Shown one piece after another: positions 1 to 64,000 of a stretch of 64,000 bases of DNA (its first letter is position 1; the number at the start of each line of letters is the position of its first letter). The notes under the pieces were generated by a model. The model was not told the DNA's origin, ran no database searches, and saw nothing but the letters and a program-made list of their open reading frames with translations. The stretch comes from Sunxiuqinia elliptica (GTDB taxonomy: Bacteria > Bacteroidota > Bacteroidia > Bacteroidales > Prolixibacteraceae). Both the position numbers and the translations under genes were made by a program. The stretch lies in the NCBI RefSeq assembly GCF_900113005.1, contig NZ_FONW01000006.1:124001-188000 (forward strand), given 5' to 3'.

Positions 1-602
1 TATATTACAATATTTCGGTTGGAAAAATTGATACCTTGGCCATTAAGGAACTGATTGTTGAAAAGGAAACAGAGGCTACAGCACGGCAGAAGGTTGAAGA
101 GATTTTACCTTCTGATCAAATGAAGGAGCTCGACTTCTCAACGGGGAATGATTACCTGGTGATTGATAACAACATCAAGAACGTGAATCACAAACTAGCT
201 CCTTGCTGTAATCCGATTTTCGGCGATGCAATCTTTGGTTTTGTTACCATCAATGACGGGATTAAAATACACCGGCGCTCATGCCCCAATGCCAAGCAAA
301 TGATTGAGCGCTATCCCTATCGGGTGATCCCAGCTAAATGGCGTGATTCGACCAAGCGGACCTCATTTCAGGCAACAATACGTGTTTCAGGAACGGATGA
401 AGCTGGAATTGTTGGGCAAATATCCTACGTCCTCTCCAAGGACATTGGCGTACAAATGCGCTCGATCAATATTGATACGGTCAATGGAGAGTTTGAAGGG
501 ACTTTGAGAGTGTTTGTCAATAACCTTGATCATTTGGATTTCCTGATTCATAAACTGCAAAATATCAAAGGAGTGATCCATGTTTCCCGGGCCGATACCT
601 AG
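1..602 (+). CDS. RelA/SpoT-family (p)ppGpp synthetase/hydrolase, C-terminal part (cut by window start)
   Basis: The reading frame is open from base 3, so this is the 3' end of a longer gene; no start is visible. The segment LAPCCNPIFGD followed by a histidine/cysteine stretch (IHRRSCPNA) is the conserved cysteine region of long RelA/SpoT homologues. The last ~75 residues (ATIRVSGTDEAGIVGQISY onward) form the C-terminal ACT domain. Long RSH proteins make or break (p)ppGpp in the stringent response; this end binds the ribosome and regulates the catalytic half. The catalytic domains lie upstream of the window, so synthetase versus bifunctional type cannot be decided here. Confidence 0.9.
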   Translation, partial: YYNISVGKIDTLAIKELIVEKETEATARQKVEEILPSDQMKELDFSTGNDYLVIDNNIKNVNHKLAPCCNPIFGDAIFGFVTINDGIKIHRRSCPNAKQMIERYPYRVIPAKWRDSTKRTSFQATIRVSGTDEAGIVGQISYVLSKDIGVQMRSINIDTVNGEFEGTLRVFVNNLDHLDFLIHKLQNIKGVIHVSRADT

Positions 603-810
603 CCGAATAATCCCTCGCAAGGGAGCTGTGGTTTTCGATTTCTCGGATTTTGATACTTAATTTATTGATCGTGAGGTTGTAGTTTCGACCCAGTCTGTAG
701 TGTGAAGAAAATGCTAAGAGAACAATTTGCTGACTTAGCTGTCTGGAAAAAGCGAAGCATGTTTTACAGAGAAGGAAGATAAAAACGATAACAGTTAAGA
801 CGACGGAGCA

Positions 811-1308
811 ATGATAACTCATTTTTATGACTTTAAAGCGCGGTCTCTTCAGGGAGAGGAGATCGATTTTTCGGCGTACAAAGGGCAGGTGATATTGGTC
901 GTGAATACGGCCAGCCAATGTGGTTTTACGCCGCAGTATGAAGGGTTGCAGGAACTTCATGAGAAGTATCAACCCGAGGGTTTGACGATTCTGGCTTTTC
1001 CCTGCAATCAGTTTGGTAAACAGGAGCCCGGAACTGCCGATGAAATTGCCCGGGGCTGTTTGGTAAACTACGGGGTTTCGTTTCAGGTATTCGATAAAGT
1101 TGCCGTTAATGGAGCCCAGGCACACCCTGTTTTTCGCTTTTTAAAGCGCCAGTTGCCGGGCGTGTTGGGTGGCCGGATCAAATGGAATTTCACAAAATTC
1201 TTGCTCGACCGGGATGGTGTTCCCGTCAAGCGCTTTGCTCCAATGACCAAGCCCGAAAAGATAGAACAAGACATCCTCAACTTGCTTTCCTCTGAGGCTA
1301 CTTTCTAA
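811..1308 (+). CDS. Glutathione peroxidase family protein (thiol peroxidase, Cys type)
   Basis: This 165-aa protein of usual family length has a thioredoxin-like fold. The peroxidatic cysteine lies in NTASQCGFTPQYEGL (Cys37). The FPCNQFGKQEPG motif carries the conserved Gln, and the WNFTKFL motif carries the conserved Trp/Asn of the catalytic tetrad. It has Cys, not selenocysteine, and no signal peptide, so it should act in the cytoplasm. In bacteria such enzymes usually reduce peroxides with thioredoxin rather than glutathione; that is family knowledge. The ATG at 811 follows a weak GGAG. The 3' end overlaps the convergent nitroreductase by 11 bp. Confidence 0.93.
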   Translation: MITHFYDFKARSLQGEEIDFSAYKGQVILVVNTASQCGFTPQYEGLQELHEKYQPEGLTILAFPCNQFGKQEPGTADEIARGCLVNYGVSFQVFDKVAVNGAQAHPVFRFLKRQLPGVLGGRIKWNFTKFLLDRDGVPVKRFAPMTKPEKIEQDILNLLSSEATF

Positions 1309-1894
1309 TCCATTCGGTTTTTTCATTGGCCGGAATACGAGTTCGTGGTGGGCGTTGAAAGGCGGGATCAGGTTCTCCAAGAACAAAGAATCCCACGGGA
1401 ATGTCCTCTTCCTGTAGGCCCAGAAAATCGCGCATTTCCTGTGAGTAACAGATGGCTCCGGTACTGAGATATCCAGCTATTCCCAAAGATTCAAGACTCA
1501 GGTACATATTTTGAACGGCGCAAGCTACTGAAACCAGATCTTCCTGGGCCGGAAATCGCTTGTGTGGATCGCGCTGCGCAATGACGGTTACAATATGCGA
1601 AACTCGTTTCCACTTTTCGAGGTAAGCTTTGTACTTGAAATCCATGAATTGATCTGCTGGAGTTATTGCTTTATAAATAGCTTGTTGAACCTCAAAAAAG
1701 CGTTTAACGCCTTCACCTGCGAATACTTTTAATTGCCAGGCTTGTACCAAGCCATGTGATGGAGCCCAGCTGGCATTTTCTAACAATTGCTCAATGACTG
1801 TGTCATCAATTTGACTTCCTTCTTTTAAGCCGTTGACAAAGGTGGACTTTCTATTTTTGATCCACTGAGAGATATCATTTGCTGTAAAATTCAT
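1298..1894 (-). CDS. Nitroreductase family FMN-dependent oxidoreductase
   Basis: The ~198-aa protein begins MNFTANDISQWIKNRKST and carries the N-terminal nitroreductase signature (ENASWAPSHGLVQAWQ) and the middle segment SVACAVQNMYLSLESLGIAGY, both typical of flavin-binding NfsA/NfnB-like proteins. A longer frame exists back to 1930, but the added residues are not family-like, so the ATG at 1894 is preferred. Such enzymes reduce nitroaromatics, quinones or flavins with NAD(P)H; the true substrate is unknown. It is convergent with and overlaps the peroxidase gene, which leaves no room for a separate terminator. Confidence 0.88.
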   Translation of the reverse strand: MNFTANDISQWIKNRKSTFVNGLKEGSQIDDTVIEQLLENASWAPSHGLVQAWQLKVFAGEGVKRFFEVQQAIYKAITPADQFMDFKYKAYLEKWKRVSHIVTVIAQRDPHKRFPAQEDLVSVACAVQNMYLSLESLGIAGYLSTGAICYSQEMRDFLGLQEEDIPVGFFVLGEPDPAFQRPPRTRIPANEKTEWIRK

Positions 1895-1981
1895 TATTCT
1901 ATTAATTTTAGCCGTTTTACCAGTAAACAAACAGGCTGAAGAATGGTTGTTTACTCCACATGCGGTTCAGCCTAATTTGTT

Positions 1982-1989
1982 TATTTTTG
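1982..1989 (+). promoter_or_regulatory. Putative -7 box (TATTTTTG) for the TPR gene
   Basis: TATTTTTG matches the Bacteroidota TAnnTTTG -7 consensus and lies 53 bp before the ATG at 2043. No good -33 TTTG is seen at the right spacing, so the call rests on the -7 element only. Confidence 0.35.
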
Positions 1990-2042
1990 CCTGAACTCAT
2001 TCCGGGAAAAACAGAATAGTAATCATTTGTAATGTCTGACTA

Positions 2043-2321
2043 ATGAAGAAGGAACTAGCACTTTTAAAATCTTATATTGACCGTGGCGATTTGGTCGATG
2101 CTCAGCGGATGATCGATCGTTTATTGGAGCAGTACCCAAGCGAAGCCGAATTACACTTTTTGCATGGGAAACTAGCTTATAAACAACAGCAGTGGGGGCA
2201 GGCAATCAATGCTTTTAATCAAGCGCTAGACCTCGATCCTGATCATTCCGAAGCTGCATCGAACCTGGAAATGGCCAACCATATTTTAGGTTATTATACA
2301 CCGGATATGTTTAATCCGTAA
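2043..2321 (+). CDS. Small tetratricopeptide-repeat protein
   Basis: The 92-aa protein is almost entirely two TPR units; the clearest is residues ~38-71 (AELHFLHGKLAYKQQQWGQA and then INAFNQALDLDP). It has no signal peptide or membrane segment, so a cytoplasmic scaffold role is likely, but the partner cannot be inferred. It overlaps the 3' end of the convergent DUF1501 gene by 11 bp. Confidence 0.8.
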   Translation: MKKELALLKSYIDRGDLVDAQRMIDRLLEQYPSEAELHFLHGKLAYKQQQWGQAINAFNQALDLDPDHSEAASNLEMANHILGYYTPDMFNP

Positions 2322-3876
2322 TGATCAGCTTTTTTGAAACAAGGTCGTCGCCCGATTGAACACGAAGGATATAATGTCCGGCAGGTAGCCCTTTTACGGA
2401 GAACTGTAACTCCAAAAGATTACCTTCTACTTCTTGGTTAAAAAGGGTCTTTACGAACTGCCCCATGGGATTGAAGAGGCTAATCCTTAGTTGTGGATTT
2501 TTGGTTTCAATTTTCAGGTTTAAGTAATCAGCTGTTGGAATAGGGTAGGCAGTTACCTTTACCGGATTCTCATAAAAGAAGGTACTTCCTTCAGCTGTTT
2601 TTAAAATGGGTAGAATGGGGAATTCATCACCCATGATTTGTTGGGTCGTTGCTTCGGGGAGTTGAAACCATTGCTGAAAGATCGATGCATAAATTGATCG
2701 AAAGTCGAATTGCATATCCAGGTTCATAAATGGATTAACTTCCTCGGGAATGGTTGGATTGTGACCAAGTACGGTTGGGTTAATCGGTTGACCAAACAGG
2801 ATCGCAGGATAGGCTGTTCCGTGGTCAGTTCCCAGATTTTCGTTCGAAGCAATGCGACGTCCAAATTCCGAGTAAACCATGCCAATCACATTTTCTTCCA
2901 AGCCCATTCGGTTCAAGTCATCTTGAAAAGCCAAAATACCATCAGCTAGATACCTGAGCAAGCTTGCATGATGTCCTTGTGTCGTGGCGGATTCGCTGGC
3001 CACCTGATTGGTGTGGGTGTCAAAGCCGTCCAGGCTAAGCACGTAGATCGGCGTTTCAAGTCCTCCATCAATTAGGCGTGCAACAAGTGCCAGTTGTTTG
3101 GCCAGTTGGTTCTTGGGATCTTCGGGGTACAATGGAGATTGATTTTCCCCTTTGGATGCAGCTTCCTGAATAGGATCCAAATAGGCATCAGCAACTCGCA
3201 TGGCATCCGTTATAAAGCGTAGTTCATGATTATACGGAGAATCTTCTTCAACTTGAGTTTGCTGAATTGTTTGCTGAAAGTTGTTGCTTGCATCGGTCAT
3301 GCTTATGCTATAGTTTGCAGTATCGCCCTGGCTAATGGGAGAGTCTTGTGTTCCGATCGTTATTGCCAAGGGGTGTGCATCCTCGGTATTTGGAAAGTCT
3401 GTTGGGAAATCAGGCGATGCGTTTTGGAAATACCGGCCCAACCAACCCGAGTTCCAATTTAGTTCAGTAGAAGAGGCATTATTTACGATGGTTTGTGATT
3501 GGAAGTGCGATAGACTGGGCGAGGGGTAGCTCACATTTTGAATAATGAGGGCCTGCTTTAAATCATAAAGACGTTTGAAACTATTCATTGCGGGATGCAT
3601 ACCCAAAACATCGGTGAGGCGAATCAACTCTTCCTGTGGGATGATAATATTGGGGCGTGCCTTCCTGAGATTGATATATTGATCTAGCGGCGTAAACATA
3701 TTGAGCCCGTCATTTCCTCCCTTTAGGTGAATCAGAATGAGCTTTCGTGTTTTATTTCCAGATGTAAGGGCTTTTAAAACGGCGTTATCAGGAATTAGTC
3801 CAAGAGCTTGACCTTGGATAAGGACAGGCAAGCTGATTGCTGATAAACCATATTTTAGGAAATTCCGTCTTTTCAT
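2311..3876 (-). CDS. DUF1501 secreted protein with type IX secretion sorting domain
   Basis: The 521-aa protein begins with MKRRNFLKYGLSAISLPVL, a twin-arginine-like signal, followed by the DUF1501 body (LILIHLKGGNDGLNMFTPLD near residue 46; VIGMVYSEFGRRIASNENLG and DHGTAYPAILFG further on), which belongs to the alkaline-phosphatase-like/sulfatase superfamily. The last ~80 residues (YPIPTADYLNLKIE, GLPAGHYILRVQ, KKLIITD) look like a type A T9SS C-terminal sorting domain, so the mature protein is probably cell-surface or released. It overlaps the upstream DUF1800 gene by 4 bp, indicating translational coupling. DUF1800-DUF1501 pairs are common in Bacteroidota and Planctomycetota; the substrate is unknown. 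Confidence 0.88.
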   Translation of the reverse strand: MKRRNFLKYGLSAISLPVLIQGQALGLIPDNAVLKALTSGNKTRKLILIHLKGGNDGLNMFTPLDQYINLRKARPNIIIPQEELIRLTDVLGMHPAMNSFKRLYDLKQALIIQNVSYPSPSLSHFQSQTIVNNASSTELNWNSGWLGRYFQNASPDFPTDFPNTEDAHPLAITIGTQDSPISQGDTANYSISMTDASNNFQQTIQQTQVEEDSPYNHELRFITDAMRVADAYLDPIQEAASKGENQSPLYPEDPKNQLAKQLALVARLIDGGLETPIYVLSLDGFDTHTNQVASESATTQGHHASLLRYLADGILAFQDDLNRMGLEENVIGMVYSEFGRRIASNENLGTDHGTAYPAILFGQPINPTVLGHNPTIPEEVNPFMNLDMQFDFRSIYASIFQQWFQLPEATTQQIMGDEFPILPILKTAEGSTFFYENPVKVTAYPIPTADYLNLKIETKNPQLRISLFNPMGQFVKTLFNQEVEGNLLELQFSVKGLPAGHYILRVQSGDDLVSKKLIITD

Positions 3877-5519
3877 GCCAATTGATATTCTGCCATCATA
3901 AAAATAGTTTGAGCCAGTTTTCGTATTTCATTTTCAATAATTTCCCGTTGAGTCGCGTCTTTCGGGGTGTTCTCAAATTGTTGCCATTCTGAACTCCATT
4001 CGGCATCACTTAACTCTCCCATGATGAGTTCTTTTAAAAGTGCAAGTTGGTGAGTGCTGATTGGCTTGGGAAAGAATTGTTTGGACAGCTGATCAATGAC
4101 TTGATTGATATCTGATGGCTCTGAAATCGTTTTGATCAGTTCAACCCAATTGGCTCGAAAGAATACGCCATTCTGTTTGATCCCTTCAGGGGAGCAAATT
4201 GTCTGTACAAATTGCTGTTTGCGCGAAAGAGTGGCTGCATTAATCCATAGTTGATGATACCTCGGAGCTTGGTAATAAGCCGGCCATCCTGCTTCGTCAG
4301 GGGGAAATCCCAGCCCCATGCCTTGCTTGGCAGCTTCATTATTAAAATAGTTCAAGAGATGATATTGACCAATGAGCAGTTCTTTCCCCGGAATTTGGAA
4401 ATGGCAATTTTTTAGTGTCCCCGTAACAAAGTCGATAGGATTTTTAATCAGGCAACCTCTGAGAGTGATATCATAAAAATGCTGGCTTTTTAGTAAGCTT
4501 GATAAAACAGGCTTCAGTTCGTACCCATTTGATTGAAGTATTGTGGCTAAAGGTGTAATGATTTCAGCTTCGATGGTTTCATCAATCTGATAGTAAACAA
4601 ACCAACGGTACAGCTTTCGAACGATATTTTTGGCGGTGGCTTCCTGCTCAAAAAGCAGCTGAATTAGTCGCTTGTACTCAGACTCTCCTTCGTTTTGAAT
4701 GCTTGTTCCCTGAAAGTACTCTGAGAAAACTTTCGAGTCAGTATTGTGGTTGCCTTCATTAAAATAAGCCTGCCCTGTCGTTTCATCAATTGTCCAACCT
4801 GACAGAATAGCTGTCGCTGCCTGCACATCTGTTTCGGTATAATAAGCAGCCTGCTCGGCAGTTTGCTCTTGAGGCCAGCCTAGTGTGAAGTATTCAAGTA
4901 GGGTCCGGGCTTGGTTTTCATTGGGCGACTGGGCGTAATTAGATTCGCCATTTAACGCTCGAAGTGTCGCTGGTAACAGGATCATTTCTTCCGTAAACTG
5001 TTTCAAATTGCCTAATGCATTCTTGCGGAGGCAATGGTTGTATTCGTATAGGAAGTCTGCTCGTTGAGCAAGTTCTTGCTTCAGTGCAAAGTGGTTGTGC
5101 CAAAAGAGAACAAGTTTCTCGCGAATTGATATGCCTGAGGATAGTGTTTGTCCAAACCACCAGCCATTTAAACTGAGAAGCCGGTAGGTATTGTAATTCG
5201 AATTGTGCGGCTTGTCAATCCAGGTTTCTCCGATGGGCGTGTCTGCATCGCGGCTGTCAATTCCAAGCGGAGGATCGGGAAAAGGGAGGTCTTCCAGGAG
5301 TCGATCAACAACGGTTTCAACCGATTCATTATTGACTTGCAGAAGGTCGGCTGCGGTGTATCCAAATAAACAGCGAGAAAGCAAATGGCGCAACTGATCA
5401 TCGGTTAACTGTCCGACGAGGGGCTCCAGACTTAGGTTCTGATAAGTGTATTTTGTGCTTGATCGATTGTAAAGAGGTTCAATCTTTGCCTGTTTTGTTG
5501 TCGAAAAAGTACGATTCAT
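3873..5519 (-). CDS. DUF1800 family protein
   Basis: The protein is about 548 aa from the preferred start MNRTFSTTKQAKIEPLYNR at 5519. An in-frame extension back to 5621 reads as unlikely sequence. Family marks are HLLSRCLFGYT near the N-terminus, REKLVLFWHNHFAL in the middle and GMGLGFPPDEAGWPAYYQAP toward the C-terminus. It is mostly helical and has no clear signal peptide in the chosen form, which is odd because its DUF1501 partner is exported. The 4-bp overlap with that gene supports joint expression and probably a physical partnership. Molecular function is not established. Confidence 0.86.
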   Translation of the reverse strand: MNRTFSTTKQAKIEPLYNRSSTKYTYQNLSLEPLVGQLTDDQLRHLLSRCLFGYTAADLLQVNNESVETVVDRLLEDLPFPDPPLGIDSRDADTPIGETWIDKPHNSNYNTYRLLSLNGWWFGQTLSSGISIREKLVLFWHNHFALKQELAQRADFLYEYNHCLRKNALGNLKQFTEEMILLPATLRALNGESNYAQSPNENQARTLLEYFTLGWPQEQTAEQAAYYTETDVQAATAILSGWTIDETTGQAYFNEGNHNTDSKVFSEYFQGTSIQNEGESEYKRLIQLLFEQEATAKNIVRKLYRWFVYYQIDETIEAEIITPLATILQSNGYELKPVLSSLLKSQHFYDITLRGCLIKNPIDFVTGTLKNCHFQIPGKELLIGQYHLLNYFNNEAAKQGMGLGFPPDEAGWPAYYQAPRYHQLWINAATLSRKQQFVQTICSPEGIKQNGVFFRANWVELIKTISEPSDINQVIDQLSKQFFPKPISTHQLALLKELIMGELSDAEWSSEWQQFENTPKDATQREIIENEIRKLAQTIFMMAEYQLA

Positions 5520-5711
5520 AGCCACGCTGTTGATTGGATTGCCTGGATCACTTAAGCTAAAAAAAAGATAAGCAATTTTCCCGTATTTATATACGTCTGG
5601 CAAGCAAAAGGTAACCCTCAACAGAATGAGAAATGTATAGACTTTGCTTTTAATCCAAAAAAACAGTCGGAGTCATCCCTGGATTTAGGGGTATGAATGT
5701 TCGTTTTTAGA

Positions 5712-6260
5712 CTAGCTAGGCTGCTTGTTTTGAAAAAAGCTGAAATGAACACTTCCGTAATTGCGTGTCTCAATCAACTCCGGATGATTGGAGAAATCGT
5801 AATATTTGGAGTGTTCCAGAATGAATAGCCCATCTTCTGCCAACAGTTGATTGTCGAAAATTAGGTTGGGAACCTCTTCAAATTTGGGGTGGTCGTATGG
5901 TGGATCTGCAAAAATGAGATCGTATTTTTCAGATGTTTGCTCGCAGAATCTAAAAGCATTGCCCTTTATGGCTCGAATTTCATTCTTGGCATTTAGCTGT
6001 TGAACGATGGATTGAATAAAAGCATGGTGCTTAAAATCGAGCTCTATACAGGTAATCGATTGGCATCCGCGCGATAAAAACTCAAACGAAATACTGCCGG
6101 TACCAGCAAACAGATCGAGTACTTTGAGTGATTCAAAATCGTATCGGTTGGTTAAAATATTGAACAGGCTCTCTTTGGCTCGGTCGGTGGTCGGACGTGC
6201 TTTAAATGATTTTCCTGGATGAAACTGTCTTCCGCGATGTATGCCTCCTACTATTCTCAT
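5712..6260 (-). CDS. rsmD: 16S rRNA (guanine(966)-N(2))-methyltransferase RsmD
   Basis: The 182-aa protein starts MRIVGGIHRGRQFHPG and has the RsmD marks: RPTTDRAKESLFNIL, the SAM-binding motif VLDLFAGTGSISFEFLSRG, and the catalytic FADPPY of amino-methyltransferases. It should methylate N2 of G966 in 16S rRNA of the small subunit. It overlaps the 3' end of the DUF3822 gene by 4 bp, a pairing often seen in Bacteroidota. Confidence 0.95.
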   Translation of the reverse strand: MRIVGGIHRGRQFHPGKSFKARPTTDRAKESLFNILTNRYDFESLKVLDLFAGTGSISFEFLSRGCQSITCIELDFKHHAFIQSIVQQLNAKNEIRAIKGNAFRFCEQTSEKYDLIFADPPYDHPKFEEVPNLIFDNQLLAEDGLFILEHSKYYDFSNHPELIETRNYGSVHFSFFQNKQPS

Positions 6261-7087
6261 GATTGGGTATTAAAAAGGTTTACAAAACGAGCATCCGGAA
6301 GTTGGTCAAATAAATAGCTGTAGGCCACATTGTGGTTTCTACTTTGAATTGACACATACTTAAAATACTGACGTAGATGATGATAAATTGGAGCACGTTT
6401 GTTTATTCTGCCATTTACGTGAACGGCAAGCTCTTGCTCTGGAAACCGTTGAGCTACATTCAAAATAAAATAGAGCAAGTCATTGTCGTTTCGATAGGCA
6501 AATGAATTGCAAAAATGAATGCGTTGATCCAATACACTTAGGATGAACTGGTTCTTATAAATTTGGATATCCAAAAGTGTATTCTTTCCTGTTTTTCCGG
6601 CATAACGGTTCAAAACATTCACAAACTCATGTTGGATCATGGTGCCGGGATGATTCTCCTCGAAAAAGCGTTTTACCTTTTCCACAATGGCAAATTGAAC
6701 CAAGGATTGATAGCTTTTTACCGGGAGATAACTCAGCTCTTCGTCTTCTTCAAGTTTATGGTTGAGTTGATAGTTTGCCTGAGCTTCCATCCCCGAAAAG
6801 AAAGCCTCTGGAATAAGCTGCATTTTATCTGGAGAAGAATAGACCAGTTGCGTAGTTTTGAAGTTAGCTGTTAACACGTCAAATTCAGCATAAATATCAG
6901 CGAGTTTGCGATGTAAGAATTTGGGTGTGCCTGAAAATTCTTTATGAAAAAGGTAGACATACTTGTTTTGCAAGCCATCCCTTATACAAAAAGAAAATCC
7001 ATCCAGACTAAACTGGATGGATAAATGATATTCTTGTGTGAAATTTAAATCAAAGGTCTCGTCAACAAGTAATAAGTGTTGTTGCAT
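6257..7087 (-). CDS. DUF3822 family protein
   Basis: This 276-aa protein matches the DUF3822 pattern: N-terminal MQQHLLLVDETFDLNFTQEY, then LSIQFSLDGFSFCI, and an ASKHA-like (actin/hexokinase-type) layout inferred from alternating short strands. It has no signal peptide. It lies between a membrane-anchored gene (8 bp upstream) and rsmD (4-bp overlap), so the three are likely one transcript. The family function is unknown; conserved linkage to rsmD is the only hint. Confidence 0.82.
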   Translation of the reverse strand: MQQHLLLVDETFDLNFTQEYHLSIQFSLDGFSFCIRDGLQNKYVYLFHKEFSGTPKFLHRKLADIYAEFDVLTANFKTTQLVYSSPDKMQLIPEAFFSGMEAQANYQLNHKLEEDEELSYLPVKSYQSLVQFAIVEKVKRFFEENHPGTMIQHEFVNVLNRYAGKTGKNTLLDIQIYKNQFILSVLDQRIHFCNSFAYRNDNDLLYFILNVAQRFPEQELAVHVNGRINKRAPIYHHLRQYFKYVSIQSRNHNVAYSYLFDQLPDARFVNLFNTQS

Positions 7088-7095
7088 AGGATAAA

Positions 7096-7728
7096 TTACT
7101 CCCAGTTACCAGCATTATTATTTGTTTCAGTTAATGATCCAACTTTCAATCCAGGGTACTTGTCATTAGTACGTCTTTGGTCATTCAAGTTAATTACTAA
7201 CTGCTTGTCCAAATTTTTCAGGATTGTGTTGTTGTGAGCTTTCGCCTCAAAAACAGGAACTTTAATTCCGGAACCGGTTGTCAGAACAGTTGCTCCTAAA
7301 TGGAATTCAGCCACAGTGTCTTGCACTGGGATCATTTTGATATCCTCGATAGGGTAAGAACGTCCAAATAAAGTATCTAAAACACCTACTTTAATTGTAT
7401 CCCGGATAATCAATCCTTTTTTGATCGCAACTTCTTCAGTCACCCCAGCTTCAATCATACTATCAGTAAGCATACCAATTTTGCGCACCAAAGGAAGAGA
7501 ATCTTGTTTTACGAATGTAATTAAAGTATCCCAGTCTCCGGTAAAACGTCCGTTTACATCTTTGAACGCAAGTTGTGCTTTACGAATGTCTTTTAGTCTC
7601 TGAACGGTAGCGTCATACCTTTCATCTTTTGCCTTCTCAAACAAAATCGGTCTTTCTACACTCTGATAGATAAGGTATGCAAGGATGATTGCAGCGACTA
7701 TAAGTACGATCTGAATAACTGTCTTCAT
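7096..7728 (-). CDS. Conserved membrane-anchored protein of unknown function
   Basis: The 210-aa protein has one N-terminal membrane helix (residues ~4-22, IQIVLIVAAIILAYLIYQS), then a coiled-coil-prone stretch (RYDATVQRLKDIRKAQLAFK) and a soluble domain that should lie in the periplasm. The helix followed by an amphipathic segment resembles pilin-like or secretion-scaffold proteins in layout, but no prepilin cleavage motif is seen. It is first in the operon with DUF3822 and rsmD, and a good -7 box (TAAATTTG) lies 35 bp upstream. Confidence 0.7.
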   Translation of the reverse strand: MKTVIQIVLIVAAIILAYLIYQSVERPILFEKAKDERYDATVQRLKDIRKAQLAFKDVNGRFTGDWDTLITFVKQDSLPLVRKIGMLTDSMIEAGVTEEVAIKKGLIIRDTIKVGVLDTLFGRSYPIEDIKMIPVQDTVAEFHLGATVLTTGSGIKVPVFEAKAHNNTILKNLDKQLVINLNDQRRTNDKYPGLKVGSLTETNNNAGNWE

Positions 7729-7750
7729 CTGTATCGTTTTAAGATTAGTT

Positions 7751-7770
7751 TATGTTTGCATGCAAATTTA
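7751..7770. promoter_or_regulatory. Back-to-back -7 boxes forming a palindrome (divergent promoters)
   Basis: On the plus strand TATGTTTG (7751-7758) fits TAnnTTTG and faces the helicase gene. On the minus strand TAAATTTG (7770-7763) faces the membrane-anchored gene at 7728. The two boxes share the perfect 12-bp palindrome TTTGCATGCAAA, so one polymerase bound in either direction should exclude the other. Confidence 0.5.
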
Positions 7771-7818
7771 TAAAAAAAATTAGATTACTATCTGTGGAAT
7801 AGTTTTAATTTCGTCTGA

Positions 7819-9243
7819 ATGTTGAAAAAACACATTCAAGAACAAATTTATCAGAACTTAGGCTTTACGCCTACAGAAGGGCAAAAGCAATTGACTGAAA
7901 AACTTGCGACTTTTGTCGTCAACGCCGATCCCGATGTTTTGTTTTTGTTAAAAGGTTACGCTGGTACCGGGAAGACCAGTATGTTGAATGCTTTAGTAAA
8001 AACACTTCATGCATTTAAGTTTCAAACTGTTCTGTTGGCTCCAACAGGAAGAGCTGCCAAAGTCTTGAGTTCGTACACCGGGCAAAGTGCCTACACGGTG
8101 CACAAGAAAATCTATCGCCAGAAGTCGACAACCGACGGTTTTGGGCAGTTTGTTCTCGATAAAAACCTGGCAAAAGACTGCTTCTTTATCGTAGATGAAG
8201 CGTCGATGATTGCAAATTCATCGAATGAGGGCTCGGTGTTTGGAACCGGTCGTTTGTTGGACGATTTGTATGAATTTGTCTATACCGGCAAGAATTGTAA
8301 GTTGATTTTGGTGGGAGATACCGCGCAACTTCCTCCGGTTGGCATGGAGATCACTCCTGCTTTAGATGTTTCGGAGCTCGAAATGTATGGTGCAACGGTA
8401 GATCATCATGAGTTGGTTGATGTGGTGCGGCAGGAACAGGATTCGGGGATTTTGTACAATGCTACCGAAATTCGTTCGCTGATTGGAGAGGGGTATTTCT
8501 TTCCAGATTATTTTCCGATTGAAACGGAGAGTTTTTCGGACATTAAACGAATTGGCGGTGGAGAGCTGATTGAGAAGATTTCGGATTGCTATGACAAGTA
8601 CGGAGAAGAAGAGACGATTGTTATTACACGATCAAATAAACGGGCCAATAAGTTTAATGAAGGCATTCGTTCGACTATATTATATAAGGAAGCTCAAATC
8701 ACGGTTGGCGATTTATTGATGGTGGTTAAGAACAACTACTTCTGGTTGGGTGAAGATGAAAAGGTGGATTTCATTGCCAATGGTGATATTGTCGAAATTC
8801 AATCGATCTATAGTTACGAAGAGTTATATGGTTTTCACTTTGCCAATGTTTGCCTGAAGTTTGTTGACTACGACGACCTGGAGATTGATTGTAAAATACT
8901 GTTGGAAACCTTGTCGATCGAAACCGCTTCGTTGGGGTATGAAGATAGTCAGCGCTTATTTCAGTCGGTTGCTGAAGATTATCAGGATATCCGAAGTAAA
9001 AAGAAGCGTTGGGAGAAAATTCGGGAGAACGAGCATTTCAATGCTTTGCAGGTGAAGTTTGCCTATGCTGTTACTTGCCATAAAGCACAGGGCGGACAGT
9101 GGGATGCTGTTTTTGTGGATCAGGGCTACTTGGTGGAAGATATGTTGAACGTGGAATATCTGAGATGGTTGTATACTGCTTTTACGCGACCGGTAAAAGA
9201 GCTTTATCTTGTGAATTTTAATAAAGAGTTTTTTGGAGAATAA
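7819..9243 (+). CDS. RecD-like ATP-dependent DNA helicase (SF1B)
   Basis: The 474-aa protein carries Walker A GYAGTGKTS (residues ~46-54), motif Ia LLAPTGRAAKVL, Walker B FFIVDEASM, motif III LVGDTAQLPPVG, and the C-terminal UvrD_C_2-type motif VTCHKAQGGQWDAVFVDQG followed by YTAFTRPVKELYLVN. It should unwind DNA 5'-3' using ATP in replication or repair. It is shorter than RecD2 (no long N-terminal region) and matches the stand-alone AAA_30-type helicase usual in Bacteroidota. A terminator-like hairpin follows the stop. Confidence 0.9.
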   Translation: MLKKHIQEQIYQNLGFTPTEGQKQLTEKLATFVVNADPDVLFLLKGYAGTGKTSMLNALVKTLHAFKFQTVLLAPTGRAAKVLSSYTGQSAYTVHKKIYRQKSTTDGFGQFVLDKNLAKDCFFIVDEASMIANSSNEGSVFGTGRLLDDLYEFVYTGKNCKLILVGDTAQLPPVGMEITPALDVSELEMYGATVDHHELVDVVRQEQDSGILYNATEIRSLIGEGYFFPDYFPIETESFSDIKRIGGGELIEKISDCYDKYGEEETIVITRSNKRANKFNEGIRSTILYKEAQITVGDLLMVVKNNYFWLGEDEKVDFIANGDIVEIQSIYSYEELYGFHFANVCLKFVDYDDLEIDCKILLETLSIETASLGYEDSQRLFQSVAEDYQDIRSKKKRWEKIRENEHFNALQVKFAYAVTCHKAQGGQWDAVFVDQGYLVEDMLNVEYLRWLYTAFTRPVKELYLVNFNKEFFGE

Positions 9244-9245
9244 AA

Positions 9246-9267
9246 AAGGAGCCGTTCAAGGCTCCTT
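9246..9267 (+). terminator. Terminator-like hairpin after the helicase gene
   Basis: AAGGAGCC-GTTCAA-GGCTCCTT is a perfect 8-bp stem with a 6-nt loop right after the helicase stop, followed by a T-rich tail (TCTTCTATATTATT). It lies between two convergent genes and may serve both. Confidence 0.65.
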
Positions 9268-9295
9268 CTTCTATATTATTCACTTTTCTTACTGA

Positions 9296-10627
9296 CTAGT
9301 TACTTTCAATCACTTGTCCTTTTTCGCGATACAGGTCTACTTTATCTTTAAGAAGTACGGCAATAACAGTCACCTGCTCGTCTTGAACTGACTCTGGAAC
9401 ATCGATATACACAATGCCAGGAACAGAGCTCCAGTATTGTTTCCCAACCACTTTCCAATTCAATTTGGTACCTTCTCCAACAACCCAAATACGGTTGATG
9501 TTGTTTTTCAAGCCTTTAATCATTAATGGACCGTTTGGTTTGTGAGGAACGAACAAGTACAGAATATCTCCTGCTTTGTTCAAGGCTGTAGGGCCATAAA
9601 AATGTTCGTGAGGGATTCCTGCGCGGGTTCCGTAAATGGCTTCTTGGTGCTTGTTGGTCCATCGTCCCAATTCTTTCAAGATGTTTACTTGTTCTGCAGG
9701 AATTGTTCCATCAGCTTTTGGGCCAATGTCAAGCAACAGGTTTCCACCCATGCTGATACAATCAACCAAAATACGAATGATTTGATTAGGAGTCTTGTAA
9801 TCATGATCATTGTGTTGGTATCCCCAAGAGTTATTCATGGTCATGCAAAGTTCCCACCAGTCGCTGTCTGGCTTGGTAACAGGAAGACCTTGTTCAGGCG
9901 TTTCGTAATCACCGTATCCTTGAATCCTTGAATTCAGAATAATGTGTTTGTTCCATTTGCGAAGGCTTTCGCTCAACTCTTTTGCTTTCCAGGCCTCAGC
10001 TGATTGTTCCCAATCGCCATCAAACCAAAACAAGTCTGGCGAATATTTTTTAGATAGTTCTTCCAACTGGCAGAAGTTGAAGTCAACAAATTTGTTGAAA
10101 CGCTCTGGATCGTTGGTATAGCGCTTTTCAACCCGGGTTTTGTTTGGGTAATCAGGATGAGACCAGTCAAGAAGTGAGTAGTACAAGCCAACTTTTACAT
10201 CATTCTTTTGAAATTCTTTAACCAAAGGAAAAAGCAAATCTTTTTTAGCGGGAGTCTTTTTAACAACGCTCAGGTCGTTGCATTTGGTGTCCCAAAGAGC
10301 AACGCCATCGTGGTGTTTGGTTGTTATTACCGAATATTTGGCTCCACTTTCTTTAATTAATTTGGCCCATTCTGTTGGATCGTAGTTTTTAGCGGTAAAG
10401 CCATCCAGTTGCTTCATGTAGTCTTCGTGCGAAATGTAGTTGTTGAAGAATGACCAACTTTCATCGATCCCGTTGACAGAGTATATGCCCCAATGGATAA
10501 AAATCCCCAGTTTGGCATCTTTAAACCATTGCATGCGTTGTTCCTTTTCTTTCCCGCTCTCCTGGGCATTAACCAGCATTGGAGAGCAAATCATAATAGC
10601 AATTAGTAGTCGTAATAAATTTCTCAT
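9296..10627 (-). CDS. Secreted alpha-L-fucosidase, glycoside hydrolase family 29
   Basis: The 443-aa protein has an N-terminal signal peptide (MRNLLRLLIAIMICSPMLVNAQ, residues 1-22) and the GH29 (beta/alpha)8 barrel: WFKDAKLGIFIHWGIYSV, KYSVITTKHHDGVALWDTK, and PDLFWFDGDWEQS, whose FDGD holds the catalytic aspartate nucleophile. The second segment GGNLLLDIGPKADGTIP is also typical. It releases alpha-L-fucose from glycans in the periplasm or at the surface. It is a single gene, not inside the SusC/SusD locus of this window. A -7 box (TATATTTG) sits 22 bp upstream of the ATG. Confidence 0.95.
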   Translation of the reverse strand: MRNLLRLLIAIMICSPMLVNAQESGKEKEQRMQWFKDAKLGIFIHWGIYSVNGIDESWSFFNNYISHEDYMKQLDGFTAKNYDPTEWAKLIKESGAKYSVITTKHHDGVALWDTKCNDLSVVKKTPAKKDLLFPLVKEFQKNDVKVGLYYSLLDWSHPDYPNKTRVEKRYTNDPERFNKFVDFNFCQLEELSKKYSPDLFWFDGDWEQSAEAWKAKELSESLRKWNKHIILNSRIQGYGDYETPEQGLPVTKPDSDWWELCMTMNNSWGYQHNDHDYKTPNQIIRILVDCISMGGNLLLDIGPKADGTIPAEQVNILKELGRWTNKHQEAIYGTRAGIPHEHFYGPTALNKAGDILYLFVPHKPNGPLMIKGLKNNINRIWVVGEGTKLNWKVVGKQYWSSVPGIVYIDVPESVQDEQVTVIAVLLKDKVDLYREKGQVIESN

Positions 10628-10648
10628 AATAGTAATCGATTAAGTTGC

Positions 10649-10656
10649 CAAATATA
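10649..10656 (-). promoter_or_regulatory. Putative -7 box (TATATTTG) for the fucosidase gene
   Basis: On the minus strand TATATTTG fits TAnnTTTG and ends 22 bp before the ATG at 10627, giving a short leader. No clear -33 element is seen. Confidence 0.4.
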
Positions 10657-10737
10657 GGAAAAGGAAAGGAAATAACCCTTGATGAATGCTATCGAAAGAG
10701 TAGTAAAAGCCAGCTTGAAGCTCTGGAAAAAACGGGC

Positions 10738-11667
10738 TTAGTCGCGAACGACTTTAAAGACTTCATTTTCAATGATTGCTTCGGTGTTGGGGAAAATTGC
10801 ACGAGCCTCTTCAAGAATAATTTCGGGTGTTTTGTAGCGAGCGGAGAAGTGGCCGATCAGTAATTTTCCAACATTTGCCTGCTTGGCAATGCTTGCGGCA
10901 TCTGCTCCCGTTGAATGAAAAGTTGCTTGGGCCAACTTTTTTTCCGATTCCGCAAAAGTGGCTTCGTGGTAGAGTAAATCAACTTTTGAGATTATCGGGA
11001 TAATTGATTCATGGTAGGCCGTATCGGAACAAAAAGCAAACGAGCGTGGAGCAGCTGGCGGAATCACCAATTCTTTATTTGGAATGATGTCTCCTTTTTC
11101 AGTTTGAAAATCGGCTCCGGCTTTGATGTATTTGATTTCCCTGATAGGGATTTTGTATTGTTTTAGTTTACCTTTTTTGATGTTTGGCTCTTTACTTTTC
11201 TCGCGAAATAGAAACCCACAACAAGGAATACGATGATGGAGAGGAAACGATGTGATGGTTAGTTTTTCTTCATCGAAAATTACTTGTTCTTTTTTGAAAT
11301 TGAGCGGATGAAAAACCAGTCGAAAGCCAAGCTCTTCTGTTCCCAGAAAATCTAATTGGTATTGGGTGTAGCGTTGCAATTCCGAGTGCGCATAAATGTG
11401 GAGGTCTTTTGTGCGCCCCAGCAAAACCTGGGTTGAGATAAAGCCAATCAGCCCAAAGAAATGATCGCCATGGAGATGCGAAATAAAAATGTGGTCGAGC
11501 CGTCCAAAGCCAATTTTATTTTTGCGCAATTGGTGTTGGGTGCCTTCGCCACAATCAATTAAAAAGAACCGCCCAAGCACATTGAGCACTTGAGCGGTTG
11601 GGTATCTTTTAGAAGTAGGCATTGCTGAACTACTTCCAAGAATTGTCAATTGAAAAGGCATCTGCAT
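10738..11667 (-). CDS. rnz: Ribonuclease Z (tRNA 3' processing endonuclease)
   Basis: The 309-aa metallo-beta-lactamase-fold protein has LTILGSSSAMPTSKRYPTAQ at the N-terminus, the zinc motif FISHLHGDHFFGL (HxHxDH), FCSDTAYHESI and DLLYHEATF, and the C-terminal LLIGHFSARYKTPE. These are the marks of RNase Z, which cuts the 3' trailer of tRNA precursors. Either the ATG at 11667 or the one two codons later (11661) may be the start. It follows the STAS gene by 14 bp and is probably co-transcribed with it. Confidence 0.95.
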   Translation of the reverse strand: MQMPFQLTILGSSSAMPTSKRYPTAQVLNVLGRFFLIDCGEGTQHQLRKNKIGFGRLDHIFISHLHGDHFFGLIGFISTQVLLGRTKDLHIYAHSELQRYTQYQLDFLGTEELGFRLVFHPLNFKKEQVIFDEEKLTITSFPLHHRIPCCGFLFREKSKEPNIKKGKLKQYKIPIREIKYIKAGADFQTEKGDIIPNKELVIPPAAPRSFAFCSDTAYHESIIPIISKVDLLYHEATFAESEKKLAQATFHSTGADAASIAKQANVGKLLIGHFSARYKTPEIILEEARAIFPNTEAIIENEVFKVVRD

Positions 11668-11681
11668 ACAGGAATCCCTGT

Positions 11682-12035
11682 TTAGAGTTTGCTCTTTTCT
11701 ACCAATAATCCTTCAGCTTCGTTAACGTCTTTTGTAATTAGCAAGACGGTGTGAAGCATCGAGATGCGTATCAGATGTTCAACATCAGGTTGGAGGCCAC
11801 ACAGTATAAATGTTCCGATTGCATCTTCGCAGAGACGGTTGGCAACAAGTATTGCACTTAATCCTGAAGAATCGATGTAATTACAATTGCTAACATCCAA
11901 AATGATGTTTTTCACTGAATCGTTTCCCAAGACTACCAACTCTGATTTCAACTCCGGCGCATTATTCGTATCGAGTTTTTTGGATAAAACCCGAACAATG
12001 ACGTGATCCTCTTTTTTAATAACCTCAAATTCCAT
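11682..12035 (-). CDS. STAS-domain protein (anti-sigma factor antagonist-like)
   Basis: The 117-aa single-domain protein of SpoIIAA/RsbV type has the phosphorylatable-serine motif NYIDSSGLSAILVANRL and the C-terminal FILCGLQPDVEHLI. In known systems such proteins are phosphorylated by a serine kinase and bind anti-sigma factors; no kinase or phosphatase partner lies nearby. STAS-rnz gene pairs recur in Bacteroidota, so the true role may be unrelated to sigma control. Confidence 0.88.
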   Translation of the reverse strand: MEFEVIKKEDHVIVRVLSKKLDTNNAPELKSELVVLGNDSVKNIILDVSNCNYIDSSGLSAILVANRLCEDAIGTFILCGLQPDVEHLIRISMLHTVLLITKDVNEAEGLLVEKSKL

Positions 12036-12083
12036 GGGAGGAAATTTACAAATTAATGTTGAAACAATTGATACTTAGTGGTT

Positions 12084-13955
12084 CTATTTTTCTTTATTTT
12101 CTTCTGCTTCCATTTGAGATTTCAAAGCAGCCAATTCGCTGATATCACCAAGAGTTGTTTTTTCTTGGCTTTCTTTTACAGCTTTCATAGCTTTTGCAGT
12201 TTGTTTGCTTTGAGCTTTTTTCTTAGCAGTGTCTTCTCCTTTTTTCTCATCTTCGAAAATACGTGAGTGAGAAAGGATGATACGTTTTGCTGCTTTAGAG
12301 AATTCAATTACTTTGAAATCCAATTTTTCTTCTAAGCTAGCTTTTGATCCATCTTCCTTAACCAAGTGACGAGGAGTTGCAAATCCTTCAACACCGTATG
12401 GCAAAGCGATTGTAGCACCTTTGTCGAACAATTCAACAACAGTACCTTCGTGGATTGAATCAACAGAGAAGATTGTTTCAAATACATCCCATGGGTTTTC
12501 TTCCAGTTGTTTGTGTCCAAGGCTCAAACGACGGTTGTCTTTGTCGATGTCCAGAACAACAACTTCGATGTCAGCACCGATTGAAGTGAATTCTGATGGG
12601 TGTTTGATTTTCTTCGTCCAGCTCAAGTCTGAAATGTGGATCAAGCCGTCAACACCTTCTTCGATTTCAACAAATACACCAAAGTTGGTGAAGTTGCGAA
12701 CTTTTGCTTGGTGTTTTGTTCCAATGCCGAATTTCGTATCAACTTCTTGCCATGGGTCTTTCTTAAGTTGTTTGATACCCAATGACATTTTACGCTCGTC
12801 GCGATCTAAAGTCAAAATTTGAGCTTCTACTTCGTCGCCAACTTTCAGGAAGTCCTGAGCGCTGCGCAGGTGCTGTGACCAGCTCATTTCTGATACGTGG
12901 ATCAGACCTTCAACTCCAGGAGCGATCTCAACAAACGCACCGTAGTCGGCCATAACAACAACTTTTCCTTTAACGCTGTCGCCAACTTTCAACTCAGCAT
13001 CCAAGTTATCCCATGGGTGAGGAGTCAATTGTTTCAAGCCAAGTGCAATTCGTTTTTTGTCATCATCGAAGTCAAGGATAACAACGTTCAGTTTTTGATC
13101 CAATTCTACGATTTCGTTTGGATGAGAAATACGTCCCCAGCTTAGGTCGGTAATGTGGATCAATCCGTCAACACCACCAAGGTCGATGAATACACCGTAA
13201 GAAGTAACGTTTTTAACAGTTCCTTCCAATACCTGACCTTTTTCAAGTTTAGAAATGATCTCTTTCTTCTGTTGTTCCAGTTCAGCTTCAATCAACGCTT
13301 TATGTGATACAACTACGTTACGGAATTCTTGGTTGATTTTAACCACTTTGAATTCCATGTTTTTACCAACGTACATGTCGTAGTCGCGGATTGGTTTCAC
13401 ATCAATCTGAGAACCAGGCAAGAAAGCTTCAATTCCGAATACATCAACGATCATACCACCTTTTGTGCGGCATTTGATGTATCCTTTGATAATTTCATCT
13501 TTATCCAGCGCATCATTAACACGGTCCCAAGAACGGACTGCACGTGCTTTTTTGTGCGACAGGATCATTTGTCCTTTTTTGTCTTCAAGACTTTCAACGT
13601 AAACTTCAACAGTATCGCCAACTTTCAACTCAGGGTTGTAGCGGAATTCGTTCAAACTTACAATACCGTCTGATTTGTAACCTATATCAACAACAACTTC
13701 GCGTTTGTTCATTGAAATAACGGTTCCTTCCAGTACTTCTTTTTCCTGAACGGTGTTTAAAGTGTTGTCGTAAAGATCAACTAATTCTTGTTTCTTTGCT
13801 CCGGCGAAGCCTTCATCATCAGCTTCTAAAGCAGCCCAGTCAAATTCTTCTGTTTCAGCAGCGGCAGGAGCTTCTGCTTGCTGAGCGTTTTCTACAACCT
13901 GTGGTTGTTCGAGTTCTTCCTTTTGCTCAAGGTTCTCTTTTTTTTCTTCTGTCAT
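12084..13955 (-). CDS. rpsA: 30S ribosomal protein S1
   Basis: The 623-aa protein has an acidic N-terminal extension and six S1 OB-fold repeats starting near residues 74, 155, 242, 327, 414 and 500. Repeats 3-5 are the most canonical (GVFIDLGGVDGLIHITDLSW, GAFVEIAPGVEGLIHVSEMSW, GVFVEIEEGVDGLIHISDLSW). It binds mRNA for the 30S subunit, which matters in Bacteroidota where Shine-Dalgarno pairing is weak. The lysine/glutamate-rich tail is usual for this phylum. Confidence 0.97.
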   Translation of the reverse strand: MTEEKKENLEQKEELEQPQVVENAQQAEAPAAAETEEFDWAALEADDEGFAGAKKQELVDLYDNTLNTVQEKEVLEGTVISMNKREVVVDIGYKSDGIVSLNEFRYNPELKVGDTVEVYVESLEDKKGQMILSHKKARAVRSWDRVNDALDKDEIIKGYIKCRTKGGMIVDVFGIEAFLPGSQIDVKPIRDYDMYVGKNMEFKVVKINQEFRNVVVSHKALIEAELEQQKKEIISKLEKGQVLEGTVKNVTSYGVFIDLGGVDGLIHITDLSWGRISHPNEIVELDQKLNVVILDFDDDKKRIALGLKQLTPHPWDNLDAELKVGDSVKGKVVVMADYGAFVEIAPGVEGLIHVSEMSWSQHLRSAQDFLKVGDEVEAQILTLDRDERKMSLGIKQLKKDPWQEVDTKFGIGTKHQAKVRNFTNFGVFVEIEEGVDGLIHISDLSWTKKIKHPSEFTSIGADIEVVVLDIDKDNRRLSLGHKQLEENPWDVFETIFSVDSIHEGTVVELFDKGATIALPYGVEGFATPRHLVKEDGSKASLEEKLDFKVIEFSKAAKRIILSHSRIFEDEKKGEDTAKKKAQSKQTAKAMKAVKESQEKTTLGDISELAALKSQMEAEENKEK

Positions 13956-14157
13956 GTAAAATGCAATTAATTAATAAGTTAGACTTTATATTTGTTAATG
14001 CGCGGCAAAATTAGTATTTAATAGGTTTAAATCAAAGGTTTTCAGTGCTTTTTTGGCTTTTTTGCTTGTGTTGAAGCTGAAAAATAATTTTGACGGAATA
14101 TTTGCTCGTTTTTTTTCTCTTCAATTCGACGAACTGTGTAGCTTTGCAGTCGTTTTT

Positions 14158-14188
14158 ATTGTTCAGACTGATTTATTTTTTACTTTTG
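14158..14188 (+). promoter_or_regulatory. Putative promoter of the nucleotide-sugar gene cluster
   Basis: TACTTTTG (14181-14188) fits the -7 consensus TAnnTTTG. An ATTG (14158-14161) lies 19 bp upstream at the position expected for -33. The leader to the ATG at 14308 would be about 110 nt. Confidence 0.5.
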
Positions 14189-14198
14189 ATTGGCTGGC
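14182..14198 (+). repeat. 17-bp direct repeat, copy 1
   Basis: ACTTTTGATTGGCTGGC is identical to 16781-16797. This copy overlaps the -7 box of the cluster promoter and lies 110 bp before the UDP-sugar decarboxylase start. Confidence 0.6.
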
Positions 14199-14307
14199 GT
14201 GAAAATGAAAACTTTAGCTCCTGATCCCATACGGATATGATTGGTTGAAAACGTCGCTGAGGGACTCTGAAATCCTTGATTTAATTGGGGGCAGATTACA
14301 AAAATTT

Positions 14308-15267
14308 ATGGACGCACGTAAAAAACGGATTTTAGTAACAGGGGGAGCAGGGTTTATCGGCTCCCATTTGTGTGAGCAACTTTTGAATGAGGGGAACGAG
14401 GTGATTTGCCTTGACAATTTTTTCACGGGCTCAAAACAGAAGGTTGTTCACCTACTATCCAATCCTTATTTTGAATTGGTTCGGCATGATATTACGATGC
14501 CTTATTATATAGAGGTGGATGAGATTTATAATTTGGCTTGTCCGGCTTCTCCGGTCCAGTACCAATTTAATGCGATTAAAACCATCAAAACGTCAGTGAT
14601 GGGCTCGATTAATATGTTGGGATTGGCCAAGCGGGTTAAAGCGAAAATCTTGCAAGCTTCCACCAGTGAAGTTTATGGCGATCCAGAGTTGCATCCACAA
14701 CCTGAATCCTATTGGGGGAATGTGAATCCAATTGGAGTTCGCTCGTGTTATGATGAGGGAAAGCGATGTGCCGAATCACTGTTTGTAAATTACCATGTGC
14801 AGAATGGGGTTTCCATCAAGATCGCTCGGATTTTTAACACTTATGGCCCTAAGATGGAGCCTGATGATGGTCGGGTGGTATCTAATTTTATCGTTCAGGC
14901 GTTGAAAAATGAGGACATTACCATTTTTGGAGAAGGTACTCAAAGTCGGAGTTTTCAGTATGTTGATGACTTGGTTGAAGGGCTGAAACGCATGATGGCA
15001 ACGCCAGATGATTTTATTGGTCCGGTGAATATTGGTAATCCAATTGAATTTACGATGTTGGAACTGGCTGAGGAAATCATAAAGTTAACGGGAAGTCGTT
15101 CTAAGATCATTTATTTACCCTTGCCGGAAGATGATCCGGTTCAACGACAACCTGATATTCAATTAGCGAAAGAAAAGCTTAATGGTTGGCAGCCTAAAGT
15201 GCAGTTGACAGAAGGATTGACCAAAACAATTGCTTATTTCGACGAACTGTTAAAAGCAAGTAGTTAG
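14308..15267 (+). CDS. UDP-glucuronate decarboxylase-like NAD-dependent SDR enzyme (UXS type)
   Basis: The 319-aa extended SDR has the NAD-binding [15 protein letters not shown], the UXS signature [19 protein letters not shown], the [14 protein letters not shown] segment and the catalytic [11 protein letters not shown] (YxxxK). UXS enzymes convert UDP-glucuronate to UDP-xylose. The ATG at 14308 ([13 protein letters not shown]) is preferred over an upstream in-frame TTG at 14245 because the extension is not family-like. It heads a cluster with rfbA, rfbC and rfbD, so it supplies a sugar donor for surface polysaccharide. UXS versus an RfbB-like activity cannot be proven from sequence alone, but the ACPASP motif favours UXS. 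Confidence 0.87.
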
Positions 15268-15342
15268 TTGGCTGTTTTGCGGCAAGTGGACTCCAAGTAA
15301 CAGCAGTCGCATAAGTCAATAAATAAAATAGAAAGGAAACTT

Positions 15343-16224
15343 ATGAAAGGCATAATTCTGGCCGGAGGATCCGGAACACGCTTATATCCAATAACAAAAT
15401 CAATTTCGAAACAGATTATTCCTGTTTACGACAAACCAATGATTTATTATCCACTGTCGGTTTTGATGCTGGCAGGCATTCGCGAAATCTTGATCATTTC
15501 AACACCCCAGGATATTGGTTTGTATCAAGACCTGTTGGGCGATGGTTCGCAGTTTGGTATTCATTTGGAATATGCCATCCAACCATCGCCGGATGGATTG
15601 GCGCAAGCTTTTATTATTGGAGAAGAGTTTATTGGTGATGATCAGGTTTGCTTGATTCTTGGTGATAATATCTTCTATGGCTATAATTTTAGCCAGATAT
15701 TGACAGAGGCAGGGACGTTGGAAGATGGCGCCTTGGTGTTTGGGTATTATGTGAATGATCCGGAGCGTTATGGGGTGGTGGACTTTGATGAAAAAGGACA
15801 AGTGCTGTCGATTGAAGAAAAACCGACTCAGCCACGTTCAAATTACGCCGTGACTGGCTTATACTTTTACTCGAATGATGTGGTGAAAAAGGCTAAGAGC
15901 TTAGAGCCATCAGCAAGAGGAGAATTTGAAATCACGGATCTGAATCGTTTGTATCTGGAGGAGAATCGGTTGAAAGTACAGCTATTGGGACGAGGATTTG
16001 CCTGGTTGGATACCGGCACGCATGATAGCCTGCTACAAGCTTCAAACTTTATTGCAACCATTGAACAACGCCAAGGGCTTAAGGTGTCTTGTTTGGAGGA
16101 AATTGCGTTCAAAAAAGGGTACATCAGCAAAGAACAGTTGCTGGAGCTGGCAGAACCTTTGATGAAAAATCAGTATGGGCAGTACTTGCATAAGCTCGCA
16201 AACAAAAAGATTTCGTCTTTCTAA
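15343..16224 (+). CDS. rfbA: Glucose-1-phosphate thymidylyltransferase RfbA
   Basis: The 293-aa nucleotidyltransferase has the signature [46 protein letters not shown] with the metal-binding Asp, and [16 protein letters not shown]. It makes dTDP-glucose from dTTP and glucose-1-phosphate, the first step of dTDP-rhamnose synthesis. It lies 75 bp after the UXS-like gene and 15 bp before rfbC. Confidence 0.96.
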
Positions 16225-16239
16225 AATCGAATTTATTAA

Positions 16240-16788
16240 ATGGAAATTACAACTACACCAATAGCAGGCTTATTGGTTATCACCCCAAAAGTATTTCGCG
16301 ATGATCGCGGTTATTTTTTAGAAACTTTTAATATTAAAAAACTGGAAGAAGCAGGAATTAACACTTCCTTTGTGCAAGATAATGAATCAAAATCGACCCA
16401 GGGAGTAATCCGTGGATTGCATTATCAGTTAAATCCTTATGCCCAGGGCAAGTTGGTTCGGGCAATTGAAGGAACTGTTTATGATGTAGCTGTTGATTTG
16501 AGAAAAGATTCGCCAACATTTGGTCAGTGGTACGGAGTTGAGTTGAGCGGTGAAAATAAAAAGCAGTTTTATATTCCAAGAGGATTTGCTCACGGTTTTT
16601 CAGTGTTGAGTGAAACGGCCGTTTTTGCATATAAATGTGATGCTTACTATCATCCGGAAGCCGAGCGAGGCATTCGTTTTGATGATCCGGAGCTGAATGT
16701 TGATTGGAAGGTAGATGTTCAAAAAGCAGTTGTTTCTGCAAAGGATGAGGCAAGTGTTTCTTTTGCCAAAGCAGAGTATAACTTTTGA
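16240..16788 (+). CDS. rfbC: dTDP-4-dehydrorhamnose 3,5-epimerase RfbC
   Basis: The 182-aa cupin-fold protein carries GVIRGLHYQ with the catalytic His, GKLVRAIEGTVYDVAVDLRK, FYIPRGFAHGFSVLSETA and the late YHPEAERGIRFDDPELNVDW. It epimerises dTDP-4-keto-6-deoxyglucose at C3 and C5. The gene ends inside the second copy of the 17-bp repeat. Confidence 0.96.
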   Translation: MEITTTPIAGLLVITPKVFRDDRGYFLETFNIKKLEEAGINTSFVQDNESKSTQGVIRGLHYQLNPYAQGKLVRAIEGTVYDVAVDLRKDSPTFGQWYGVELSGENKKQFYIPRGFAHGFSVLSETAVFAYKCDAYYHPEAERGIRFDDPELNVDWKVDVQKAVVSAKDEASVSFAKAEYNF

Positions 16789-16797
16789 TTGGCTGGC
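16781..16797 (+). repeat. 17-bp direct repeat, copy 2
   Basis: This is an exact copy of 14182-14198 (ACTTTTGATTGGCTGGC). It covers the rfbC stop codon and lies 100 bp before rfbD, a distance close to that of copy 1 from its gene. Confidence 0.6.
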
Positions 16798-16896
16798 AAA
16801 TAGATTACTAGAAATAATTATAAAACGACCAGGATAATAATCACTTGTAGTAAACGCTTCGAAAGATTTTAGTCTTGGTGTTAATTTTGAAAGAAG

Positions 16897-17772
16897 ATGA
16901 AGATTCTTGTTACAGGAGCTGAAGGACAACTGGGGTCGGCCATTCGGGATTTGGCAGATCAGTTTAAGCATTTTCAGTTTATCCTGACAGATATAAATGA
17001 GCTGGATTTAACCGATAGCGAGGCTGTTACTGCTTTTGTAAATCATGAGCGGCCTGACTATATCATCAATTGTGCTGCTTACACGGCAGTGGACATTGCT
17101 GAGAAAGAATCCGATTTGGCAAAGTTGATCAATACTAAAGTTCCCGCAACGCTGGCTCGGTTGTCAAAAACGACCGATGCTCGCTTGGTTCATGTATCTA
17201 CCGACTATGTGTTTGACGGAACCACTTATGTTCCTTATGTTGAAGAGGATTTAGTTAATCCTGAGTCAGTTTACGGAAGGAGTAAGTTGAATGGTGAAAT
17301 AGCCGTTCTAAAAGAAGCGCCTTCTTCTCTGATTATCCGTACTTCGTGGCTTTATTCTGCTTATGGGAAGAATTTTGTAAAGACAATGATCAAGCTGGGC
17401 GAAGAGCGGGAAGAGTTGAAGGTCGTTTATGACCAGATTGGAACACCTACCTATGCCGGCGATTTAGCCTTGGCTATATTGACGATTATCAATCGGACTT
17501 CGAAGGAAGAGTGTGTTTGGAAGCCGGGGATTTATCATTATTCGAACGAAGGTGTTTGTAGTTGGTATGATTTTGCAAAAGCAATTCATGAGCTATCGGG
17601 CGTAACTTGTCAAGTGCGTCCAATCTCAACAGATGAATATCCGTCAGTGGCTGTTCGTCCGCCATATAGCGTTCTTAATAAATCTAAAATTAAGCGTATT
17701 TTTGGAATTCAAATTCCATATTGGCGTGATAGCCTGCAGCATTGTATTCTTGAATTAAAAAAAGTAGACTAA
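16897..17772 (+). CDS. rfbD: dTDP-4-dehydrorhamnose reductase RfbD
   Basis: The 291-aa SDR protein has the Rossmann motif GAEGQLGSAI, DYIINCAAYTAVDIAEKE, VHVSTDYVFDG and the catalytic VYGRSKLNGE (YxxxK), then LIIRTSWLYS. It reduces the 4-keto sugar to dTDP-L-rhamnose with NADPH. It is 3 bp before the phosphohexomutase, so the two are one transcript. rfbB, needed for the intermediate step, is not in this window. Confidence 0.95.
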   Translation: MKILVTGAEGQLGSAIRDLADQFKHFQFILTDINELDLTDSEAVTAFVNHERPDYIINCAAYTAVDIAEKESDLAKLINTKVPATLARLSKTTDARLVHVSTDYVFDGTTYVPYVEEDLVNPESVYGRSKLNGEIAVLKEAPSSLIIRTSWLYSAYGKNFVKTMIKLGEEREELKVVYDQIGTPTYAGDLALAILTIINRTSKEECVWKPGIYHYSNEGVCSWYDFAKAIHELSGVTCQVRPISTDEYPSVAVRPPYSVLNKSKIKRIFGIQIPYWRDSLQHCILELKKVD

Positions 17773-17775
17773 AAT

Positions 17776-19524
17776 ATGACAAAAAATAACGAAATTTTGG
17801 ATCAGGTAGTTAGCCGGGCGCAAAGCTGGCTAAGTGAGGTTTATGATGAAGAAACCCGCAAAGAAGTAAAGCGAATGCTTGAACAAGAAGATAAGAACGA
17901 GTTGATTGATTCGTTTTATCGTGATTTAGAGTTTGGTACCGGAGGTTTGCGCGGAATTATGGGCGCAGGTTCAAACCGGATGAATATTTATACGGTAGGG
18001 GCTGCCACTCAGGGACTGAGCAATTACCTTAAAAAGGAGTTTGCTGGCTTGGAGCAAATTAAAGTTGCCATTGGACACGATTGCCGGAACAATAGCCGAC
18101 TGTTTGCTGAGAAGAGTGCTGAGATTTTTGCGGCTAATGGCATTCATGTTTACCTGTTTGAAGATTTACGCCCTACGCCTGAATTATCTTTTGCAATTCG
18201 AGAGTTGGGATGTCAAAGTGGAATTATTCTTACCGCTTCTCATAATCCGAAGGAATACAATGGCTACAAAGCTTATTGGGAAGATGGCTCTCAAATTGTC
18301 GGTCCTCATGATGTAAACATCATTGCTGAAGTTCAGAAAGTAAAGGTTGAAGACATTCAGTTTGAAGGCAACAAAGAACTAATTGAGATTCTTGGCGAAG
18401 AAATGGACCGCAAATTCATTGAAAAGGTGAAGACGGTTTCTTTAGCTCCTGAGATTATTCAAAAATTCAAAGACCTGAAGATTGTTTACACACCGATTCA
18501 TGGTACTGGTGTAAAACTTATTCCTGAAGCATTGAGAGCTTTTGGCTTTGAAAATGTCATCAATGTGCCCGAGCAGGATGTGGTGAGCGGTGATTTTCCA
18601 ACAGTGGTTTCGCCAAACCCAGAAGAACCAGCTGCAATGGAAATGGCCATGAAAAAAGGCTTGGAAGTGGACGCTGATGTGGTGATGGCTTCAGATCCTG
18701 ATGCTGACCGAATTGGTGTTGCCGTGAAAAATGACAAAGGCGAATTCTTCATTATCAATGGAAACCAAACTGCCCTGTTGTTTATTTACTACATCATCAC
18801 CCGGATGAAAGAAAATAAAGCATTCGAAGGGAATGAGTTCATCGTAAAAACGATTGTATCGACTGAGAAAATCGCTGAAATTGCCCGGAAGAACAATATT
18901 GAGTATTTCGATGTGTATACCGGTTTCAAATACATTGCTGAAATTATTCGCGACTTGGAAGGACAGAAAAAATATATTGGAGGAGGAGAAGAAAGCTTTG
19001 GGTTTATGCCAGCTGATTTCGTGCGAGATAAAGATGCTGTTTCTTCTTGTGCTTTGATGGCTGAAATTACAGCGTGGGCTAAAGATCAAGGGAAAACACT
19101 GTTCGAATTATTGCAGGATGTTTACCTCGAATATGGTTATTCTAAAGAGAAAATGAAATACATCGTTCGTCCAGGAAAAACAGGTGCGGATGAGATTCAG
19201 CAAATGATGGTTGATTTTCGAACCAATCCACCTAAATCATTGGGCGGAGGTTTGCTGAAAGTGGTAAAAGATTATGCCGATTTGACGGAGAGAGATTTGC
19301 TTAGTGGTGAAAGCAAAAAAATCAATCAGAAAACAACGTCAAATGTCCTTCAATTTTTTACTGAAGATGGAACAAAAATCTCTGTTCGTCCTTCGGGTAC
19401 TGAGCCTAAAATAAAATTCTATTTTGAGGTAGCGGGAGAACTTCGCAGCCGCGATGAATTTGAAGAGGTTGAGCGCCTGGCCGAGCAAAAGATTGATGCC
19501 ATCATGGAAGAACTAGACCTATAA
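17776..19524 (+). CDS. Phospho-sugar mutase (phosphoglucomutase/phosphomannomutase)
   Basis: The 582-aa alpha-D-phosphohexomutase has all four functional motifs: the active-site serine loop TASHNPKEYNG, the metal loop DPDADRIGVAV, the sugar-binding GGGEESFGFMPADFVRDKD and the phosphate-binding RPSGTEPKIKFY. GTGGLRGIMGAGSNRMN marks the phosphoglucomutase-2-like subfamily. It interconverts hexose 1- and 6-phosphates and so feeds glucose-1-phosphate to RfbA upstream. Confidence 0.94.
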   Translation: MTKNNEILDQVVSRAQSWLSEVYDEETRKEVKRMLEQEDKNELIDSFYRDLEFGTGGLRGIMGAGSNRMNIYTVGAATQGLSNYLKKEFAGLEQIKVAIGHDCRNNSRLFAEKSAEIFAANGIHVYLFEDLRPTPELSFAIRELGCQSGIILTASHNPKEYNGYKAYWEDGSQIVGPHDVNIIAEVQKVKVEDIQFEGNKELIEILGEEMDRKFIEKVKTVSLAPEIIQKFKDLKIVYTPIHGTGVKLIPEALRAFGFENVINVPEQDVVSGDFPTVVSPNPEEPAAMEMAMKKGLEVDADVVMASDPDADRIGVAVKNDKGEFFIINGNQTALLFIYYIITRMKENKAFEGNEFIVKTIVSTEKIAEIARKNNIEYFDVYTGFKYIAEIIRDLEGQKKYIGGGEESFGFMPADFVRDKDAVSSCALMAEITAWAKDQGKTLFELLQDVYLEYGYSKEKMKYIVRPGKTGADEIQQMMVDFRTNPPKSLGGGLLKVVKDYADLTERDLLSGESKKINQKTTSNVLQFFTEDGTKISVRPSGTEPKIKFYFEVAGELRSRDEFEEVERLAEQKIDAIMEELDL

Positions 19525-19549
19525 TTGTTAAACTAAATTTGTATAAACC

Positions 19550-20302
19550 ATGAGAAAATTAGTAGTCGTACTAGTGGTGTTTGTGACTGTCGGGGCTTGG
19601 GCTCAGGAAGAAAGGCCTGAGATGGTGCCAGCCATGACTGAAATCTGGGATCCGGAAGTTCCAGTCATTACTCCGGGGGAAAGTCCAATGGATGCTCCGT
19701 CGGATGCGATTGTGTTGCTGAACAGCGAAAAACCATTTGGTTATGAATGGACCAATGGGAATGGTGAAGAACCCGGTTGGGATTTTGAGAATGGTGTTGC
19801 AACAGTAAAACGCGGCACCGGAATCATTAAGACCAAGCGTAGTTTTAAAGACTTTCAGTTGCATGTTGAATGGCGAACTCCAGTTGAAGTTGTTGGCGAA
19901 AGCCAGGGCCGCGGAAATAGTGGTGTGTTTCTGCAAGGTATTTACGAGGTTCAGGTATTGGATAATTTCAATAACCGGACTTATCGTAATGGGCAGGCTG
20001 GAAGTGTTTACAAACAGCATGCTCCTTTAGTGAATGCCTGTAAAGGGCCTGGTGAGTGGCAAACGTATGATATTATTTATACCGCACCGCGCTTTAACGC
20101 TGATGGAAGCTATTTTACACATCCACGAGTTACCGTAATTCACAACGGAGTGTTGGTGCAGAACAATGTCATCGTTCGTGGTCCAACAGAATATATTGGA
20201 ATTCCTGAATATACCGTGAAACCTCATGGCGATGGGCCGATCATTTTGCAGGATCATGGTAATCCGGTAAGTTACCGTAATATTTGGATTCGGGAATTGT
20301 AA
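19550..20302 (+). CDS. Secreted DUF1080 (3-keto-disaccharide hydrolase-like) protein
   Basis: The 250-aa protein has a signal peptide (MRKLVVVLVVFVTVGAWAQ) and the jelly-roll DUF1080 domain: FQLHVEWRTP, GRGNSGVFLQGIYEVQVLD, WQTYDIIYTAPRFN and the C-terminal PIILQDHGNPVSYRNIWIREL. Members of this family hydrolyse 3-keto-glycosides or bind sugars in the periplasm. It follows the mutase by 25 bp and is likely read through from it, then ends at a strong terminator. Confidence 0.88.
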   Translation: MRKLVVVLVVFVTVGAWAQEERPEMVPAMTEIWDPEVPVITPGESPMDAPSDAIVLLNSEKPFGYEWTNGNGEEPGWDFENGVATVKRGTGIIKTKRSFKDFQLHVEWRTPVEVVGESQGRGNSGVFLQGIYEVQVLDNFNNRTYRNGQAGSVYKQHAPLVNACKGPGEWQTYDIIYTAPRFNADGSYFTHPRVTVIHNGVLVQNNVIVRGPTEYIGIPEYTVKPHGDGPIILQDHGNPVSYRNIWIREL

Positions 20303-20334
20303 GAATTGCACTTAACCAGTTTCTTAAATCATAG

Positions 20335-20370
20335 AAAGGGAGAATTGTCAAACAGTTCTCCCTTTTTTTA
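20335..20370 (+). terminator. Rho-independent terminator of the nucleotide-sugar/DUF1080 transcript
   Basis: AAAGGGAGAA (20335-20344) pairs with TTCTCCCTTT (20356-20365), an 11-nt loop lies between them, and the arm runs into a T tract. It lies 33 bp after the DUF1080 stop. Confidence 0.85.
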
Positions 20371-20434
20371 TGAGTAAGGTGAATTAATTTCACACGTTTC
20401 AATCTTGTTGTTTCTATTTCACTTCTAATCGATC

Positions 20435-20710
20435 TTATTCGACGATTTCGTTGATGTTGAGAATCCGTGTTTCCGTAGAGTCATTTTTGATGCTGGTCAC
20501 CTCTCCTTTGCAATTGGTGAAGTACACGTAATGGCCTCTATCGTAAAAGCGATAGACTTTACATCCATCGTGTTCAAACAAGTAACTCACATTGTAGGTG
20601 TCATTGTTTTGGGGAGCTAGGTTTGAAATTGGAATTTCAGTAGCGCAAGAGGCAAAGAATCCAATTCCCAAAAACAATGCAAGGGCTTGAAAAAGTCTTT
20701 TTGTTTTCAT
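20435..20710 (-). CDS. Small lipoprotein, DUF4884-like
   Basis: The 91-aa protein has a signal peptide with lipobox FFASC (Cys22), then a short domain with LFEHDGCKVYRFYDRGHYVYFTNC and two cysteines that could pair. The pattern resembles DUF4884 of Bacteroides; this assignment is from memory of the motif. It would be a periplasmic or surface lipoprotein of unknown role. It lies downstream of the radical SAM/micro-peptide genes on the same strand. Confidence 0.75.
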   Translation of the reverse strand: MKTKRLFQALALFLGIGFFASCATEIPISNLAPQNNDTYNVSYLFEHDGCKVYRFYDRGHYVYFTNCKGEVTSIKNDSTETRILNINEIVE

Positions 20711-20720
20711 AGGCTTTATT

Positions 20721-20834
20721 TTAGTCGTTTACGCATTTGCTTTCGTGTAATCTATTCGGTGTTTTTGTGATTTGCAGCCAAGTTGGCCTCTCAGTTGCCA
20801 GCAGGCTAATGCTTCTAAAAATAGCATAAATCAT
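20721..20834 (-). CDS. Possible 37-aa micro-gene
   Basis: An ATG at 20834 opens a 37-codon frame ending in TAA at 20721, between the 42-aa peptide gene and the lipoprotein gene. The product starts MIYAIFRSISLLATERP and ends with a Cys near the C-terminus (HESKCVND). The frame is also open for 11 codons before the ATG. There is no homology evidence and no clear ribosome-binding signal; it may be chance. Confidence 0.22.
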   Translation of the reverse strand: MIYAIFRSISLLATERPTWLQITKTPNRLHESKCVND

Positions 20835-20867
20835 GCCGTAGCAGGCACCGGTTGCGAAGAAAATGAA

Positions 20868-20996
20868 TTATTTTTTCTTATGCAGCTCTGGGCGTTGAGA
20901 GCTTATAAATAAGCCTTTACTTCCGGCAGTATTACTGGCTCTTAACTTGGTTCCTGTCAGTAGTCGTTTTAAAATTTTTACGAGTGAATTTTTCAT
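20868..20996 (-). CDS. Candidate 42-aa RiPP-like precursor peptide next to a radical SAM enzyme
   Basis: An ATG at 20996 opens 42 codons to TAA at 20868, beginning 20 bp after the stop of the radical SAM gene on the same strand. The peptide starts with a basic helix-prone leader (MKNSLVKILKRLLTG) and continues with a Ser/Gly/Thr-rich core-like part (ASNTAGSKGLFISSQRP) and a Lys-rich end. It has no cysteine and no GG cleavage motif. Position, size and composition fit a substrate of the radical SAM protein; this is an inference, and a random short frame cannot be excluded. Confidence 0.5.
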   Translation of the reverse strand: MKNSLVKILKRLLTGTKLRASNTAGSKGLFISSQRPELHKKK

Positions 20997-21016
20997 GATG
21001 TATTCGTTTTTATTGG

Positions 21017-22075
21017 TTATGATGAAATTGATTGAATAATTGCTGATTTTCTTTTTTTCAGAATCGATTTTAATCCTTCTGTTGAAATATTTTCCAAGCT
21101 CAATTCGTGATAGTTTTTAGCATGAAAACAATCGGGTTTGGGAAGAACATAGCCATCGGGGCTTATCACCATTTGGTAAAGATAGGGGAGGTCAAAAAAC
21201 TCGAATGAAAACTGCAGCCAGCTGTTGTTGAGCTTTTCTTCTACGTTTTGGCCGGTTGCTAAAAACTGTTCGAATCGTTTTCGCAGGTAAGCATCTTCTT
21301 GCCAAAAATCTGGAATCGTGTGATGCTGAATGCAGAAGTAAATATTGAGAGCCTGTTCACTTTCTTCCAAGAAATGATGAGTTTTTTGAATGAGTCTCGA
21401 ATAGTCTTCGTTTGAGATGAGCTGATGACTCAGGTTTTTAGCATGCCCAATTGGAAGAATCGGGCTTGCAAAAAATTTTGTAATTCCCAGTGACGAAAAG
21501 CGGAAAATAAGCTCAGGCATGCAAGACTGGTTTCCTTGATACAGCGAGGTCGCCAGATTAATCTTTTCAGGGTTAATCCAGCTGATTAGCTGTTTCAGGT
21601 TGTGCTCCATCTTGTCAAAACTTCCTGCTCCGCGAATGAAATCATGCTGTTCGGGCAAACCATCGACACTGATTTCTAAATAGTCAATGTCATTTGAAAC
21701 AGCTTCAAAAAAAGGCAGGTTTGAAGAGGCGTTTGAAATGATTCCGCAAAAATTGCCAGCATCAAGCTGTTTGACGTATTTACATAATTGAGGGATCTGG
21801 CTGTTTAATGAACTTTCCTTCCCCGAGAAATGAAAATGCCGGCATCCCTGATCGTAAAATGCTTCAATAACAGTCTTCCATTCGTTCAGTGAAAGTGGGT
21901 TGCCGACGAGCGTTGTATCTCCCCAATAACAGTGTTTACAGTTGAGGTTGCAAGCATAACTTACACTCAAATCCAGAATGAGAGCATCCAGCTTGTTGGT
22001 TGCTGCTTTTATTTGTTTCCTAAGTAGTTTTTGAGAATAGAAATCCTCCAATAATTGCAGTACTTGTTTATTCAT
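21017..22075 (-). CDS. Radical SAM protein (candidate peptide maturase)
   Basis: The 352-aa protein has the [4Fe-4S] motif SYACNLNCKHCYW (Cys42, Cys46, Cys49), then HFHFSGKESSLN where the SAM-binding GGE motif is expected, and DYLEISVDGLPEQHDFIRG. The C-terminal region (VISPDGYVLPKPDC followed by LSLENISTEGLKSIL) has the outline of a SPASM/twitch domain but keeps only one Cys, so auxiliary clusters are doubtful. It overlaps the upstream two-TM gene by 8 bp and is followed by a 42-codon gene. The context suggests post-translational peptide modification; no named subfamily could be assigned. Confidence 0.8.
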   Translation of the reverse strand: MNKQVLQLLEDFYSQKLLRKQIKAATNKLDALILDLSVSYACNLNCKHCYWGDTTLVGNPLSLNEWKTVIEAFYDQGCRHFHFSGKESSLNSQIPQLCKYVKQLDAGNFCGIISNASSNLPFFEAVSNDIDYLEISVDGLPEQHDFIRGAGSFDKMEHNLKQLISWINPEKINLATSLYQGNQSCMPELIFRFSSLGITKFFASPILPIGHAKNLSHQLISNEDYSRLIQKTHHFLEESEQALNIYFCIQHHTIPDFWQEDAYLRKRFEQFLATGQNVEEKLNNSWLQFSFEFFDLPYLYQMVISPDGYVLPKPDCFHAKNYHELSLENISTEGLKSILKKRKSAIIQSISS

Positions 22076-22952
22076 AGTACAAGAGGTAGTCGGCGTTCAT
22101 CTCAGGTTGATCAATCTCAAGGGTATAACGATCCGGATTAGCGTCATCTGCATAAACATTCCGAAGAAATACGGGCTCGTTATCTTGGGGACCATACTTG
22201 TAAGCTTCAACATTGTTGAACTTCATCTCTGGAGTTTTCTGAAGCGATAAAATGGCTTTATGAGTGCTTTTTGAATAAACATTCGGTAATGAAATATAAT
22301 CTCTAAGCTCAAGTAACATTTTGGGCCAGGTCCAGCTAATTTGTAGCTCAAAGGTATCGCCTTTTTCTTTTTTGTTTTTAAATGAAATGATGATGTCTTT
22401 TATGGTTTCATCCCTGCCTCTATCGGCAATTTTAGCATTTAGTCGTTGATTGGTTCGTAGGTCTTCTACAACAAAATTGAGGTTGTCAAATGAGGTGTTT
22501 TCGTCACCTCCAATTGTTACGATAAACTGCCAAGTGGCGTCCGTAAATTTTCCTTTAAAGTAGAATGAAGCTTTTGTATCACGCAGGCGTCCGTTCGGGA
22601 GTATTTCGTCTTTCACCTCAAATAGATCTAAAATAACGGGGTTGTCGGGGCGGATGGTTCCTGATCTCCACATGTGGGCGTAAATTAAAGGCCATTTCTT
22701 AAAAAAGGGAACATTCCGTTCTTTTTCTAAGAATTCCAGACGGTTGCGCAAACTGCTAATCTCTTTATTCTTTTTCTGGATAAAGCGGAGAAAAAGAATC
22801 AATACGAAAAAAAGCACTGCAACAGCTAATGCAAGAATCCATATTTTTTTGTTCTCGGCAAATAGCGGATAAGAAATCAGGGTGACAATGGAGGCAACAA
22901 ATCCAATAAAACCACTAACAATCAGAAAGGTGTCTTTTAGGCTGTTTCTCAT
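22068..22952 (-). CDS. Two-TM membrane protein with a large soluble domain, unknown function
   Basis: The 294-aa protein has two membrane helices (residues ~8-29 and ~37-60), a short coiled coil (QKKNKEISSLRNRLEFLEKE) and a beta-rich soluble C-terminal domain of ~200 residues (FYFKGKFTDATWQFIVTIGG and more) ending LEIDQPEMNADYLLYYE. No family was recognised. The layout of two TM helices plus a beta-rich domain recalls effectors of some defence systems, but no nucleotidyltransferase or other partner lies nearby, so that is only an analogy. It is translationally coupled to the radical SAM gene (8-bp overlap). Confidence 0.65.
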   Translation of the reverse strand: MRNSLKDTFLIVSGFIGFVASIVTLISYPLFAENKKIWILALAVAVLFFVLILFLRFIQKKNKEISSLRNRLEFLEKERNVPFFKKWPLIYAHMWRSGTIRPDNPVILDLFEVKDEILPNGRLRDTKASFYFKGKFTDATWQFIVTIGGDENTSFDNLNFVVEDLRTNQRLNAKIADRGRDETIKDIIISFKNKKEKGDTFELQISWTWPKMLLELRDYISLPNVYSKSTHKAILSLQKTPEMKFNNVEAYKYGPQDNEPVFLRNVYADDANPDRYTLEIDQPEMNADYLLYYE

Positions 22953-23160
22953 ATTTTTAGGCTTGTAGGTGTTTCTTGAATCAGTTGATATTCAGTCATT
23001 CATAACAATTCGATGCCTGGGAATTGCCTTCAATACACAAACCCAAAATCTCTTTTTCCTATAACTGTCTTTCTTCAGATATGGCACATCGGAAAACTTG
23101 CCGATTCGATTCGTTAAGCAGGAGTAAATCTAACAATATCTTTTTCGATGATCAACATTC

Positions 23161-23189
23161 GTTCATAAAAAATGAGTTTTTTTATGAAC
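23161..23189. repeat. 12-bp perfect inverted repeat upstream of the cobalamin promoter
   Basis: GTTCATAAAAAA (23161-23172) and TTTTTTATGAAC (23178-23189) are perfect arms around a 5-nt loop. It lies between the divergent two-TM gene and the btuB-like promoter. It may be an operator or a bidirectional terminator. The rest of 22953-23239 shows no gene. Confidence 0.5.
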
Positions 23190-23239
23190 TGTATTTTGCG
23201 AATAAAGGAAAGCTAAGAATTCAATTCCTCGTTGTACTA

Positions 23240-23269
23240 TTTCTTTTCTTAAAATAATATATACTTTTG
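23240..23269 (+). promoter_or_regulatory. Promoter of the cobalamin riboswitch transcript
   Basis: TACTTTTG (23262-23269) is a full match to TAnnTTTG. TTTC at 23240-23243, 18 bp upstream, is a weak -33. Transcription would start just before the riboswitch, which supports the call. Confidence 0.6.
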
Positions 23270-23277
23270 TTGCATTA

Positions 23278-23425
23278 TTGGTGCTATGCTTTTGCGTAGC
23301 TAAGAGGGAATCAGGTGAAAATCCTGAACAGACCCGCTGCTGTAAGCTCAAGAAGGCCTTATGCGGAATAAACCACTGTGAATAACGGGAAGGTGCATAA
23401 GATGAGTAAGTCAGAAGACCTGCCA
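23278..23425 (+). ncRNA. Cobalamin (adenosylcobalamin-type) riboswitch
   Basis: The core elements occur in order: TTGGTGCTATGC, then AGAGGGAATCAGGTGAAAAT, CAGACCCGCTGCTGTAAG, AACCACTGTGAATAACGGGA followed by AGG, and the closing GTCAGAAGACCTGCC. These fit the cobalamin riboswitch consensus (P3-P6 core and the GAAGACCTGCC end). It lies 128 bp before a BtuB-type receptor gene, the expected target. Binding of B12 should switch the operon off. Confidence 0.95.
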
Positions 23426-23552
23426 ATACATTACATAGTTTTTAAACTTTCGGGGATTAAAGTTTAGAGATGGAAAGGTTCTTCTTTGGAACTACTTTTC
23501 TGTTCTTCGCATACCATTTCCTGAAAGTAGTAATAGTTAGGAATTAGCGATA

Positions 23553-25601
23553 ATGAACAGAAAATTCTTTTCCATATTACTGCTTTGTTTGTGGCTGCCT
23601 GTTTGTTTGGTAGCTCAAAGCAGACTCGATAGTGTCCAGCATATTCAGGAAGTACTTGTTGCCGCTCCCTTGGCAACTTCCAAGGCAATTATTCCAGCTC
23701 AACAGTTAGAAGGCAAGCAATTGAAAGCGCTAAATAGCTTTTCGGTCGCCGATGCTATCCGGTACTTTGCAGGCGTTCAAATCAAAGATTACGGTGGCGT
23801 TGGTGGACTGAAAACGGTCAACGTGCGAAGCATGGGGACGAACCACATGGGCGTTTTTTACGATGGAATTCAGTTGGGAAATGCCCAGAACGGACAAATC
23901 GATTTGGGAAAGTTTTCCTTGGATAATATTGAAAGCATTTCGCTGTACAACGGACAAAAAAGCGATATTTTTCAGCCTGCCCGGGATTATGGCTCTTCCG
24001 GATCAATTTATCTCAAATTTCGACGTCCACATTTTTCGGGGCAGGAAAAGGAGCATTTGAAAGCTACTTTTCGAACAGGATCATTCGACTTGGTGAATCC
24101 ATCTTTTCTGTACGAACGCAAGTTGTCGGAAAAGGTAAATGCTTCCATCAATGCCGAGTATATTTATTCATCGGGGAAATACAAGTTCCGTTACAAGCGG
24201 GTTTTGCCCGGAAGCAACGAGGTGGCCTACGATACAACAGCTATTCGAAAAAACGGAGACATTCATGCTTTTCGGGTAGAAAGTGGCTTGTATGGCAGAA
24301 CCGAAGATGGGCACTGGGAGGTGAAAACTTACTATTATGATTCGGAACGGGGGATTCCCGGTGCCATTGTAAACAATCGTTGGATGAATGCGCAGCGCCA
24401 ATGGGATACCAACTTTTTTGTGCAGGGAGGCTGGCGAAAAGTAATCACCGATCGTTACGACCTGATGCTCAAAATGAAGTATGCCAACGATCGCATGCGG
24501 TACCTGAATCCGGATACGACCTTGATGTATATCGACAATTCCTTTCGGCAGCAAGAGGCCTATGCTTCCCTGGCTCAAAAATATCAACTCACGACTTATT
24601 GGGATGTTTCTTTGTCAACCGACCTGCAATGGAACTGGCTAAAGTCGGACCTGGAAGGCTTGGTCTATCCAACCCGAAGATCAGCTTTGGTTGCTTTGGC
24701 TACGGCACTCGATTTGGGGCCGTTTAAGTCGCAGGCAAGTGTGTTGGGCACCTTTATCAATGAAAACATAACATCAGTAGCAAACAGTGACGGGCAAGCG
24801 GCAAGCTCGGCACCGAACAAAGAGGAAATAACACCCGCTATATTCTTTTCATATGCTCCTTTTGAGAATCACGACCTGACTTTCCGGGCCTTCTATAAGC
24901 ACATTTTCCGGATGCCTACGTTTAATGATTTGTATTACACCGACATCGGAAATATCAAACTGAAGCCTGAGTTTACGCATCAGTACAATGTTGGTTTTAA
25001 GTATGCTAAAACGATGGCGAATCGCTCCTTGGTTCATTGGGAATTGCAGGCCGATGGTTATTACAATGAGGTGACCAACAAAATAGTAGCTGTTCCCAAG
25101 GGAAGTGGCATGTACCGTTGGATGATGATGAACTTGGGAAGGGTTGAGATCCGCGGACTTGATGCGGTTGCTGCAGCAACTTTCGACTTGCCTTTTGAGG
25201 TTTTGCTGAACCTGAAGGGAACTTATACTTACCAGAAAGCGCAGGATTTTACTCCTCGAAAGAATCCGGATTTGGAGAAAACGACATGGGGCGGGCAGAT
25301 CCCTTACATCCCTTGGCACAGCGGTTCTTTTATTGCTTCGGCCGGGTATCAATCCTGGCAGCTGAACTACAGCTTCGTTTACGTGGGCGAACGCTACCAC
25401 AATTCGGCCAATATCCGCGAAAATTACGAACAGCCTTGGTACACGAATGATGTATCGCTTTTGAAGACGGTTGCGCTAAACGACTGGAGCTTAAAAGTGG
25501 CGCTTGAAGTCAATAACCTGCTGAGTCAGGACTACGAGGTGGTGTTGAATTATCCAATGCCCAAACGAAATTACAAATTAACATTAACCCTTGAATTATG
25601 A
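23553..25601 (+). CDS. TonB-dependent outer-membrane vitamin B12 receptor, BtuB-like
   Basis: The 682-aa protein has a signal peptide (MNRKFFSILLLCLWLPVCLVAQ), a TonB-box region (HIQEVLVAAPLA), a plug domain (VADAIRYFAGVQIKDYGGV, VNVRSMGTNHMGVFYDGIQ) and a 22-strand barrel ending in an aromatic C-terminus (YKLTLTLEL). It lacks the SusC-type N-terminal domains. The riboswitch upstream and BtuG-like lipoproteins downstream identify the ligand as a cobalamin or related corrinoid. It overlaps the next gene by 4 bp. Confidence 0.9.
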   Translation: MNRKFFSILLLCLWLPVCLVAQSRLDSVQHIQEVLVAAPLATSKAIIPAQQLEGKQLKALNSFSVADAIRYFAGVQIKDYGGVGGLKTVNVRSMGTNHMGVFYDGIQLGNAQNGQIDLGKFSLDNIESISLYNGQKSDIFQPARDYGSSGSIYLKFRRPHFSGQEKEHLKATFRTGSFDLVNPSFLYERKLSEKVNASINAEYIYSSGKYKFRYKRVLPGSNEVAYDTTAIRKNGDIHAFRVESGLYGRTEDGHWEVKTYYYDSERGIPGAIVNNRWMNAQRQWDTNFFVQGGWRKVITDRYDLMLKMKYANDRMRYLNPDTTLMYIDNSFRQQEAYASLAQKYQLTTYWDVSLSTDLQWNWLKSDLEGLVYPTRRSALVALATALDLGPFKSQASVLGTFINENITSVANSDGQAASSAPNKEEITPAIFFSYAPFENHDLTFRAFYKHIFRMPTFNDLYYTDIGNIKLKPEFTHQYNVGFKYAKTMANRSLVHWELQADGYYNEVTNKIVAVPKGSGMYRWMMMNLGRVEIRGLDAVAAATFDLPFEVLLNLKGTYTYQKAQDFTPRKNPDLEKTTWGGQIPYIPWHSGSFIASAGYQSWQLNYSFVYVGERYHNSANIRENYEQPWYTNDVSLLKTVALNDWSLKVALEVNNLLSQDYEVVLNYPMPKRNYKLTLTLEL

Positions 25602-26755
25602 GCCGATTGTTATTAGGGCTGCATTGTTTGCTGTTGCTCGGCGCACTGTCGTCGTGTCGCGAAGAGGTTGAACTGTTTTCTTCGGATGAAATTGACCTGG
25701 AAAAACCGGAGGAAACAACAGCGTATCGTGGTTTTTACCTTCTGAATGAAGGAAATATGGGGAGCAACAAGTCGACCCTTGATTTTTACGATTTTGATTC
25801 GGGAACGTATAGCCGAAATATTTATGCTGAGGTCAATCCAGATGTCCCAAAGGAGTTGGGAGATGTGGGCAACGATCTTCAGATTTATGGCTCAAAGCTT
25901 TATGCAGTCATCAATGTTTCGAATAAAATTGAGGTGATGGATGCTCAAACTGCCACTCGAATTGGGCAGATAGAGATCCCCAATTGCCGCTATATTCAGT
26001 TTGAAGGGAAATACGCTTACGTTACTTCTTACGCTGGACCGGTTGAAATTAACCCTGACTATACGCAGCGTGGTTTTGTGGCGAAAGTCGATACAGCCAC
26101 CCTGCAGGTTGTTGATGAGTGCTTGGTCGGATTTCAGCCGGATGAACTGGCAATTGTGGACGGTAAAATTTATGTCGCAAACTCGGGTGGCTACATGGGA
26201 GCCGGAAGCAGTGATAACTATGAACGCACAGTTTCGGTGATTGACATGGAAAGTTTTACCGAAGAAAAGCGCATTGATGTGGCTGCGAACCTGCATCGGG
26301 TGCGCGCGGATCAGCGAGGAGACTTGTGGGTGAGCTCCCGTGGCGATTATAAAGAGCTGCCTTCCCGGTTATTTTTTATCGATTCGGAAAAGCAAGCGGT
26401 AACTGACACCCTTGATATTCCCGTGAGTAGCTGTTACCTGTCAGGAGACTCGCTTTATGTGTGCAGCGTTTCTTGGAGCTACATCACGTATTCCAATGAA
26501 ATTACCTACGCCATTGTTAATACGAAAACACGCGAAGTCGTTACCCGCAATTTCATTACAGATGGAACGGATGAGGAGATTGAAATTCCCTATGGAGTAA
26601 TGGTTCATCCCGTTTCCGGAGATATTTTCCTTGCTGATGCTGGCAACTATGTCACGCCCGGCATGCTGTACTGTTTCGAACGAAGTGGAAAAAAGAAGTG
26701 GAGTGTGCGCACCGGCGATATTCCGGCTCATTTTGCGTTGCTGAAAAAAGACTAA
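25598..26755 (+). CDS. BtuG-like surface lipoprotein, YncE/DUF5074 beta-propeller
   Basis: The 385-aa protein has an SPII signal with lipobox GALSSC (Cys20), an acidic linker after the Cys that suits surface export in Bacteroidota, and a seven-bladed propeller with LLNEGNMGSNKSTLDFYDF, DVGNDLQIYGSKLYAVINVS and blades of YVTN type (KIYVANSGGYMG). In Bacteroides, BtuG caps BtuB and binds B12 with very high affinity. It is translationally coupled to the receptor gene, which fits that complex. B12 binding is inferred. Confidence 0.85.
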   Translation: MSRLLLGLHCLLLLGALSSCREEVELFSSDEIDLEKPEETTAYRGFYLLNEGNMGSNKSTLDFYDFDSGTYSRNIYAEVNPDVPKELGDVGNDLQIYGSKLYAVINVSNKIEVMDAQTATRIGQIEIPNCRYIQFEGKYAYVTSYAGPVEINPDYTQRGFVAKVDTATLQVVDECLVGFQPDELAIVDGKIYVANSGGYMGAGSSDNYERTVSVIDMESFTEEKRIDVAANLHRVRADQRGDLWVSSRGDYKELPSRLFFIDSEKQAVTDTLDIPVSSCYLSGDSLYVCSVSWSYITYSNEITYAIVNTKTREVVTRNFITDGTDEEIEIPYGVMVHPVSGDIFLADAGNYVTPGMLYCFERSGKKKWSVRTGDIPAHFALLKKD

Positions 26756-26772
26756 CCATCAACAAATTTTAT

Positions 26773-28068
26773 ATGATACGAAGAATCAATCGACCCGTAA
26801 GCTGGCTTTTTGTTGGCTTGGCTGCTATCAATTTAGTGGCCTGTAATGAGGATGACAAGAAAGAATTGCTTCCTCCCAAAGAAATTAAGTTGAACGACAA
26901 TTATACGACGACTCGTTCAACGGTGCTAACCATTAAACCCGAAGTAACTGGCTACGAAGCGGCCACTTACAAATGGTCTTTAACGCAAACTCCGGAAGGG
27001 GCCGTGGACTCTTTGATTAGCGAAGAATTGGAGCTTGAGTTTATAACGATTCGGCCTGGAACCTACGCATTAAACCTTGAAGTGACCCAAGCTGATAAAA
27101 AGGAGGATTTTGCCATTGATGTGCTGGTAGAGCAGGAAGGCGAAGCATTTAGCCCTTATTTAGCAGAAGTGCTCGATTATTTGCCAGGAGTTGGACAGTT
27201 TGTAAACAAGCTTCCAAGCTACGAAGAAGGGGATACCCAAGCAAGTATGATTGCAAAAACCAGCGATTTATTGGCTGGCGAAGATGCTTCGATGATTACC
27301 CTCGGTGGTTTTGGTGGCTATGTTACTTTTCGTTTTGACCATACGGTGGCTAACCTTCCCGGAAAACGTGACTTTCGGGTGAAAGGCAATGCTTTTGGTG
27401 CCGCATCTAATCCACAGCCGGATGCTCCCTTTGGTGGAAGCTGTGAACCCGGAGTGATTATGGTCGCTTATGACAAAAACCAGAATGGAGAAGCCGATCC
27501 GGAAGAGTGGTACGAGATTGCAGGAAGTGCTCATCATTCGGTAAGCTCCGAAGCTTGGTATTGCTTGGGTAAAGCTGCCGGCAATGATCTAGACATTATT
27601 CCGGGCTACGAGATTACCTATTTCCGCCCCACGGAAGAGCCAGACCAGGCAACAGAGGAGTACATCCGTTGGGAGGACAACCAGGGAAATTCCGGCTTTA
27701 AAGTGAAAAACGCATTTCACCGTCAATCTTATTTCCCGGCTTGGATCGAAGGGGATTCTTATACCTTGAAAGGCACCCGCTTGCCTGAGAATGGCATTGA
27801 CGAAAGCGGGCAGGGGAACTACTATGTGTTGTATGGTTTTGGCTTTGGTTATGCCGATAACTATCCCAATGCACATGACAATTCGGCCATTGATATTGCC
27901 TGGGCAGTGGATGCAGAAGGAAATCCGGTGCATTTGCCCGGAGTGGACTTTGTGCGGGTGCATTGTGGCGTTAATCAGGAAAACGGTTGGCTGGGCGAGT
28001 GTTCAACGGAAATTGCTGGCGCCGAAGATCTTCATCTGCTGGGTGAAGTGATTGATTCTGAAAAATAG
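26773..28068 (+). CDS. Surface lipoprotein of the cobalamin operon (PKD-like N-terminus)
   Basis: The 431-aa protein begins at ATG 26773 (MIRRINRPVSWLFVGLAAIN) with lipobox LVAC (Cys24); an in-frame start at 26698 lies inside the previous gene and is not needed. Residues ~35-130 form an Ig/PKD-like domain, and the remainder is a larger beta-rich domain (EPGVIMVAYDKNQNGEADPE, DNSAIDIAWAVDAEGNPVHL). Similar lipoproteins accompany BtuG genes in gut Bacteroides, where one type (BtuH) binds B12; identity with BtuH is a guess from position. It is 17 bp after the BtuG-like gene. Confidence 0.72.
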   Translation: MIRRINRPVSWLFVGLAAINLVACNEDDKKELLPPKEIKLNDNYTTTRSTVLTIKPEVTGYEAATYKWSLTQTPEGAVDSLISEELELEFITIRPGTYALNLEVTQADKKEDFAIDVLVEQEGEAFSPYLAEVLDYLPGVGQFVNKLPSYEEGDTQASMIAKTSDLLAGEDASMITLGGFGGYVTFRFDHTVANLPGKRDFRVKGNAFGAASNPQPDAPFGGSCEPGVIMVAYDKNQNGEADPEEWYEIAGSAHHSVSSEAWYCLGKAAGNDLDIIPGYEITYFRPTEEPDQATEEYIRWEDNQGNSGFKVKNAFHRQSYFPAWIEGDSYTLKGTRLPENGIDESGQGNYYVLYGFGFGYADNYPNAHDNSAIDIAWAVDAEGNPVHLPGVDFVRVHCGVNQENGWLGECSTEIAGAEDLHLLGEVIDSEK

Positions 28069-28096
28069 ACAATCAAATAAATTATAAATAACAAAA

Positions 28097-29419
28097 ATGA
28101 AAAACTTAAAATTACTAGCAATCGCAGGGATTGCATTGGGGCTATTTTCTTGTTCGGATGATCCGGTTTTGCCCGAAGCACCACAAGTATCTATTAAAAG
28201 TATCAGTGGCTTGGAAGAGGTCGCCCAGAAGGATACGCTGGCCTTGGTGGCTACCGTCACCAGTTCGGCTGAAACAGACATTGTCTGGAAGGTTAATAAC
28301 GAAGAAGTGCAGGCCGGAGATACTTTGCTTTTCACTGCCGAGGTAATGGGGAACTACGAGATTAGCCTGAAAGCTGTTAATGCAGGCGGAGAGCATACGG
28401 CTACTTTTGCGGTTGATGTGTTTGGCATGTTTCGGGATGGTACTTTTGTGTTGAACGAAGGAAACATGACCTCTGAAAATGGAACGCTCATTTTTATCAG
28501 CCCTAAAGGCGTGGCGATCGACAGTGTTTACCAAAAAGTGAATGGATCCGAGTTGGGGAATACAACCCAAGATCTTTTTATTGCTGATGGCAAAATGTAC
28601 ATCATCGCTCAAAACGGTGATCGCATGGGAGGAGATGGTATGTTGGTGGTTGCCAACGCAGAAACCTTGGAAAAAGAGGCAGCTTTTTCGAATGAAGATT
28701 TGGCCGAGTTGAGTTGGGCATCGCACGTCGCCGTTATTGGCAATAGTGCTTATATCCGTGATAATGCCGGAGTCTATTTACTCAATCTTGATAGCAAAGC
28801 ATTAAGTTTTATTGAAGGTACCGCAGGAGCAATGAAAAACCGGATGGCTGTTGCCAACGAGAAGGTGTTTGTTCCAGCAGGGAAGAAAATCCTTGTGTTG
28901 CAAAACGGTGAAGTGAAATCGGAAGTTGAATTGCCTGGAACAATCTCAGGGCTTTTACTTTCGGCTGATGATAAACTGATGGTGTCGTGCAGTGGAAGTC
29001 CTTCGTATATTTTGAAGGTTGATCCGGCAGACTACAGCATTATCAAGCAAAATGAAATTGCGGATTTTAGTGTCAGTGCAGGCTGGGGAGCAAGCCCGGC
29101 GATTGGTGCTAAAGGTGATACCGTATATTTTGGCTCAGGAACCAAAATTTGCCAGCATATCCTGGCAACTGGAGCAACATCGGTGATGACTGATGTAAGC
29201 GAGCACATTGAGCATGCCGGAATTGTTTACAACAATCTGGGAGTACACCCGACAACTGGAGAGGTTTACTTCAACACCTTGAAGGGCTTTGGTATGGATT
29301 ACCTGATTAATGACATCACGGTGTTCAACTTTAGCAAAGAAGCTCCCCAAATGGTGCATGATTTTAAAGATTACACCAACTTCCCCGCAGGTTTCTTTTT
29401 TACTGCAAACTACCGCTAA
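28097..29419 (+). CDS. Second BtuG-like DUF5074 beta-propeller lipoprotein with Ig-like N-terminus
   Basis: The 440-aa protein has lipobox GLFSC (Cys19), an Ig/PKD-like domain (residues ~28-110; SAETDIVWKVNNEEVQAGDT), and then a propeller. Its first blade FVLNEGNMTSENGTLIFIS parallels YLLNEGNMGSNKSTLDFYD of the gene at 25598, so the two are paralogues that differ by the added N-terminal domain. It ends the cobalamin transcript before a terminator-like hairpin. It probably adds another corrinoid-binding surface protein; ligand preference is unknown. Confidence 0.83.
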   Translation: MKNLKLLAIAGIALGLFSCSDDPVLPEAPQVSIKSISGLEEVAQKDTLALVATVTSSAETDIVWKVNNEEVQAGDTLLFTAEVMGNYEISLKAVNAGGEHTATFAVDVFGMFRDGTFVLNEGNMTSENGTLIFISPKGVAIDSVYQKVNGSELGNTTQDLFIADGKMYIIAQNGDRMGGDGMLVVANAETLEKEAAFSNEDLAELSWASHVAVIGNSAYIRDNAGVYLLNLDSKALSFIEGTAGAMKNRMAVANEKVFVPAGKKILVLQNGEVKSEVELPGTISGLLLSADDKLMVSCSGSPSYILKVDPADYSIIKQNEIADFSVSAGWGASPAIGAKGDTVYFGSGTKICQHILATGATSVMTDVSEHIEHAGIVYNNLGVHPTTGEVYFNTLKGFGMDYLINDITVFNFSKEAPQMVHDFKDYTNFPAGFFFTANYR

Positions 29420-29449
29420 GTCGGACAGTAAAAACATAGCAGTTAGGAA

Positions 29450-29480
29450 AGAGCAATCCGTTAGGGGGTTGCTCTTTTTT
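29450..29480 (+). terminator. Terminator of the cobalamin operon
   Basis: AGAGCAATCC and GGGTTGCTCT form an imperfect 9-10 bp stem around a short loop, followed by TTTTTT. It overlaps the 3' end of the convergent SDR gene and so is shared sequence. Confidence 0.7.
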
Positions 29481-30336
29481 GTTGCTTACTGACGGTTTCC
29501 TTAAAGAAATCTTTTAAATGTTCTTCGCCATAGCAGGGAGCCGACATGTCCATTGCCATGGTGGTTAAAAATAATTCTGCAGGCCCATAAAATTTCGAAG
29601 AAGTAAAAGTGCGCAAGAGCCAAAGTGTCAATTTTCGGGTCCAATCGGGGAAATAGATGATCTTGCTAGGTTTGGAATAGGCGCCTAGTGCCAAGGAGGC
29701 GATTTCGTTTTGCGACAATAAATCAGGTCCTCCAACAGGAAGATCTTTATCGGAGGACTGAATGGCGTCAACGCAAACTTTTGCCAGGTCTTTGCCATGT
29801 ATCGGATTGAGTTTTGGTTTGCCATCGCCAAAAAGGTAAACTTTGCCTCCTTGAGCCATTTTTAGAAAATCGCCCATGTCCGAGAAAAAACCATTCGGAC
29901 GGACAAGGCAGTAATCCAGCCCACTGGATTTTAGGTAATCACCCAGCTTTTCCTTGGCCTCACAAACTTTGATTTTTCGAAGCTTGTCGCCATTCAGTAC
30001 CGAAACATAGATGAATTTTTTAACTTGGTGTTTTTTCGCCTCTTCAATCAGGTTGACATTGGCTTGGTAATCGACATCCAAGTAGGTCAATCCATCTTTT
30101 TGGCGGGTGATGCCAACGGTGCTAATCACGATATCGATTTGCTCAAACAGTCCTCTCAAGCTGTCGGGCTGGGTAACTTCAGCTTCTACCACTTTGAATT
30201 GCTTGGTGTCGAACTTGGCTTTCTGTTTATTTCTTACGAGCAGTGTGGGTTTATAGCCGGACTCGATAAGTTGGTGGGCGATGTAGCGTCCCAGATAACC
30301 AGTTGCTCCAGCTAATAATACTTGGGTTGTTTTCAT
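29461..30336 (-). CDS. NmrA-like atypical SDR, NAD(P)-binding
   Basis: The 291-aa Rossmann protein has LAGATGYLGRYIAHQLIESG (GxxGxxG), DIVISTVGITRQKDG, FIYVSVLNG and LDYCLVRPNGFFSDM. The usual YxxxK dyad is not evident, as in NmrA-type and NDUFA9-like members, which may act as redox sensors or on quinones. It lies 61 bp after the Crp/Fnr gene, and a TTGAC-N4-GTCAA palindrome sits 51-64 bp before its start. Substrate unknown. Confidence 0.84.
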   Translation of the reverse strand: MKTTQVLLAGATGYLGRYIAHQLIESGYKPTLLVRNKQKAKFDTKQFKVVEAEVTQPDSLRGLFEQIDIVISTVGITRQKDGLTYLDVDYQANVNLIEEAKKHQVKKFIYVSVLNGDKLRKIKVCEAKEKLGDYLKSSGLDYCLVRPNGFFSDMGDFLKMAQGGKVYLFGDGKPKLNPIHGKDLAKVCVDAIQSSDKDLPVGGPDLLSQNEIASLALGAYSKPSKIIYFPDWTRKLTLWLLRTFTSSKFYGPAELFLTTMAMDMSAPCYGEEHLKDFFKETVSKQQKRATP

Positions 30337-30387
30337 GATAACTGATTTTTAATAAGTCAAAAATGCACATGAATCTCCCAAGTTCTC

Positions 30388-30401
30388 TTGACGATCGTCA
30401 A
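30388..30401. promoter_or_regulatory. Crp/Fnr-type operator palindrome TTGAC-GATC-GTCAA
   Basis: TTGACGATCGTCAA is a perfect 14-bp palindrome (18 bp with flanks: TCTTGACGATCGTCAAGA). It has the spacing of FNR-family boxes (TTGAT-N4-ATCAA) with C/G at the inner position. It overlaps the last codons of the adjacent Crp/Fnr gene and lies upstream of the SDR gene. Confidence 0.6.
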
Positions 30402-30994
30402 GATTTTTTTGCCAGCTTCATGCGCTGATGAACACGCTTCTTTATTCGGCTGAGAGTTTCGGGTGAAACACCTAAAAAGGAAGCGATGTATTGTTGAGGA
30501 ACGCGAAGAAACAGATCGCTCCTGTTTTCGAGTAAATCGGAGTAACGTTCTTCGGCTGACTTGGTAACGAAAGAGGCAATGATTTGCTGACAGTTGATCA
30601 GCTCATTTTCGGTGGCAATGCGGGCAAGCAGTTCGAACTTGCTTGATTCTTTCAATAGCTGTTCGATATTCTCCTCCGGGAAATAGGCGAGCTGTGATTG
30701 TTCTACAGCTTGGTAGTTTTCTTTAGCCGGCACTTGGTAGGTGTAGCTTTCTCCTGCGCAGATGAATTGCCCTTCGGTATAAAAGAAGGCCGTCTTTTCC
30801 GTGCCATTTACATTATAGAACAACCGGACGCAGCCGCTCACTAAAAAATAAATCCGGGTAGCAAGATCGCCTTCCCGGATAATTAATTCATTCTTTTCTA
30901 CTGTTCTGAATTGGGTGTGTTGTAGTAACAACTCTTTTTCAGCTTGAGTCAAATGTGTATAGCGCTCCAAATGTACAAGCAATGCTTCAATCAT
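30398..30994 (-). CDS. Crp/Fnr family transcriptional regulator
   Basis: The 198-aa protein has an N-terminal cyclic-nucleotide-binding-like jelly roll (LIIREGDLATRIYFLVSGCVRL, then FFYTEGQFICAGESY) and a C-terminal helix-turn-helix (PQQYIASFLGVSPETLSRI). It has no N-terminal Cys cluster, so it is not an Fe-S FNR. The sensing ligand is unknown. It lies between a methyltransferase gene (8 bp upstream) and an SDR gene, with its probable operator at its own 3' end. Confidence 0.9.
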   Translation of the reverse strand: MIEALLVHLERYTHLTQAEKELLLQHTQFRTVEKNELIIREGDLATRIYFLVSGCVRLFYNVNGTEKTAFFYTEGQFICAGESYTYQVPAKENYQAVEQSQLAYFPEENIEQLLKESSKFELLARIATENELINCQQIIASFVTKSAEERYSDLLENRSDLFLRVPQQYIASFLGVSPETLSRIKKRVHQRMKLAKKS

Positions 30995-31002
30995 GCCTAG
31001 GC

Positions 31003-31752
31003 TTATTCTTTTTGACGAATGTAAGCATATAAGTTCATTTTTACCACCTTCGATTCTGTTTGTTCCCAGAGAGGGGAGAGTTGATCTTGAAGGATTTCAA
31101 GGATGTCCTGCTGCTTTTCTTCGCGGTATCTTTTTACGGCAGACCAAGTTGAAACAAAAGCCAAGAGATCTTTCAACTGCCAGTGTTGATTCATGGAAAA
31201 CTCCGGAATGTCAACTTGCTGAAAAGGAAACTGAACACCTTGGAATCCCGACATAATGAGCCTGTTTTTATCCGACCAATAGGGGGAAATGGCAGCATGC
31301 AAAACGTGATCAATAAGTTGATCGATGGCAGGACTGATCATGAAAAAGCCATAGCCAAAAATGGCCAGTACACCTTGGGAACGCAGAATGCGATTCGCTT
31401 CTTCGAAAAAGGCGGGGATATTGAACCAGTGTAAAGCCTGCCCAACGCAAATCAGGTCAAAATGGCGATTCGGAAAATTGGTAGACTCAGCAGCACTGAG
31501 CTGATACGTAATTTTGGGATGCCTGAACGCTTGTTTCAGTTGGTTTTCACTAAAGTCGGTTGCCTGAATTTCTTCAAACTGATTGGCCAGATCAATGGCC
31601 ACCTGTCCATTGCCACAAGCACAATCCCAAAGGCGTTGGCGCGAGGGAAGCAGCGAACAGAGGTAGTCGTAAAATTCGGCGGGGTATTTGGGCCTTGACC
31701 GGGCATAATGCCGGGAGTCAACATCAAAACTTCGAGAATTTGGATCCATCAT
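31003..31752 (-). CDS. Class I SAM-dependent methyltransferase
   Basis: The 249-aa protein begins MMDPNSRSFDVDSRHYARSRPKYPAEFYDYL and carries SAM motif I LWDCACGNGQVAIDLANQF, motif II IQATDFSENQLKQA and DLICVGQALHWFN, the layout of Methyltransf_11/25 (UbiE/trans-aconitate-like) enzymes. Substrate unknown. It is 8 bp upstream of the Crp/Fnr gene and 39 bp after an SDR gene. Confidence 0.88.
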   Translation of the reverse strand: MMDPNSRSFDVDSRHYARSRPKYPAEFYDYLCSLLPSRQRLWDCACGNGQVAIDLANQFEEIQATDFSENQLKQAFRHPKITYQLSAAESTNFPNRHFDLICVGQALHWFNIPAFFEEANRILRSQGVLAIFGYGFFMISPAIDQLIDHVLHAAISPYWSDKNRLIMSGFQGVQFPFQQVDIPEFSMNQHWQLKDLLAFVSTWSAVKRYREEKQQDILEILQDQLSPLWEQTESKVVKMNLYAYIRQKE

Positions 31753-31791
31753 TTAAAGGTTTGTGTTAAGGAATGAAGCTTGCTGAACCCG

Positions 31792-32664
31792 TTAAACTTG
31801 TTCATTGAGTAAGGCTTGAACCACGCTGCTGTTTTGCAGCTTCCCCTTTGGATCCAGGTTTGTTTTGTACTGGCAAAATTCCTCAGCCCATTTCGAAGTC
31901 CGGACTCTAATTGGAGGAGCACTCGACTGCGCAATTCCTAAAATAACCTGGGCAACTTCATGCGCTTGCTGAAAGGATTGCGTGTCTCCTTGAGCAGCCC
32001 GTTCCTGGATGCCGGCAATGTATTTCTGAAGGATGGGGAGGTAGTCATCCTGGGGGATTCCATTTGTGCCCATGGTTTTTTTTGTGGCCGATTGGCTGAA
32101 CTCCGTGGCGATTCCTCCGGGTTCGATGGCCGTGAAGTGAATGCCAAAATTTTGTGGCAAATAAGTGGCCAAAGCTTCGGTATAGCCTTCAACGGCGAAT
32201 TTGGCTGCACAGTAGAGCTCGTTAAATGGTTGTCCAACCAAGCCACCAACTGACGAGATATTGATGATGTGGCCGGACTTTTGCTTTCTCATCCAGGGGA
32301 GTACGGCTTTGGTACAACGAACCACACTTAGGTAGTTGACTTCTGTAACCCATTGAATTTCTTCTTCCGATGCTTGTTCCGTCGTTTTTGCAAAGCCGGC
32401 ACCGGCATTGTTTATGAGGATGTCGATTCGGCCTTCCTGCTGCTGAATGGTTTGAACTGCTTGGTTAATGGACGCTACTTGACAAACATCTAACTCAATA
32501 ATTTTCAGTTGGGTATTTCGTTTGGCAGACTCTTCGAGCAAGCGATCTTTTTTGTTGAGGTTGCGCATGCTGGCGTAAACGGTATAATTCTGTTCCGCAA
32601 ATTGTAAGGCCGCTTCAAAACCCAGCCCTGATGATGTTCCTGTGATCAGTACAACTTTGTTCAT
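31792..32664 (-). CDS. Classical short-chain dehydrogenase/reductase
   Basis: The 290-aa SDR has VLITGTSSGLGFEAALQFAE (TGxxxGxG), DILINNAGAGFAKT (NNAG), HIINISSVGGLVGQP with the catalytic Ser, and YCAAKFAVEGYTEAL (YxxxK). It is an NAD(P)-dependent oxidoreductase of broad type; substrate unknown. It heads the four-gene run with the methyltransferase, Crp/Fnr regulator and NmrA-like protein. Confidence 0.92.
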   Translation of the reverse strand: MNKVVLITGTSSGLGFEAALQFAEQNYTVYASMRNLNKKDRLLEESAKRNTQLKIIELDVCQVASINQAVQTIQQQEGRIDILINNAGAGFAKTTEQASEEEIQWVTEVNYLSVVRCTKAVLPWMRKQKSGHIINISSVGGLVGQPFNELYCAAKFAVEGYTEALATYLPQNFGIHFTAIEPGGIATEFSQSATKKTMGTNGIPQDDYLPILQKYIAGIQERAAQGDTQSFQQAHEVAQVILGIAQSSAPPIRVRTSKWAEEFCQYKTNLDPKGKLQNSSVVQALLNEQV

Positions 32665-32985
32665 TTTATTTTAGTTATTGGTTCATGCTTTTGTTGGCGG
32701 GCGATTAAAAAAATAAAGCAGTTGATGGCTCCGAATCAAGGATAAGAGCTTGGTGGCTGCTCTGGAATCAAAGTTCGTTTGGCTTTTTATTGTTCGTGTT
32801 CAGAAACGCGGGTTAACGATTGTGAACGCAGGTTATAGGAATGGCATTCCCCTGAAAAACGGGAAACATGTTTTGTAAAACAGATCGGGGGTGATATTGT
32901 TTATCAGTTGGTTAGTTGATCTGTGAGGAGTTGATGGAGTGGGCGGATTTACGGTGTTGGCGTGGTCGAATGCTCGACTTTTGGT
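32665..32985. other. Intergenic region without recognised gene
   Basis: This 321-bp stretch lies between two minus-strand genes. Short frames on either strand show no family-like sequence. It should hold the promoter of the SDR gene, but no full -7 box was found. Confidence 0.4.
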
Positions 32986-33354
32986 TCAAGTCTGGTCTGC
33001 TTTCAAATAGGTTTTTGATAACACATCATGCGCTCCGGCTTTGCCAAACAGGAAGGAAAAGGTGTCGAAAGGATAAAAACGCAAAACGGTGCGTAAAAAG
33101 ATTCGTGCTTTGTTTGGGCGTTGACCGTGCCCATCAACAACGGTGGTTTTGGTGAGCAGTTTGCCAATGGTTTTTCCACTTAGCGATTCCAATAGCCAGT
33201 AGTAAATAAAGCTGCACCCGAACAACAGAAGCTCTACGCGTTGTTGTGTGAGGGCGACAAGTACTGTGGTAAGAATAAAAATGACGACCAGATCAACAAG
33301 GCAGTTGATGAGGCGAATTCCTTTGTTGACCGGTTGGATTTGTTGGTTAGTCAC
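32986..33354 (-). CDS. RDD family membrane protein
   Basis: About 122 aa from a GTG start at 33354 (product begins MTNQQIQPVNKGIRLINCL), chosen because it lies 10 bp after the previous gene, whereas the longer frame to 33426 would overlap it. It has two TM helices (residues ~18-35 and ~45-62), and the RDD-type segment LLESLSGKTIGKLLTKTTVV is typical. RDD proteins are small polytopic proteins, some proposed as ion/proton antiporters; the role here is unknown. Confidence 0.75.
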   Translation of the reverse strand: MTNQQIQPVNKGIRLINCLVDLVVIFILTTVLVALTQQRVELLLFGCSFIYYWLLESLSGKTIGKLLTKTTVVDGHGQRPNKARIFLRTVLRFYPFDTFSFLFGKAGAHDVLSKTYLKADQT

Positions 33355-33364
33355 GACCTTTTCG

Positions 33365-33853
33365 TTATTTGTTCCAACTGTAGCCGATGCCCATGCCAAA
33401 CCAAGCCCATTGGGTCTCGACAGCATTCATTAGCGGATTCCAGTTCAGGTTAAAAAATAAGCCGTTCGCTTTTGGCGTAATTCGGATCCCCGCTTTTCCG
33501 TAAGCAATGTAACCCAAATTGTCGGCTCCATTTGAAAACGAGAGGTTATTTCCAACAGTTCTTAGAAAAACGGCTGCTGATATACCTGCACCGTATTCGA
33601 AAGCGACGCGATTTTTTCCGATGAGTCCGTTCAGCCCAATTGGGAAAATAAGTACATCGGGGACATAGCCAAAGCCCATTCTCATCCCCAAACCATCGTT
33701 TCCCGGCTTAAAGCGAAAGTCGTAGTTTACGGAGCCAATAATTCCACTTCCCAGTAGTTCGGCGTAAACAGTTCTTTTTTTAGCTTGTCCTTGGGCAAAT
33801 AGACTGGTTGAAATCAGCAATATGGTTGCGGTCAGAAAGATTAGTTTTTTCAT
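33365..33853 (-). CDS. Exported beta-barrel-like protein of unknown function
   Basis: The 162-aa protein has a signal peptide (MKKLIFLTATILLISTSLFAQ) and alternating amphipathic strands rich in Gly/Phe/Tyr (GMRMGFGYVPDVLIFPIGL, AYGKAGIRITPKANGLFFN) with a C-terminal aromatic end (WFGMGIGYSWNK). It looks like a small outer-membrane barrel. It is followed after 10 bp by the RDD gene. A 10-bp inverted repeat lies 20 bp upstream. Confidence 0.7.
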   Translation of the reverse strand: MKKLIFLTATILLISTSLFAQGQAKKRTVYAELLGSGIIGSVNYDFRFKPGNDGLGMRMGFGYVPDVLIFPIGLNGLIGKNRVAFEYGAGISAAVFLRTVGNNLSFSNGADNLGYIAYGKAGIRITPKANGLFFNLNWNPLMNAVETQWAWFGMGIGYSWNK

Positions 33854-33872
33854 CGTTTGGGGTGCTTTTTGT

Positions 33873-33904
33873 TAGTCGATCATTTGAATAATTATGATCG
33901 ACTA
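33873..33904. promoter_or_regulatory. Operator-like inverted repeat TAGTCGATCA-N12-TGATCGACTA
   Basis: Perfect 10-bp arms lie around a 12-nt A/T-rich spacer, 20-51 bp upstream of the start of the exported-protein gene on the minus strand. The spacing suits a dimeric regulator or a leader hairpin; the binding protein is unknown. Confidence 0.45.
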
Positions 33905-33989
33905 AAGTAAGCTTTCCAAGGAATTATCCAACAACAATTTTAAGTTGGTGAAATCAGTCAAAAGAATTTAGTTTAGGCGAAAAGGCCTC

Positions 33990-34202
33990 CTAATCTTTCT
34001 GTTGCTCTTGTAGTTTTTTAAGTTGGTTTTTCAATCGGGTGTTGTCGATAATCAGCATGACAATTCCCAGGATAGAGCCTGTGATTAGAAGTTGGCTACC
34101 GTAAGGATAGTGTTGAAGTTTGAAGAAAGCTCCCAGCAGGATCAGTGCAGAAGCACAACTGTAAAGAACCTTGATTAAAAGGTCGGCTTGATTTGATTTC
34201 AT
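33990..34202 (-). CDS. Small two-TM membrane protein, GldL-like N-terminal motif
   Basis: The 70-aa protein has two membrane helices (residues ~10-28 and ~34-52) and a basic coiled tail (NTRLKNQLKKLQEQQK). The first helix with GAFFKLQHYPYG resembles the N-terminal hairpin of GldL of the type IX secretion motor, but the long GldL C-terminus is absent. It is more likely a stand-alone small membrane protein; function unknown. Confidence 0.6.
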   Translation of the reverse strand: MKSNQADLLIKVLYSCASALILLGAFFKLQHYPYGSQLLITGSILGIVMLIIDNTRLKNQLKKLQEQQKD

Positions 34203-34256
34203 CGTGTTCGGTTTTTAAGTAGGTAAACAAAAATAATTAAAATGTATAAATGTGGG

Positions 34257-34751
34257 CTATTTTATTCTTAAAAGGCGAGTGATAAACGTTAAGTTGGTGA
34301 TCATGAAGTAGCCAATAACAACATTCAGTCCGCTAATAAGCCAGTTCGACTTGTAATTTGCGTTTAGTGGTTGCGATTGAATGTCTGTGTAAAATGCACT
34401 CCAGCTTTGGCTAATAAAGGCCGGAAGGTTATGGATAATCAAAAAGCCTCCGATGATGAATATCCCTATTTTTACTATTTCCTGCGTGTTTAAGTTGCCG
34501 AGATCAAGTTGTTTGTTATCAAAACCTTTTTCGAGCTTGAGTAACCTGACGATGTGAGGTGTCTTAAAAATAAGTAGAAAGAAAAGGCCTATGACTAAGG
34601 CAATCATCAAAATTAGATAAATAGTTGATTGTAATTCTAAATGGGGAAGCATGAAAGAGATATTCTGAGGTAGAGTTACAAAGAGAGTGACCGCTATGGA
34701 ATAAAGTCCGAATAGTTTGATAACTAAAATGAAAAAGTCTTTGGTTGTCAT
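34257..34751 (-). CDS. Four-TM membrane protein of unknown function
   Basis: The 164-aa protein has four predicted helices near residues 7-25, 40-62, 90-110 and 136-158, with a charged cytoplasmic loop (KTPHIVRLLKLEKGFDNKQ). No family was recognised. It is one of a series of small minus-strand membrane genes between 33 and 35.4 kb. Confidence 0.6.
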   Translation of the reverse strand: MTTKDFFILVIKLFGLYSIAVTLFVTLPQNISFMLPHLELQSTIYLILMIALVIGLFFLLIFKTPHIVRLLKLEKGFDNKQLDLGNLNTQEIVKIGIFIIGGFLIIHNLPAFISQSWSAFYTDIQSQPLNANYKSNWLISGLNVVIGYFMITNLTFITRLLRIK

Positions 34752-34839
34752 AGGATAATTGTTTATTGAGTTAATAATGAGAAAACGATGGTTGGGAATT
34801 CATGAGGCTTTGCGGTATAAAGCCTATTTTTAAAGTCAC

Positions 34840-35376
34840 CTAGCCGCGCGCTTTTCGGACTAACTCTTTAAGCATTCTTCTGACAATAAGTTGATGAAAA
34901 GGCTTAACGGGAACGAAATAGATCCTTCCGAATAGGTTGTTGAATTGGACCGCAGTTGTTATGGCTATTTTCTTTTGGGTGGTTTCAGCGTTTGGGCGAT
35001 CAAGCAAAAGCGATACACGAAAATCGAGGTGTTTATCATCTTTACCTAAAATAAGTTCGTTCTCAGATCGGGCATAGAGCTTAAAAATCCCCAGTTGTTC
35101 GCCCAGCTCAAATTTGAGTTCGTCAAGCTCTTGTTGTTTGGCTTTATGGAGGTCGGAGGTCTTTAATCCCACCAATTTGACGAGTTGATCCCGGATGGCC
35201 ATTAAGGTATCTATCCAGGCAGGACCACTGGATAAAAGCAATTTGGCAATATGCTGAATGTCGTTTTGCTCTCCATCAACCACTGCCTGGCTTTGGAAAC
35301 TATCGATGTAATGAAAGGACGCTTCATCCTGTTTTAACAGCGAACGACTCGGGATTTTGTTTTGTTTCGTTATCAT
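34840..35376 (-). CDS. DUF2867 family protein
   Basis: The 178-aa protein has no signal peptide. The C-terminal part (AVQFNNLFGRIYFVPVKPFH followed by QLIVRRMLKELVRKA) is typical of DUF2867, a family found alone or fused to NmrA-like SDRs in other bacteria. Function is not established. Confidence 0.75.
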   Translation of the reverse strand: MITKQNKIPSRSLLKQDEASFHYIDSFQSQAVVDGEQNDIQHIAKLLLSSGPAWIDTLMAIRDQLVKLVGLKTSDLHKAKQQELDELKFELGEQLGIFKLYARSENELILGKDDKHLDFRVSLLLDRPNAETTQKKIAITTAVQFNNLFGRIYFVPVKPFHQLIVRRMLKELVRKARG

Positions 35377-35566
35377 TTGTTTAGAGGGGGAGTTGAGTGT
35401 TTGTTAGCTAATGAATGTGAGTGAAAAATTGCCGGCATTTTTATTCTTTATTATAATAAACTCTAAAAATACCAGCTAATATTAGGAGTTGGACTGTTTT
35501 TGTTGTCTTATTAATTTAAGGAATTCACTTTTTGATAGTTGGGTTGCTAACTTCTTCTGATTTGTT

Positions 35567-36658
35567 TCATTCATACTGTGTCCTGTGAAATTTGTTTTCA
35601 TCGTTAATTTTCATTGGATTACTTGAGAACCATTCAATAAATTTATCAAATTGTTCGCTGTTTTGATTATACCATTCTTCGAATTCTTTTTCGTTGCCTT
35701 TCATAAATAACCAATAATTGTAGGATTCAAAATGTTCTAAATCAATTAATTTTTTGTGCCAGTCAAACAATATGTTTGGATATTCTGTATTTCGATTCTT
35801 ATCATACCATTCTGTGATAAATGCAGTTCTAATGTTGCTAAATGATTTTATCCCCAATTCATTTTCATTTGCTTCTGGAATAACAGACAAAGCCATTGTC
35901 ATTTCATAAGGTATCGAAAAAGGAATCTGTAAGTTGTCTGCCTTTTCAGAAATCGGGAATTGAGCTGCTTTACTAAAACTAACACCAACTTCGGTGTCTG
36001 ATTTTATAGTTATTGCTGATTGATATGTTTCATAAAGAAGCTTGCTTATTTCTTCAGTTTTTTTAGACCCCCTTTCAATATTCGCAAATAATTCACCATA
36101 CAAAATCCCCCAGATCTTTTCAGTAGTATATTTGCAAAAATATATTGATGCTGTATGGTAATTTGAAGGGTAAGGTGGGTTCCGAAGAATACCCTCTTCC
36201 CAAATATTTAATGCTTCATCATATTTTTTTAGAACCTCCAGAACATTTCCTTTTTCAAAATGTAGTCTTCCGGAATTAGGAAACTTTTCTAGCCCTTGAT
36301 TATATATTGCTATTGCTTTTTCTGGTTCTCTTTCCATGTCCCAGATGTTTCCCAATAAAGTGTAACACTGATCACTATTTTCTTTATACGTCAAGACTTT
36401 TTCTAATTCTTGAATCGCCTTTTTATAATCATTTTTTAGATAGTAGGCGTAAGCTGTTTCGTATGGGTAATTATAATTTTCAGGATCAAGTTGTTGTGAT
36501 TCTCTCAGCATCTTAATTGATTTATCAATGTCTCCATTGTCCATCAGTTTGATTGCTTTAACGGCTTTTTCATATGCAATTACTTTGTCACTTTTCTCTT
36601 GTGAGAACGAATTCAAACTTAGTGTGATTATTAAAATACTGATGACTATTTGTCTCAT
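35567..36658 (-). CDS. Exported TPR protein, A/T-rich gene
   Basis: The 363-aa protein has a signal peptide (MRQIVISILIITLSLNSFSQ) and at least four TPR units from residue ~28 to ~165 (YNYPYETAYAYYLKNDYKKA, CYTLLGNIWDMEREPEKA, GRLHFEKGNVLEVLKKYDEA). The C-terminal half is without a recognised domain and is rich in Glu, Asn, Trp and Tyr. The gene is visibly richer in A/T than its neighbours, a hint of recent transfer. Role unknown; periplasmic scaffold likely. Confidence 0.72.
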   Translation of the reverse strand: MRQIVISILIITLSLNSFSQEKSDKVIAYEKAVKAIKLMDNGDIDKSIKMLRESQQLDPENYNYPYETAYAYYLKNDYKKAIQELEKVLTYKENSDQCYTLLGNIWDMEREPEKAIAIYNQGLEKFPNSGRLHFEKGNVLEVLKKYDEALNIWEEGILRNPPYPSNYHTASIYFCKYTTEKIWGILYGELFANIERGSKKTEEISKLLYETYQSAITIKSDTEVGVSFSKAAQFPISEKADNLQIPFSIPYEMTMALSVIPEANENELGIKSFSNIRTAFITEWYDKNRNTEYPNILFDWHKKLIDLEHFESYNYWLFMKGNEKEFEEWYNQNSEQFDKFIEWFSSNPMKINDENKFHRTQYE

Positions 36659-36836
36659 TATTTGATTGTTTTATTGTAATAGAGATTATTTGGTTTTTAG
36701 ATTAATCCACCACTTATCCAATTAGTTTGGGCAATGTACAAAATAGAAAGCGATAATCGAGATTATGTTTGTATGCTATAGAGCGATAGGAGGTGCAGCG
36801 CGCGATGTTGGGCAGGGAGGGGAGGCCGGTTTGGTT

Positions 36837-37062
36837 TCTCGCAGGCTGGCGAGAGGCTTTCTTGGATCGGAATTAGCTCTCGCAGCGCTGCGAGAGCATT
36901 TCTTGGACTGGGTTTGGGCTCTCGCAGTTCTGCGAGAGTATTTTCTGGATCGGAATTTATTGTCGCAGCGCTGCGAGAGTGTTTTTTGGATTGACTTTGG
37001 GCTCCCGCAAGGCTGCGAGAGCATTTTTTGGATTGGGTTTGGACTCTCGCAGGCCTGCGAGA
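36837..37062. repeat. Array of six 18-bp palindromes at 41-42 bp spacing
   Basis: Palindromes of the form TCTCGCAG-NN-CTGCGAGA begin at 36837, 36878, 36920, 36961, 37003 and 37045. The second (centre CG) and sixth (centre GC) are perfect; the others carry one to a few changes. The ~24-nt spacers are also alike (GCATTTCTTGGA and then a G/T-rich stretch ending GGGC). The array is G/C-rich in an A/T-rich intergenic region (36659-37244). A frame across it encodes a degenerate 14-residue repeat that looks like an artefact. It is not CRISPR: the spacers are conserved and short. Confidence 0.85.
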
Positions 37063-37244
37063 AAATGTTTAGAAACTAAAAAAGCCCTTCAAATTGGCGG
37101 ATGTCGCATGTTTTTAATGTATAATCGTTAAAAATATGTTTATAAACATAGTTGATTTGTGACTCAGAAGGTTGACTCTAAAATAATGATGTGTTAAATT
37201 GCTTCTGATTATCGTATTAATCAAGAACCCCTAAAATCATTACC

Positions 37245-37979
37245 ATGGAAAAACTAATTGTATTTTCAATTCTGAATACGGGTGAAGTCTCTTCGTTAAC
37301 CACTGGTTTGTTGTCGGCAGGCGCGCCAATAGCCCAGTCAGATAACCGTTTTCGGGAGCTCTACTCCAATGTTGAGGAGATTAATGATCGCTTAACTCAA
37401 AATCTAAAATATTCAGCAAAAAGTTTATTGACTGAAACACTTTCAAAACTGGATAAAAACAGGGATCAAGGCTTTGTGTGTTTACGCGACCAATTGCAGG
37501 CAATTTCCATCTCTTTGCTTCCGGCCAAGGCGGCACTTGCCAAGCAGCTTTATGCGGAGTTTGATAAGCTGGGCACTTCGCTTTACCGCTTGGGCTACCA
37601 GGTACAGTCGTCTTTGCTGAATGCCTTGTTTGAGGCTTTTGATAAAGCAGAGGCACAACAGCAGCTCGCCACCCTTGGGCTGATTGACGATTACGAAGCT
37701 TTAAAATCGGCCGAAAACACTTTCTTGGCTGCTCGCAAACGTCGGGTAGCCGAACAAACCAGCCGCTCGGTTGAGAATGAGCCGGCCACGGAAATTGCCG
37801 AAGAACTGTTGCCTGAATTGTCAAAAATGGTGACCTACGTTCAGCTGTATGCTGAGCTGGAGCCGGAAACTTACGAGGCGGCTTTTCAGGAAATGGTAAC
37901 GATTATTAACGAGGTGAACCGGACAGCCCGGTCTCGCCATACCCGCCAGGAAAACGAAGCTGGCGATCAAATGGAATAA
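37245..37979 (+). CDS. Helical DUF6261-like protein
   Basis: The 244-aa, almost wholly alpha-helical soluble protein has no signal peptide (MEKLIVFSILNTGEVSSLTTG, LTETLSKLDKNRDQGFVCLR, ALAKQLYAEFDKLG). The pattern matches what I recall of DUF6261 in Bacteroidota, usually ~230 aa and often in several copies per genome; this should be checked by HMM. It lies directly downstream of the palindrome array, 182 bp from its last unit. Function unknown. Confidence 0.65.
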   Translation: MEKLIVFSILNTGEVSSLTTGLLSAGAPIAQSDNRFRELYSNVEEINDRLTQNLKYSAKSLLTETLSKLDKNRDQGFVCLRDQLQAISISLLPAKAALAKQLYAEFDKLGTSLYRLGYQVQSSLLNALFEAFDKAEAQQQLATLGLIDDYEALKSAENTFLAARKRRVAEQTSRSVENEPATEIAEELLPELSKMVTYVQLYAELEPETYEAAFQEMVTIINEVNRTARSRHTRQENEAGDQME

Positions 37980-38068
37980 GCTGTTTTTTGGGGAAGAAAC
38001 AATTATTCTAGATGTTTTTTTGATTAGTTTGGGTTGTAGTCCTGGGGAGGCTGCAACCCTTTTCCCTT

Positions 38069-38599
38069 TCAGGGGGTTGCACTTGCCTTTAGCTCTTTTA
38101 CAATTTGCTGAGCGATCTGTTGTTCGGTGTAAAGTTGGTGCCCAAAGCCCGGAATTCGCTCATAAGTTACGGGCATGCGTTCCAGCCATTCGGAAGCTGG
38201 GGCGTAAGGATCATTAGCTCCAAAGTAAAGATGGACTGGGGTGTTTAGGCTTTGTGTTTCGTAGCGTAGTCTGGTTGATGAAAGGGCAATCAAGCGTTGG
38301 ATGGGGAGTCCTTTTAATCCGGCTTGCCAGGCAATGGTCCCGCCCACGCTGAATGCCAGTACCGTGACTGCTTTGGGTTCCAGGCGTAGCAATTGGTTGC
38401 AGGCCGCTTCAATCCCTTCGTTTACAAAATGAGCATGCCGCACGGCTTCGGGCAACTCTTCAGTCGGTAGGCCTGCCAACTGGCACGAGTCATAAACCTG
38501 GATATCAAAAACAGCACTCAGGTCAATCAGGTAGTGGTTGAGCCACGGGGCTTTTTCAATCCCCCACAAATCGGATAAAACAAGGAGTCTGGGTTTCAT
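38069..38599 (-). CDS. Alpha/beta hydrolase
   Basis: The 176-aa short alpha/beta-hydrolase-fold protein has the nucleophile elbow VLAFSVGGTIAW (Ser), the acid strand HLYFGANDPYAP and the catalytic His in RIPGFGHQLYTE. It has no signal peptide and is probably a cytoplasmic esterase or thioesterase; substrate unknown. Confidence 0.82.
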   Translation of the reverse strand: MKPRLLVLSDLWGIEKAPWLNHYLIDLSAVFDIQVYDSCQLAGLPTEELPEAVRHAHFVNEGIEAACNQLLRLEPKAVTVLAFSVGGTIAWQAGLKGLPIQRLIALSSTRLRYETQSLNTPVHLYFGANDPYAPASEWLERMPVTYERIPGFGHQLYTEQQIAQQIVKELKASATP

Positions 38600-38693
38600 T
38601 TTGCTGCTTTTTGAAGGCTGCCAAGGTAGCGATTTTCATCGATAATCGTTTCCCTGATTCGGGTTCTGGCAGGTTTGTTTTCGCTCTTGGACA

Positions 38694-39557
38694 TTAATCC
38701 ACGGGAATGTAGATCTCACTTTCCGATTGTTCGTTGTAAGGCCCCAGGTATTGATCGCCATACCGTTCAAAATTGAAGGGTTTGTTGAGGCGGTAATGGG
38801 TGTCGGGCAGGTATTGGTGGTAAATGTAGCGATAGGTGTAGCCAACCGCATTGGACAGTCCGCGATGTGTGAACCGGAGGTATTTCCCTGCCGGAATTTG
38901 TTTGACTACAAAGTAAGGCGGAAGCCCGGCTAGTTGAGCTATCTCGGCACCAATAAAAAAGTACATGCCGCCAAGATCCTGAATGTCGGACCAATATTGC
39001 AGTTGAATAAAGTGTTGCTCGTTGCCGGCCGTTTGCAGTTGATGGTGCTCGGCCATAAACTGGTTCCATTGGTTCGATAAATCGTTGGGATAAGCATCCT
39101 CGGCTGCAAAAAATGAGGTGCCGGCCAAGAGAAGCTCCGGAAGCTCAATTTCCTGGGGAGGGCTGGCATTTGAATGAGCGGTCCCAAAAATTTGATCCGC
39201 ACTTAGCGGTTGAAGTAGGGGAAGTGTGAGCACCGATGCTCCGTTTCGCACCTTGCTGGGGCTTAGGTTGAACTGCTTGCGGAAAGCCCGGGTAAACGAT
39301 TCGGGGCTGCCAAACTGGAAATCGTAAGCAATGTCCGCTATCTTCTTGTCGGTGGTTCGTAATTCGTGAAGGGCTTCGGTGAGCCGCCGTTTTTGCAGGT
39401 AGCTTTTGGGCGAAAAGCCTGTGGTGTGCTGAAAGAGCCGGATGAAATGGTAAAGCGAGTAGCACACTTCATTGGCTACGGTCATCACATCTAGCTCAGC
39501 TTGAAGGTGGTCCTCCATGAAACAAACAGCTTTGTAAACGAGGTCTTTGTTGGTCAT
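38694..39557 (-). CDS. AraC-family transcriptional regulator with GyrI-like effector domain
   Basis: The 287-aa protein has an N-terminal AraC DNA-binding domain with two HTHs (residues ~5-103; VCYSLYHFIRLFQHTTGFSP, IADIAYDFQFGSPESFTRAF) and a C-terminal GyrI-like small-molecule binding domain (residues ~125-287; GKYLRFTHRGLSNAVGYTYR). This Rob/SoxS-plus-effector layout is common in multidrug or stress regulators. An 11-bp perfect inverted repeat lies 15-57 bp upstream of its start. Confidence 0.9.
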   Translation of the reverse strand: MTNKDLVYKAVCFMEDHLQAELDVMTVANEVCYSLYHFIRLFQHTTGFSPKSYLQKRRLTEALHELRTTDKKIADIAYDFQFGSPESFTRAFRKQFNLSPSKVRNGASVLTLPLLQPLSADQIFGTAHSNASPPQEIELPELLLAGTSFFAAEDAYPNDLSNQWNQFMAEHHQLQTAGNEQHFIQLQYWSDIQDLGGMYFFIGAEIAQLAGLPPYFVVKQIPAGKYLRFTHRGLSNAVGYTYRYIYHQYLPDTHYRLNKPFNFERYGDQYLGPYNEQSESEIYIPVD

Positions 39558-39571
39558 GTGCTAAAGATAAG

Positions 39572-39614
39572 GGCTGTCCGCTAAAAAACGGATGCTTTTT
39601 GTCAGCGGACAGCC
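39572..39614. promoter_or_regulatory. 11-bp perfect inverted repeat upstream of the AraC gene
   Basis: GGCTGTCCGCT and AGCGGACAGCC are perfect arms with a 21-nt spacer. It sits in the leader or promoter of the AraC-family gene and may be its operator or part of the repeat element described next. Confidence 0.5.
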
Positions 39615-39640
39615 AATGAAATGGATCTCTAATTAGTGCC

Positions 39641-39736
39641 TGCAAGAAAACCCTCAAAACCAAAGTCTCTGATAAGAAAATGTCAAAGACAAGGCTTTCA
39701 ACCCGAGAGTAACGCAGTATTTGGCGTTTTCTTGCA
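39641..39736. repeat. 96-bp element bounded by perfect 11-bp inverted repeats
   Basis: TGCAAGAAAAC (39641-39651) and GTTTTCTTGCA (39726-39736) are perfect inverted ends; the interior adds partial symmetry. The whole looks like a small MITE-like element or long hairpin filling the gap between the AraC and TsaA genes. No target-site duplication was identified. Confidence 0.45.
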
Positions 39737-39744
39737 AAGACTAC

Positions 39745-40218
39745 CTAAAAATTGAACTCTTGATCCCAGTCGAAGCTGGCGGTGTCTTCATGGTTTTGAG
39801 GCCAGTGCTTGCACCAGTCGGGCACCTCGCAGTCTTTCACCCGCTCACTAAAATGATAGGGTTTGATATCGAGCACCGGGCTGTTGTTGGCCGCATCGAT
39901 GTATGGAATGTGAATTGTTCCGGTTTCCTGGTCAATGTGAAGCACATCGATGTTGGTGATCAGGATAGGATTGGGGCGCACCTCGGCACGGGTTGCAAAT
40001 ACGCCAACTTCTTCGGGCCCTTTGCTGTAGGGTTTCTGAAAGGTCAGGCTTTGGCGTTCTTCATCCGAGTCGGATAAATGGCCCCACCACAGCACTTGCA
40101 GGTGGCTGAATCCGGCGATGTTTTTCAAGGCCGGGATAAAGGCTTTGTCCAGCTGAATGGCGAACCCGTTTTCTGCTTTTACCACACCAATTGGCTTTAA
40201 TTGCATTGCATTGTTCAT
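39745..40218 (-). CDS. TsaA/TrmO-like SAM-dependent tRNA methyltransferase
   Basis: The 157-aa beta-barrel protein has KPIGVVKAENGFAIQL, GFSHLQVLWWGHLSD, GVFATRAEVRPNPI and the LLDIKPYH-like VLDIKPYHFSE, the TsaA/TrmO (UPF0066) pattern. TrmO N6-methylates t6A37 in tRNA-Thr; family members in Bacteroidota may have other targets. It is shorter than E. coli TrmO, lacking the C-terminal domain. Confidence 0.86.
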   Translation of the reverse strand: MNNAMQLKPIGVVKAENGFAIQLDKAFIPALKNIAGFSHLQVLWWGHLSDSDEERQSLTFQKPYSKGPEEVGVFATRAEVRPNPILITNIDVLHIDQETGTIHIPYIDAANNSPVLDIKPYHFSERVKDCEVPDWCKHWPQNHEDTASFDWDQEFNF

Positions 40219-40385
40219 TGTTATTCTGTTTTAAGATTTGAATTGAAAAAATGATCAATGGCAAAAGTAGGAGGTACGCTCCGCACAGACCTGACAAGTT
40301 TTGCGAATCAAGCCTTCATTCTTAACCCGAATTGCTAAAAGCTGAAATAAGTGGTGTCTTCTTCGGTTTCAAGAGCCGAAAGAAA

Positions 40386-40964
40386 CTAAAACCCCTCAAT
40401 CCGAAGGTCGAATTGGCTGAGCAGCCCCGGTAAGCCAATCACCGAGAAACGGGCCTTTTTGACCCGGTTGGCTGCCGGATCAATGGTGTAGTTTTGGGCC
40501 GTGCGAAAGTCTGCCTTTTCCAGGTTGGTCCGGAAAAAGTTAGCTTCACTCAGTTGACAGTTGTCAAAAACGGCTTCGTTGAGTTGCGTTTCACTAAAAT
40601 CGGCCTGAATCAATGAGCAATCGATAAAGTGGGTTTGCTTCATCTTTTTTTGAGAGAAAAGCGCGTAGTCCAGCTGGCAGCGTTCAAACCGAACTTGAAA
40701 CAAAAAATTATTGCATTGGCTAAAATCAAAGCCCATCAGTTTGCAATGTTTAAACCGAACGTCTTTCAATCCGGTATCCAGTACTTTTACCAGTATCAGG
40801 TTGCATTGTTTAAAATCGCAATCTAAAAAGACGGTTTCGCTGAGGTTGCAGTTGGCTAATGAGCAGTTGATGAAGGTGCATCCATCAAATTCAAGTCCGG
40901 CGAGCTCTTGTTCTGTAAAAGTCTGTTGTTCGAAGGTTTTATCGTAGTTGGCAGTTTCCAGCAT
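40386..40964 (-). CDS. Pentapeptide-repeat protein
   Basis: The 192-aa protein is mainly A(D/N)LxX-type repeats from residue ~20 to ~165 (CNLSETVFLDCDFKQCNLIL, LIQADFSETQLNEAVFDNCQ, LSEANFFRTNLEKADFR), predicted to fold as a right-handed quadrilateral helix. Length and Cys-rich repeats resemble Qnr/McbG-like proteins, but resistance activity cannot be claimed. Cytoplasmic. Confidence 0.86.
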   Translation of the reverse strand: MLETANYDKTFEQQTFTEQELAGLEFDGCTFINCSLANCNLSETVFLDCDFKQCNLILVKVLDTGLKDVRFKHCKLMGFDFSQCNNFLFQVRFERCQLDYALFSQKKMKQTHFIDCSLIQADFSETQLNEAVFDNCQLSEANFFRTNLEKADFRTAQNYTIDPAANRVKKARFSVIGLPGLLSQFDLRIEGF

Positions 40965-41031
40965 GGCTTATTGTTTGGCGATAAAGTTATTTTAAATATC
41001 GGAAACAGCTGTTCAGTTTAAGGAGAAACCC

Positions 41032-41039
41032 TAAATTTG
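41032..41039 (+). promoter_or_regulatory. Putative -7 box (TAAATTTG) for the PAP2 gene
   Basis: TAAATTTG fits TAnnTTTG and ends 53 bp before the ATG at 41093. No good -33 is seen. Confidence 0.35.
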
Positions 41040-41092
41040 TTGCTGACAAAATTCGTTGCCTTTGTGGTAACCAAACCTATTTCAGACAATTC

Positions 41093-41899
41093 ATGAAAAA
41101 AAATAAATTTCTCCTGCTATTTGCTCTATTTCTGCCTTCGGTGTTAATAGCACAAGTCGATACCCTGCAATTAAACCGGACCTTTGCTAAGAAGTGCTGG
41201 TCTGACACAAAAAAACTGGTCACAACACCCGTTCGTTGGGATTCGCGTGACTGGGGAACCTTTGGCGTAGTGACGGCCTCGACGGCTGCCCTGATGCTGG
41301 TTGATGAACCGGTGCACGATGCCTTTCTATCGTGGAATGAGCAATGGGGTGATGGGGGAGAGCAGTTCACCTCCAACTTTTTGGAGCCTTGGGGTGCCAA
41401 GTATTCCTTGGCCGTGGTTGGCGGCTTGATGGGCTATGGCTTATTGGCCGGCGATTTGAAAAGTCAGTCAACTGCTTTGATGGCTGGCGAGAGCTTTGTG
41501 CTGGCCAGCTTATTGGTGCGCATTCCGAAGATGGTGTTGGGCCGTGCCCGTCCCGACTCGGGAGAGGATGTGTCGCCCTTTCGGTTCGATGGGCCTTTTG
41601 AAGGAACGAGCATGCCCTCAGGCCATACTACAGCGGTATTTGCTGTGGCATCGGTAATTGCCAACCAGTATGCTGATAGGCCAGTTATTCCTATTCTTTC
41701 GTATGGAATTGCCACAGCTGCCGGTATATCGCGCCTTTATGATGGCCGCCACTGGTTAAGCGATGTGGTGGCAGGTGCCGCCATGGGGATTGCTGTTGGC
41801 AACATGGTCAGTGGCAAGCAAGCGAAGCATAAACGCTTGGCGGTATTGCCCTGGGCTACCGGAAAACGGGTCGGTGTAAGTCTGGCTTATAATTTGTAA
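41093..41899 (+). CDS. PAP2-superfamily phosphatase
   Basis: The 268-aa protein has a signal peptide (FLLLFALFLPSVLIAQ) and several hydrophobic helices with the three PAP2 motifs: KMVLGRARPDSGED, MPSGHTTAVFAVASV and SRLYDGRHWLSDVVAGA. It dephosphorylates lipid pyrophosphates such as undecaprenyl-PP or lipid A precursors on the periplasmic side. It lies 59 bp before a lipoprotein gene on the same strand. Confidence 0.9.
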   Translation: MKKNKFLLLFALFLPSVLIAQVDTLQLNRTFAKKCWSDTKKLVTTPVRWDSRDWGTFGVVTASTAALMLVDEPVHDAFLSWNEQWGDGGEQFTSNFLEPWGAKYSLAVVGGLMGYGLLAGDLKSQSTALMAGESFVLASLLVRIPKMVLGRARPDSGEDVSPFRFDGPFEGTSMPSGHTTAVFAVASVIANQYADRPVIPILSYGIATAAGISRLYDGRHWLSDVVAGAAMGIAVGNMVSGKQAKHKRLAVLPWATGKRVGVSLAYNL

Positions 41900-41958
41900 G
41901 GAACTTTTTGCTGAGAAAAAAATAGAAAACTGATTGTATGATTGAGAAACTAAAACCC

Positions 41959-43110
41959 ATGAAGAGCTGGCCTTATCTTTTCCTTCTTGTCTGGTTGTTT
42001 GCGGCCTGTTCGTCAGGCCAAAAAGCACTGGAGCGGGGAAATTACATCGAAGCGATCGAGAAAGCAGTTAACCGGCTGAGTAGTGATCCGGGCAACAACA
42101 AAGCACGCAAGGTGGTGAAAGATGGTTACTCCATGGCGATGGAATATTATCAGGAAGAAATTGACCTGATCTTAAGTACGAACACTGCATTTAAGTGGGG
42201 GCAAACCCTGGATGTGATGCAGCGGGTTAATCATTTGGGGAATTTGATTCGACGGGTTCCGGCTGCGCGAGAATTGGTTCCTTCACCTAAAATTTATACT
42301 TCGGAACTGGAACAGGCTACCGAGCGGGCTGCCGAAGAGCGATATCAGGCTGGGGTAGCCAGCTTAAACCAGCCAACGCGCGAAGCGGCTAAAGAGGCTT
42401 TTTATCATTTTCAGCGGGCCGATGAGCTTATTGGTGGCTACAAAGATGTGGCAGAGAAAATGCATGTGGCAAAAGAGCGGGCTACAATTCATGTTATTCT
42501 GGAGGCAATTCCGCTGCCATCGCGCCGCTACGAGCTGTCTGCTGAGTTTTTCTATGAGCAGGTGATTAACCGGATGAAGCAGAACTTTCCGGGTTCTGGA
42601 TTTGTATCGTTCTACACGCCCGATGAAGCCGAAAAGCAAGCGCTTCGTTATCCGGATATGGTGGTCAGCATGGAGTTCTACGATTTCTTTATCGGGAAAC
42701 CGATGCATTTTGAAAAGCAGGAAAACCTGAGCCGGGAGCTTGAGTATGATGTGGAGGTGAAGGTCGGACGTGATTCGGTACGTATTGAAAAGCGCCGGAA
42801 GCTAATCCGCGGAAAGATTAAGGTGATCACCGATGAGGTATCCTCGCAAGGATTATTGAATGTGAAGATTGAAGAATTTCAAAGCCAAAAGCTTATTCTG
42901 AATCAGGAGATCCCTGGCGATTTTGTTTGGCGGAACCAATACGGTGTTTTTGTGGGCGATGAGCGGGTGCTGACAGATCAGCAAGTTCGTATTTTGAATA
43001 ATCAGGCAATTCCGCCACCAGCTCCTCAGGATTTATTCATCGAATTTACCCGTCCAATTTATATCCGCTTAACTGATCGGTTGACGAGTTATTTTCGAAA
43101 GTATGATTAG
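41959..43110 (+). CDS. Lipoprotein of unknown function
   Basis: About 383 aa from ATG 41959 (MKSWPYLFLLVWLFAACSSG, lipobox FAAC); an upstream in-frame ATG at 41938 would add seven residues before the signal and is less likely. It has an N-terminal helical region with TPR-like segments (ALERGNYIEAIEKAVNRL) and a C-terminal beta-rich half (VSMEFYDFFIGKPMHFEKQE). No family was recognised. It is probably anchored in the outer membrane facing the periplasm. Confidence 0.75.
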   Translation: MKSWPYLFLLVWLFAACSSGQKALERGNYIEAIEKAVNRLSSDPGNNKARKVVKDGYSMAMEYYQEEIDLILSTNTAFKWGQTLDVMQRVNHLGNLIRRVPAARELVPSPKIYTSELEQATERAAEERYQAGVASLNQPTREAAKEAFYHFQRADELIGGYKDVAEKMHVAKERATIHVILEAIPLPSRRYELSAEFFYEQVINRMKQNFPGSGFVSFYTPDEAEKQALRYPDMVVSMEFYDFFIGKPMHFEKQENLSRELEYDVEVKVGRDSVRIEKRRKLIRGKIKVITDEVSSQGLLNVKIEEFQSQKLILNQEIPGDFVWRNQYGVFVGDERVLTDQQVRILNNQAIPPPAPQDLFIEFTRPIYIRLTDRLTSYFRKYD

Positions 43111-43174
43111 TCGATAAGCAGTTTAGAAACGGATATTTCTTGTTTTCGAAGCGCAAGACTTTAACTGATATTAT

Positions 43175-43230
43175 AAAGGCGCATGTTTGAGATTCATTAT
43201 TGAAAATCAAACGTGCGCCTTTGTCTTTTT
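43175..43230. terminator. Bidirectional terminator between the lipoprotein and serine ammonia-lyase genes
   Basis: AAAGGCGCATGTTTGA (43175-43190) pairs with TCAAACGTGCGCCTTT (43207-43222), with one G-T pair in 16, and a T-rich run follows. It lies between convergent genes and can act on both. Confidence 0.8.
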
Positions 43231-43248
43231 AGTTCTTTAATCAATCGC

Positions 43249-44454
43249 TTAATATTTCGGAAGCGCTTGGTAACGGGCTAAGCCACCTTTACTTGTTTCT
43301 TTGTAGTGCGCAGACAGGTCTTTCCCGGTTTGATACATGGTTTCGACAACTTCGTCGAAACTAATCCGGTGATGTCCATCACTCATCAATGCGTAAGTGT
43401 TGTGGGCAAGCGCACGCTCGGCAGCCATGGCATTCCGCTCAATGCATGGAATCTGAACCAGCCCGGCAACCGGATCGCAGGTCAGCCCTAAATGGTGTTC
43501 AAGCCCCATTTCCGCAGCATATTCAATTTGGTTAACGGTTCCGCCCATAAGCTGGGTTGCTGCCGCTGAGGCCATCGCGCAGGCCGTTCCTACTTCGCCT
43601 TGGCAGCCTACTTCTGCTCCCGATATCGAGGCATTATGCTTAACCAGGTTGCCAATTAGCCCGGCAGTTGCCAAAGCCTTATAAATTTGCTTGTTCTTAA
43701 GCTTGTAAACTTTTTTGTAGTATTTCAGTACGGCTGGGACAACACCTGATGCACCGCAGGTTGGAGCCGTGACAATCAAACCGCCTCCTGCATTTTCTTC
43801 TGAGACTGCCAAAGCGTATGCAAATAGTTGCGATCGCTTTTTAAAAGGGCCGGTAAAGTTATCGGCTTTTAGCTTAAAGGCTGCCGCTTTGCGCGGAAGA
43901 TTTAAGCCTCCGGGTAAAGTTCCCTCGCGATGTAAGCCGGTTTTAATCGCCTCATCCATGGTTTTCCACACGGTCGCTAAAAAATCCCAAATATCCGGAC
44001 CTTCTTTTTCTTCGACATACTCCCAAAGCTGCTTGCCATTTTTATGACACCAATCTAAAATATCATCAAGCTTGGTAAGCTCATAAATTGACGATGTTTG
44101 CTGGTTGATGCCTTCTTCTGAAATGGCTCCTCCACCAGTGCTGTAGTATGTTTTGGTACTTTCCACTTGGTCTTTTTCGTCCAGCGCTTCAAATTTAATG
44201 GCATTGGGATGAAAGGGAAGAAAGGTATCCGGTTCCCAGATGATTTCAAGCGGGTAAAGTTTAAAAACTTCGTCCACTGCAAAATCAGTAAGGTGCCCTT
44301 TGCCGGTAGCGGCAAGGCTACCATACAAGGTGCATTTAAAACGCTTAGCTGTGCGGTGTGCTGCCAAAAATTGCTCAGCAGCAATTCTCGGGCCCATCGT
44401 ATGACTGCTTGATGGACCATGTCCAATCCGGTATATTTCGCGAATCGATTTCAT
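43249..44454 (-). CDS. sdaA: L-serine ammonia-lyase (serine dehydratase), iron-sulfur type
   Basis: The 401-aa protein from ATG 44454 (MKSIREIYRIGHGPSSSHTM) fuses the beta and alpha domains in one chain. The Fe-S cysteines are in TAPTCGASGVVPAV, TCDPVAGLVQIPC and the middle of the alpha domain, with GAEVGCQGEVGTACAMA near. A 16-residue in-frame extension to 44502 is not family-like. It converts L-serine to pyruvate and ammonia in the cytoplasm. Confidence 0.93.
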   Translation of the reverse strand: MKSIREIYRIGHGPSSSHTMGPRIAAEQFLAAHRTAKRFKCTLYGSLAATGKGHLTDFAVDEVFKLYPLEIIWEPDTFLPFHPNAIKFEALDEKDQVESTKTYYSTGGGAISEEGINQQTSSIYELTKLDDILDWCHKNGKQLWEYVEEKEGPDIWDFLATVWKTMDEAIKTGLHREGTLPGGLNLPRKAAAFKLKADNFTGPFKKRSQLFAYALAVSEENAGGGLIVTAPTCGASGVVPAVLKYYKKVYKLKNKQIYKALATAGLIGNLVKHNASISGAEVGCQGEVGTACAMASAAATQLMGGTVNQIEYAAEMGLEHHLGLTCDPVAGLVQIPCIERNAMAAERALAHNTYALMSDGHHRISFDEVVETMYQTGKDLSAHYKETSKGGLARYQALPKY

Positions 44455-44936
44455 CTCTTTTGATTGTCTTTTTTCGTTTGCCCCGATACGTGTCGGGTAC
44501 ACTTTCCCATTTTATCTACTTTGTCGCGAGCAAAGCATCTTCCTGTGAGAAAACTTTTATCATGCTCGTTTCATTCGTTTTAATCGTCGGCAAAAAAAGA
44601 AGCATTTTTTTAGATGAATGCTTACAAAAATCAGTATTTGGACGATTTTACCTAAGTTTTACATAGCACAATCATAAGGCTTTTTAGTCAATTCGTCAAA
44701 AGCTGTGGTTTTTCATATTAAAACAGCTTTTGTCAACGCTTTGTTGATCGAAGAATTCCTGTGTTTTCAGGGAAGGGGGATTTTGATAAATGGTTTGTTG
44801 CTAGATTTTTATGCGCATTGTTGTTAATCATGCTTAGAAATCTGCTTTTTAGCTGTCAATTTTTATTAATACCATTAACTTTGTTCTTTGCAATTTCATC
44901 CTGAAGTTGTTTTTTATTGAAAAATAAATTCGTCTT
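44455..44936. other. Intergenic region with small hairpins between sdaA and pepD
   Basis: No gene is seen in these 482 bp. Visible elements are a near-palindrome CCCGATACGTGTCGGG (about 44481-44497), a perfect 10-bp inverted repeat CAAAAGCTGT/ACAGCTTTTG (44697-44706 and 44723-44732), and a -7 box before pepD. Their roles are unknown. Confidence 0.5.
44876..44883 (+). promoter_or_regulatory. Putative -7 box (TAACTTTG) for pepD
   Basis: TAACTTTG fits TAnnTTTG and ends 53 bp before the ATG at 44937. No clear -33 element. Confidence 0.4.
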
Positions 44937-46391
44937 ATGAGAAAATTGGAAAACCTTAGTCCGCAACCACTGTGGAAATACTTTGAAGATATTTGCCAGG
45001 TTCCTCGACCTTCAAAAAAAGAGGAGAAAATTCGTGCTTTCTTGCTGGAGTTTGCAGCTAAAAATGGGCTGGAAGCTTTAACCGATGAGATTGGCAATGT
45101 GCTTATTCGCAAACCAGCCACTCCGGGAAAGGAAAACGTACCCACAGTGATTCTGCAATCGCACATGGATATGGTGTGTGAGAAGAATAGCGACAAGGTT
45201 TTTAATTTTGATACGGACGCTATTGTCCCCATTATTGACGGAGATTGGGTTAAAGCCGACGGAACAACTTTAGGGTCTGATGATGGCATTGGGATTGCCG
45301 CACAGATGGCCGTTCTGACTACTACAGACATTGCTCATGGCCCAATTGAATGTTTGGTTACTGTGGATGAGGAAACAGGACTAAGCGGGGCTTTTGCTTT
45401 GCAACCAGGGTTCTTGACCGGAAAGGTTCTGATCAATCTCGATTCGGAAGATGATGGTGAACTGTTTATTGGTTGTGCTGGAGGAATTGACACCCTTGGC
45501 ACACTTACCGTGGAGAAGGAAAAGACACCCGGAAAATCCTTCGGCATGAAAATCATGGTGAAAGGCCTGATGGGAGGACACTCCGGTGACGATATTCATA
45601 AGGGAAGAGGTAACGCCGTAAAAATTCTAACTCGCTTTTTGTGGAAAGCTGTTCGTCAGTTTGGCGTACGCATCGCTGAGTTCGATGGTGGGAACTTGCG
45701 CAATGCTATTGCTCGCGAAGCTTGGGCTACGGTGATCGTTCCCAACGTTCAGAAAGAGCAGTTGGTGGCTGAAATCAACATGTTCTCTGCGGATGTTGAG
45801 TTCGAATATGAACGTACTGAGCCCAATTTAGTTGTGGATCAAAGTTCAGTAGCCGTGCCCTCAAAAGTGCTTACTCAAGCTAGCCAGGAACGTCTTTTGA
45901 ACTTACTCTATGGTTGTCCTCACGGCGTTTTGGAAATGAGCACTCGCATGAAGGATATGGTGGAAACTTCAACCAACTTGGCTTCGGTTAAATTTGTTGA
46001 TGATACGCAGATACTAATTACCACCAGCCAGCGTAGTGAAATTGAAAGCCGGAAATATTTTGCTTCAGAAATGGTTCGTTCTGTCTTTGAATTGGCGGGC
46101 GCTGAGGTTAAAAACTCTGATGGTTACCCGGGCTGGACCCCAAATCCAGGCAGCCCTATTCTGAAGGTTGCTGTAGATTCGTACGAGCGTTTGTTTAATG
46201 ATAAGCCGATTGTTCGCTCAATTCACGCTGGTTTGGAATGTGGACTGTTTTTGCAAAAGTATCCCGGATTAGACATGGTTTCCATTGGGCCGACAATTCG
46301 TGGAGCACATTCTCCAGACGAACGAATTAACATACATACGGTTGAGCGCTTTTGGAACCATCTGGTTGATATGCTCGAAACACTTTCCTAG
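44937..46391 (+). CDS. pepD: Aminoacyl-histidine dipeptidase (PepD-type, M20)
   Basis: The 484-aa M20 metallopeptidase has zinc-binding motifs LQSHMDMVCEKN, GSDDGIGIAAQMAVL, VDEETGLSGAFAL and the lid-domain MGGHSGDDIHKGRGNAV, and near the end ECGLFLQKYPGLDMVSIGP. It cleaves Xaa-His dipeptides and related short peptides in the cytoplasm. It stands alone with a promoter of its own. Confidence 0.93.
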   Translation: MRKLENLSPQPLWKYFEDICQVPRPSKKEEKIRAFLLEFAAKNGLEALTDEIGNVLIRKPATPGKENVPTVILQSHMDMVCEKNSDKVFNFDTDAIVPIIDGDWVKADGTTLGSDDGIGIAAQMAVLTTTDIAHGPIECLVTVDEETGLSGAFALQPGFLTGKVLINLDSEDDGELFIGCAGGIDTLGTLTVEKEKTPGKSFGMKIMVKGLMGGHSGDDIHKGRGNAVKILTRFLWKAVRQFGVRIAEFDGGNLRNAIAREAWATVIVPNVQKEQLVAEINMFSADVEFEYERTEPNLVVDQSSVAVPSKVLTQASQERLLNLLYGCPHGVLEMSTRMKDMVETSTNLASVKFVDDTQILITTSQRSEIESRKYFASEMVRSVFELAGAEVKNSDGYPGWTPNPGSPILKVAVDSYERLFNDKPIVRSIHAGLECGLFLQKYPGLDMVSIGPTIRGAHSPDERINIHTVERFWNHLVDMLETLS

Positions 46392-46456
46392 TTTTTATTG
46401 TTTGATATCATTCTGTTAAGCATATTCTAGATCGCTGTTTTGCTTAAAGTTGTGAT

Positions 46457-46478
46457 AATAAGACAAATTGGTCTTATT
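46457..46478. promoter_or_regulatory. Operator-like palindrome AATAAGAC-N6-GTCTTATT
   Basis: Perfect 8-bp arms (46457-46464 and 46471-46478) with a 6-nt spacer lie 30 bp upstream of the -33 element of the YceI operon. The spacing suits a winged-helix dimer; the Rrf2 protein encoded in the operon is the obvious candidate. Confidence 0.45.
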
Positions 46479-46507
46479 CTAAATTGAGGAAATTGATGTT
46501 TCCCTCA

Positions 46508-46567
46508 TTTGTGGGAATGTAAAATGTTTTTATGTTTGTCCTACTAAAATAGTAGGAAAGGTAGGAC
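46508..46567 (+). promoter_or_regulatory. Strong Bacteroidota promoter with overlapping inverted repeats, YceI operon
   Basis: TTTG (46508-46511), a 19-bp spacer and TATGTTTG (46531-46538) is a full -33/-7 promoter. Around the start site lie CCTACT-AAAAT-AGTAGG (46540-46556) and the wider pair GTCCTAC (46538-46544)/GTAGGAC (46561-46567), which end just before the ATG at 46571. A repressor bound there would block polymerase. Confidence 0.65.
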
Positions 46568-46570
46568 AAT

Positions 46571-47152
46571 ATGAAGAGAATGAAGGACATTTTACGTTTG
46601 GGTACGTTAATAGCCGTACTTTTTTTAGGAATTCAGAACCTGGCAGTAGCGCAGGTTTCATATATGCTAGATGAAGCTGAGAGTTCAGCATTTGTTCGAG
46701 GTACTTCAACAATACATGATTGGGAAATGAAAGTTGAGCAGCTTCAGGGAAGCATTACGCTTGCTGAAGCTGGCTCAATTAACTCCTTGCAAAAAGGAAA
46801 TTTCCAAACGAATGTTGAATCGCTAAAAAGCGATCGTAACCTAATGAACAAGAAGACTTACGAAGCACTTAAGTCAAAAAAACATCCTCAAATTACTGTT
46901 CAGGTAAACAGTGTCAAAGAAGTGCAAGGAAAGTTGGTGGCCAACCTGGTAGTAACAATTGCCGGGCAAACCCAAAAGGTCACTGACGAAATTGAATTGA
47001 AGACCCTTGCGAACCAAGCTCTAAGTGTCCAGGGAATACTGGACTTGAAAATGACAAGTTACCAGGTAGAACCACCCGTCGCTTTAATGGGAACCATTAA
47101 GACCGATGACGAGGTGAAGGTCGCTTATCATTTAATTTTCAAACAGAAGTAA
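46571..47152 (+). CDS. YceI-family periplasmic protein
   Basis: The 193-aa protein has a signal peptide (residues ~1-27, ending LAVAQ) and a YceI lipocalin-like domain (STIHDWEMKVEQLQG, LKSKKHPQITVQVNSV, KMTSYQVEPPVALMGTIKTD). YceI proteins bind isoprenoid lipids such as quinones or polyprenols in the periplasm. It is first in an operon with a porin, a second YceI-like lipoprotein and an Rrf2 regulator. Confidence 0.87.
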   Translation: MKRMKDILRLGTLIAVLFLGIQNLAVAQVSYMLDEAESSAFVRGTSTIHDWEMKVEQLQGSITLAEAGSINSLQKGNFQTNVESLKSDRNLMNKKTYEALKSKKHPQITVQVNSVKEVQGKLVANLVVTIAGQTQKVTDEIELKTLANQALSVQGILDLKMTSYQVEPPVALMGTIKTDDEVKVAYHLIFKQK

Positions 47153-47215
47153 CTCGTAAGTCACCAACATAAAAAGGCTTACGCGTAATATTTAACCATT
47201 TTAATTTTATCGAAA

Positions 47216-48382
47216 ATGAAAAAGATTTCATTGATTTTTGCCGTATTATTTATGGCTGTGATAGCATCTGGTCAAAATTTCGAGCAACCAAAAGTTAGCG
47301 CAGAAGATTTTGACGGTGTAGAAGTGAAAGTGGGAGGTGATTTTGCTATTCAGTTGCAGTCGCTTGATCATGAAGCGCCGGTTGAATTAATTGATCTTAA
47401 AAATAACTTTAATTTACCAACTGCCAATCTTAATCTGACTACACGGTTGGCTCCCGGAATTCAGCTTCACATCAACAATTATTTATCCTCACGTCACCAC
47501 AACGAAACATGGGTTGAAGGTGGTTATTTGACGATTGATAAGTTGCCGTTTTTGCCCGCTTCTGACGGCGTTATGGAGTATTTAACCATCAAGGCTGGGG
47601 TAATGATGCCTAACTATGGTGATGCTCATTTTTACCGCAGTAACAATGCAGCCGTGTTAAACAACCCTTTTGTAGGAAACTGGATTATGGATGCGTTTAC
47701 CAACAATCCAGGCTTGGAAGTTATGTACCGCAACAAAGGATTCTTGGCGGTTCTTGGAACCAATAATGGCCGGATGAATTATGGTCGCGGAAATGATATT
47801 GGTGAGGATTTGGTTTTCAACTGGAAGTTGGGATACGATACCGATATCAACGAAGACCTGCGGGTTCGGGCAACTGTTTCGGGCTATCATGTTGGAGAAG
47901 GACATAGTGGATCTTACCTGTGGGATGGTGACCGTGCCGGGGCACGTTATTACAATGTAATGCAAACTGCTGATGCCGAAGGAGACAACTTCCGTTCAGG
48001 TCGTTGGAGTCCAGGAAGTGGCCAATCGGAAATGAATAGCTATATGGCCAACTTGTTTGTGAAATTCCACGGATTGGAAGTGTTCGGAATTTATGAAGAC
48101 ATGAAGGGGGTGAAGCGTGATGTTGATCAACATTTTACGCAGACCGCTTTGCAAGCTATTTATCGTTTCGGAAGCTTTTATGTGGGAACACGTTTGAATA
48201 AGGTTTCAGACCACAATGATTCTTCTGTAAAACGCACCAATATTGGTGGAGGATGGTACATGGTTGATAATGTACTTGTGAAGTTAGACTATGTGAATCA
48301 AAAGTATGAAGGCGTTGCTCATGGAGCTATCGATGGAGGTAAATTCGATGGTTTGGTAATTGAAGCAGCCATCTCTTTTTAA
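47216..48382 (+). CDS. Outer-membrane porin-like beta-barrel protein
   Basis: The 388-aa protein has a signal peptide (MKKISLIFAVLFMAVIASGQ), a barrel pattern of alternating strands (NLTTRLAPGIQLHINNYLSS, LRVRATVSGYHVGEGHSGS) and a final strand ending in Phe (GLVIEAAISF). It resembles uncharacterised Bacteroidota porins. The pairing with YceI proteins and an Rrf2 regulator suggests uptake or efflux linked to redox or iron status (inference). Confidence 0.78.
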   Translation: MKKISLIFAVLFMAVIASGQNFEQPKVSAEDFDGVEVKVGGDFAIQLQSLDHEAPVELIDLKNNFNLPTANLNLTTRLAPGIQLHINNYLSSRHHNETWVEGGYLTIDKLPFLPASDGVMEYLTIKAGVMMPNYGDAHFYRSNNAAVLNNPFVGNWIMDAFTNNPGLEVMYRNKGFLAVLGTNNGRMNYGRGNDIGEDLVFNWKLGYDTDINEDLRVRATVSGYHVGEGHSGSYLWDGDRAGARYYNVMQTADAEGDNFRSGRWSPGSGQSEMNSYMANLFVKFHGLEVFGIYEDMKGVKRDVDQHFTQTALQAIYRFGSFYVGTRLNKVSDHNDSSVKRTNIGGGWYMVDNVLVKLDYVNQKYEGVAHGAIDGGKFDGLVIEAAISF

Positions 48383-48407
48383 CGATTGATTAACTCGTTT
48401 GATAAGA

Positions 48408-48430
48408 CCGCCCGGAATTTTCCGGGCGGA
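48408..48430 (+). terminator. Intra-operon hairpin after the porin gene
   Basis: CCGCCCGGA-ATTT-TCCGGGCGG is a perfect 9-bp G/C-rich stem with a 4-nt loop followed by ATTTTCACTTTTT. As it lies before two further same-strand genes, it may work as a partial terminator that lowers their expression. Confidence 0.7.
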
Positions 48431-48453
48431 TTTTCACTTTTTGAATTATTGAG

Positions 48454-49026
48454 ATGAAAGCTCCTTGGATAATTATTGGTGTGTTATTGATGTTGTCCTG
48501 TCAGGCAGCCGGAAGTGGATCTTCGGGAGAGAAGGATCCCTTCAGTAAATACATGTTTGATCAGGTCCATATTCAGGGGAAAACCAATGTGAACAGTTTT
48601 CATCTGGAATATCGCGAGGATGAGTTTTGCCGGGTTCCAGGTGATTTAAATGCAAAGAATACCAATTTAGAAATTGATATTCCGGCAGCACAAGTAGAGG
48701 CTGATTCACAGGTTATGTTGAAGGATTTTTTAGAGCTAATTAATGCGGCAGAGTATCCTAATATCAGTATTGAGATTGCACGCAACGAGATTAGCTTTCA
48801 GCATGCTGAAGAAGAGACGAAGCTGATTGAGTTGAGCTTAAATGGGATCAAAAAACAATTTGAATGTACGACCTATACGCAGGCATGCTTCGGAGACCAG
48901 TGGTGTTTGAATGGGCAGCTTAAAATAAGATTGACTGATTTCGATATAGAGCCGCCTCACAAGTTTTTGGGTTTAGTGAAGGTGAAGGACGAAATATTTA
49001 TTAATTTTAGAATCTTATTTTCATAA
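48454..49026 (+). CDS. YceI-like lipoprotein
   Basis: The 190-aa protein has an SPII signal (MKAPWIIIGVLLMLSCQAAG; lipobox LLSC-like, Cys16) and a YceI-type domain (GKTNVNSFHLEYRED, LKDFLELINAAEYPNISIEI, TDFDIEPPHKFLGLVKVKD). It is a distant paralogue of the protein at 46571 (both end with the same fold pattern, IEPPHKFLG versus VEPPVALMG). It is probably a membrane-anchored partner. Confidence 0.8.
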   Translation: MKAPWIIIGVLLMLSCQAAGSGSSGEKDPFSKYMFDQVHIQGKTNVNSFHLEYREDEFCRVPGDLNAKNTNLEIDIPAAQVEADSQVMLKDFLELINAAEYPNISIEIARNEISFQHAEEETKLIELSLNGIKKQFECTTYTQACFGDQWCLNGQLKIRLTDFDIEPPHKFLGLVKVKDEIFINFRILFS

Positions 49027-49044
49027 AAACCAAAAAACGAACCG

Positions 49045-49464
49045 TTGAAGTTTAGTACTAAAACCCGATATGGAATTCGTGCTATGCTTGAAATTGCAAA
49101 AGACGAATCTCAAAGTGGTGTTTTTCAGAAGGATATTGCGGCCAATCAAGACATCTCTGTAAAATACCTCGACCAAATTATACATGCCTTAAAAGTAGCT
49201 GGATTAATCATTAATCTGAAAGGTAGGAAGAGTGGTTATATCCTTACCCGCAAAGCATCCGAAATAACAATGCTTGATATACATAATGCCTTTGAGCCAG
49301 GAATTTGTGTGATTGATTGTTTGGCCAAAAGTTTTGATTGTGAGCGAAAGTCCTTCTGCGAGGTGATCGGCTTTTGGGAAAAGCTGAATCATATGGTGGT
49401 TGACTATTTTGAGCAGGTTACTTTAGAAGATCTCCGTTCTGGAAAAATTAAATTAGACCAATAA
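49045..49464 (+). CDS. Rrf2-family transcriptional regulator with Fe-S ligand cysteines
   Basis: The 139-aa protein begins at a TTG (49045; MKFSTKTRYGIRAMLEIAKD), a start set by the conserved Rrf2 N-terminus. It has a winged HTH (ISVKYLDQIIHALKVAGLI) and then RGRKSGYIL-like GRKSGYILTRKA. Cys92, Cys99 and Cys105 (IDCLAKSFDCERKSFCEV) match the cluster ligands of IscR/NsrR types, so it probably senses Fe-S, NO or oxidants. It is last in the operon and likely autoregulates through the palindromes at 46457-46567. Its 3' end overlaps the convergent gene by 17 bp. Confidence 0.88.
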   Translation: MKFSTKTRYGIRAMLEIAKDESQSGVFQKDIAANQDISVKYLDQIIHALKVAGLIINLKGRKSGYILTRKASEITMLDIHNAFEPGICVIDCLAKSFDCERKSFCEVIGFWEKLNHMVVDYFEQVTLEDLRSGKIKLDQ

Positions 49465-49843
49465 GGTGGGGTTTAGTGTGTGGGCTTAACCACTCTAATG
49501 CGGTATCTCTTTCCGAAAATATTTTTATTGAAAACTTTGTTGAATCAATTTGATCCTTAAAAAGCATCGCTAAGGCTATTCCCTTGGGAGTATCGCTTAC
49601 ATAGGCGATTTTTACTTTGGAAAAACCTGCCAGGTATAGGTTGCAATAATGAGCTAGTTTATCAATCTCAGATGGTTTTATGGTGGGTAAAGCCTTACCA
49701 TGATCCTGCAGAATACGAATGGTATCTGTTGTCACATTATTTGCAAGGTATTGAAAGTATTCTTCAAATACCGATAATGGTGTCTCACCATAAAAACGGG
49801 CATGGATGATACCCATTTTTTCTTTTACTGTAAATTTATTCAT
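49448..49843 (-). CDS. STAS/SpoIIAA-like protein of unknown function
   Basis: The 131-aa soluble protein (MNKFTVKEKMGIIHARFYGE, FSKVKIAYVSDTPKGIALAM, IKIFSERDTALEWLSPHTKP) has the strand/helix order of SpoIIAA-like STAS domains found widely in Bacteroidota. No phosphorylatable DSSG motif is seen, so it is not a classical anti-anti-sigma factor. Confidence 0.65.
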   Translation of the reverse strand: MNKFTVKEKMGIIHARFYGETPLSVFEEYFQYLANNVTTDTIRILQDHGKALPTIKPSEIDKLAHYCNLYLAGFSKVKIAYVSDTPKGIALAMLFKDQIDSTKFSIKIFSERDTALEWLSPHTKPHLIGLI

Positions 49844-50188
49844 TAGACGCGCACAATAAAACCGTAATAAATATACCGTTTTTTTGTTAAAAACAATATA
49901 CTGTTGTCGAATTAAAATCTGCTATTTACACTATTGTTCAAATAGTTTTACTCAGCTCTCGAAGTTTTGATTATTGTTTATAATCAAAACAAACTCTCTT
50001 TCATGTTTTTAAAGGCTTGGGAAGTTGTTTGTCGGTCTGCTTTTCTTGAAACGAAAGCGAAAATAAAAGGTTCAATTCAGTGGAAAGAAAATATAGTTTT
50101 TTTTGTGGGTTGCATTGGAAAGTATTGGCGAACTTGTGCATGGAAAATGAAAAAGCCTGACGCTGGGCCAGGCTTTAGTTATTGTGGT
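49844..50188. other. Intergenic region between two minus-strand genes
   Basis: No gene is supported here. The only clear element is the terminator at 50152-50176. A plus-strand frame of 170 codons from 49967 runs antisense into the dehydrogenase gene and is not believed. Confidence 0.45.
50152..50176 (-). terminator. Rho-independent terminator of the dehydrogenase gene
   Basis: On the minus strand AAAGCCTG-GCCCAGCGT-CAGGCTTT is a perfect 8-bp stem followed by TTCATTTTCC. It lies 13 bp after the stop of the gene ending at 50189. Confidence 0.75.
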
Positions 50189-51388
50189 TTAATAATCCAT
50201 TTCAAGGTTCGTATCATGAATTTCATGCCAGGGAAGTCCATGTTCGTTAAGAGCTTCCATGAATGGATCTGGATCAAACTCTTCAACATTAAACACCCCT
50301 TCCTGCTTCCACAGTCCTTTCAAATACATCATGGCGCCAATCATTGCGGGAACACCAGTGGTGTAGCTGACGGCCTGAGTACCTGTTTCGGCATAGGCTA
50401 CTTCATGATCGCAGTTGTTGTAAACGTAATAGGTCTTTTCTTTTCCATCTTTCAATCCTTTGATACGACAACCAATTGAGGTTTGTCCTTTGTAGTTTTC
50501 GCCCAAATCACCAGGATTTGGTAAAACAGCTTTTAAGAATTGAATAGGAACGATTTCTCTTCCTTCATACATAACTGGTTCAATACCTGCCATGCCAATA
50601 TTTTGGATCACACGAAGGTGGGTGAGGTATTCCTGTCCAAAAGTCATCCAGAACCTGGCTTGCTTAATGGTTGGGAAATTTTTAACCAGTGACTCCAATT
50701 CTTCGTGGTAAATTAGGTACGATTCTTTAGGGCCAATATTAGGATAATTAAGTGGCTTGTGGATTTCGTGTGGTTCAGTTTCAATCCACTCACCATCTTT
50801 CCAGTATTTTCCTTTTTGGGTTACTTCCCGGATATTAATCTCGGGATTGAAGTTGGTTGCAAAAGCTTTCCCATGATCGCCCGCGTTGCAGTCAACAATG
50901 TCCAGGTAATGAACCTCATCAAAGTGATGTTTGGCTGCGTGAGCTGTAAAAATACTGGTAACCCCCGGATCAAAGCCACAACCCAAAATAGCTGTAATTC
51001 CGGCTTCTTTAAAGCGATTCTGGTAAGCCCATTGCCATTTGTATTCAAATTTGGCTTCATCCTTGGGTTCGTAGTTCGCTGTATCAAGATAGCTTACTTC
51101 AGTTTCCAGACAAGCATCCATAATTGGAAGATCTTGGTATGGAAGAGCAACATTAACAACCAAGTCAGGTTTGAAACTCCGGATTAGCTCAACCAATTGA
51201 GGGACATTTTCAGCATCAACCTGGGCGGTCTTTATCCGGTTACCGCCAATTTTGTTTGCAATTTCATCACACTTGGCTTTGGTTCGGCTAGCCAGCATGA
51301 TTTCCGTAAAAACTTCAGGGAGTGCGGCCATTTTGTGAGCAACAACTGTTCCCACACCGCCAGCACCAATTATCAATACTTTTCCCAT
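50189..51388 (-). CDS. Saccharopine dehydrogenase family, carboxynorspermidine dehydrogenase-like
   Basis: The 399-aa protein has an N-terminal Rossmann motif VLIIGAGGVGTVVAHKMAAL, then DLVVNVALPYQDLPIMDACL, YEPKDEAKFEYKWQWAYQ and ILGCGFDPGVTSIFTAHA, the pattern of carboxynorspermidine dehydrogenases (Lys1-like). These make carboxy(nor)spermidine from a diamine and aspartate semialdehyde in the alternative spermidine pathway. The decarboxylase partner is not in the window. It is monocistronic with its own terminator. Confidence 0.88.
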   Translation of the reverse strand: MGKVLIIGAGGVGTVVAHKMAALPEVFTEIMLASRTKAKCDEIANKIGGNRIKTAQVDAENVPQLVELIRSFKPDLVVNVALPYQDLPIMDACLETEVSYLDTANYEPKDEAKFEYKWQWAYQNRFKEAGITAILGCGFDPGVTSIFTAHAAKHHFDEVHYLDIVDCNAGDHGKAFATNFNPEINIREVTQKGKYWKDGEWIETEPHEIHKPLNYPNIGPKESYLIYHEELESLVKNFPTIKQARFWMTFGQEYLTHLRVIQNIGMAGIEPVMYEGREIVPIQFLKAVLPNPGDLGENYKGQTSIGCRIKGLKDGKEKTYYVYNNCDHEVAYAETGTQAVSYTTGVPAMIGAMMYLKGLWKQEGVFNVEEFDPDPFMEALNEHGLPWHEIHDTNLEMDY

Positions 51389-51684
51389 TGATTCTTTCTT
51401 TTTTACATTAAATTATTTCGCCCCAAAGGAACTAAATTTTTTTAATATTGGTGAAACACTTTATAAACGAAAATATAAAAAATACTTTCTTTTTAAAAGA
51501 CTGTTTTGTAGGAAGTTATTTCGTGTATGTTGTTTGAGTAATTAACTCTTCAAAAACTGATGATATTAGCATTCCAGCTTTTATGAACTGGTTGTTTTCT
51601 GACTAAAAATAACGAAATAGCTACCTTTTTCTTACAATTTCTTAATCCTGTAACGCCTTGCCTACAATCTTGTTTTAAAATGTG
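51389..51684. other. Intergenic region between divergent dehydrogenase and cysH genes
   Basis: These 296 bp are strongly A/T-rich. I see no SAM riboswitch or T-box here despite the sulfur gene downstream; only the cysH -7 box at its right edge. Confidence 0.4.
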
Positions 51685-51692
51685 TACTTTTG
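51685..51692 (+). promoter_or_regulatory. Putative -7 box (TACTTTTG) for cysH
   Basis: TACTTTTG is a full TAnnTTTG match 37 bp before the ATG at 51730. It also argues against an earlier in-frame ATG at 51682, which would lie upstream of the transcription start. Confidence 0.5.
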
Positions 51693-51729
51693 TGAAACAT
51701 GTTGTTTTTTTAAAAGAAAGGATAAGCAT

Positions 51730-52437
51730 ATGGTTACAAGTAAAACTGCAGCCGATTTAAATATTGAGTTTAAAGAAAAAGAAATTGTTGAAACACTGCA
51801 GTCTCTTGCTGATAAATTCCCAGGAAAGGTTGTTTTTACAACAAGTTTTGGAATCGAGGATCAGGTGATTACAGATTATATTTTCAAAAATAATATTCCC
51901 ATTAAGGTTGTTACCTTAGATACCGGACGTTTGTTTGAAGAAACTTACAAGGTTTATAACCGAACAATTGAAAAGTATCAAAAATCGATTCAGCCTTTTT
52001 ATCCTAAGAATGAGGATTTGGAACAATTTGTTGCAGAGAAAGGGCCAAATAGTTTCTACTTGTCGGTTGAGAACCGGAAACAGTGTTGCCACATTCGTAA
52101 GGTTGAGCCTTTGGGGCGTGCCTTAAAAGGAATGGCATGTTGGATCACAGGTTTACGTGCATCACAGTCAAACAATCGTCATGACTTGGAGCAGTTTGTT
52201 TGGGATGGCGGTTTTGAGATTGTCAAGTTTAATCCATTGTTGGATTGGAGTTTGGATGACTGCCGAACTTATGTGAAGGAAAATCAAGTACCATACAATG
52301 TGTTGCATGATCGTGGTTTTGTAAGTATTGGCTGTGCCCCTTGTACTAGAGCCATTAAGCCAGGAGAAGATTTCCGTGCCGGACGGTGGTGGTGGGAAAA
52401 CAACTCCAAAAAAGAATGTGGTTTGCATACCCACTAA
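51730..52437 (+). CDS. cysH: Phosphoadenylyl/adenylyl-sulfate reductase
   Basis: The 235-aa protein from ATG 51730 (MVTSKTAADLNIEFKEKEIV) has TTSFGIEDQVITDYI (PP-loop), CCHIRKVEPL and GCAPCTR, and the catalytic C-terminal KECGLH. The CC...CxxC set binds a [4Fe-4S] cluster, which points to an APS-reducing type rather than the cluster-free E. coli PAPS type. It makes sulfite for cysteine synthesis. The other sulfate genes are not in the window. Confidence 0.93.
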   Translation: MVTSKTAADLNIEFKEKEIVETLQSLADKFPGKVVFTTSFGIEDQVITDYIFKNNIPIKVVTLDTGRLFEETYKVYNRTIEKYQKSIQPFYPKNEDLEQFVAEKGPNSFYLSVENRKQCCHIRKVEPLGRALKGMACWITGLRASQSNNRHDLEQFVWDGGFEIVKFNPLLDWSLDDCRTYVKENQVPYNVLHDRGFVSIGCAPCTRAIKPGEDFRAGRWWWENNSKKECGLHTH

Positions 52438-52581
52438 GTTATTTATAATTGACCAGATTGTTTTTTTGCTGTGCCTAAAATCAACAGCTTATTAATTAAC
52501 GGAAATGTCTGGTCGTTTGAAAATCCGAAAGTTTAACGATCTATTGCAAGATAGCAACCATTAGATGGATAAAATAGTTAG

Positions 52582-52610
52582 AGCAGGCTTTATAGAGCCT
52601 GCTTTTTTTT
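52582..52610 (+). terminator. Rho-independent terminator downstream of cysH
   Basis: AGCAGGCT-TTATAG-AGCCTGCT is a perfect 8-bp stem with a 6-base loop and a T8 tail. It lies 145 bp after the cysH stop and ends at the 3' end of the convergent YccF gene. Confidence 0.85.
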
Positions 52611-52983
52611 AGCGATCAACAATTCGGCGCCCAAAAGGAGTTAGCGCTAGGCTTACCAATTTAAAGTGTTGGCGAGCAAAAGGAATACCAATAATTGTTA
52701 TGGCAAAAAGCAGCCCAAAAACAAGATGCGACAGAGCAATTAAAATACCACCAAATAACAGCCACAGTATATTCATGATCGTCGATAAACATCCGGGGGC
52801 GTAGTCCATGTATTTAATGCGTTTTCCAAAAGGCCAAAGCGCCATTTGAGCAACTTTAATACTTTGAAGTCCAAATGGAATTCCCACAATTGTTAGGCAT
52901 AGCAGAAGTCCTCCAATTAAGTATTCCAGGAAAATGAAAAAGCCTCCAAAAACGATCCAAATAATATTTCCGAGTGTATTCAT
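52609..52983 (-). CDS. YccF-domain membrane protein
   Basis: The 124-aa protein has two copies of the YccF unit (GNIIWIVFGGFFIFLEYLIGG and then MNILWLLFGGILIALSHLVF; each followed by IVGIPFGLQ or IIGIPFARQ), giving four TM helices. It is an inner-membrane protein of unknown function found widely in bacteria. Confidence 0.88.
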   Translation of the reverse strand: MNTLGNIIWIVFGGFFIFLEYLIGGLLLCLTIVGIPFGLQSIKVAQMALWPFGKRIKYMDYAPGCLSTIMNILWLLFGGILIALSHLVFGLLFAITIIGIPFARQHFKLVSLALTPFGRRIVDR

Positions 52984-53131
52984 AGGTTTTAAGTTTGAAA
53001 AATCTTCTTTTTTATAGTGACTAAAGTATCACTTTTTTATTCAACGATCTTCTGAATTTCGATAAACCAAGTAGTTTTTCCGGTGAATAGAAGCTATCTG
53101 CTTTTTGGGGATTGCCTATTCCGTTTATTCG

Positions 53132-54136
53132 CTACTGTGGATATTGAGCTTTTTGCTTTAATTCTGAAATGAATTGAGTGTTGAGCATGTAAACGTTGGC
53201 TTTCCCATTTTCAGGATTTGTATAGATTTCTTGAAGGTCTTTGTAAGAAATAGTCGGTGTTTGGGGCTTTGATACTTTTGAACTCATGAAATAAATTGTG
53301 TTTCCATCTGGCGATAGGCTGGCAGAATATTCTTCTCCTGAATTGGAGTTTATTTTTGGTCCCATGTTTTGAGGAACGCTCCATTGGTCTCGTTCATTTC
53401 TAAAGGAAATGTAATAATCGGTTCGTCCATAGGAGTCTGGCAGACCATAAGCAGGGATGATTAGAAACGATTCGTCGGGAGCAATGGTTGCATTATAGCG
53501 GTCACGCCCAATGTGAAGGTGTTCTGGCAAAATTTCAACGGGTTGGTATTCTCCGTTTATTAAACGTGAACGACAAATTAAGTTTCTACCGACCTGCTGA
53601 TCTTCCCGGGTAAAATAAATGGTGCCATCTTGGGTTAATGAGGGGAAGAATTCCGAATGTTCGGAGTTGATAACAGCAGGGAGTTTTTGAGGAGCATCCC
53701 ACCAATCACTATTTCGATTCATTACCCATATGTCCATGTTGTTGATTTGGCTCGAATCAGTCTGTTCGTTACTCACATAAAACAGTTGTTTCCCGTTTGA
53801 TGATACATAGGGTTCGAGATACTTGAACTGAGGCTTGTTTAATGCTTCCAGCACTTCGGGAGATGTCCATTTCCCTTGTTCAAACTTTGAATAAAGAATA
53901 TAAGCGTAATTAAATCCGCCAATTTGAACGGAAAAATACAACTCTTTTTGATCCGGAGTCATGGTTAGATCACGTGTGTAAAATCCGGTATTGATTATAC
54001 CCGGAAGAACCAGCTGAAGTGAATCCGTACCTGTTAAATCACCAGCAGGAGTACCTAGTTGGTTGGCTTTGGTGGGTGTGCAGGAAAAAACAACAATAAG
54101 CATGAAGCTCAGACTTAAGTTGAAGAGTCGATTCAT
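53132..54136 (-). CDS. PD40 (TolB-like) beta-propeller lipoprotein
   Basis: About 334 aa from ATG 54136 (MNRLFNLSLSFMLIVVFSC, lipobox VFSC, Cys19); a 31-residue extension to 54229 is not credible before the signal peptide. PD40/WD40-like blades recur as LTQDGTIYFTRED, IAPDESFLIIPAYG and LSPDGNTIYFMSS. Such lipoproteins occur with OmpA/PD40 families in Bacteroidota; the ligand is unknown. Confidence 0.8.
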   Translation of the reverse strand: MNRLFNLSLSFMLIVVFSCTPTKANQLGTPAGDLTGTDSLQLVLPGIINTGFYTRDLTMTPDQKELYFSVQIGGFNYAYILYSKFEQGKWTSPEVLEALNKPQFKYLEPYVSSNGKQLFYVSNEQTDSSQINNMDIWVMNRNSDWWDAPQKLPAVINSEHSEFFPSLTQDGTIYFTREDQQVGRNLICRSRLINGEYQPVEILPEHLHIGRDRYNATIAPDESFLIIPAYGLPDSYGRTDYYISFRNERDQWSVPQNMGPKINSNSGEEYSASLSPDGNTIYFMSSKVSKPQTPTISYKDLQEIYTNPENGKANVYMLNTQFISELKQKAQYPQ

Positions 54137-54286
54137 GTTTTTTGTTTCGTTAGTTTCATTTTCCTTTTTAGAATTACAGCTTGGTTGAGCTTTTTTGCAG
54201 GTGGTTAAAATTTGCGCCAAGCAGAACAAGCTTGTTCCAGTTCCGGAAAGCTTGTGCTTGACGCAAAACTGCTTGTTACTTTATGG

Positions 54287-55723
54287 TTATACTTTGCGTA
54301 ATTTCCATTTTCCCTGTTTAAAGAGAATGACTCCAATGATTGTCAATAGTGACTCGGCAATAATAATTGCCATTGCAATACCAGTAATTCCCATACCCAT
54401 GTTCATTGCCAGCAAATAGGCTAGGGGAATTTCTAACAGCCAAAAGCAAACTAGGTTGATTTTAGTTGGCGTTAGGGTATCCCCACTTCCATTAAATCCT
54501 TGAACGACTACCATGCCAAAGGCGTAAAATAAGAAGCCGGCACCAAGCCATTGCAAGGTAATGGTACCACTGCGAATGACACTGTCCTCCTCGATGAACA
54601 AGCGAACTAATCCTTCGGGAAACAAAAGAATGAAGGTTCCAATAAGTCCCATCATGATCAGGTTGACTATGCCAGTAATCCAAACTGACTTTTCAGCGCG
54701 ATCAGGACGGTTGGCTCCCAGGTTTTGACCAACCAAAGTGGCTGCCGCATTGGATAATCCCCAAGAAGGAAGCAGGGCAAATACAATAATGCGGATAGCA
54801 ATGGTATAGCCAGCCAGTACATCGGCACCTAATTCAGAAACCAGCCGCACCAGGATAATCCAACTCGAGGTTGCGATGAGGTATTGGAAAATTCCACCAA
54901 CCGAAAGCCGAAGTAATTTGAGCATCACCTTTACCCGAATGGAAAGGTTTTTTACATCAAGGTGAATGCGCCCATTTCCTTTAAATAGCAGGTAAAATTG
55001 ATAACAAACAGCAATTCCTCGTCCGATGGTTGTGGCAATGGCAGCACCCTGAATTCCCAATTCAGGGAAAGGTCCCCATCCAAAGATCAGCAAAGGATCC
55101 AGAATCAAGTTAATGATGTTGGCCATCCAAAGTACGCGCATAGAAATGGCAGCATCGCCAGAGCTTCGGAATACGGCATTAATAATGAACAGCAGCATGA
55201 TTACCAGGTTGCCACCAAACATGATCATGGGATAATGGTAGCCTTCATTGGCCATGCTTTCGCTGGCTCCCATTAAAAGCAAAAATTCTTTGGCAAAAAT
55301 AAAACCAGGTATAGCCAGAATGAGTGAAAAGAATAAGCCTACCATAATGGCTTGAAAAGCGGCATTGCCCGCTTTCCCGGCTTTCTTCTCGCCAACACGA
55401 CGGGCGACCAAAGCGGTGGTTGCGGTACTAAGTCCAATTCCAATGGCATACACAATGGTCATGACCGACTCGGTAATTCCAACGGTTGCAACAGCGTCAG
55501 CTCCTAAGCGCGAGACAAAGAAAATATCGACCACTGCAAAGACCGATTCCATCGCCATCTCCAGAATCATTGGGACTGCCAAAATGAAAATGGCTTTCCC
55601 CAGACTGGTGTTGGTGAAATCCCGGTCGCTTCCGGCGATAGCTTCTTTGATATCGGACCAAAGGGATTGGAGGCTGACGGGTTTTATTTTGCCTAACGAC
55701 AAAACAAACTTCTTGTAAAGCAT
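54287..55723 (-). CDS. MATE-family multidrug efflux transporter
   Basis: The 478-aa protein has 12 predicted membrane helices in two pseudo-repeats (VPMILEMAMESVFAVVDIFF; GLSNAAATLVGQNLGANRPD; GVVL-like GVILFKQGKW at the end). It exports cationic drugs or metabolites by Na+ or H+ antiport. A long leader (about 155 nt from a -7 box at 55886-55879, minus strand) with two hairpins precedes it, which suggests leader-based control. Confidence 0.9.
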   Translation of the reverse strand: MLYKKFVLSLGKIKPVSLQSLWSDIKEAIAGSDRDFTNTSLGKAIFILAVPMILEMAMESVFAVVDIFFVSRLGADAVATVGITESVMTIVYAIGIGLSTATTALVARRVGEKKAGKAGNAAFQAIMVGLFFSLILAIPGFIFAKEFLLLMGASESMANEGYHYPMIMFGGNLVIMLLFIINAVFRSSGDAAISMRVLWMANIINLILDPLLIFGWGPFPELGIQGAAIATTIGRGIAVCYQFYLLFKGNGRIHLDVKNLSIRVKVMLKLLRLSVGGIFQYLIATSSWIILVRLVSELGADVLAGYTIAIRIIVFALLPSWGLSNAAATLVGQNLGANRPDRAEKSVWITGIVNLIMMGLIGTFILLFPEGLVRLFIEEDSVIRSGTITLQWLGAGFLFYAFGMVVVQGFNGSGDTLTPTKINLVCFWLLEIPLAYLLAMNMGMGITGIAMAIIIAESLLTIIGVILFKQGKWKLRKV

Positions 55724-56121
55724 GTGAGAAAAATTAAAATGATTGAAAAAAGAGATAAATACAAAAAGGGTATGCTAAGCCGGCTGCAACCCGGGCTAGC
55801 TTTAGCAGTTGGTCTTAGTGACAAAGACCGGTGTAAGATAAGTAGTCATCATGATGTGGTCTCCTTTTTGTTAGAAACCAAAAATACAACATTTTACATT
55901 TACCAAACAAGTCTTTTTTTATTTTATTTCGATTTTTTTGTTTATCAGATCGTGTGTTTTTCGGAACAGAGCATTTTGTTTGAACCTGCCAAGCAGTTAA
56001 CTGTTCCTAGTAGGCATAAAATGAATATTTGATTTGAGGGTGTTCTGGTTGAATGTATTTCCATAAATGTTATCGCGGAAATATTGGGAAGAGCAGACAC
56101 CACAAGATAAACTAAAATTCA
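55724..56121. other. Intergenic region with structured MATE leader
   Basis: No gene is supported. On the minus strand TATTTTTG (55886-55879) fits a -7 box for the MATE gene. Between it and the ATG lie GGTCTT-TGTCACT-AAGACC (about 55811-55829) and a G/C-rich hairpin with arms GCTAGCC-like and GGCTTAGC (about 55770-55800). A plus-strand frame across this region (from 55724) is considered spurious. Confidence 0.45.
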
Positions 56122-57165
56122 ATGAATAGGATTATTGTCGTCGCAGCTATTTTGTTTAGTGTTGGTGCGTGTCAGTTGCGCACAGCAGAGCCTGTAAATA
56201 CTTCGGAGCGTATTCCGGATGAGCAAATTTCATTGGGAGGAGTCTTGGCAGATGAGTTGACCAAAACAAATCAAGTGGGCAGGGACGCAGATAAACGCGG
56301 CCCTGTTTATATGGTGACAATTGAGGAGCTGCAAAAACTTTTGGAACAAACCAAAAGCACCGGAACAGATTTGGATGATACTGATATTGGTGAACGCTGG
56401 GAGAACTTAAATACCGAAGTAACCAACACTTTCGAGAGTTTGACGACTCAGGATTTGAATGCCTGGGTGGCGTTGAATGATAGCTTATTAAAATACACCC
56501 AGCAAGTGCGTTTTGCTGATGCCTTGGAACGCGTTGTTTATAATCCTGTAAATGACGTTTTAGAGACCGATCAGGTGAAATCGTTTTATTTTACCCGGCT
56601 TTATGATCGAATTTATTTTAATGTATTTGGCAGTTCAAGTTTGCACTACGAGCACACAACAGGTGGTGTGGTGCGTATTGTTCAGGATACTGATTATCCT
56701 TTTGATGGGAGAGTGAGCATTAAGCTGGAATTGCAGGATAAACGCTACCTCGATTTATTTATTCGAATTCCGGAGTGGGCTAATCGAGCCAGTGTTACCG
56801 TAAAAGGAGTAAAGTACAATGTTGTGCCTGGACAGTATACTGAGATTGCCAAAAAATGGAAGAACGGCGATGAAGTTGAGATCATTTTAGGGATGCGTCC
56901 TGAGCTTGTAAGCCGTGAGGAACCGACCAAAGCATTCTCGTTAAATTATGGCTCACTGATGTTAAGCTACCCAGGTTCTGAGGGCAAACAGCCTCCAGTA
57001 TTTACTGGAACAGATCCAATTCAACATTTGAAATTTGTGTCTCCTGTAGGGAAAATGCCTACATTCACGTTTTCTGGAATTCAAGATACCACTTTGGTTT
57101 TGCAACCTTTTATTCAGCAAGAGTTAGGCTCAAATCTTCGTACTTCTTGGATTCAAGTCCGATAG
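56122..57165 (+). CDS. Lipoprotein with truncated, non-catalytic GH127/DUF1680-like region
   Basis: The 347-aa protein has an SPII signal (MNRIIVVAAILFSVGACQ, lipobox VGAC). From residue ~128 it reads like the late part of a GH127/DUF1680 enzyme: LNDSLLKYTQQVRFADALER followed by VVYNPV (the ADxLERxLYN helix), LYDRIYFNVFGSSSLHYEHT, QDTDYPFDGRVSIKLELQDK, LFIRIPEWANRASVTVKG and WKNGDEVEIILGM. The catalytic half and the usual Glu/Cys-Cys zinc residues are absent. It is probably a sugar-binding or scaffold lipoprotein beside the sigma/FecR/SusCD genes. Confidence 0.65.
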   Translation: MNRIIVVAAILFSVGACQLRTAEPVNTSERIPDEQISLGGVLADELTKTNQVGRDADKRGPVYMVTIEELQKLLEQTKSTGTDLDDTDIGERWENLNTEVTNTFESLTTQDLNAWVALNDSLLKYTQQVRFADALERVVYNPVNDVLETDQVKSFYFTRLYDRIYFNVFGSSSLHYEHTTGGVVRIVQDTDYPFDGRVSIKLELQDKRYLDLFIRIPEWANRASVTVKGVKYNVVPGQYTEIAKKWKNGDEVEIILGMRPELVSREEPTKAFSLNYGSLMLSYPGSEGKQPPVFTGTDPIQHLKFVSPVGKMPTFTFSGIQDTTLVLQPFIQQELGSNLRTSWIQVR

Positions 57166-57256
57166 GTTGAGAGAGGAACTTGTATTTATGTTCCATAGCT
57201 GTGGTTTCTCATTAATCGATGCTGCATGATAGGTTCAAAAATTGGCTCGATTAGAA

Positions 57257-57284
57257 TTGAGGAGGTGAAATTCTTTTATCTTTG
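57257..57284 (+). promoter_or_regulatory. Promoter of the ECF sigma gene
   Basis: TATCTTTG (57277-57284) matches TAnnTTTG, with TTG at 57257-57259 as a weak -33. It ends 26 bp before the GTG at 57311. Confidence 0.5.
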
Positions 57285-57310
57285 CCTCAAGCCAATTAAA
57301 ACTAAACTCT

Positions 57311-57895
57311 GTGAGTGTTTCTCCAAACATCAGCGATCAGGATTTGACCAGACTGCTAAGGACGGGATCGAAAGATGCTTTCCGGGTGCTTTTTGATCGT
57401 TACGGAGGACGGCTACAATATTTTGCACTGAGCTACCTGAAATCGGAGCACGACTCCGAAGAATTGGTACAGGATGTTTTTCTCAAACTCTGGGAAAAAA
57501 GAGAAATTCTGGATTGCTCGGGTAATCTCCGCTCCTATATTTTTAAAGTTGCTGTAAACAGTATCTACGATTTTATAAGACGAAAAAACGTAGAGCAAGC
57601 CTTTGTTGAGTTTGCGGCAGGAAATCAGGCTGAAGTAGATAGCACCTGGGATGATGTGGTGTATAATGATATGGTGTTGCAGATTGGGCGCTTGATGGAT
57701 AAGATGCCGGAACAGCGCAGGCGAATCTTTAAAATGAGTAGGGAGAAAGGGATGAGCAACGAGCAAATTGCTGCGGAATTAAGTTTGTCAAAACGAACCG
57801 TTGAAAATCAGCTGTATCGGGCAACTAATTTCCTGAAAGAAAACCTTCGTCATAGTCCGATGACAGCCATCTTATTTTATTACCTCTTCTGCTAA
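57311..57895 (+). CDS. ECF RNA polymerase sigma factor (Bacteroidota FecI-like)
   Basis: The 194-aa protein starts at GTG 57311 (MSVSPNISDQDLTRLLRTGS). Region 2 is FDRYGGRLQYFALSYLKSEH with EELVQDVFLKLWEKRE; region 4 is GMSNEQIAAELSLSKRTVEN with QLYRATNFLKENL. It should be held by the FecR protein encoded next and, when the SusC STN domain signals substrate, drive the susCD genes downstream. The gap to fecR is 88 bp. Confidence 0.92.
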   Translation: MSVSPNISDQDLTRLLRTGSKDAFRVLFDRYGGRLQYFALSYLKSEHDSEELVQDVFLKLWEKREILDCSGNLRSYIFKVAVNSIYDFIRRKNVEQAFVEFAAGNQAEVDSTWDDVVYNDMVLQIGRLMDKMPEQRRRIFKMSREKGMSNEQIAAELSLSKRTVENQLYRATNFLKENLRHSPMTAILFYYLFC

Positions 57896-57983
57896 ACGAA
57901 AAAGAAAAGTATTTTTTTTTTGAATCGGGCGTGAGTATATTCTTGGTGCTACTCGTAATACTTACAAATTAAGAAATGCGAGA

Positions 57984-58976
57984 ATGGGGGACCAGTTAAA
58001 AACTAAGTTGGAGAAGTTGAGAGATGACGCCTTACCAGAGAAGGAGCGTCGGGAGGGATTGAGCTTGTTTCACGATCATGCTGCGGAGTACGATGTGAAA
58101 CAGGAGCTGTATCGTCAACTAATTGAAACGGAGCATGATTCAGCCGAAAGAAAATCTTCGGTAAGTTTCGAGCAGGTATGGAAAAAAATGCAGGCCTCGA
58201 AAGCTGGTGCGCCCAAGCAGCGCAAGTTGTATCATGTTTGGTATGCCGCTGCAGCCGTTTTGATTATGGGCTTGTTAATCGCCAATTTGCTTCAGGAGCG
58301 CGAAGAGCCAGTTGTTCCACTTGAATATTACACGGCTATTGCGCCCAAAGGATCGGTATCACAAACCATCCTTCCTGATGGAACTGTAATTTATCTGAAT
58401 GCAGGATCAGAATTGAAATATGCAGCCAATAGGTATCAGCAGGAACGTGAAGTGTTTTTAACTGGTGAAGCTTGGTTTGATGTTGAAAAGGTCGAAGAAA
58501 TGCCTTTTACGGTGCATACTTCATTTTATGATGTTCAGGTAAAAGGAACCGAGTTTAATGTGAAAGCTTATCCGGACGATGATGATGTGGTGACCACACT
58601 TGAAGAAGGAAGCATTCAAATTAATTCAACTCCAAACCTGAAACTTACTCAGGATATTAATCTGGAACCCGGAGAACAGTTGGTCTTCCATAAATCAGAT
58701 AAAACGGTTAGTGTTAAAAAAGTGCGGACTAACCTGTTTTCATCCTGGAAAGACAATAAGCTCATCTTCATCAATATGAAATTGGATCAGTTGGTGACTT
58801 TACTTGAGCGTAAATATGGAGTGAATATTTCAGTCCAGGATCAGGAAATTTTGAAATACCACTACGATGGAACCATCAAAAATGAAACAATCATTGAGGT
58901 ATTAAATATTATCAAACAAACGCTTCCTATTAATTATCTTATTCAGGATCAGGAAGTCGTGATAACTCGAAAATAA
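57984..58976 (+). CDS. FecR-family anti-sigma factor
   Basis: The 330-aa protein has a cytoplasmic N-terminal region (residues 1-~80), one TM helix (VWYAAAAVLIMGLLIANLL, ~84-102) and a periplasmic FecR domain (IAPKGSVSQTILPDGTVIYL, LTGEAWFDVEKVEEMPFTVH) plus a DUF4974-like C-terminus (LVTLLERKYGVNISVQDQEI). It inserts in the inner membrane and passes the signal from the STN domain of SusC to the sigma factor. Confidence 0.93.
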   Translation: MGDQLKTKLEKLRDDALPEKERREGLSLFHDHAAEYDVKQELYRQLIETEHDSAERKSSVSFEQVWKKMQASKAGAPKQRKLYHVWYAAAAVLIMGLLIANLLQEREEPVVPLEYYTAIAPKGSVSQTILPDGTVIYLNAGSELKYAANRYQQEREVFLTGEAWFDVEKVEEMPFTVHTSFYDVQVKGTEFNVKAYPDDDDVVTTLEEGSIQINSTPNLKLTQDINLEPGEQLVFHKSDKTVSVKKVRTNLFSSWKDNKLIFINMKLDQLVTLLERKYGVNISVQDQEILKYHYDGTIKNETIIEVLNIIKQTLPINYLIQDQEVVITRK

Positions 58977-59025
58977 ATAGGAGGAAATCTATGTAAAATG
59001 AACTTGAACTAACCTAAAACCAAAA

Positions 59026-59086
59026 GCCGGCAGATGCTGTCACATCCAACCGGCAAGTAAGTTAATAACCTGGTGCTGTCACACCA
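59026..59086 (+). promoter_or_regulatory. Two hairpins with identical CTGTCA loops in the fecR-susC gap
   Basis: Hairpin 1: GCCGG-CA-GATG-CTGTCA-CATC-CAA-CCGGC (59026-59054). Hairpin 2: TGGTG-CTGTCA-CACCA (59071-59086). The stems differ in sequence but both pair, while the loop is constant, as expected for a conserved RNA structure. They lie 30-90 bp before the susC start. Confidence 0.6.
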
Positions 59087-59116
59087 ATTAATTATTAATC
59101 AACAACATTCAAATTT

Positions 59117-62100
59117 ATGAAAAAAATTGAATTTACCTTCCCCGATGGACGAAGGGAGAAACAAAATCTGTTTTTAAAAATGAAGCTGACCTTACTAATC
59201 TTACTGGTTTGCCTAATGCAGGTTTCGGCCTCCGTTTACTCGCAAACAACAAAGCTATCCTTTGACCTTCAAGGGAAAAAGATTTCAGATGTTCTGATGC
59301 AAATTGAGGAAACTACTGACTTTCGCTTTTTTTATCAACGAGAGCAAGTGAATGTCGATCTCACCGTTAACCTTAAAGCGGATAATAAGCGTGTCGATGA
59401 AATTCTTACCGATATTTTTAAAGATCAGGGGGTGACCTACCGAATTATGGATGACAACCTGATTTTGTTAACCACAGGCGAACTGATGACTGAGCAACAG
59501 CAAACGGTTCGGGGCAAAATTTCGAACGAACGTGGCGAGTCGATTCCCGGGGCTACCGTGGTTGTTAAAGGAACCTCAATTGGAAGTATCACTGACGTTG
59601 ATGGTAACTATGAGTTGAATGGAGTTCCTGCTGATGGAATCTTGATCTTCTCATTTGTAGGAATGCGCACCCAGGAAATTGAAGTGAGTGGACGAACAAA
59701 AATTGATGTAGTTCTGGCTGAAGACGTGATTGGTTTGGAAGAAGTTGTTGCCGTTGGTTATGGTGTTCAGCGGAAGTCCGATGTAACGGGTTCGGTTGGT
59801 GTAGTCAATGCTGACGACATTTTGGAGCGCCCGGCTTTCAACGCCCTTCAAGGGATGAAAGGTAAAGTTGCCGGGGTAAACATTTTCTCCAACTCCGGAT
59901 CTCCAACAGGAAGCACTCGTGTCATGATTCGCGGTATGAACTCCATTGAAACCACATCAGATCCATTGTATGTTGTTGATGGTGTGGTGATGGAAGATTT
60001 CGACATGGTAAACCCAAATGATATCGAACGAATTGAAGTATTGAAAGACGCTTCTTCTGCCGCAATTTATGGTGCTCGAGGTGCGAATGGTGTTATTTTG
60101 GTAACCACCAAGCGTGGATCTAAAAATGGGGACGTTGTTGTCGGTTATGATGGTTACGTTAGCGTTGGGCGCATTCGTAAAAAAATGGATTTGCTGAATG
60201 CTGAAGAGTGGTTGGAAGTCATTAAAAGAGGGTATGAAAATGCTCCAAAATACAAAGATTATGCTCCAGGAGAAGAGCCTACCATCGATTTTACTGATCC
60301 TCGTTTGTTTGATGCGAATGGAAAACCACTTTACGACACTGATTGGCAAGAGGAAGCTACACGTACAGCGATCTCTCATAACCACCAGTTGAGTGTTCAG
60401 CAAGGAAATGAGAAATCTTCGGTTGGTGCATTCTTAAACTATACCGACAACCAAGGAATTATGCTGAACTCGTGGATGAAGCGTGTGAATGCTAAAATTG
60501 CCTACGATGCAAGTCCTAAAAAATGGCTGGACTTTGGGATTAACATGTTGGTCAATAAAACTTGGGAGAACGAAGCTGAAGAAGGTGGTGGTCACCAAAT
60601 GCCTCGCCGTTCAATGATCGAGATGATTCCAATTATGCCTGTTAAGTTCCCTGACGGAAGCTGGAGTAATAGTTCAAGTACCAGCAACTTTGCTTTGGAA
60701 GGAATGGCCAACCCGGTACACGTTCTTGAAACTCAGGAGCGTTTGAGAAACCGGACTCAATTCTTTGGAAACACTTACCTGAACTTCCATTTGACCAATG
60801 ATTTGCAGTTGAAAACACAATTTGGTATTGATAACCACATTCAGCAAAACAGGGAATATAGTCCGAAGGATTTATTAAATATTTCGTACCCGAATGCTTG
60901 GGCTAATATCAATGACTACGAAAAGATTTATTGGCAGGAAGAAACTTACTTGTCTTACAACAAGTCTATTGGCGATCACCGGATCAACTCTGTTTTGGGT
61001 ATGAGTTGGCAAGAACGCATTTACCGTAGCAATACATCTGGTACCTCCGGATTTTCGGACGACTTCTTTAAGTATAACAACATGGGAGCAGCCAGCGACC
61101 CTGATGCTCCGGGCTCAAGTTATGAGAGATGGTCGATGAATTCCTACTTTTTCCGCTTTGGTTATTCTTATAAAGACAAGTACCTGGCAACATTAACAGC
61201 TCGTGCCGATGGTTCATCTCGTTTCGGAAAGAACAATAAGTACGGTTATTTCCCTTCAGCTGGTTTAGGTTGGGTGGTGTCTAACGAAGATTTCCTTAGC
61301 TCATCGTCATTAATTGACTATTTAAAATTGCGTGCCAGTTATGGTGTTACAGGTAGTACTGAGTTGGGGATTTATCGTTCGCTGGCGACCATCTCTGGTG
61401 GTACCGTATTGTTGAATGGAGCTCGTGAGAACTACAATGTGGTTACTCGTTTGCCAAACCCTGACTTGGAATGGGAAAAAACTTCTCAGTTTGATGTTGG
61501 TTTTAACCTGACCATGTTAGATCAGCGTGTGTCTATGGAGCTGGATTACTACTATAAGCTAACAACAGACTTGTTGTTGGGACGCCCTGTTCCTCATTCC
61601 ACCGGATTTACTTCAGTAACTGACAATATTGGTTCAGTATCCAACCGGGGAATTGACTTCCTGTTGACAACTCAAAACGTTGAGACCAACGACTTCCGAT
61701 GGGAATCAACCTTGAACTTGAACTACAACAAGAACCGAATTGAAGAGCTGGGTGAGAATGATGAAGACATTTTCCCTGGACCTTGGTGGGTTTCTGGTAG
61801 CCAAACAATTTTACGGGTTGGTGAATCACTTGGTTCGTTCTGGGGATACCGTCGCTTAGGTACCTGGGGAACCGATGAGGTGGAGGAAGCTGCTGCTGTT
61901 GGAGCTGTTCCTGGCGTTGCCAAACGTACAGAAGAAAGAGAAATTCTTGGGAAAGGATTGCCTGATTTGACAGGTAGTTTTATTAACCGATTCAATTATA
62001 AAAACTTCGATTTGTTGGTTGATCTTCAATTTACGCTTGGCGTTGAAATTATGCAACAGTTTTTCCACTCTACCGAAGACCGTACAGGTTATGCTAACGG

Positions 62101-62473
62101 CCTAGCTACTATTTTGTATGATGGCTGGACTGAAAGCAATCAAAATACTATGGTGCAGCAAATTCGCAATGCGCCACTTAATGGTCAAAACTCAGAAGTT
62201 GACGACCATTGGGTTGTTGATGGTTCTTACCTGAGAGGTAATTTAATTTCGCTAGGTTATACTTTCGACAATAGCTTGCTGAGCCGTGTTGGCTTTAAGT
62301 CATGTCGGGTATACTCCAGTGTCGACAACTTGTTTGTGTTACACTCCGACGATTTTAAAGGCTATGATCCTGAAGCAACTTCATGGACTGACAACCAGTG
62401 GGGACAGAACATTTTCTTCTTCCAGTACCCTAAGCCAACAACAGTAACTTTTGGTGTCAACGTTAAGTTTTAA
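59117..62473 (+). CDS. SusC/RagA-family TonB-linked outer-membrane transporter with STN domain
   Basis: The 1118-aa protein has a signal peptide (cleaved near SVYSQ, residue ~43), an N-terminal STN signalling domain (LSFDLQGKKISDVLMQIEET, residues ~48-118), a carboxypeptidase-D-like regulatory domain (VRGKISNERGESIPGATVVV, ~127-210), a TonB plug (EEVVAVGYGVQRKSDVTGS, VYVVDG-like DPLYVVDGVVMEDF) and a C-terminal beta-barrel ending in TVTFGVNVKF. It imports an oligosaccharide or similar ligand together with SusD. The STN domain, FecR and sigma genes make a trans-envelope sensor. Confidence 0.95.
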   Translation: MKKIEFTFPDGRREKQNLFLKMKLTLLILLVCLMQVSASVYSQTTKLSFDLQGKKISDVLMQIEETTDFRFFYQREQVNVDLTVNLKADNKRVDEILTDIFKDQGVTYRIMDDNLILLTTGELMTEQQQTVRGKISNERGESIPGATVVVKGTSIGSITDVDGNYELNGVPADGILIFSFVGMRTQEIEVSGRTKIDVVLAEDVIGLEEVVAVGYGVQRKSDVTGSVGVVNADDILERPAFNALQGMKGKVAGVNIFSNSGSPTGSTRVMIRGMNSIETTSDPLYVVDGVVMEDFDMVNPNDIERIEVLKDASSAAIYGARGANGVILVTTKRGSKNGDVVVGYDGYVSVGRIRKKMDLLNAEEWLEVIKRGYENAPKYKDYAPGEEPTIDFTDPRLFDANGKPLYDTDWQEEATRTAISHNHQLSVQQGNEKSSVGAFLNYTDNQGIMLNSWMKRVNAKIAYDASPKKWLDFGINMLVNKTWENEAEEGGGHQMPRRSMIEMIPIMPVKFPDGSWSNSSSTSNFALEGMANPVHVLETQERLRNRTQFFGNTYLNFHLTNDLQLKTQFGIDNHIQQNREYSPKDLLNISYPNAWANINDYEKIYWQEETYLSYNKSIGDHRINSVLGMSWQERIYRSNTSGTSGFSDDFFKYNNMGAASDPDAPGSSYERWSMNSYFFRFGYSYKDKYLATLTARADGSSRFGKNNKYGYFPSAGLGWVVSNEDFLSSSSLIDYLKLRASYGVTGSTELGIYRSLATISGGTVLLNGARENYNVVTRLPNPDLEWEKTSQFDVGFNLTMLDQRVSMELDYYYKLTTDLLLGRPVPHSTGFTSVTDNIGSVSNRGIDFLLTTQNVETNDFRWESTLNLNYNKNRIEELGENDEDIFPGPWWVSGSQTILRVGESLGSFWGYRRLGTWGTDEVEEAAAVGAVPGVAKRTEEREILGKGLPDLTGSFINRFNYKNFDLLVDLQFTLGVEIMQQFFHSTEDRTGYANGLATILYDGWTESNQNTMVQQIRNAPLNGQNSEVDDHWVVDGSYLRGNLISLGYTFDNSLLSRVGFKSCRVYSSVDNLFVLHSDDFKGYDPEATSWTDNQWGQNIFFFQYPKPTTVTFGVNVKF

Positions 62474-62497
62474 TCCTGTAATTAAAAGAAGAGAACA

Positions 62498-64000
62498 ATG
62501 AAAAAATTACTAATATTAATGATGGCTCTTGGTTTCCTTGCTTCGTGCGATGACTTTTTAGAAGAAGAGCCAAGAAGCGAAATGAGTGTCGACCAGTTTT
62601 TCAGTTATCCGTCTCATGCCTACAATGCTGTGAATGTGCTGTACCGAACTGGTGCCCCTACGTTTTATAGTACTGGAGTATATGGTGGAAGCCGGGCTAT
62701 GCTTGGTGGCTACATCTCCGGATTATTCGATAATGATTATAAAGGACAGGAAGTACATGTACAACACAGTCAAAATTTGACGTTGAATGGAGATAATTTG
62801 GCCGGTTATTTTGATGGAGCGTGGGATGCCTGTTACCTGGCTATTTCTCGGGCTAATCTGGCAGTAGCCAACATTGCTGAGACTCCAGATCTGACTGACT
62901 CTGAAATCAAACAATTGGAAGCAGAAGCTCGCTTTTTCAGAGCATTCAATTACTACTATTTAGTGAAAACCTTTGGTGATGTTCCGCTGATTTTGGATGC
63001 TTACAACTCTTTGGATAACTTGTATGTTGAGAGAACTCCTGTGGCGCAGGTTTACAATCAGATTATTGACGATTTAAAATATGCAGTCGATCAAGGAGGA
63101 TTGGATAATTTACCAATGCCAGCGAATGACTTTCGCGTATCAAAAGCAACAGCAGCAACTTTGCTGGCTGATGTTTATTTGAATATTAGTGGCTATCCGG
63201 TTCAGAATAACAGTTATGCTGAAGCAGCAACTGCTGCTCGTCAAGTAATTAACAGTGGAAACTTCTCGTTGATTGCTCACGGAGCAACTGAAAGTGAAAG
63301 TGCTTATAATGTGATGCGTTTGTCTGATGTTGAAGATGAATACATTTACTCCATTGAGTATGATGCTAGTATTTCGGAGAACTACTGGCAACCAGCAATT
63401 TGCTATCCAAACAGTGCTACAGCATGGGGAATTTTCAAATATTCAATTACGAACAATGCTTATAAGCCAATGCCTGAATTGCTTTGGATTTACGATGATG
63501 AAAAAGACTTACGTATTCAGGAGAAGCAATTCTTCCATTCAAGCTTGACTTACATGGATGGAGACGAAGAAGTAACCAAAACATTTGAGATATCGCCTTA
63601 TTTGTGGCATAATGACGAAGCCTTATTCGAAACAGGTAAAAACAACAAAGATATGGTTGTTTACCGTTATGCCGAGGTGTTGCTGATTGCTGCTGAGGCA
63701 ATTGCTCAGTCTGAAGGAGTTACTTCTGAAGCTATCGGCTATTTGGCTGATGTTCGTGCGCGTGCATACTGGCAAACAGATCGTAGCGACATTGTCGCTG
63801 AACTGACTGGCTTGTCGGTTGATGAGTTTGTAAAAGAGGTGTGGAAAGAACGCCTGCGTGAATTGTCTCTGGAATATCGTATTTGGGCTGATATACAGCG
63901 TACGCATATGTTCCCGGTAACCAATGAAGCGAATAAAGGAGAGGTGACTTTCGATAATGTCGTGGGACACACAACCGTATGGGGAAAGAGCTTGGCTGAA
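62498..64000 (+). CDS. SusD/RagB-family surface lipoprotein (cut by window end)
   Basis: 501 codons are present and the frame is open at base 64000, so the C-terminus lies outside. It has an SPII signal MKKLLILMMALGFLASCDDF (Cys17) followed by LEEEPRSEMSVDQFFS, typical of SusD N-termini. TPR-like helices of SusD follow: EAEARFFRAFNYYYLVKTFG with DVPLIL, and YRYAEVLLIAAEAIAQSEG; WKERLRELSLEYRIWADIQR is the usual C-terminal segment. It binds glycan at the surface and closes over SusC. It starts 24 bp after susC. Ligand unknown. Confidence 0.94.
   Translation, partial: MKKLLILMMALGFLASCDDFLEEEPRSEMSVDQFFSYPSHAYNAVNVLYRTGAPTFYSTGVYGGSRAMLGGYISGLFDNDYKGQEVHVQHSQNLTLNGDNLAGYFDGAWDACYLAISRANLAVANIAETPDLTDSEIKQLEAEARFFRAFNYYYLVKTFGDVPLILDAYNSLDNLYVERTPVAQVYNQIIDDLKYAVDQGGLDNLPMPANDFRVSKATAATLLADVYLNISGYPVQNNSYAEAATAARQVINSGNFSLIAHGATESESAYNVMRLSDVEDEYIYSIEYDASISENYWQPAICYPNSATAWGIFKYSITNNAYKPMPELLWIYDDEKDLRIQEKQFFHSSLTYMDGDEEVTKTFEISPYLWHNDEALFETGKNNKDMVVYRYAEVLLIAAEAIAQSEGVTSEAIGYLADVRARAYWQTDRSDIVAELTGLSVDEFVKEVWKERLRELSLEYRIWADIQRTHMFPVTNEANKGEVTFDNVVGHTTVWGKSLAE

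What the first reader, a model, noticed from the sequence alone, without database searches (positions are those of the whole stretch)
20721..22952. Radical SAM enzyme, two-TM protein and adjacent 42-aa peptide: candidate undescribed RiPP-like cassette
On the minus strand, a two-TM protein gene overlaps a radical SAM gene by 8 bp. The radical SAM gene is followed after 20 bp by a 42-codon gene with a basic leader and a Ser/Gly/Thr-rich tail, then a weaker 37-codon gene and a small lipoprotein. The radical SAM protein keeps CX3CX2C but its SPASM-like end has only one Cys, and the peptide has no Cys and no GG motif, so it does not match the named families I know. The two-TM protein could be an exporter partner, sensor or immunity protein. 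Seen: genes, overlaps and motifs. Inferred: that they act together.
Basis: partly seen in the sequence, partly recalled or inferred. Interest (0 to 1): 0.72.

Follow-up and report, generated by a model that had tools for sequence, protein, structure and literature searches.

The report
Conserved KGLF-peptide radical-SAM cassette
A membrane protein, a radical-chemistry enzyme and a tiny peptide are encoded side by side at seven places found in related bacteria and one virus-like fragment, and the peptide carries Lys-Gly-Leu-Phe in all seven, so this looks like an unnamed kind of enzyme-modified peptide that can be tested in the gut bacterium Phocaeicola vulgatus.

Summary
The finding is real. 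On the minus strand lie a two-TM protein (22068-22952), a radical SAM enzyme (21017-22075) and a 42-codon gene (20868-20996). The same three genes, in the same order, occur at six other loci found: G035, a Candidatus Azobacteroides MAG, a Prevotellaceae MAG, Phocaeicola vulgatus ATCC 8482, a near relative of it, and an IMG/VR contig. All seven peptides carry KGLF (GSKGLF in six); P. vulgatus has it twice. A 4-mer shared by five independent loci arose in 0 of 2000 resamples. The 37-codon frame and the lipoprotein are not conserved.

No library scanned names the peptide or TM protein over a cut-off. The enzyme keeps CX3CX2C plus one invariant Cys (C248) and no conserved auxiliary-cluster cysteines, the pattern reported for PoyD-type peptide epimerases. 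I favour redox-neutral chemistry, most likely epimerisation within SKGLF, on a peptide bound by the TM protein's beta domain. Cassette: well supported. Chemistry: about 0.35. Role: open. None of 6 congeners searched has it; one shows an empty site.

The parts
22068..22952 (-). Two-TM protein, 294 aa: TM helices about 8-26 and 37-55, basic juxtamembrane stretch, all-beta soluble domain about 106-293; first gene of the cassette
   Evidence: Found in all 7 cassettes (24-44% identity to the other members); no family hit over a cut-off; AF2 mean pLDDT 72; hydropathy
21017..22075 (-). Radical SAM enzyme, 352 aa, CX3CX2C C42/C46/C49, HFHxSGKE motif, one further invariant Cys C248, no conserved SPASM/twitch cysteine set, no RRE family hit
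   Evidence: Pfam PF04055 E 1.9e-13; cysteine columns over 6 sequences
20868..20996 (-). Putative precursor peptide, 42 aa, core AGSKGLF at residues 24-30, basic tail
   Evidence: KGLF in 7 of 7 cassettes, start within 20 nt of the rSAM stop or overlapping it
20907..20924 (-). Codons for GSKGLF, the conserved core
   Evidence: Pattern match at G000:C14:144906-144924, alignment

Best explanation
A minimal radical-SAM RiPP-type cassette. The short gene encodes a precursor whose AGSKGLF segment is the substrate. The rSAM enzyme abstracts a hydrogen atom from a residue of that segment; because it has one invariant non-cluster cysteine and no conserved cysteines for auxiliary clusters, the radical is most likely quenched by C248, giving a D-residue (epimerisation) rather than a cross-link. 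The membrane protein anchors the reaction at the inner membrane; its soluble beta domain, most likely on the cytoplasmic side, binds the precursor in place of an RRE and hands on or retains the product. Shown: gene order, conservation of the three genes, the KGLF core, the cysteine pattern, patchy distribution. Inferred: that the peptide is the substrate, epimerisation (about 0.35), the job of the TM protein, the fate of the product. The confidence given is for the peptide being modified by the rSAM with help of the membrane protein, whatever the reaction.
For: Seven loci with the same three-gene order and strand, tightly spaced. KGLF invariant, GSKGLF in 6 of 7 and AAKGLF in the IMG/VR contig; doubled in P. 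vulgatus and its relative G1168, as in multi-core precursors. 0 of 2000 resamples share a 4-mer. rSAM and TM identities rise and fall together over 15 pairs (r = 0.90; 0.75 without the one close pair; rSAM and peptide 0.85 and 0.42). The best solved relative of the rSAM by profile is the RiPP maturase SkfB; the epimerase YydG/EpeE is found at E 9e-5. Only C42, C46, C49 and C248 are invariant in 6 of 6. PoyD homologues were reported to have a single strictly conserved Cys, and proteusin epimerases only the rSAM cluster (PMC8326336, passages). In the 40 residues after the last TM helix basic residues outnumber acidic in 6 of 7.
Against: No product, expression or binding data. The peptide gene lies last and no transporter or protease gene belongs to the conserved set, unlike many RiPP clusters (recalled). 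The review gives EpeE a second cluster and PoyD-type enzymes a C-terminal RRE; neither was seen here, and the place of C248 in the active site was not tested. L100's enzyme has three Cys after C248 and a SPASM match over Pfam's cut-off, so a cluster there is not excluded. Profile and fold hits favour SkfB and viperins, which are not epimerases. Two TM helices pass the hydropathy cut-off in 4 of 7 proteins; L018, P. vulgatus and G1168 show one only, and L100 has 5 basic against 8 acidic residues after TM2. Codon changes in the one close pair do not show purifying selection on the peptide.
Confidence: 0.6

Rival explanations
1. The same cassette, but the enzyme makes an oxidative cross-link in the core, for example Lys to Phe carbon-carbon or a Phe-based cyclophane.
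For: Lys and Phe are invariant with two residues between them; Lys-Trp carbon-carbon links are known in darobactin (abstract start of PMC9055067) and streptide (recalled); weak NCBIfam similarity to WgkB; L100's enzyme has three Cys after C248 and a SPASM match over cut-off.
Against: For the carbon-carbon maturases PqqE and SuiB the review calls the auxiliary clusters essential for the modification (PMC8326336, passages); here no auxiliary cysteine column is shared by more than 2 of 6 sequences.
Confidence: 0.25
2. A conflict cassette (phage defence, lysogen-carried advantage or toxin-immunity): the modified peptide and the membrane protein form a membrane effector pair that is triggered by infection or acts on rivals. 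This concerns role, not chemistry, and may be true together with the best explanation.
For: Patchy: 0 of 6 congeners (one of them 71% complete), empty site in G001; one copy beside MzaB/C/D-type genes and a DNA methylase, with integrase-like fragments by eye; one in an IMG/VR contig with DUF6712 and a portal-like protein; one about 1 kb from a tRNA-Asn with an integrase beyond it; two TM helices plus a cytosolic domain is a common defence effector layout (recalled).
Against: PADLOC gives the TM protein only PDC-M39A at E 0.001 over its TM region in the window copy and nothing for five other copies scanned; 0 of 7 peptides match PADLOC; the window and P. vulgatus copies sit among ordinary genes.
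Confidence: 0.3
3. The rSAM is a viperin-like nucleotide enzyme and the peptide is only a regulator or coupling frame.
For: PADLOC pVip E 4.9e-13; viperins among the best profile and fold hits; no conserved auxiliary-cluster cysteines, as in viperin (recalled).
Against: Far below NCBIfam's viperin cut-off (34 against 180 bits); SkfB, a RiPP maturase, scores higher; the invariant KGLF peptide would be unexplained.
Confidence: 0.05
4. The short frame is not a gene and the resemblance is chance or conserved DNA.
For: Very short; codon changes in the close pair are not biased to synonymous (1 against 3); no library hit.
Against: KGLF is conserved across five independent loci whose rSAM proteins are 23-38% identical; 0 of 2000 resamples; an ATG within 20 nt of, or overlapping, the rSAM stop at every locus.
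Confidence: 0.03

Closest known systems
PoyD-type proteusin epimerases (PoyD, OspD, AvpD, PlpD)
   Same: rSAM with one cluster and a single strictly conserved extra cysteine, acting on a ribosomal peptide (PMC8326336 passages)
   Different: Nitrile-hydratase-like leader and C-terminal RRE of proteusins not seen here; precursor of 35-97 codons with KGLF; membrane partner. No direct sequence comparison with PoyD was made
Epipeptide system YydFG / EpeXE
   Same: Ribosomal peptide modified by an rSAM; catalytic Cys proposed as H donor; profile match to the YydG structures (E 9e-5)
   Different: EpeE has two clusters and an ABC exporter in its operon (recalled); no exporter in the conserved set here, no KGLF (recalled)
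SkfB sactipeptide maturase
   Same: Best solved relative by profile (E 1.5e-19) and by fold (E 4.8e-7, TMq 0.45)
   Different: Makes thioethers from substrate Cys with an auxiliary cluster (passages and recall); the window peptide has no Cys
Bacteroidales rSAM RiPP clusters with pseudo-rSAM, LanC, YcaO or PCAT
   Same: Same order of bacteria, rSAM plus short peptide (PMC10352776, passages)
   Different: None of pseudo-rSAM, LanC, YcaO or PCAT belongs to the conserved three genes; no GG motif in the window peptide
M1 aminopeptidase N-terminal beta domain / Ost1
   Same: Foldseek places the TM protein's model with these chains (best E 4.8e-7, probability 1.00, TMq 0.33-0.42 over the 50 listed)
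   Different: Fold-level only, 8-15% identity, no HExxH, TM anchor; that the match is to the N-terminal domain is my reading of the all-beta region

Membership tests
Radical SAM superfamily | CX3CX2C and Pfam PF04055 over cut-off | tested here: met
   51.4 bits against 29.5; C42/C46/C49 invariant in 6 of 6
rSAM/SPASM or twitch RiPP maturases | C-terminal cysteine set for auxiliary clusters | tested here: not met
   After C248 each of 6 sequences has 1-3 Cys, in no column more than 2 of 6; PF13186 below cut-off in the window and in P. vulgatus, above it in L100, the three scanned
Any curated NCBIfam rSAM system | Score over the curated cut-off for enzyme or precursor | tested here: not met
   Best model NirJ or NirJ1: window 50 against 515, P. 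vulgatus 58.5 against 650, L100 70 against 515 bits; five peptides: 0 families at E up to 10
RiPP (general) | Short gene with a conserved core beside a possible modifying enzyme | tested here: met
   7 of 7 cassettes
RiPP (general) | Demonstrated post-translational modification and product | not testable with these tools
   Needs mass spectrometry
rSAM peptide epimerase (PoyD type) | Single conserved Cys apart from the cluster motif | tested here: met
   C248 invariant in 6 of 6, the only such Cys; its catalytic role is untested
rSAM peptide epimerase (PoyD type) | C-terminal RRE | tested here: inconclusive
   No RRE family hit in Pfam or NCBIfam for the window enzyme among those shown; model pLDDT 71; no dedicated RRE search was run
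Viperin / prokaryotic viperin | Score over NCBIfam NF038283 cut-off | tested here: not met
   34.2 against 180 bits
Known anti-phage defence systems (PADLOC) | Named model for the TM protein or peptide | tested here: not met
   TM protein: six copies scanned, only PDC-M39A at E 0.001 for the window copy; 0 of 7 peptides. The rSAM matches pVip weakly

The most novel reading that the evidence does not exclude
A new RiPP class: a membrane-tethered rSAM enzyme without auxiliary clusters, using a membrane-anchored M1-peptidase-like beta domain instead of an RRE, epimerises one or more residues in an AGSKGLF core; the product stays at or in the membrane of the producer, where it serves in conflict with phages or rivals.
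Probability: 0.25. Interest if true: 0.82.

Novelty: new variant of a known kind. Interest (0 to 1): 0.66.

Why it matters
It gives a defined three-gene system with an invariant core, including a copy with two cores in Phocaeicola vulgatus ATCC 8482, a cultured gut commensal (recalled). An rSAM peptide enzyme with neither a conserved auxiliary-cluster cysteine set nor a recognised RRE, paired with a membrane protein, would widen what is known of how such enzymes bind and quench their substrates, and the question can be settled by one co-expression and mass-spectrometry experiment.

Tried and rejected
37-codon frame and DUF4884 lipoprotein as cassette members: no counterpart near the cassette at the other loci. 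Extra precursors elsewhere: a pattern search in six genomes gave 38 hits against 50 for the reversed control. Eight of the 38 are the cassettes themselves; ten others were looked at and none was a convincing peptide gene; 20 were not looked at, so further precursors are not excluded. Of five identical or near-identical GSKGLF copies in G035 three were examined: they lie at the end of a repeated element with a transposase-like gene (my reading). Weak TM-profile hit in G749: part of a very long adhesin-like frame (my reading), taken as chance. Promoter pattern (recalled Bacteroides consensus): 4 matches in the window, none at the cassette, 5.4 expected. Plasmids: no match for the window rSAM, 14 records with part matches for the P. 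vulgatus rSAM, none covering 80%. Phage records: 2 part matches to the L100 rSAM. Single-protein scans of genome and viral contigs confirmed no relative; alignment scans did. Viral scans with the six-row alignments gave L100 alone for the TM protein and, for the rSAM, L100 plus 31 weaker loci, in none of which the motif scan of short frames showed a KGLF peptide. Carriage inside the G035 tRNA-Asn element: not supported, the integrase lies on the other side of the tRNA. Papers: SKGLF occurs in 10 papers, by title on epitopes, vaccines, T cells and SH3 domains; KGLF together with radical SAM in none; the listings (20 of 37 shown; 10 of 24 shown) name no such cassette. Read in part: PMC10352776 and PMC8326336, 12 passages each; all other papers were seen as listings only. 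The library holds open-licence papers only.

Full report
What is there. The window is G000:C14:124001-188000 of a 5.09-Mb genome. It is in the same order as G624, whose contig has the length and cassette of a Candidatus Azobacteroides record; NCBI files that genus in Bacteroidales. On the minus strand lie a 294-aa two-TM protein (22068-22952), a 352-aa radical SAM enzyme (21017-22075; 8-bp overlap) and a 42-codon gene (20868-20996; 20-bp gap). A 37-codon frame and a DUF4884 lipoprotein (20435-20710) follow. Flanks are a 3-keto-disaccharide hydrolase gene and, on the other side, a cobalamin riboswitch (23262-23441) ahead of a gene that I read as a TonB-type receptor.

Relatives. Searches with the rSAM protein: 3 of 149 relatives (own genome counted), 1 of 395 from the phylum (own), 3 of 393 from the order (own counted). 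Searches with TM-protein profiles: 2 of 140 in the family (own counted), 2 of 261 in the family of the P. vulgatus genome, 1 of 199 in the family of the Prevotellaceae MAG (that genome itself), 3 of 393 in the order (own counted), one of them a weak chance hit. These sets overlap and were not merged. Collection scans with an rSAM alignment gave a Prevotellaceae MAG (L018), the Azobacteroides MAG (L019), P. vulgatus ATCC 8482 (L020) and an IMG/VR contig (L100) (one search kept the best 80 of 312 loci).

The cassette. The seven loci (window, G035, G624, L018, P. vulgatus, G1168, L100) hold TM gene, rSAM gene and short gene in that order on one strand. The peptides are 35-47 aa in window, G035, G624 and L100, 86 aa in P. 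vulgatus and G1168 with two GAGSKGLFS copies, and in L018 a 97-codon frame whose first part matches. KGLF is invariant; GSKGLF in six, AAKGLF in L100. Two more distant rSAM relatives, G818 (28-29%, next to a SIR2-like gene; contig ends 198 nt beyond) and G069 (partial), lack the TM gene and a KGLF peptide.

Is it chance? Five independent loci (window, L014, L018, L020, L100) share KGLF in the 440 nt taken from the rSAM end; 0 of 2000 first-order Markov resamples share any 4-mer, 738 share a 3-mer. As a control 76 of 77 non-member rSAM loci were given, 71 could be examined, and 1 (L047) had KGLF in a six-frame segment. Over 15 pairs rSAM and TM identity correlate at 0.90 (0.75 without the close L015-L018 pair), rSAM and peptide at 0.85 (0.42 without it). 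The close pair P. vulgatus and G1168 differs in the peptide by 1 synonymous and 3 non-synonymous codons, the latter outside the core, so purifying selection is not shown there; L015 against L018 over 27 codons gives 4 and 3.

Names. The peptide matches nothing in Pfam or NCBIfam in five copies, nothing in PADLOC in seven, and in PHROGs only one sub-significant match (E 0.079, G1168) in seven. The TM protein has only matches below cut-off or weak ones over short stretches in the copies scanned.

The enzyme. Pfam sees the rSAM core (51.4 bits) and a sub-threshold SPASM remnant in the window copy; in L100 the remnant passes (29.1 against 21.5). Over six sequences only C42, C46, C49 and C248 are invariant; after C248 each has 1-3 Cys, in no column more than two. 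No NCBIfam model shown reaches its cut-off. The best solved relative by profile is SkfB, then viperins, 5wgg (CteB, name recalled) and PqqE, with YydG further down; by fold SkfB leads, with viperins close (model pLDDT 71). A review states that PoyD homologues have one strictly conserved Cys and that proteusin epimerases hold only the rSAM cluster, whereas EpeE has two clusters, and that the auxiliary clusters of other RiPP maturases are essential for the modification (PMC8326336, passages). From this I infer redox-neutral chemistry and, most likely, epimerisation; it rests on the cysteine pattern alone.

The membrane protein. Two TM helices pass the hydropathy cut-off in 4 of 7 proteins (window, G035, G624, L100); L018, P. 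vulgatus and G1168 show one. In the 40 residues after the last helix basic residues outnumber acidic in 6 of 7, L100 being the exception; by the positive-inside rule (recalled) the beta domain is probably cytoplasmic. AF2 gives 13 strands between 106 and 293, with 16 of 20 ten-residue blocks from 101 on at pLDDT 70 or more. Foldseek puts it with M1 aminopeptidases and Ost1, at TMq 0.33-0.42 and without HExxH. I propose that it binds the precursor, since no RRE or exporter belongs to the conserved set; this is untested.

Setting. 0 of 6 congeners carry it, one of them 71% complete; in G001 the flanking genes are there and the block 20373-23222 is replaced by about 0.7 kb of other sequence. The L018 copy lies beside a DNA methylase, a NOV_C protein and MzaB/C/D-type genes, with integrase-like fragments, by eye, on the other side; L100 holds DUF6712 and a portal-like protein; the G035 copy is about 1 kb from a tRNA-Asn with an integrase beyond it. 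This fits a mobile or accessory trait and allows, but does not show, a role in conflict.

Verdict. The cassette is real and, in the searches named, undescribed. I file it as a new variant of a known kind (rSAM-modified peptide systems) with a new precursor family and a new membrane partner; chemistry and role remain to be tested.

Noticed in passing
L016:57-206 and 199-1299 (G818): A distant rSAM relative with a GKE motif lies beside a SIR2-like gene and genes that read like a peptide ABC transporter; a 49-codon frame overlaps its stop and could be another precursor, without KGLF.
   Followed up: no
window 23262-23441: Cobalamin riboswitch (Rfam RF00174, 106.5 bits) ahead of a gene that reads like a TonB-type receptor; ordinary B12 uptake.
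   Followed up: partly
L140:2183-9515: MzaB, MzaC and MzaD-type genes with a DNA methylase (DrmMII-like) and a NOV_C protein beside the cassette of the Prevotellaceae MAG.
   Followed up: partly
L139:6792-9278 and L138:2780-5791: Upstream of the P. vulgatus-type cassette lies a lipoprotein-like gene with the same N-terminus but different length (828 against 1003 aa) in the two genomes; perhaps a variable surface protein.
   Followed up: no
L144:7402-8098 (G001): At the empty site G001 has about 0.7 kb with short, broken-looking membrane-protein-like frames, perhaps a decayed other cargo at the same spot.
   Followed up: no
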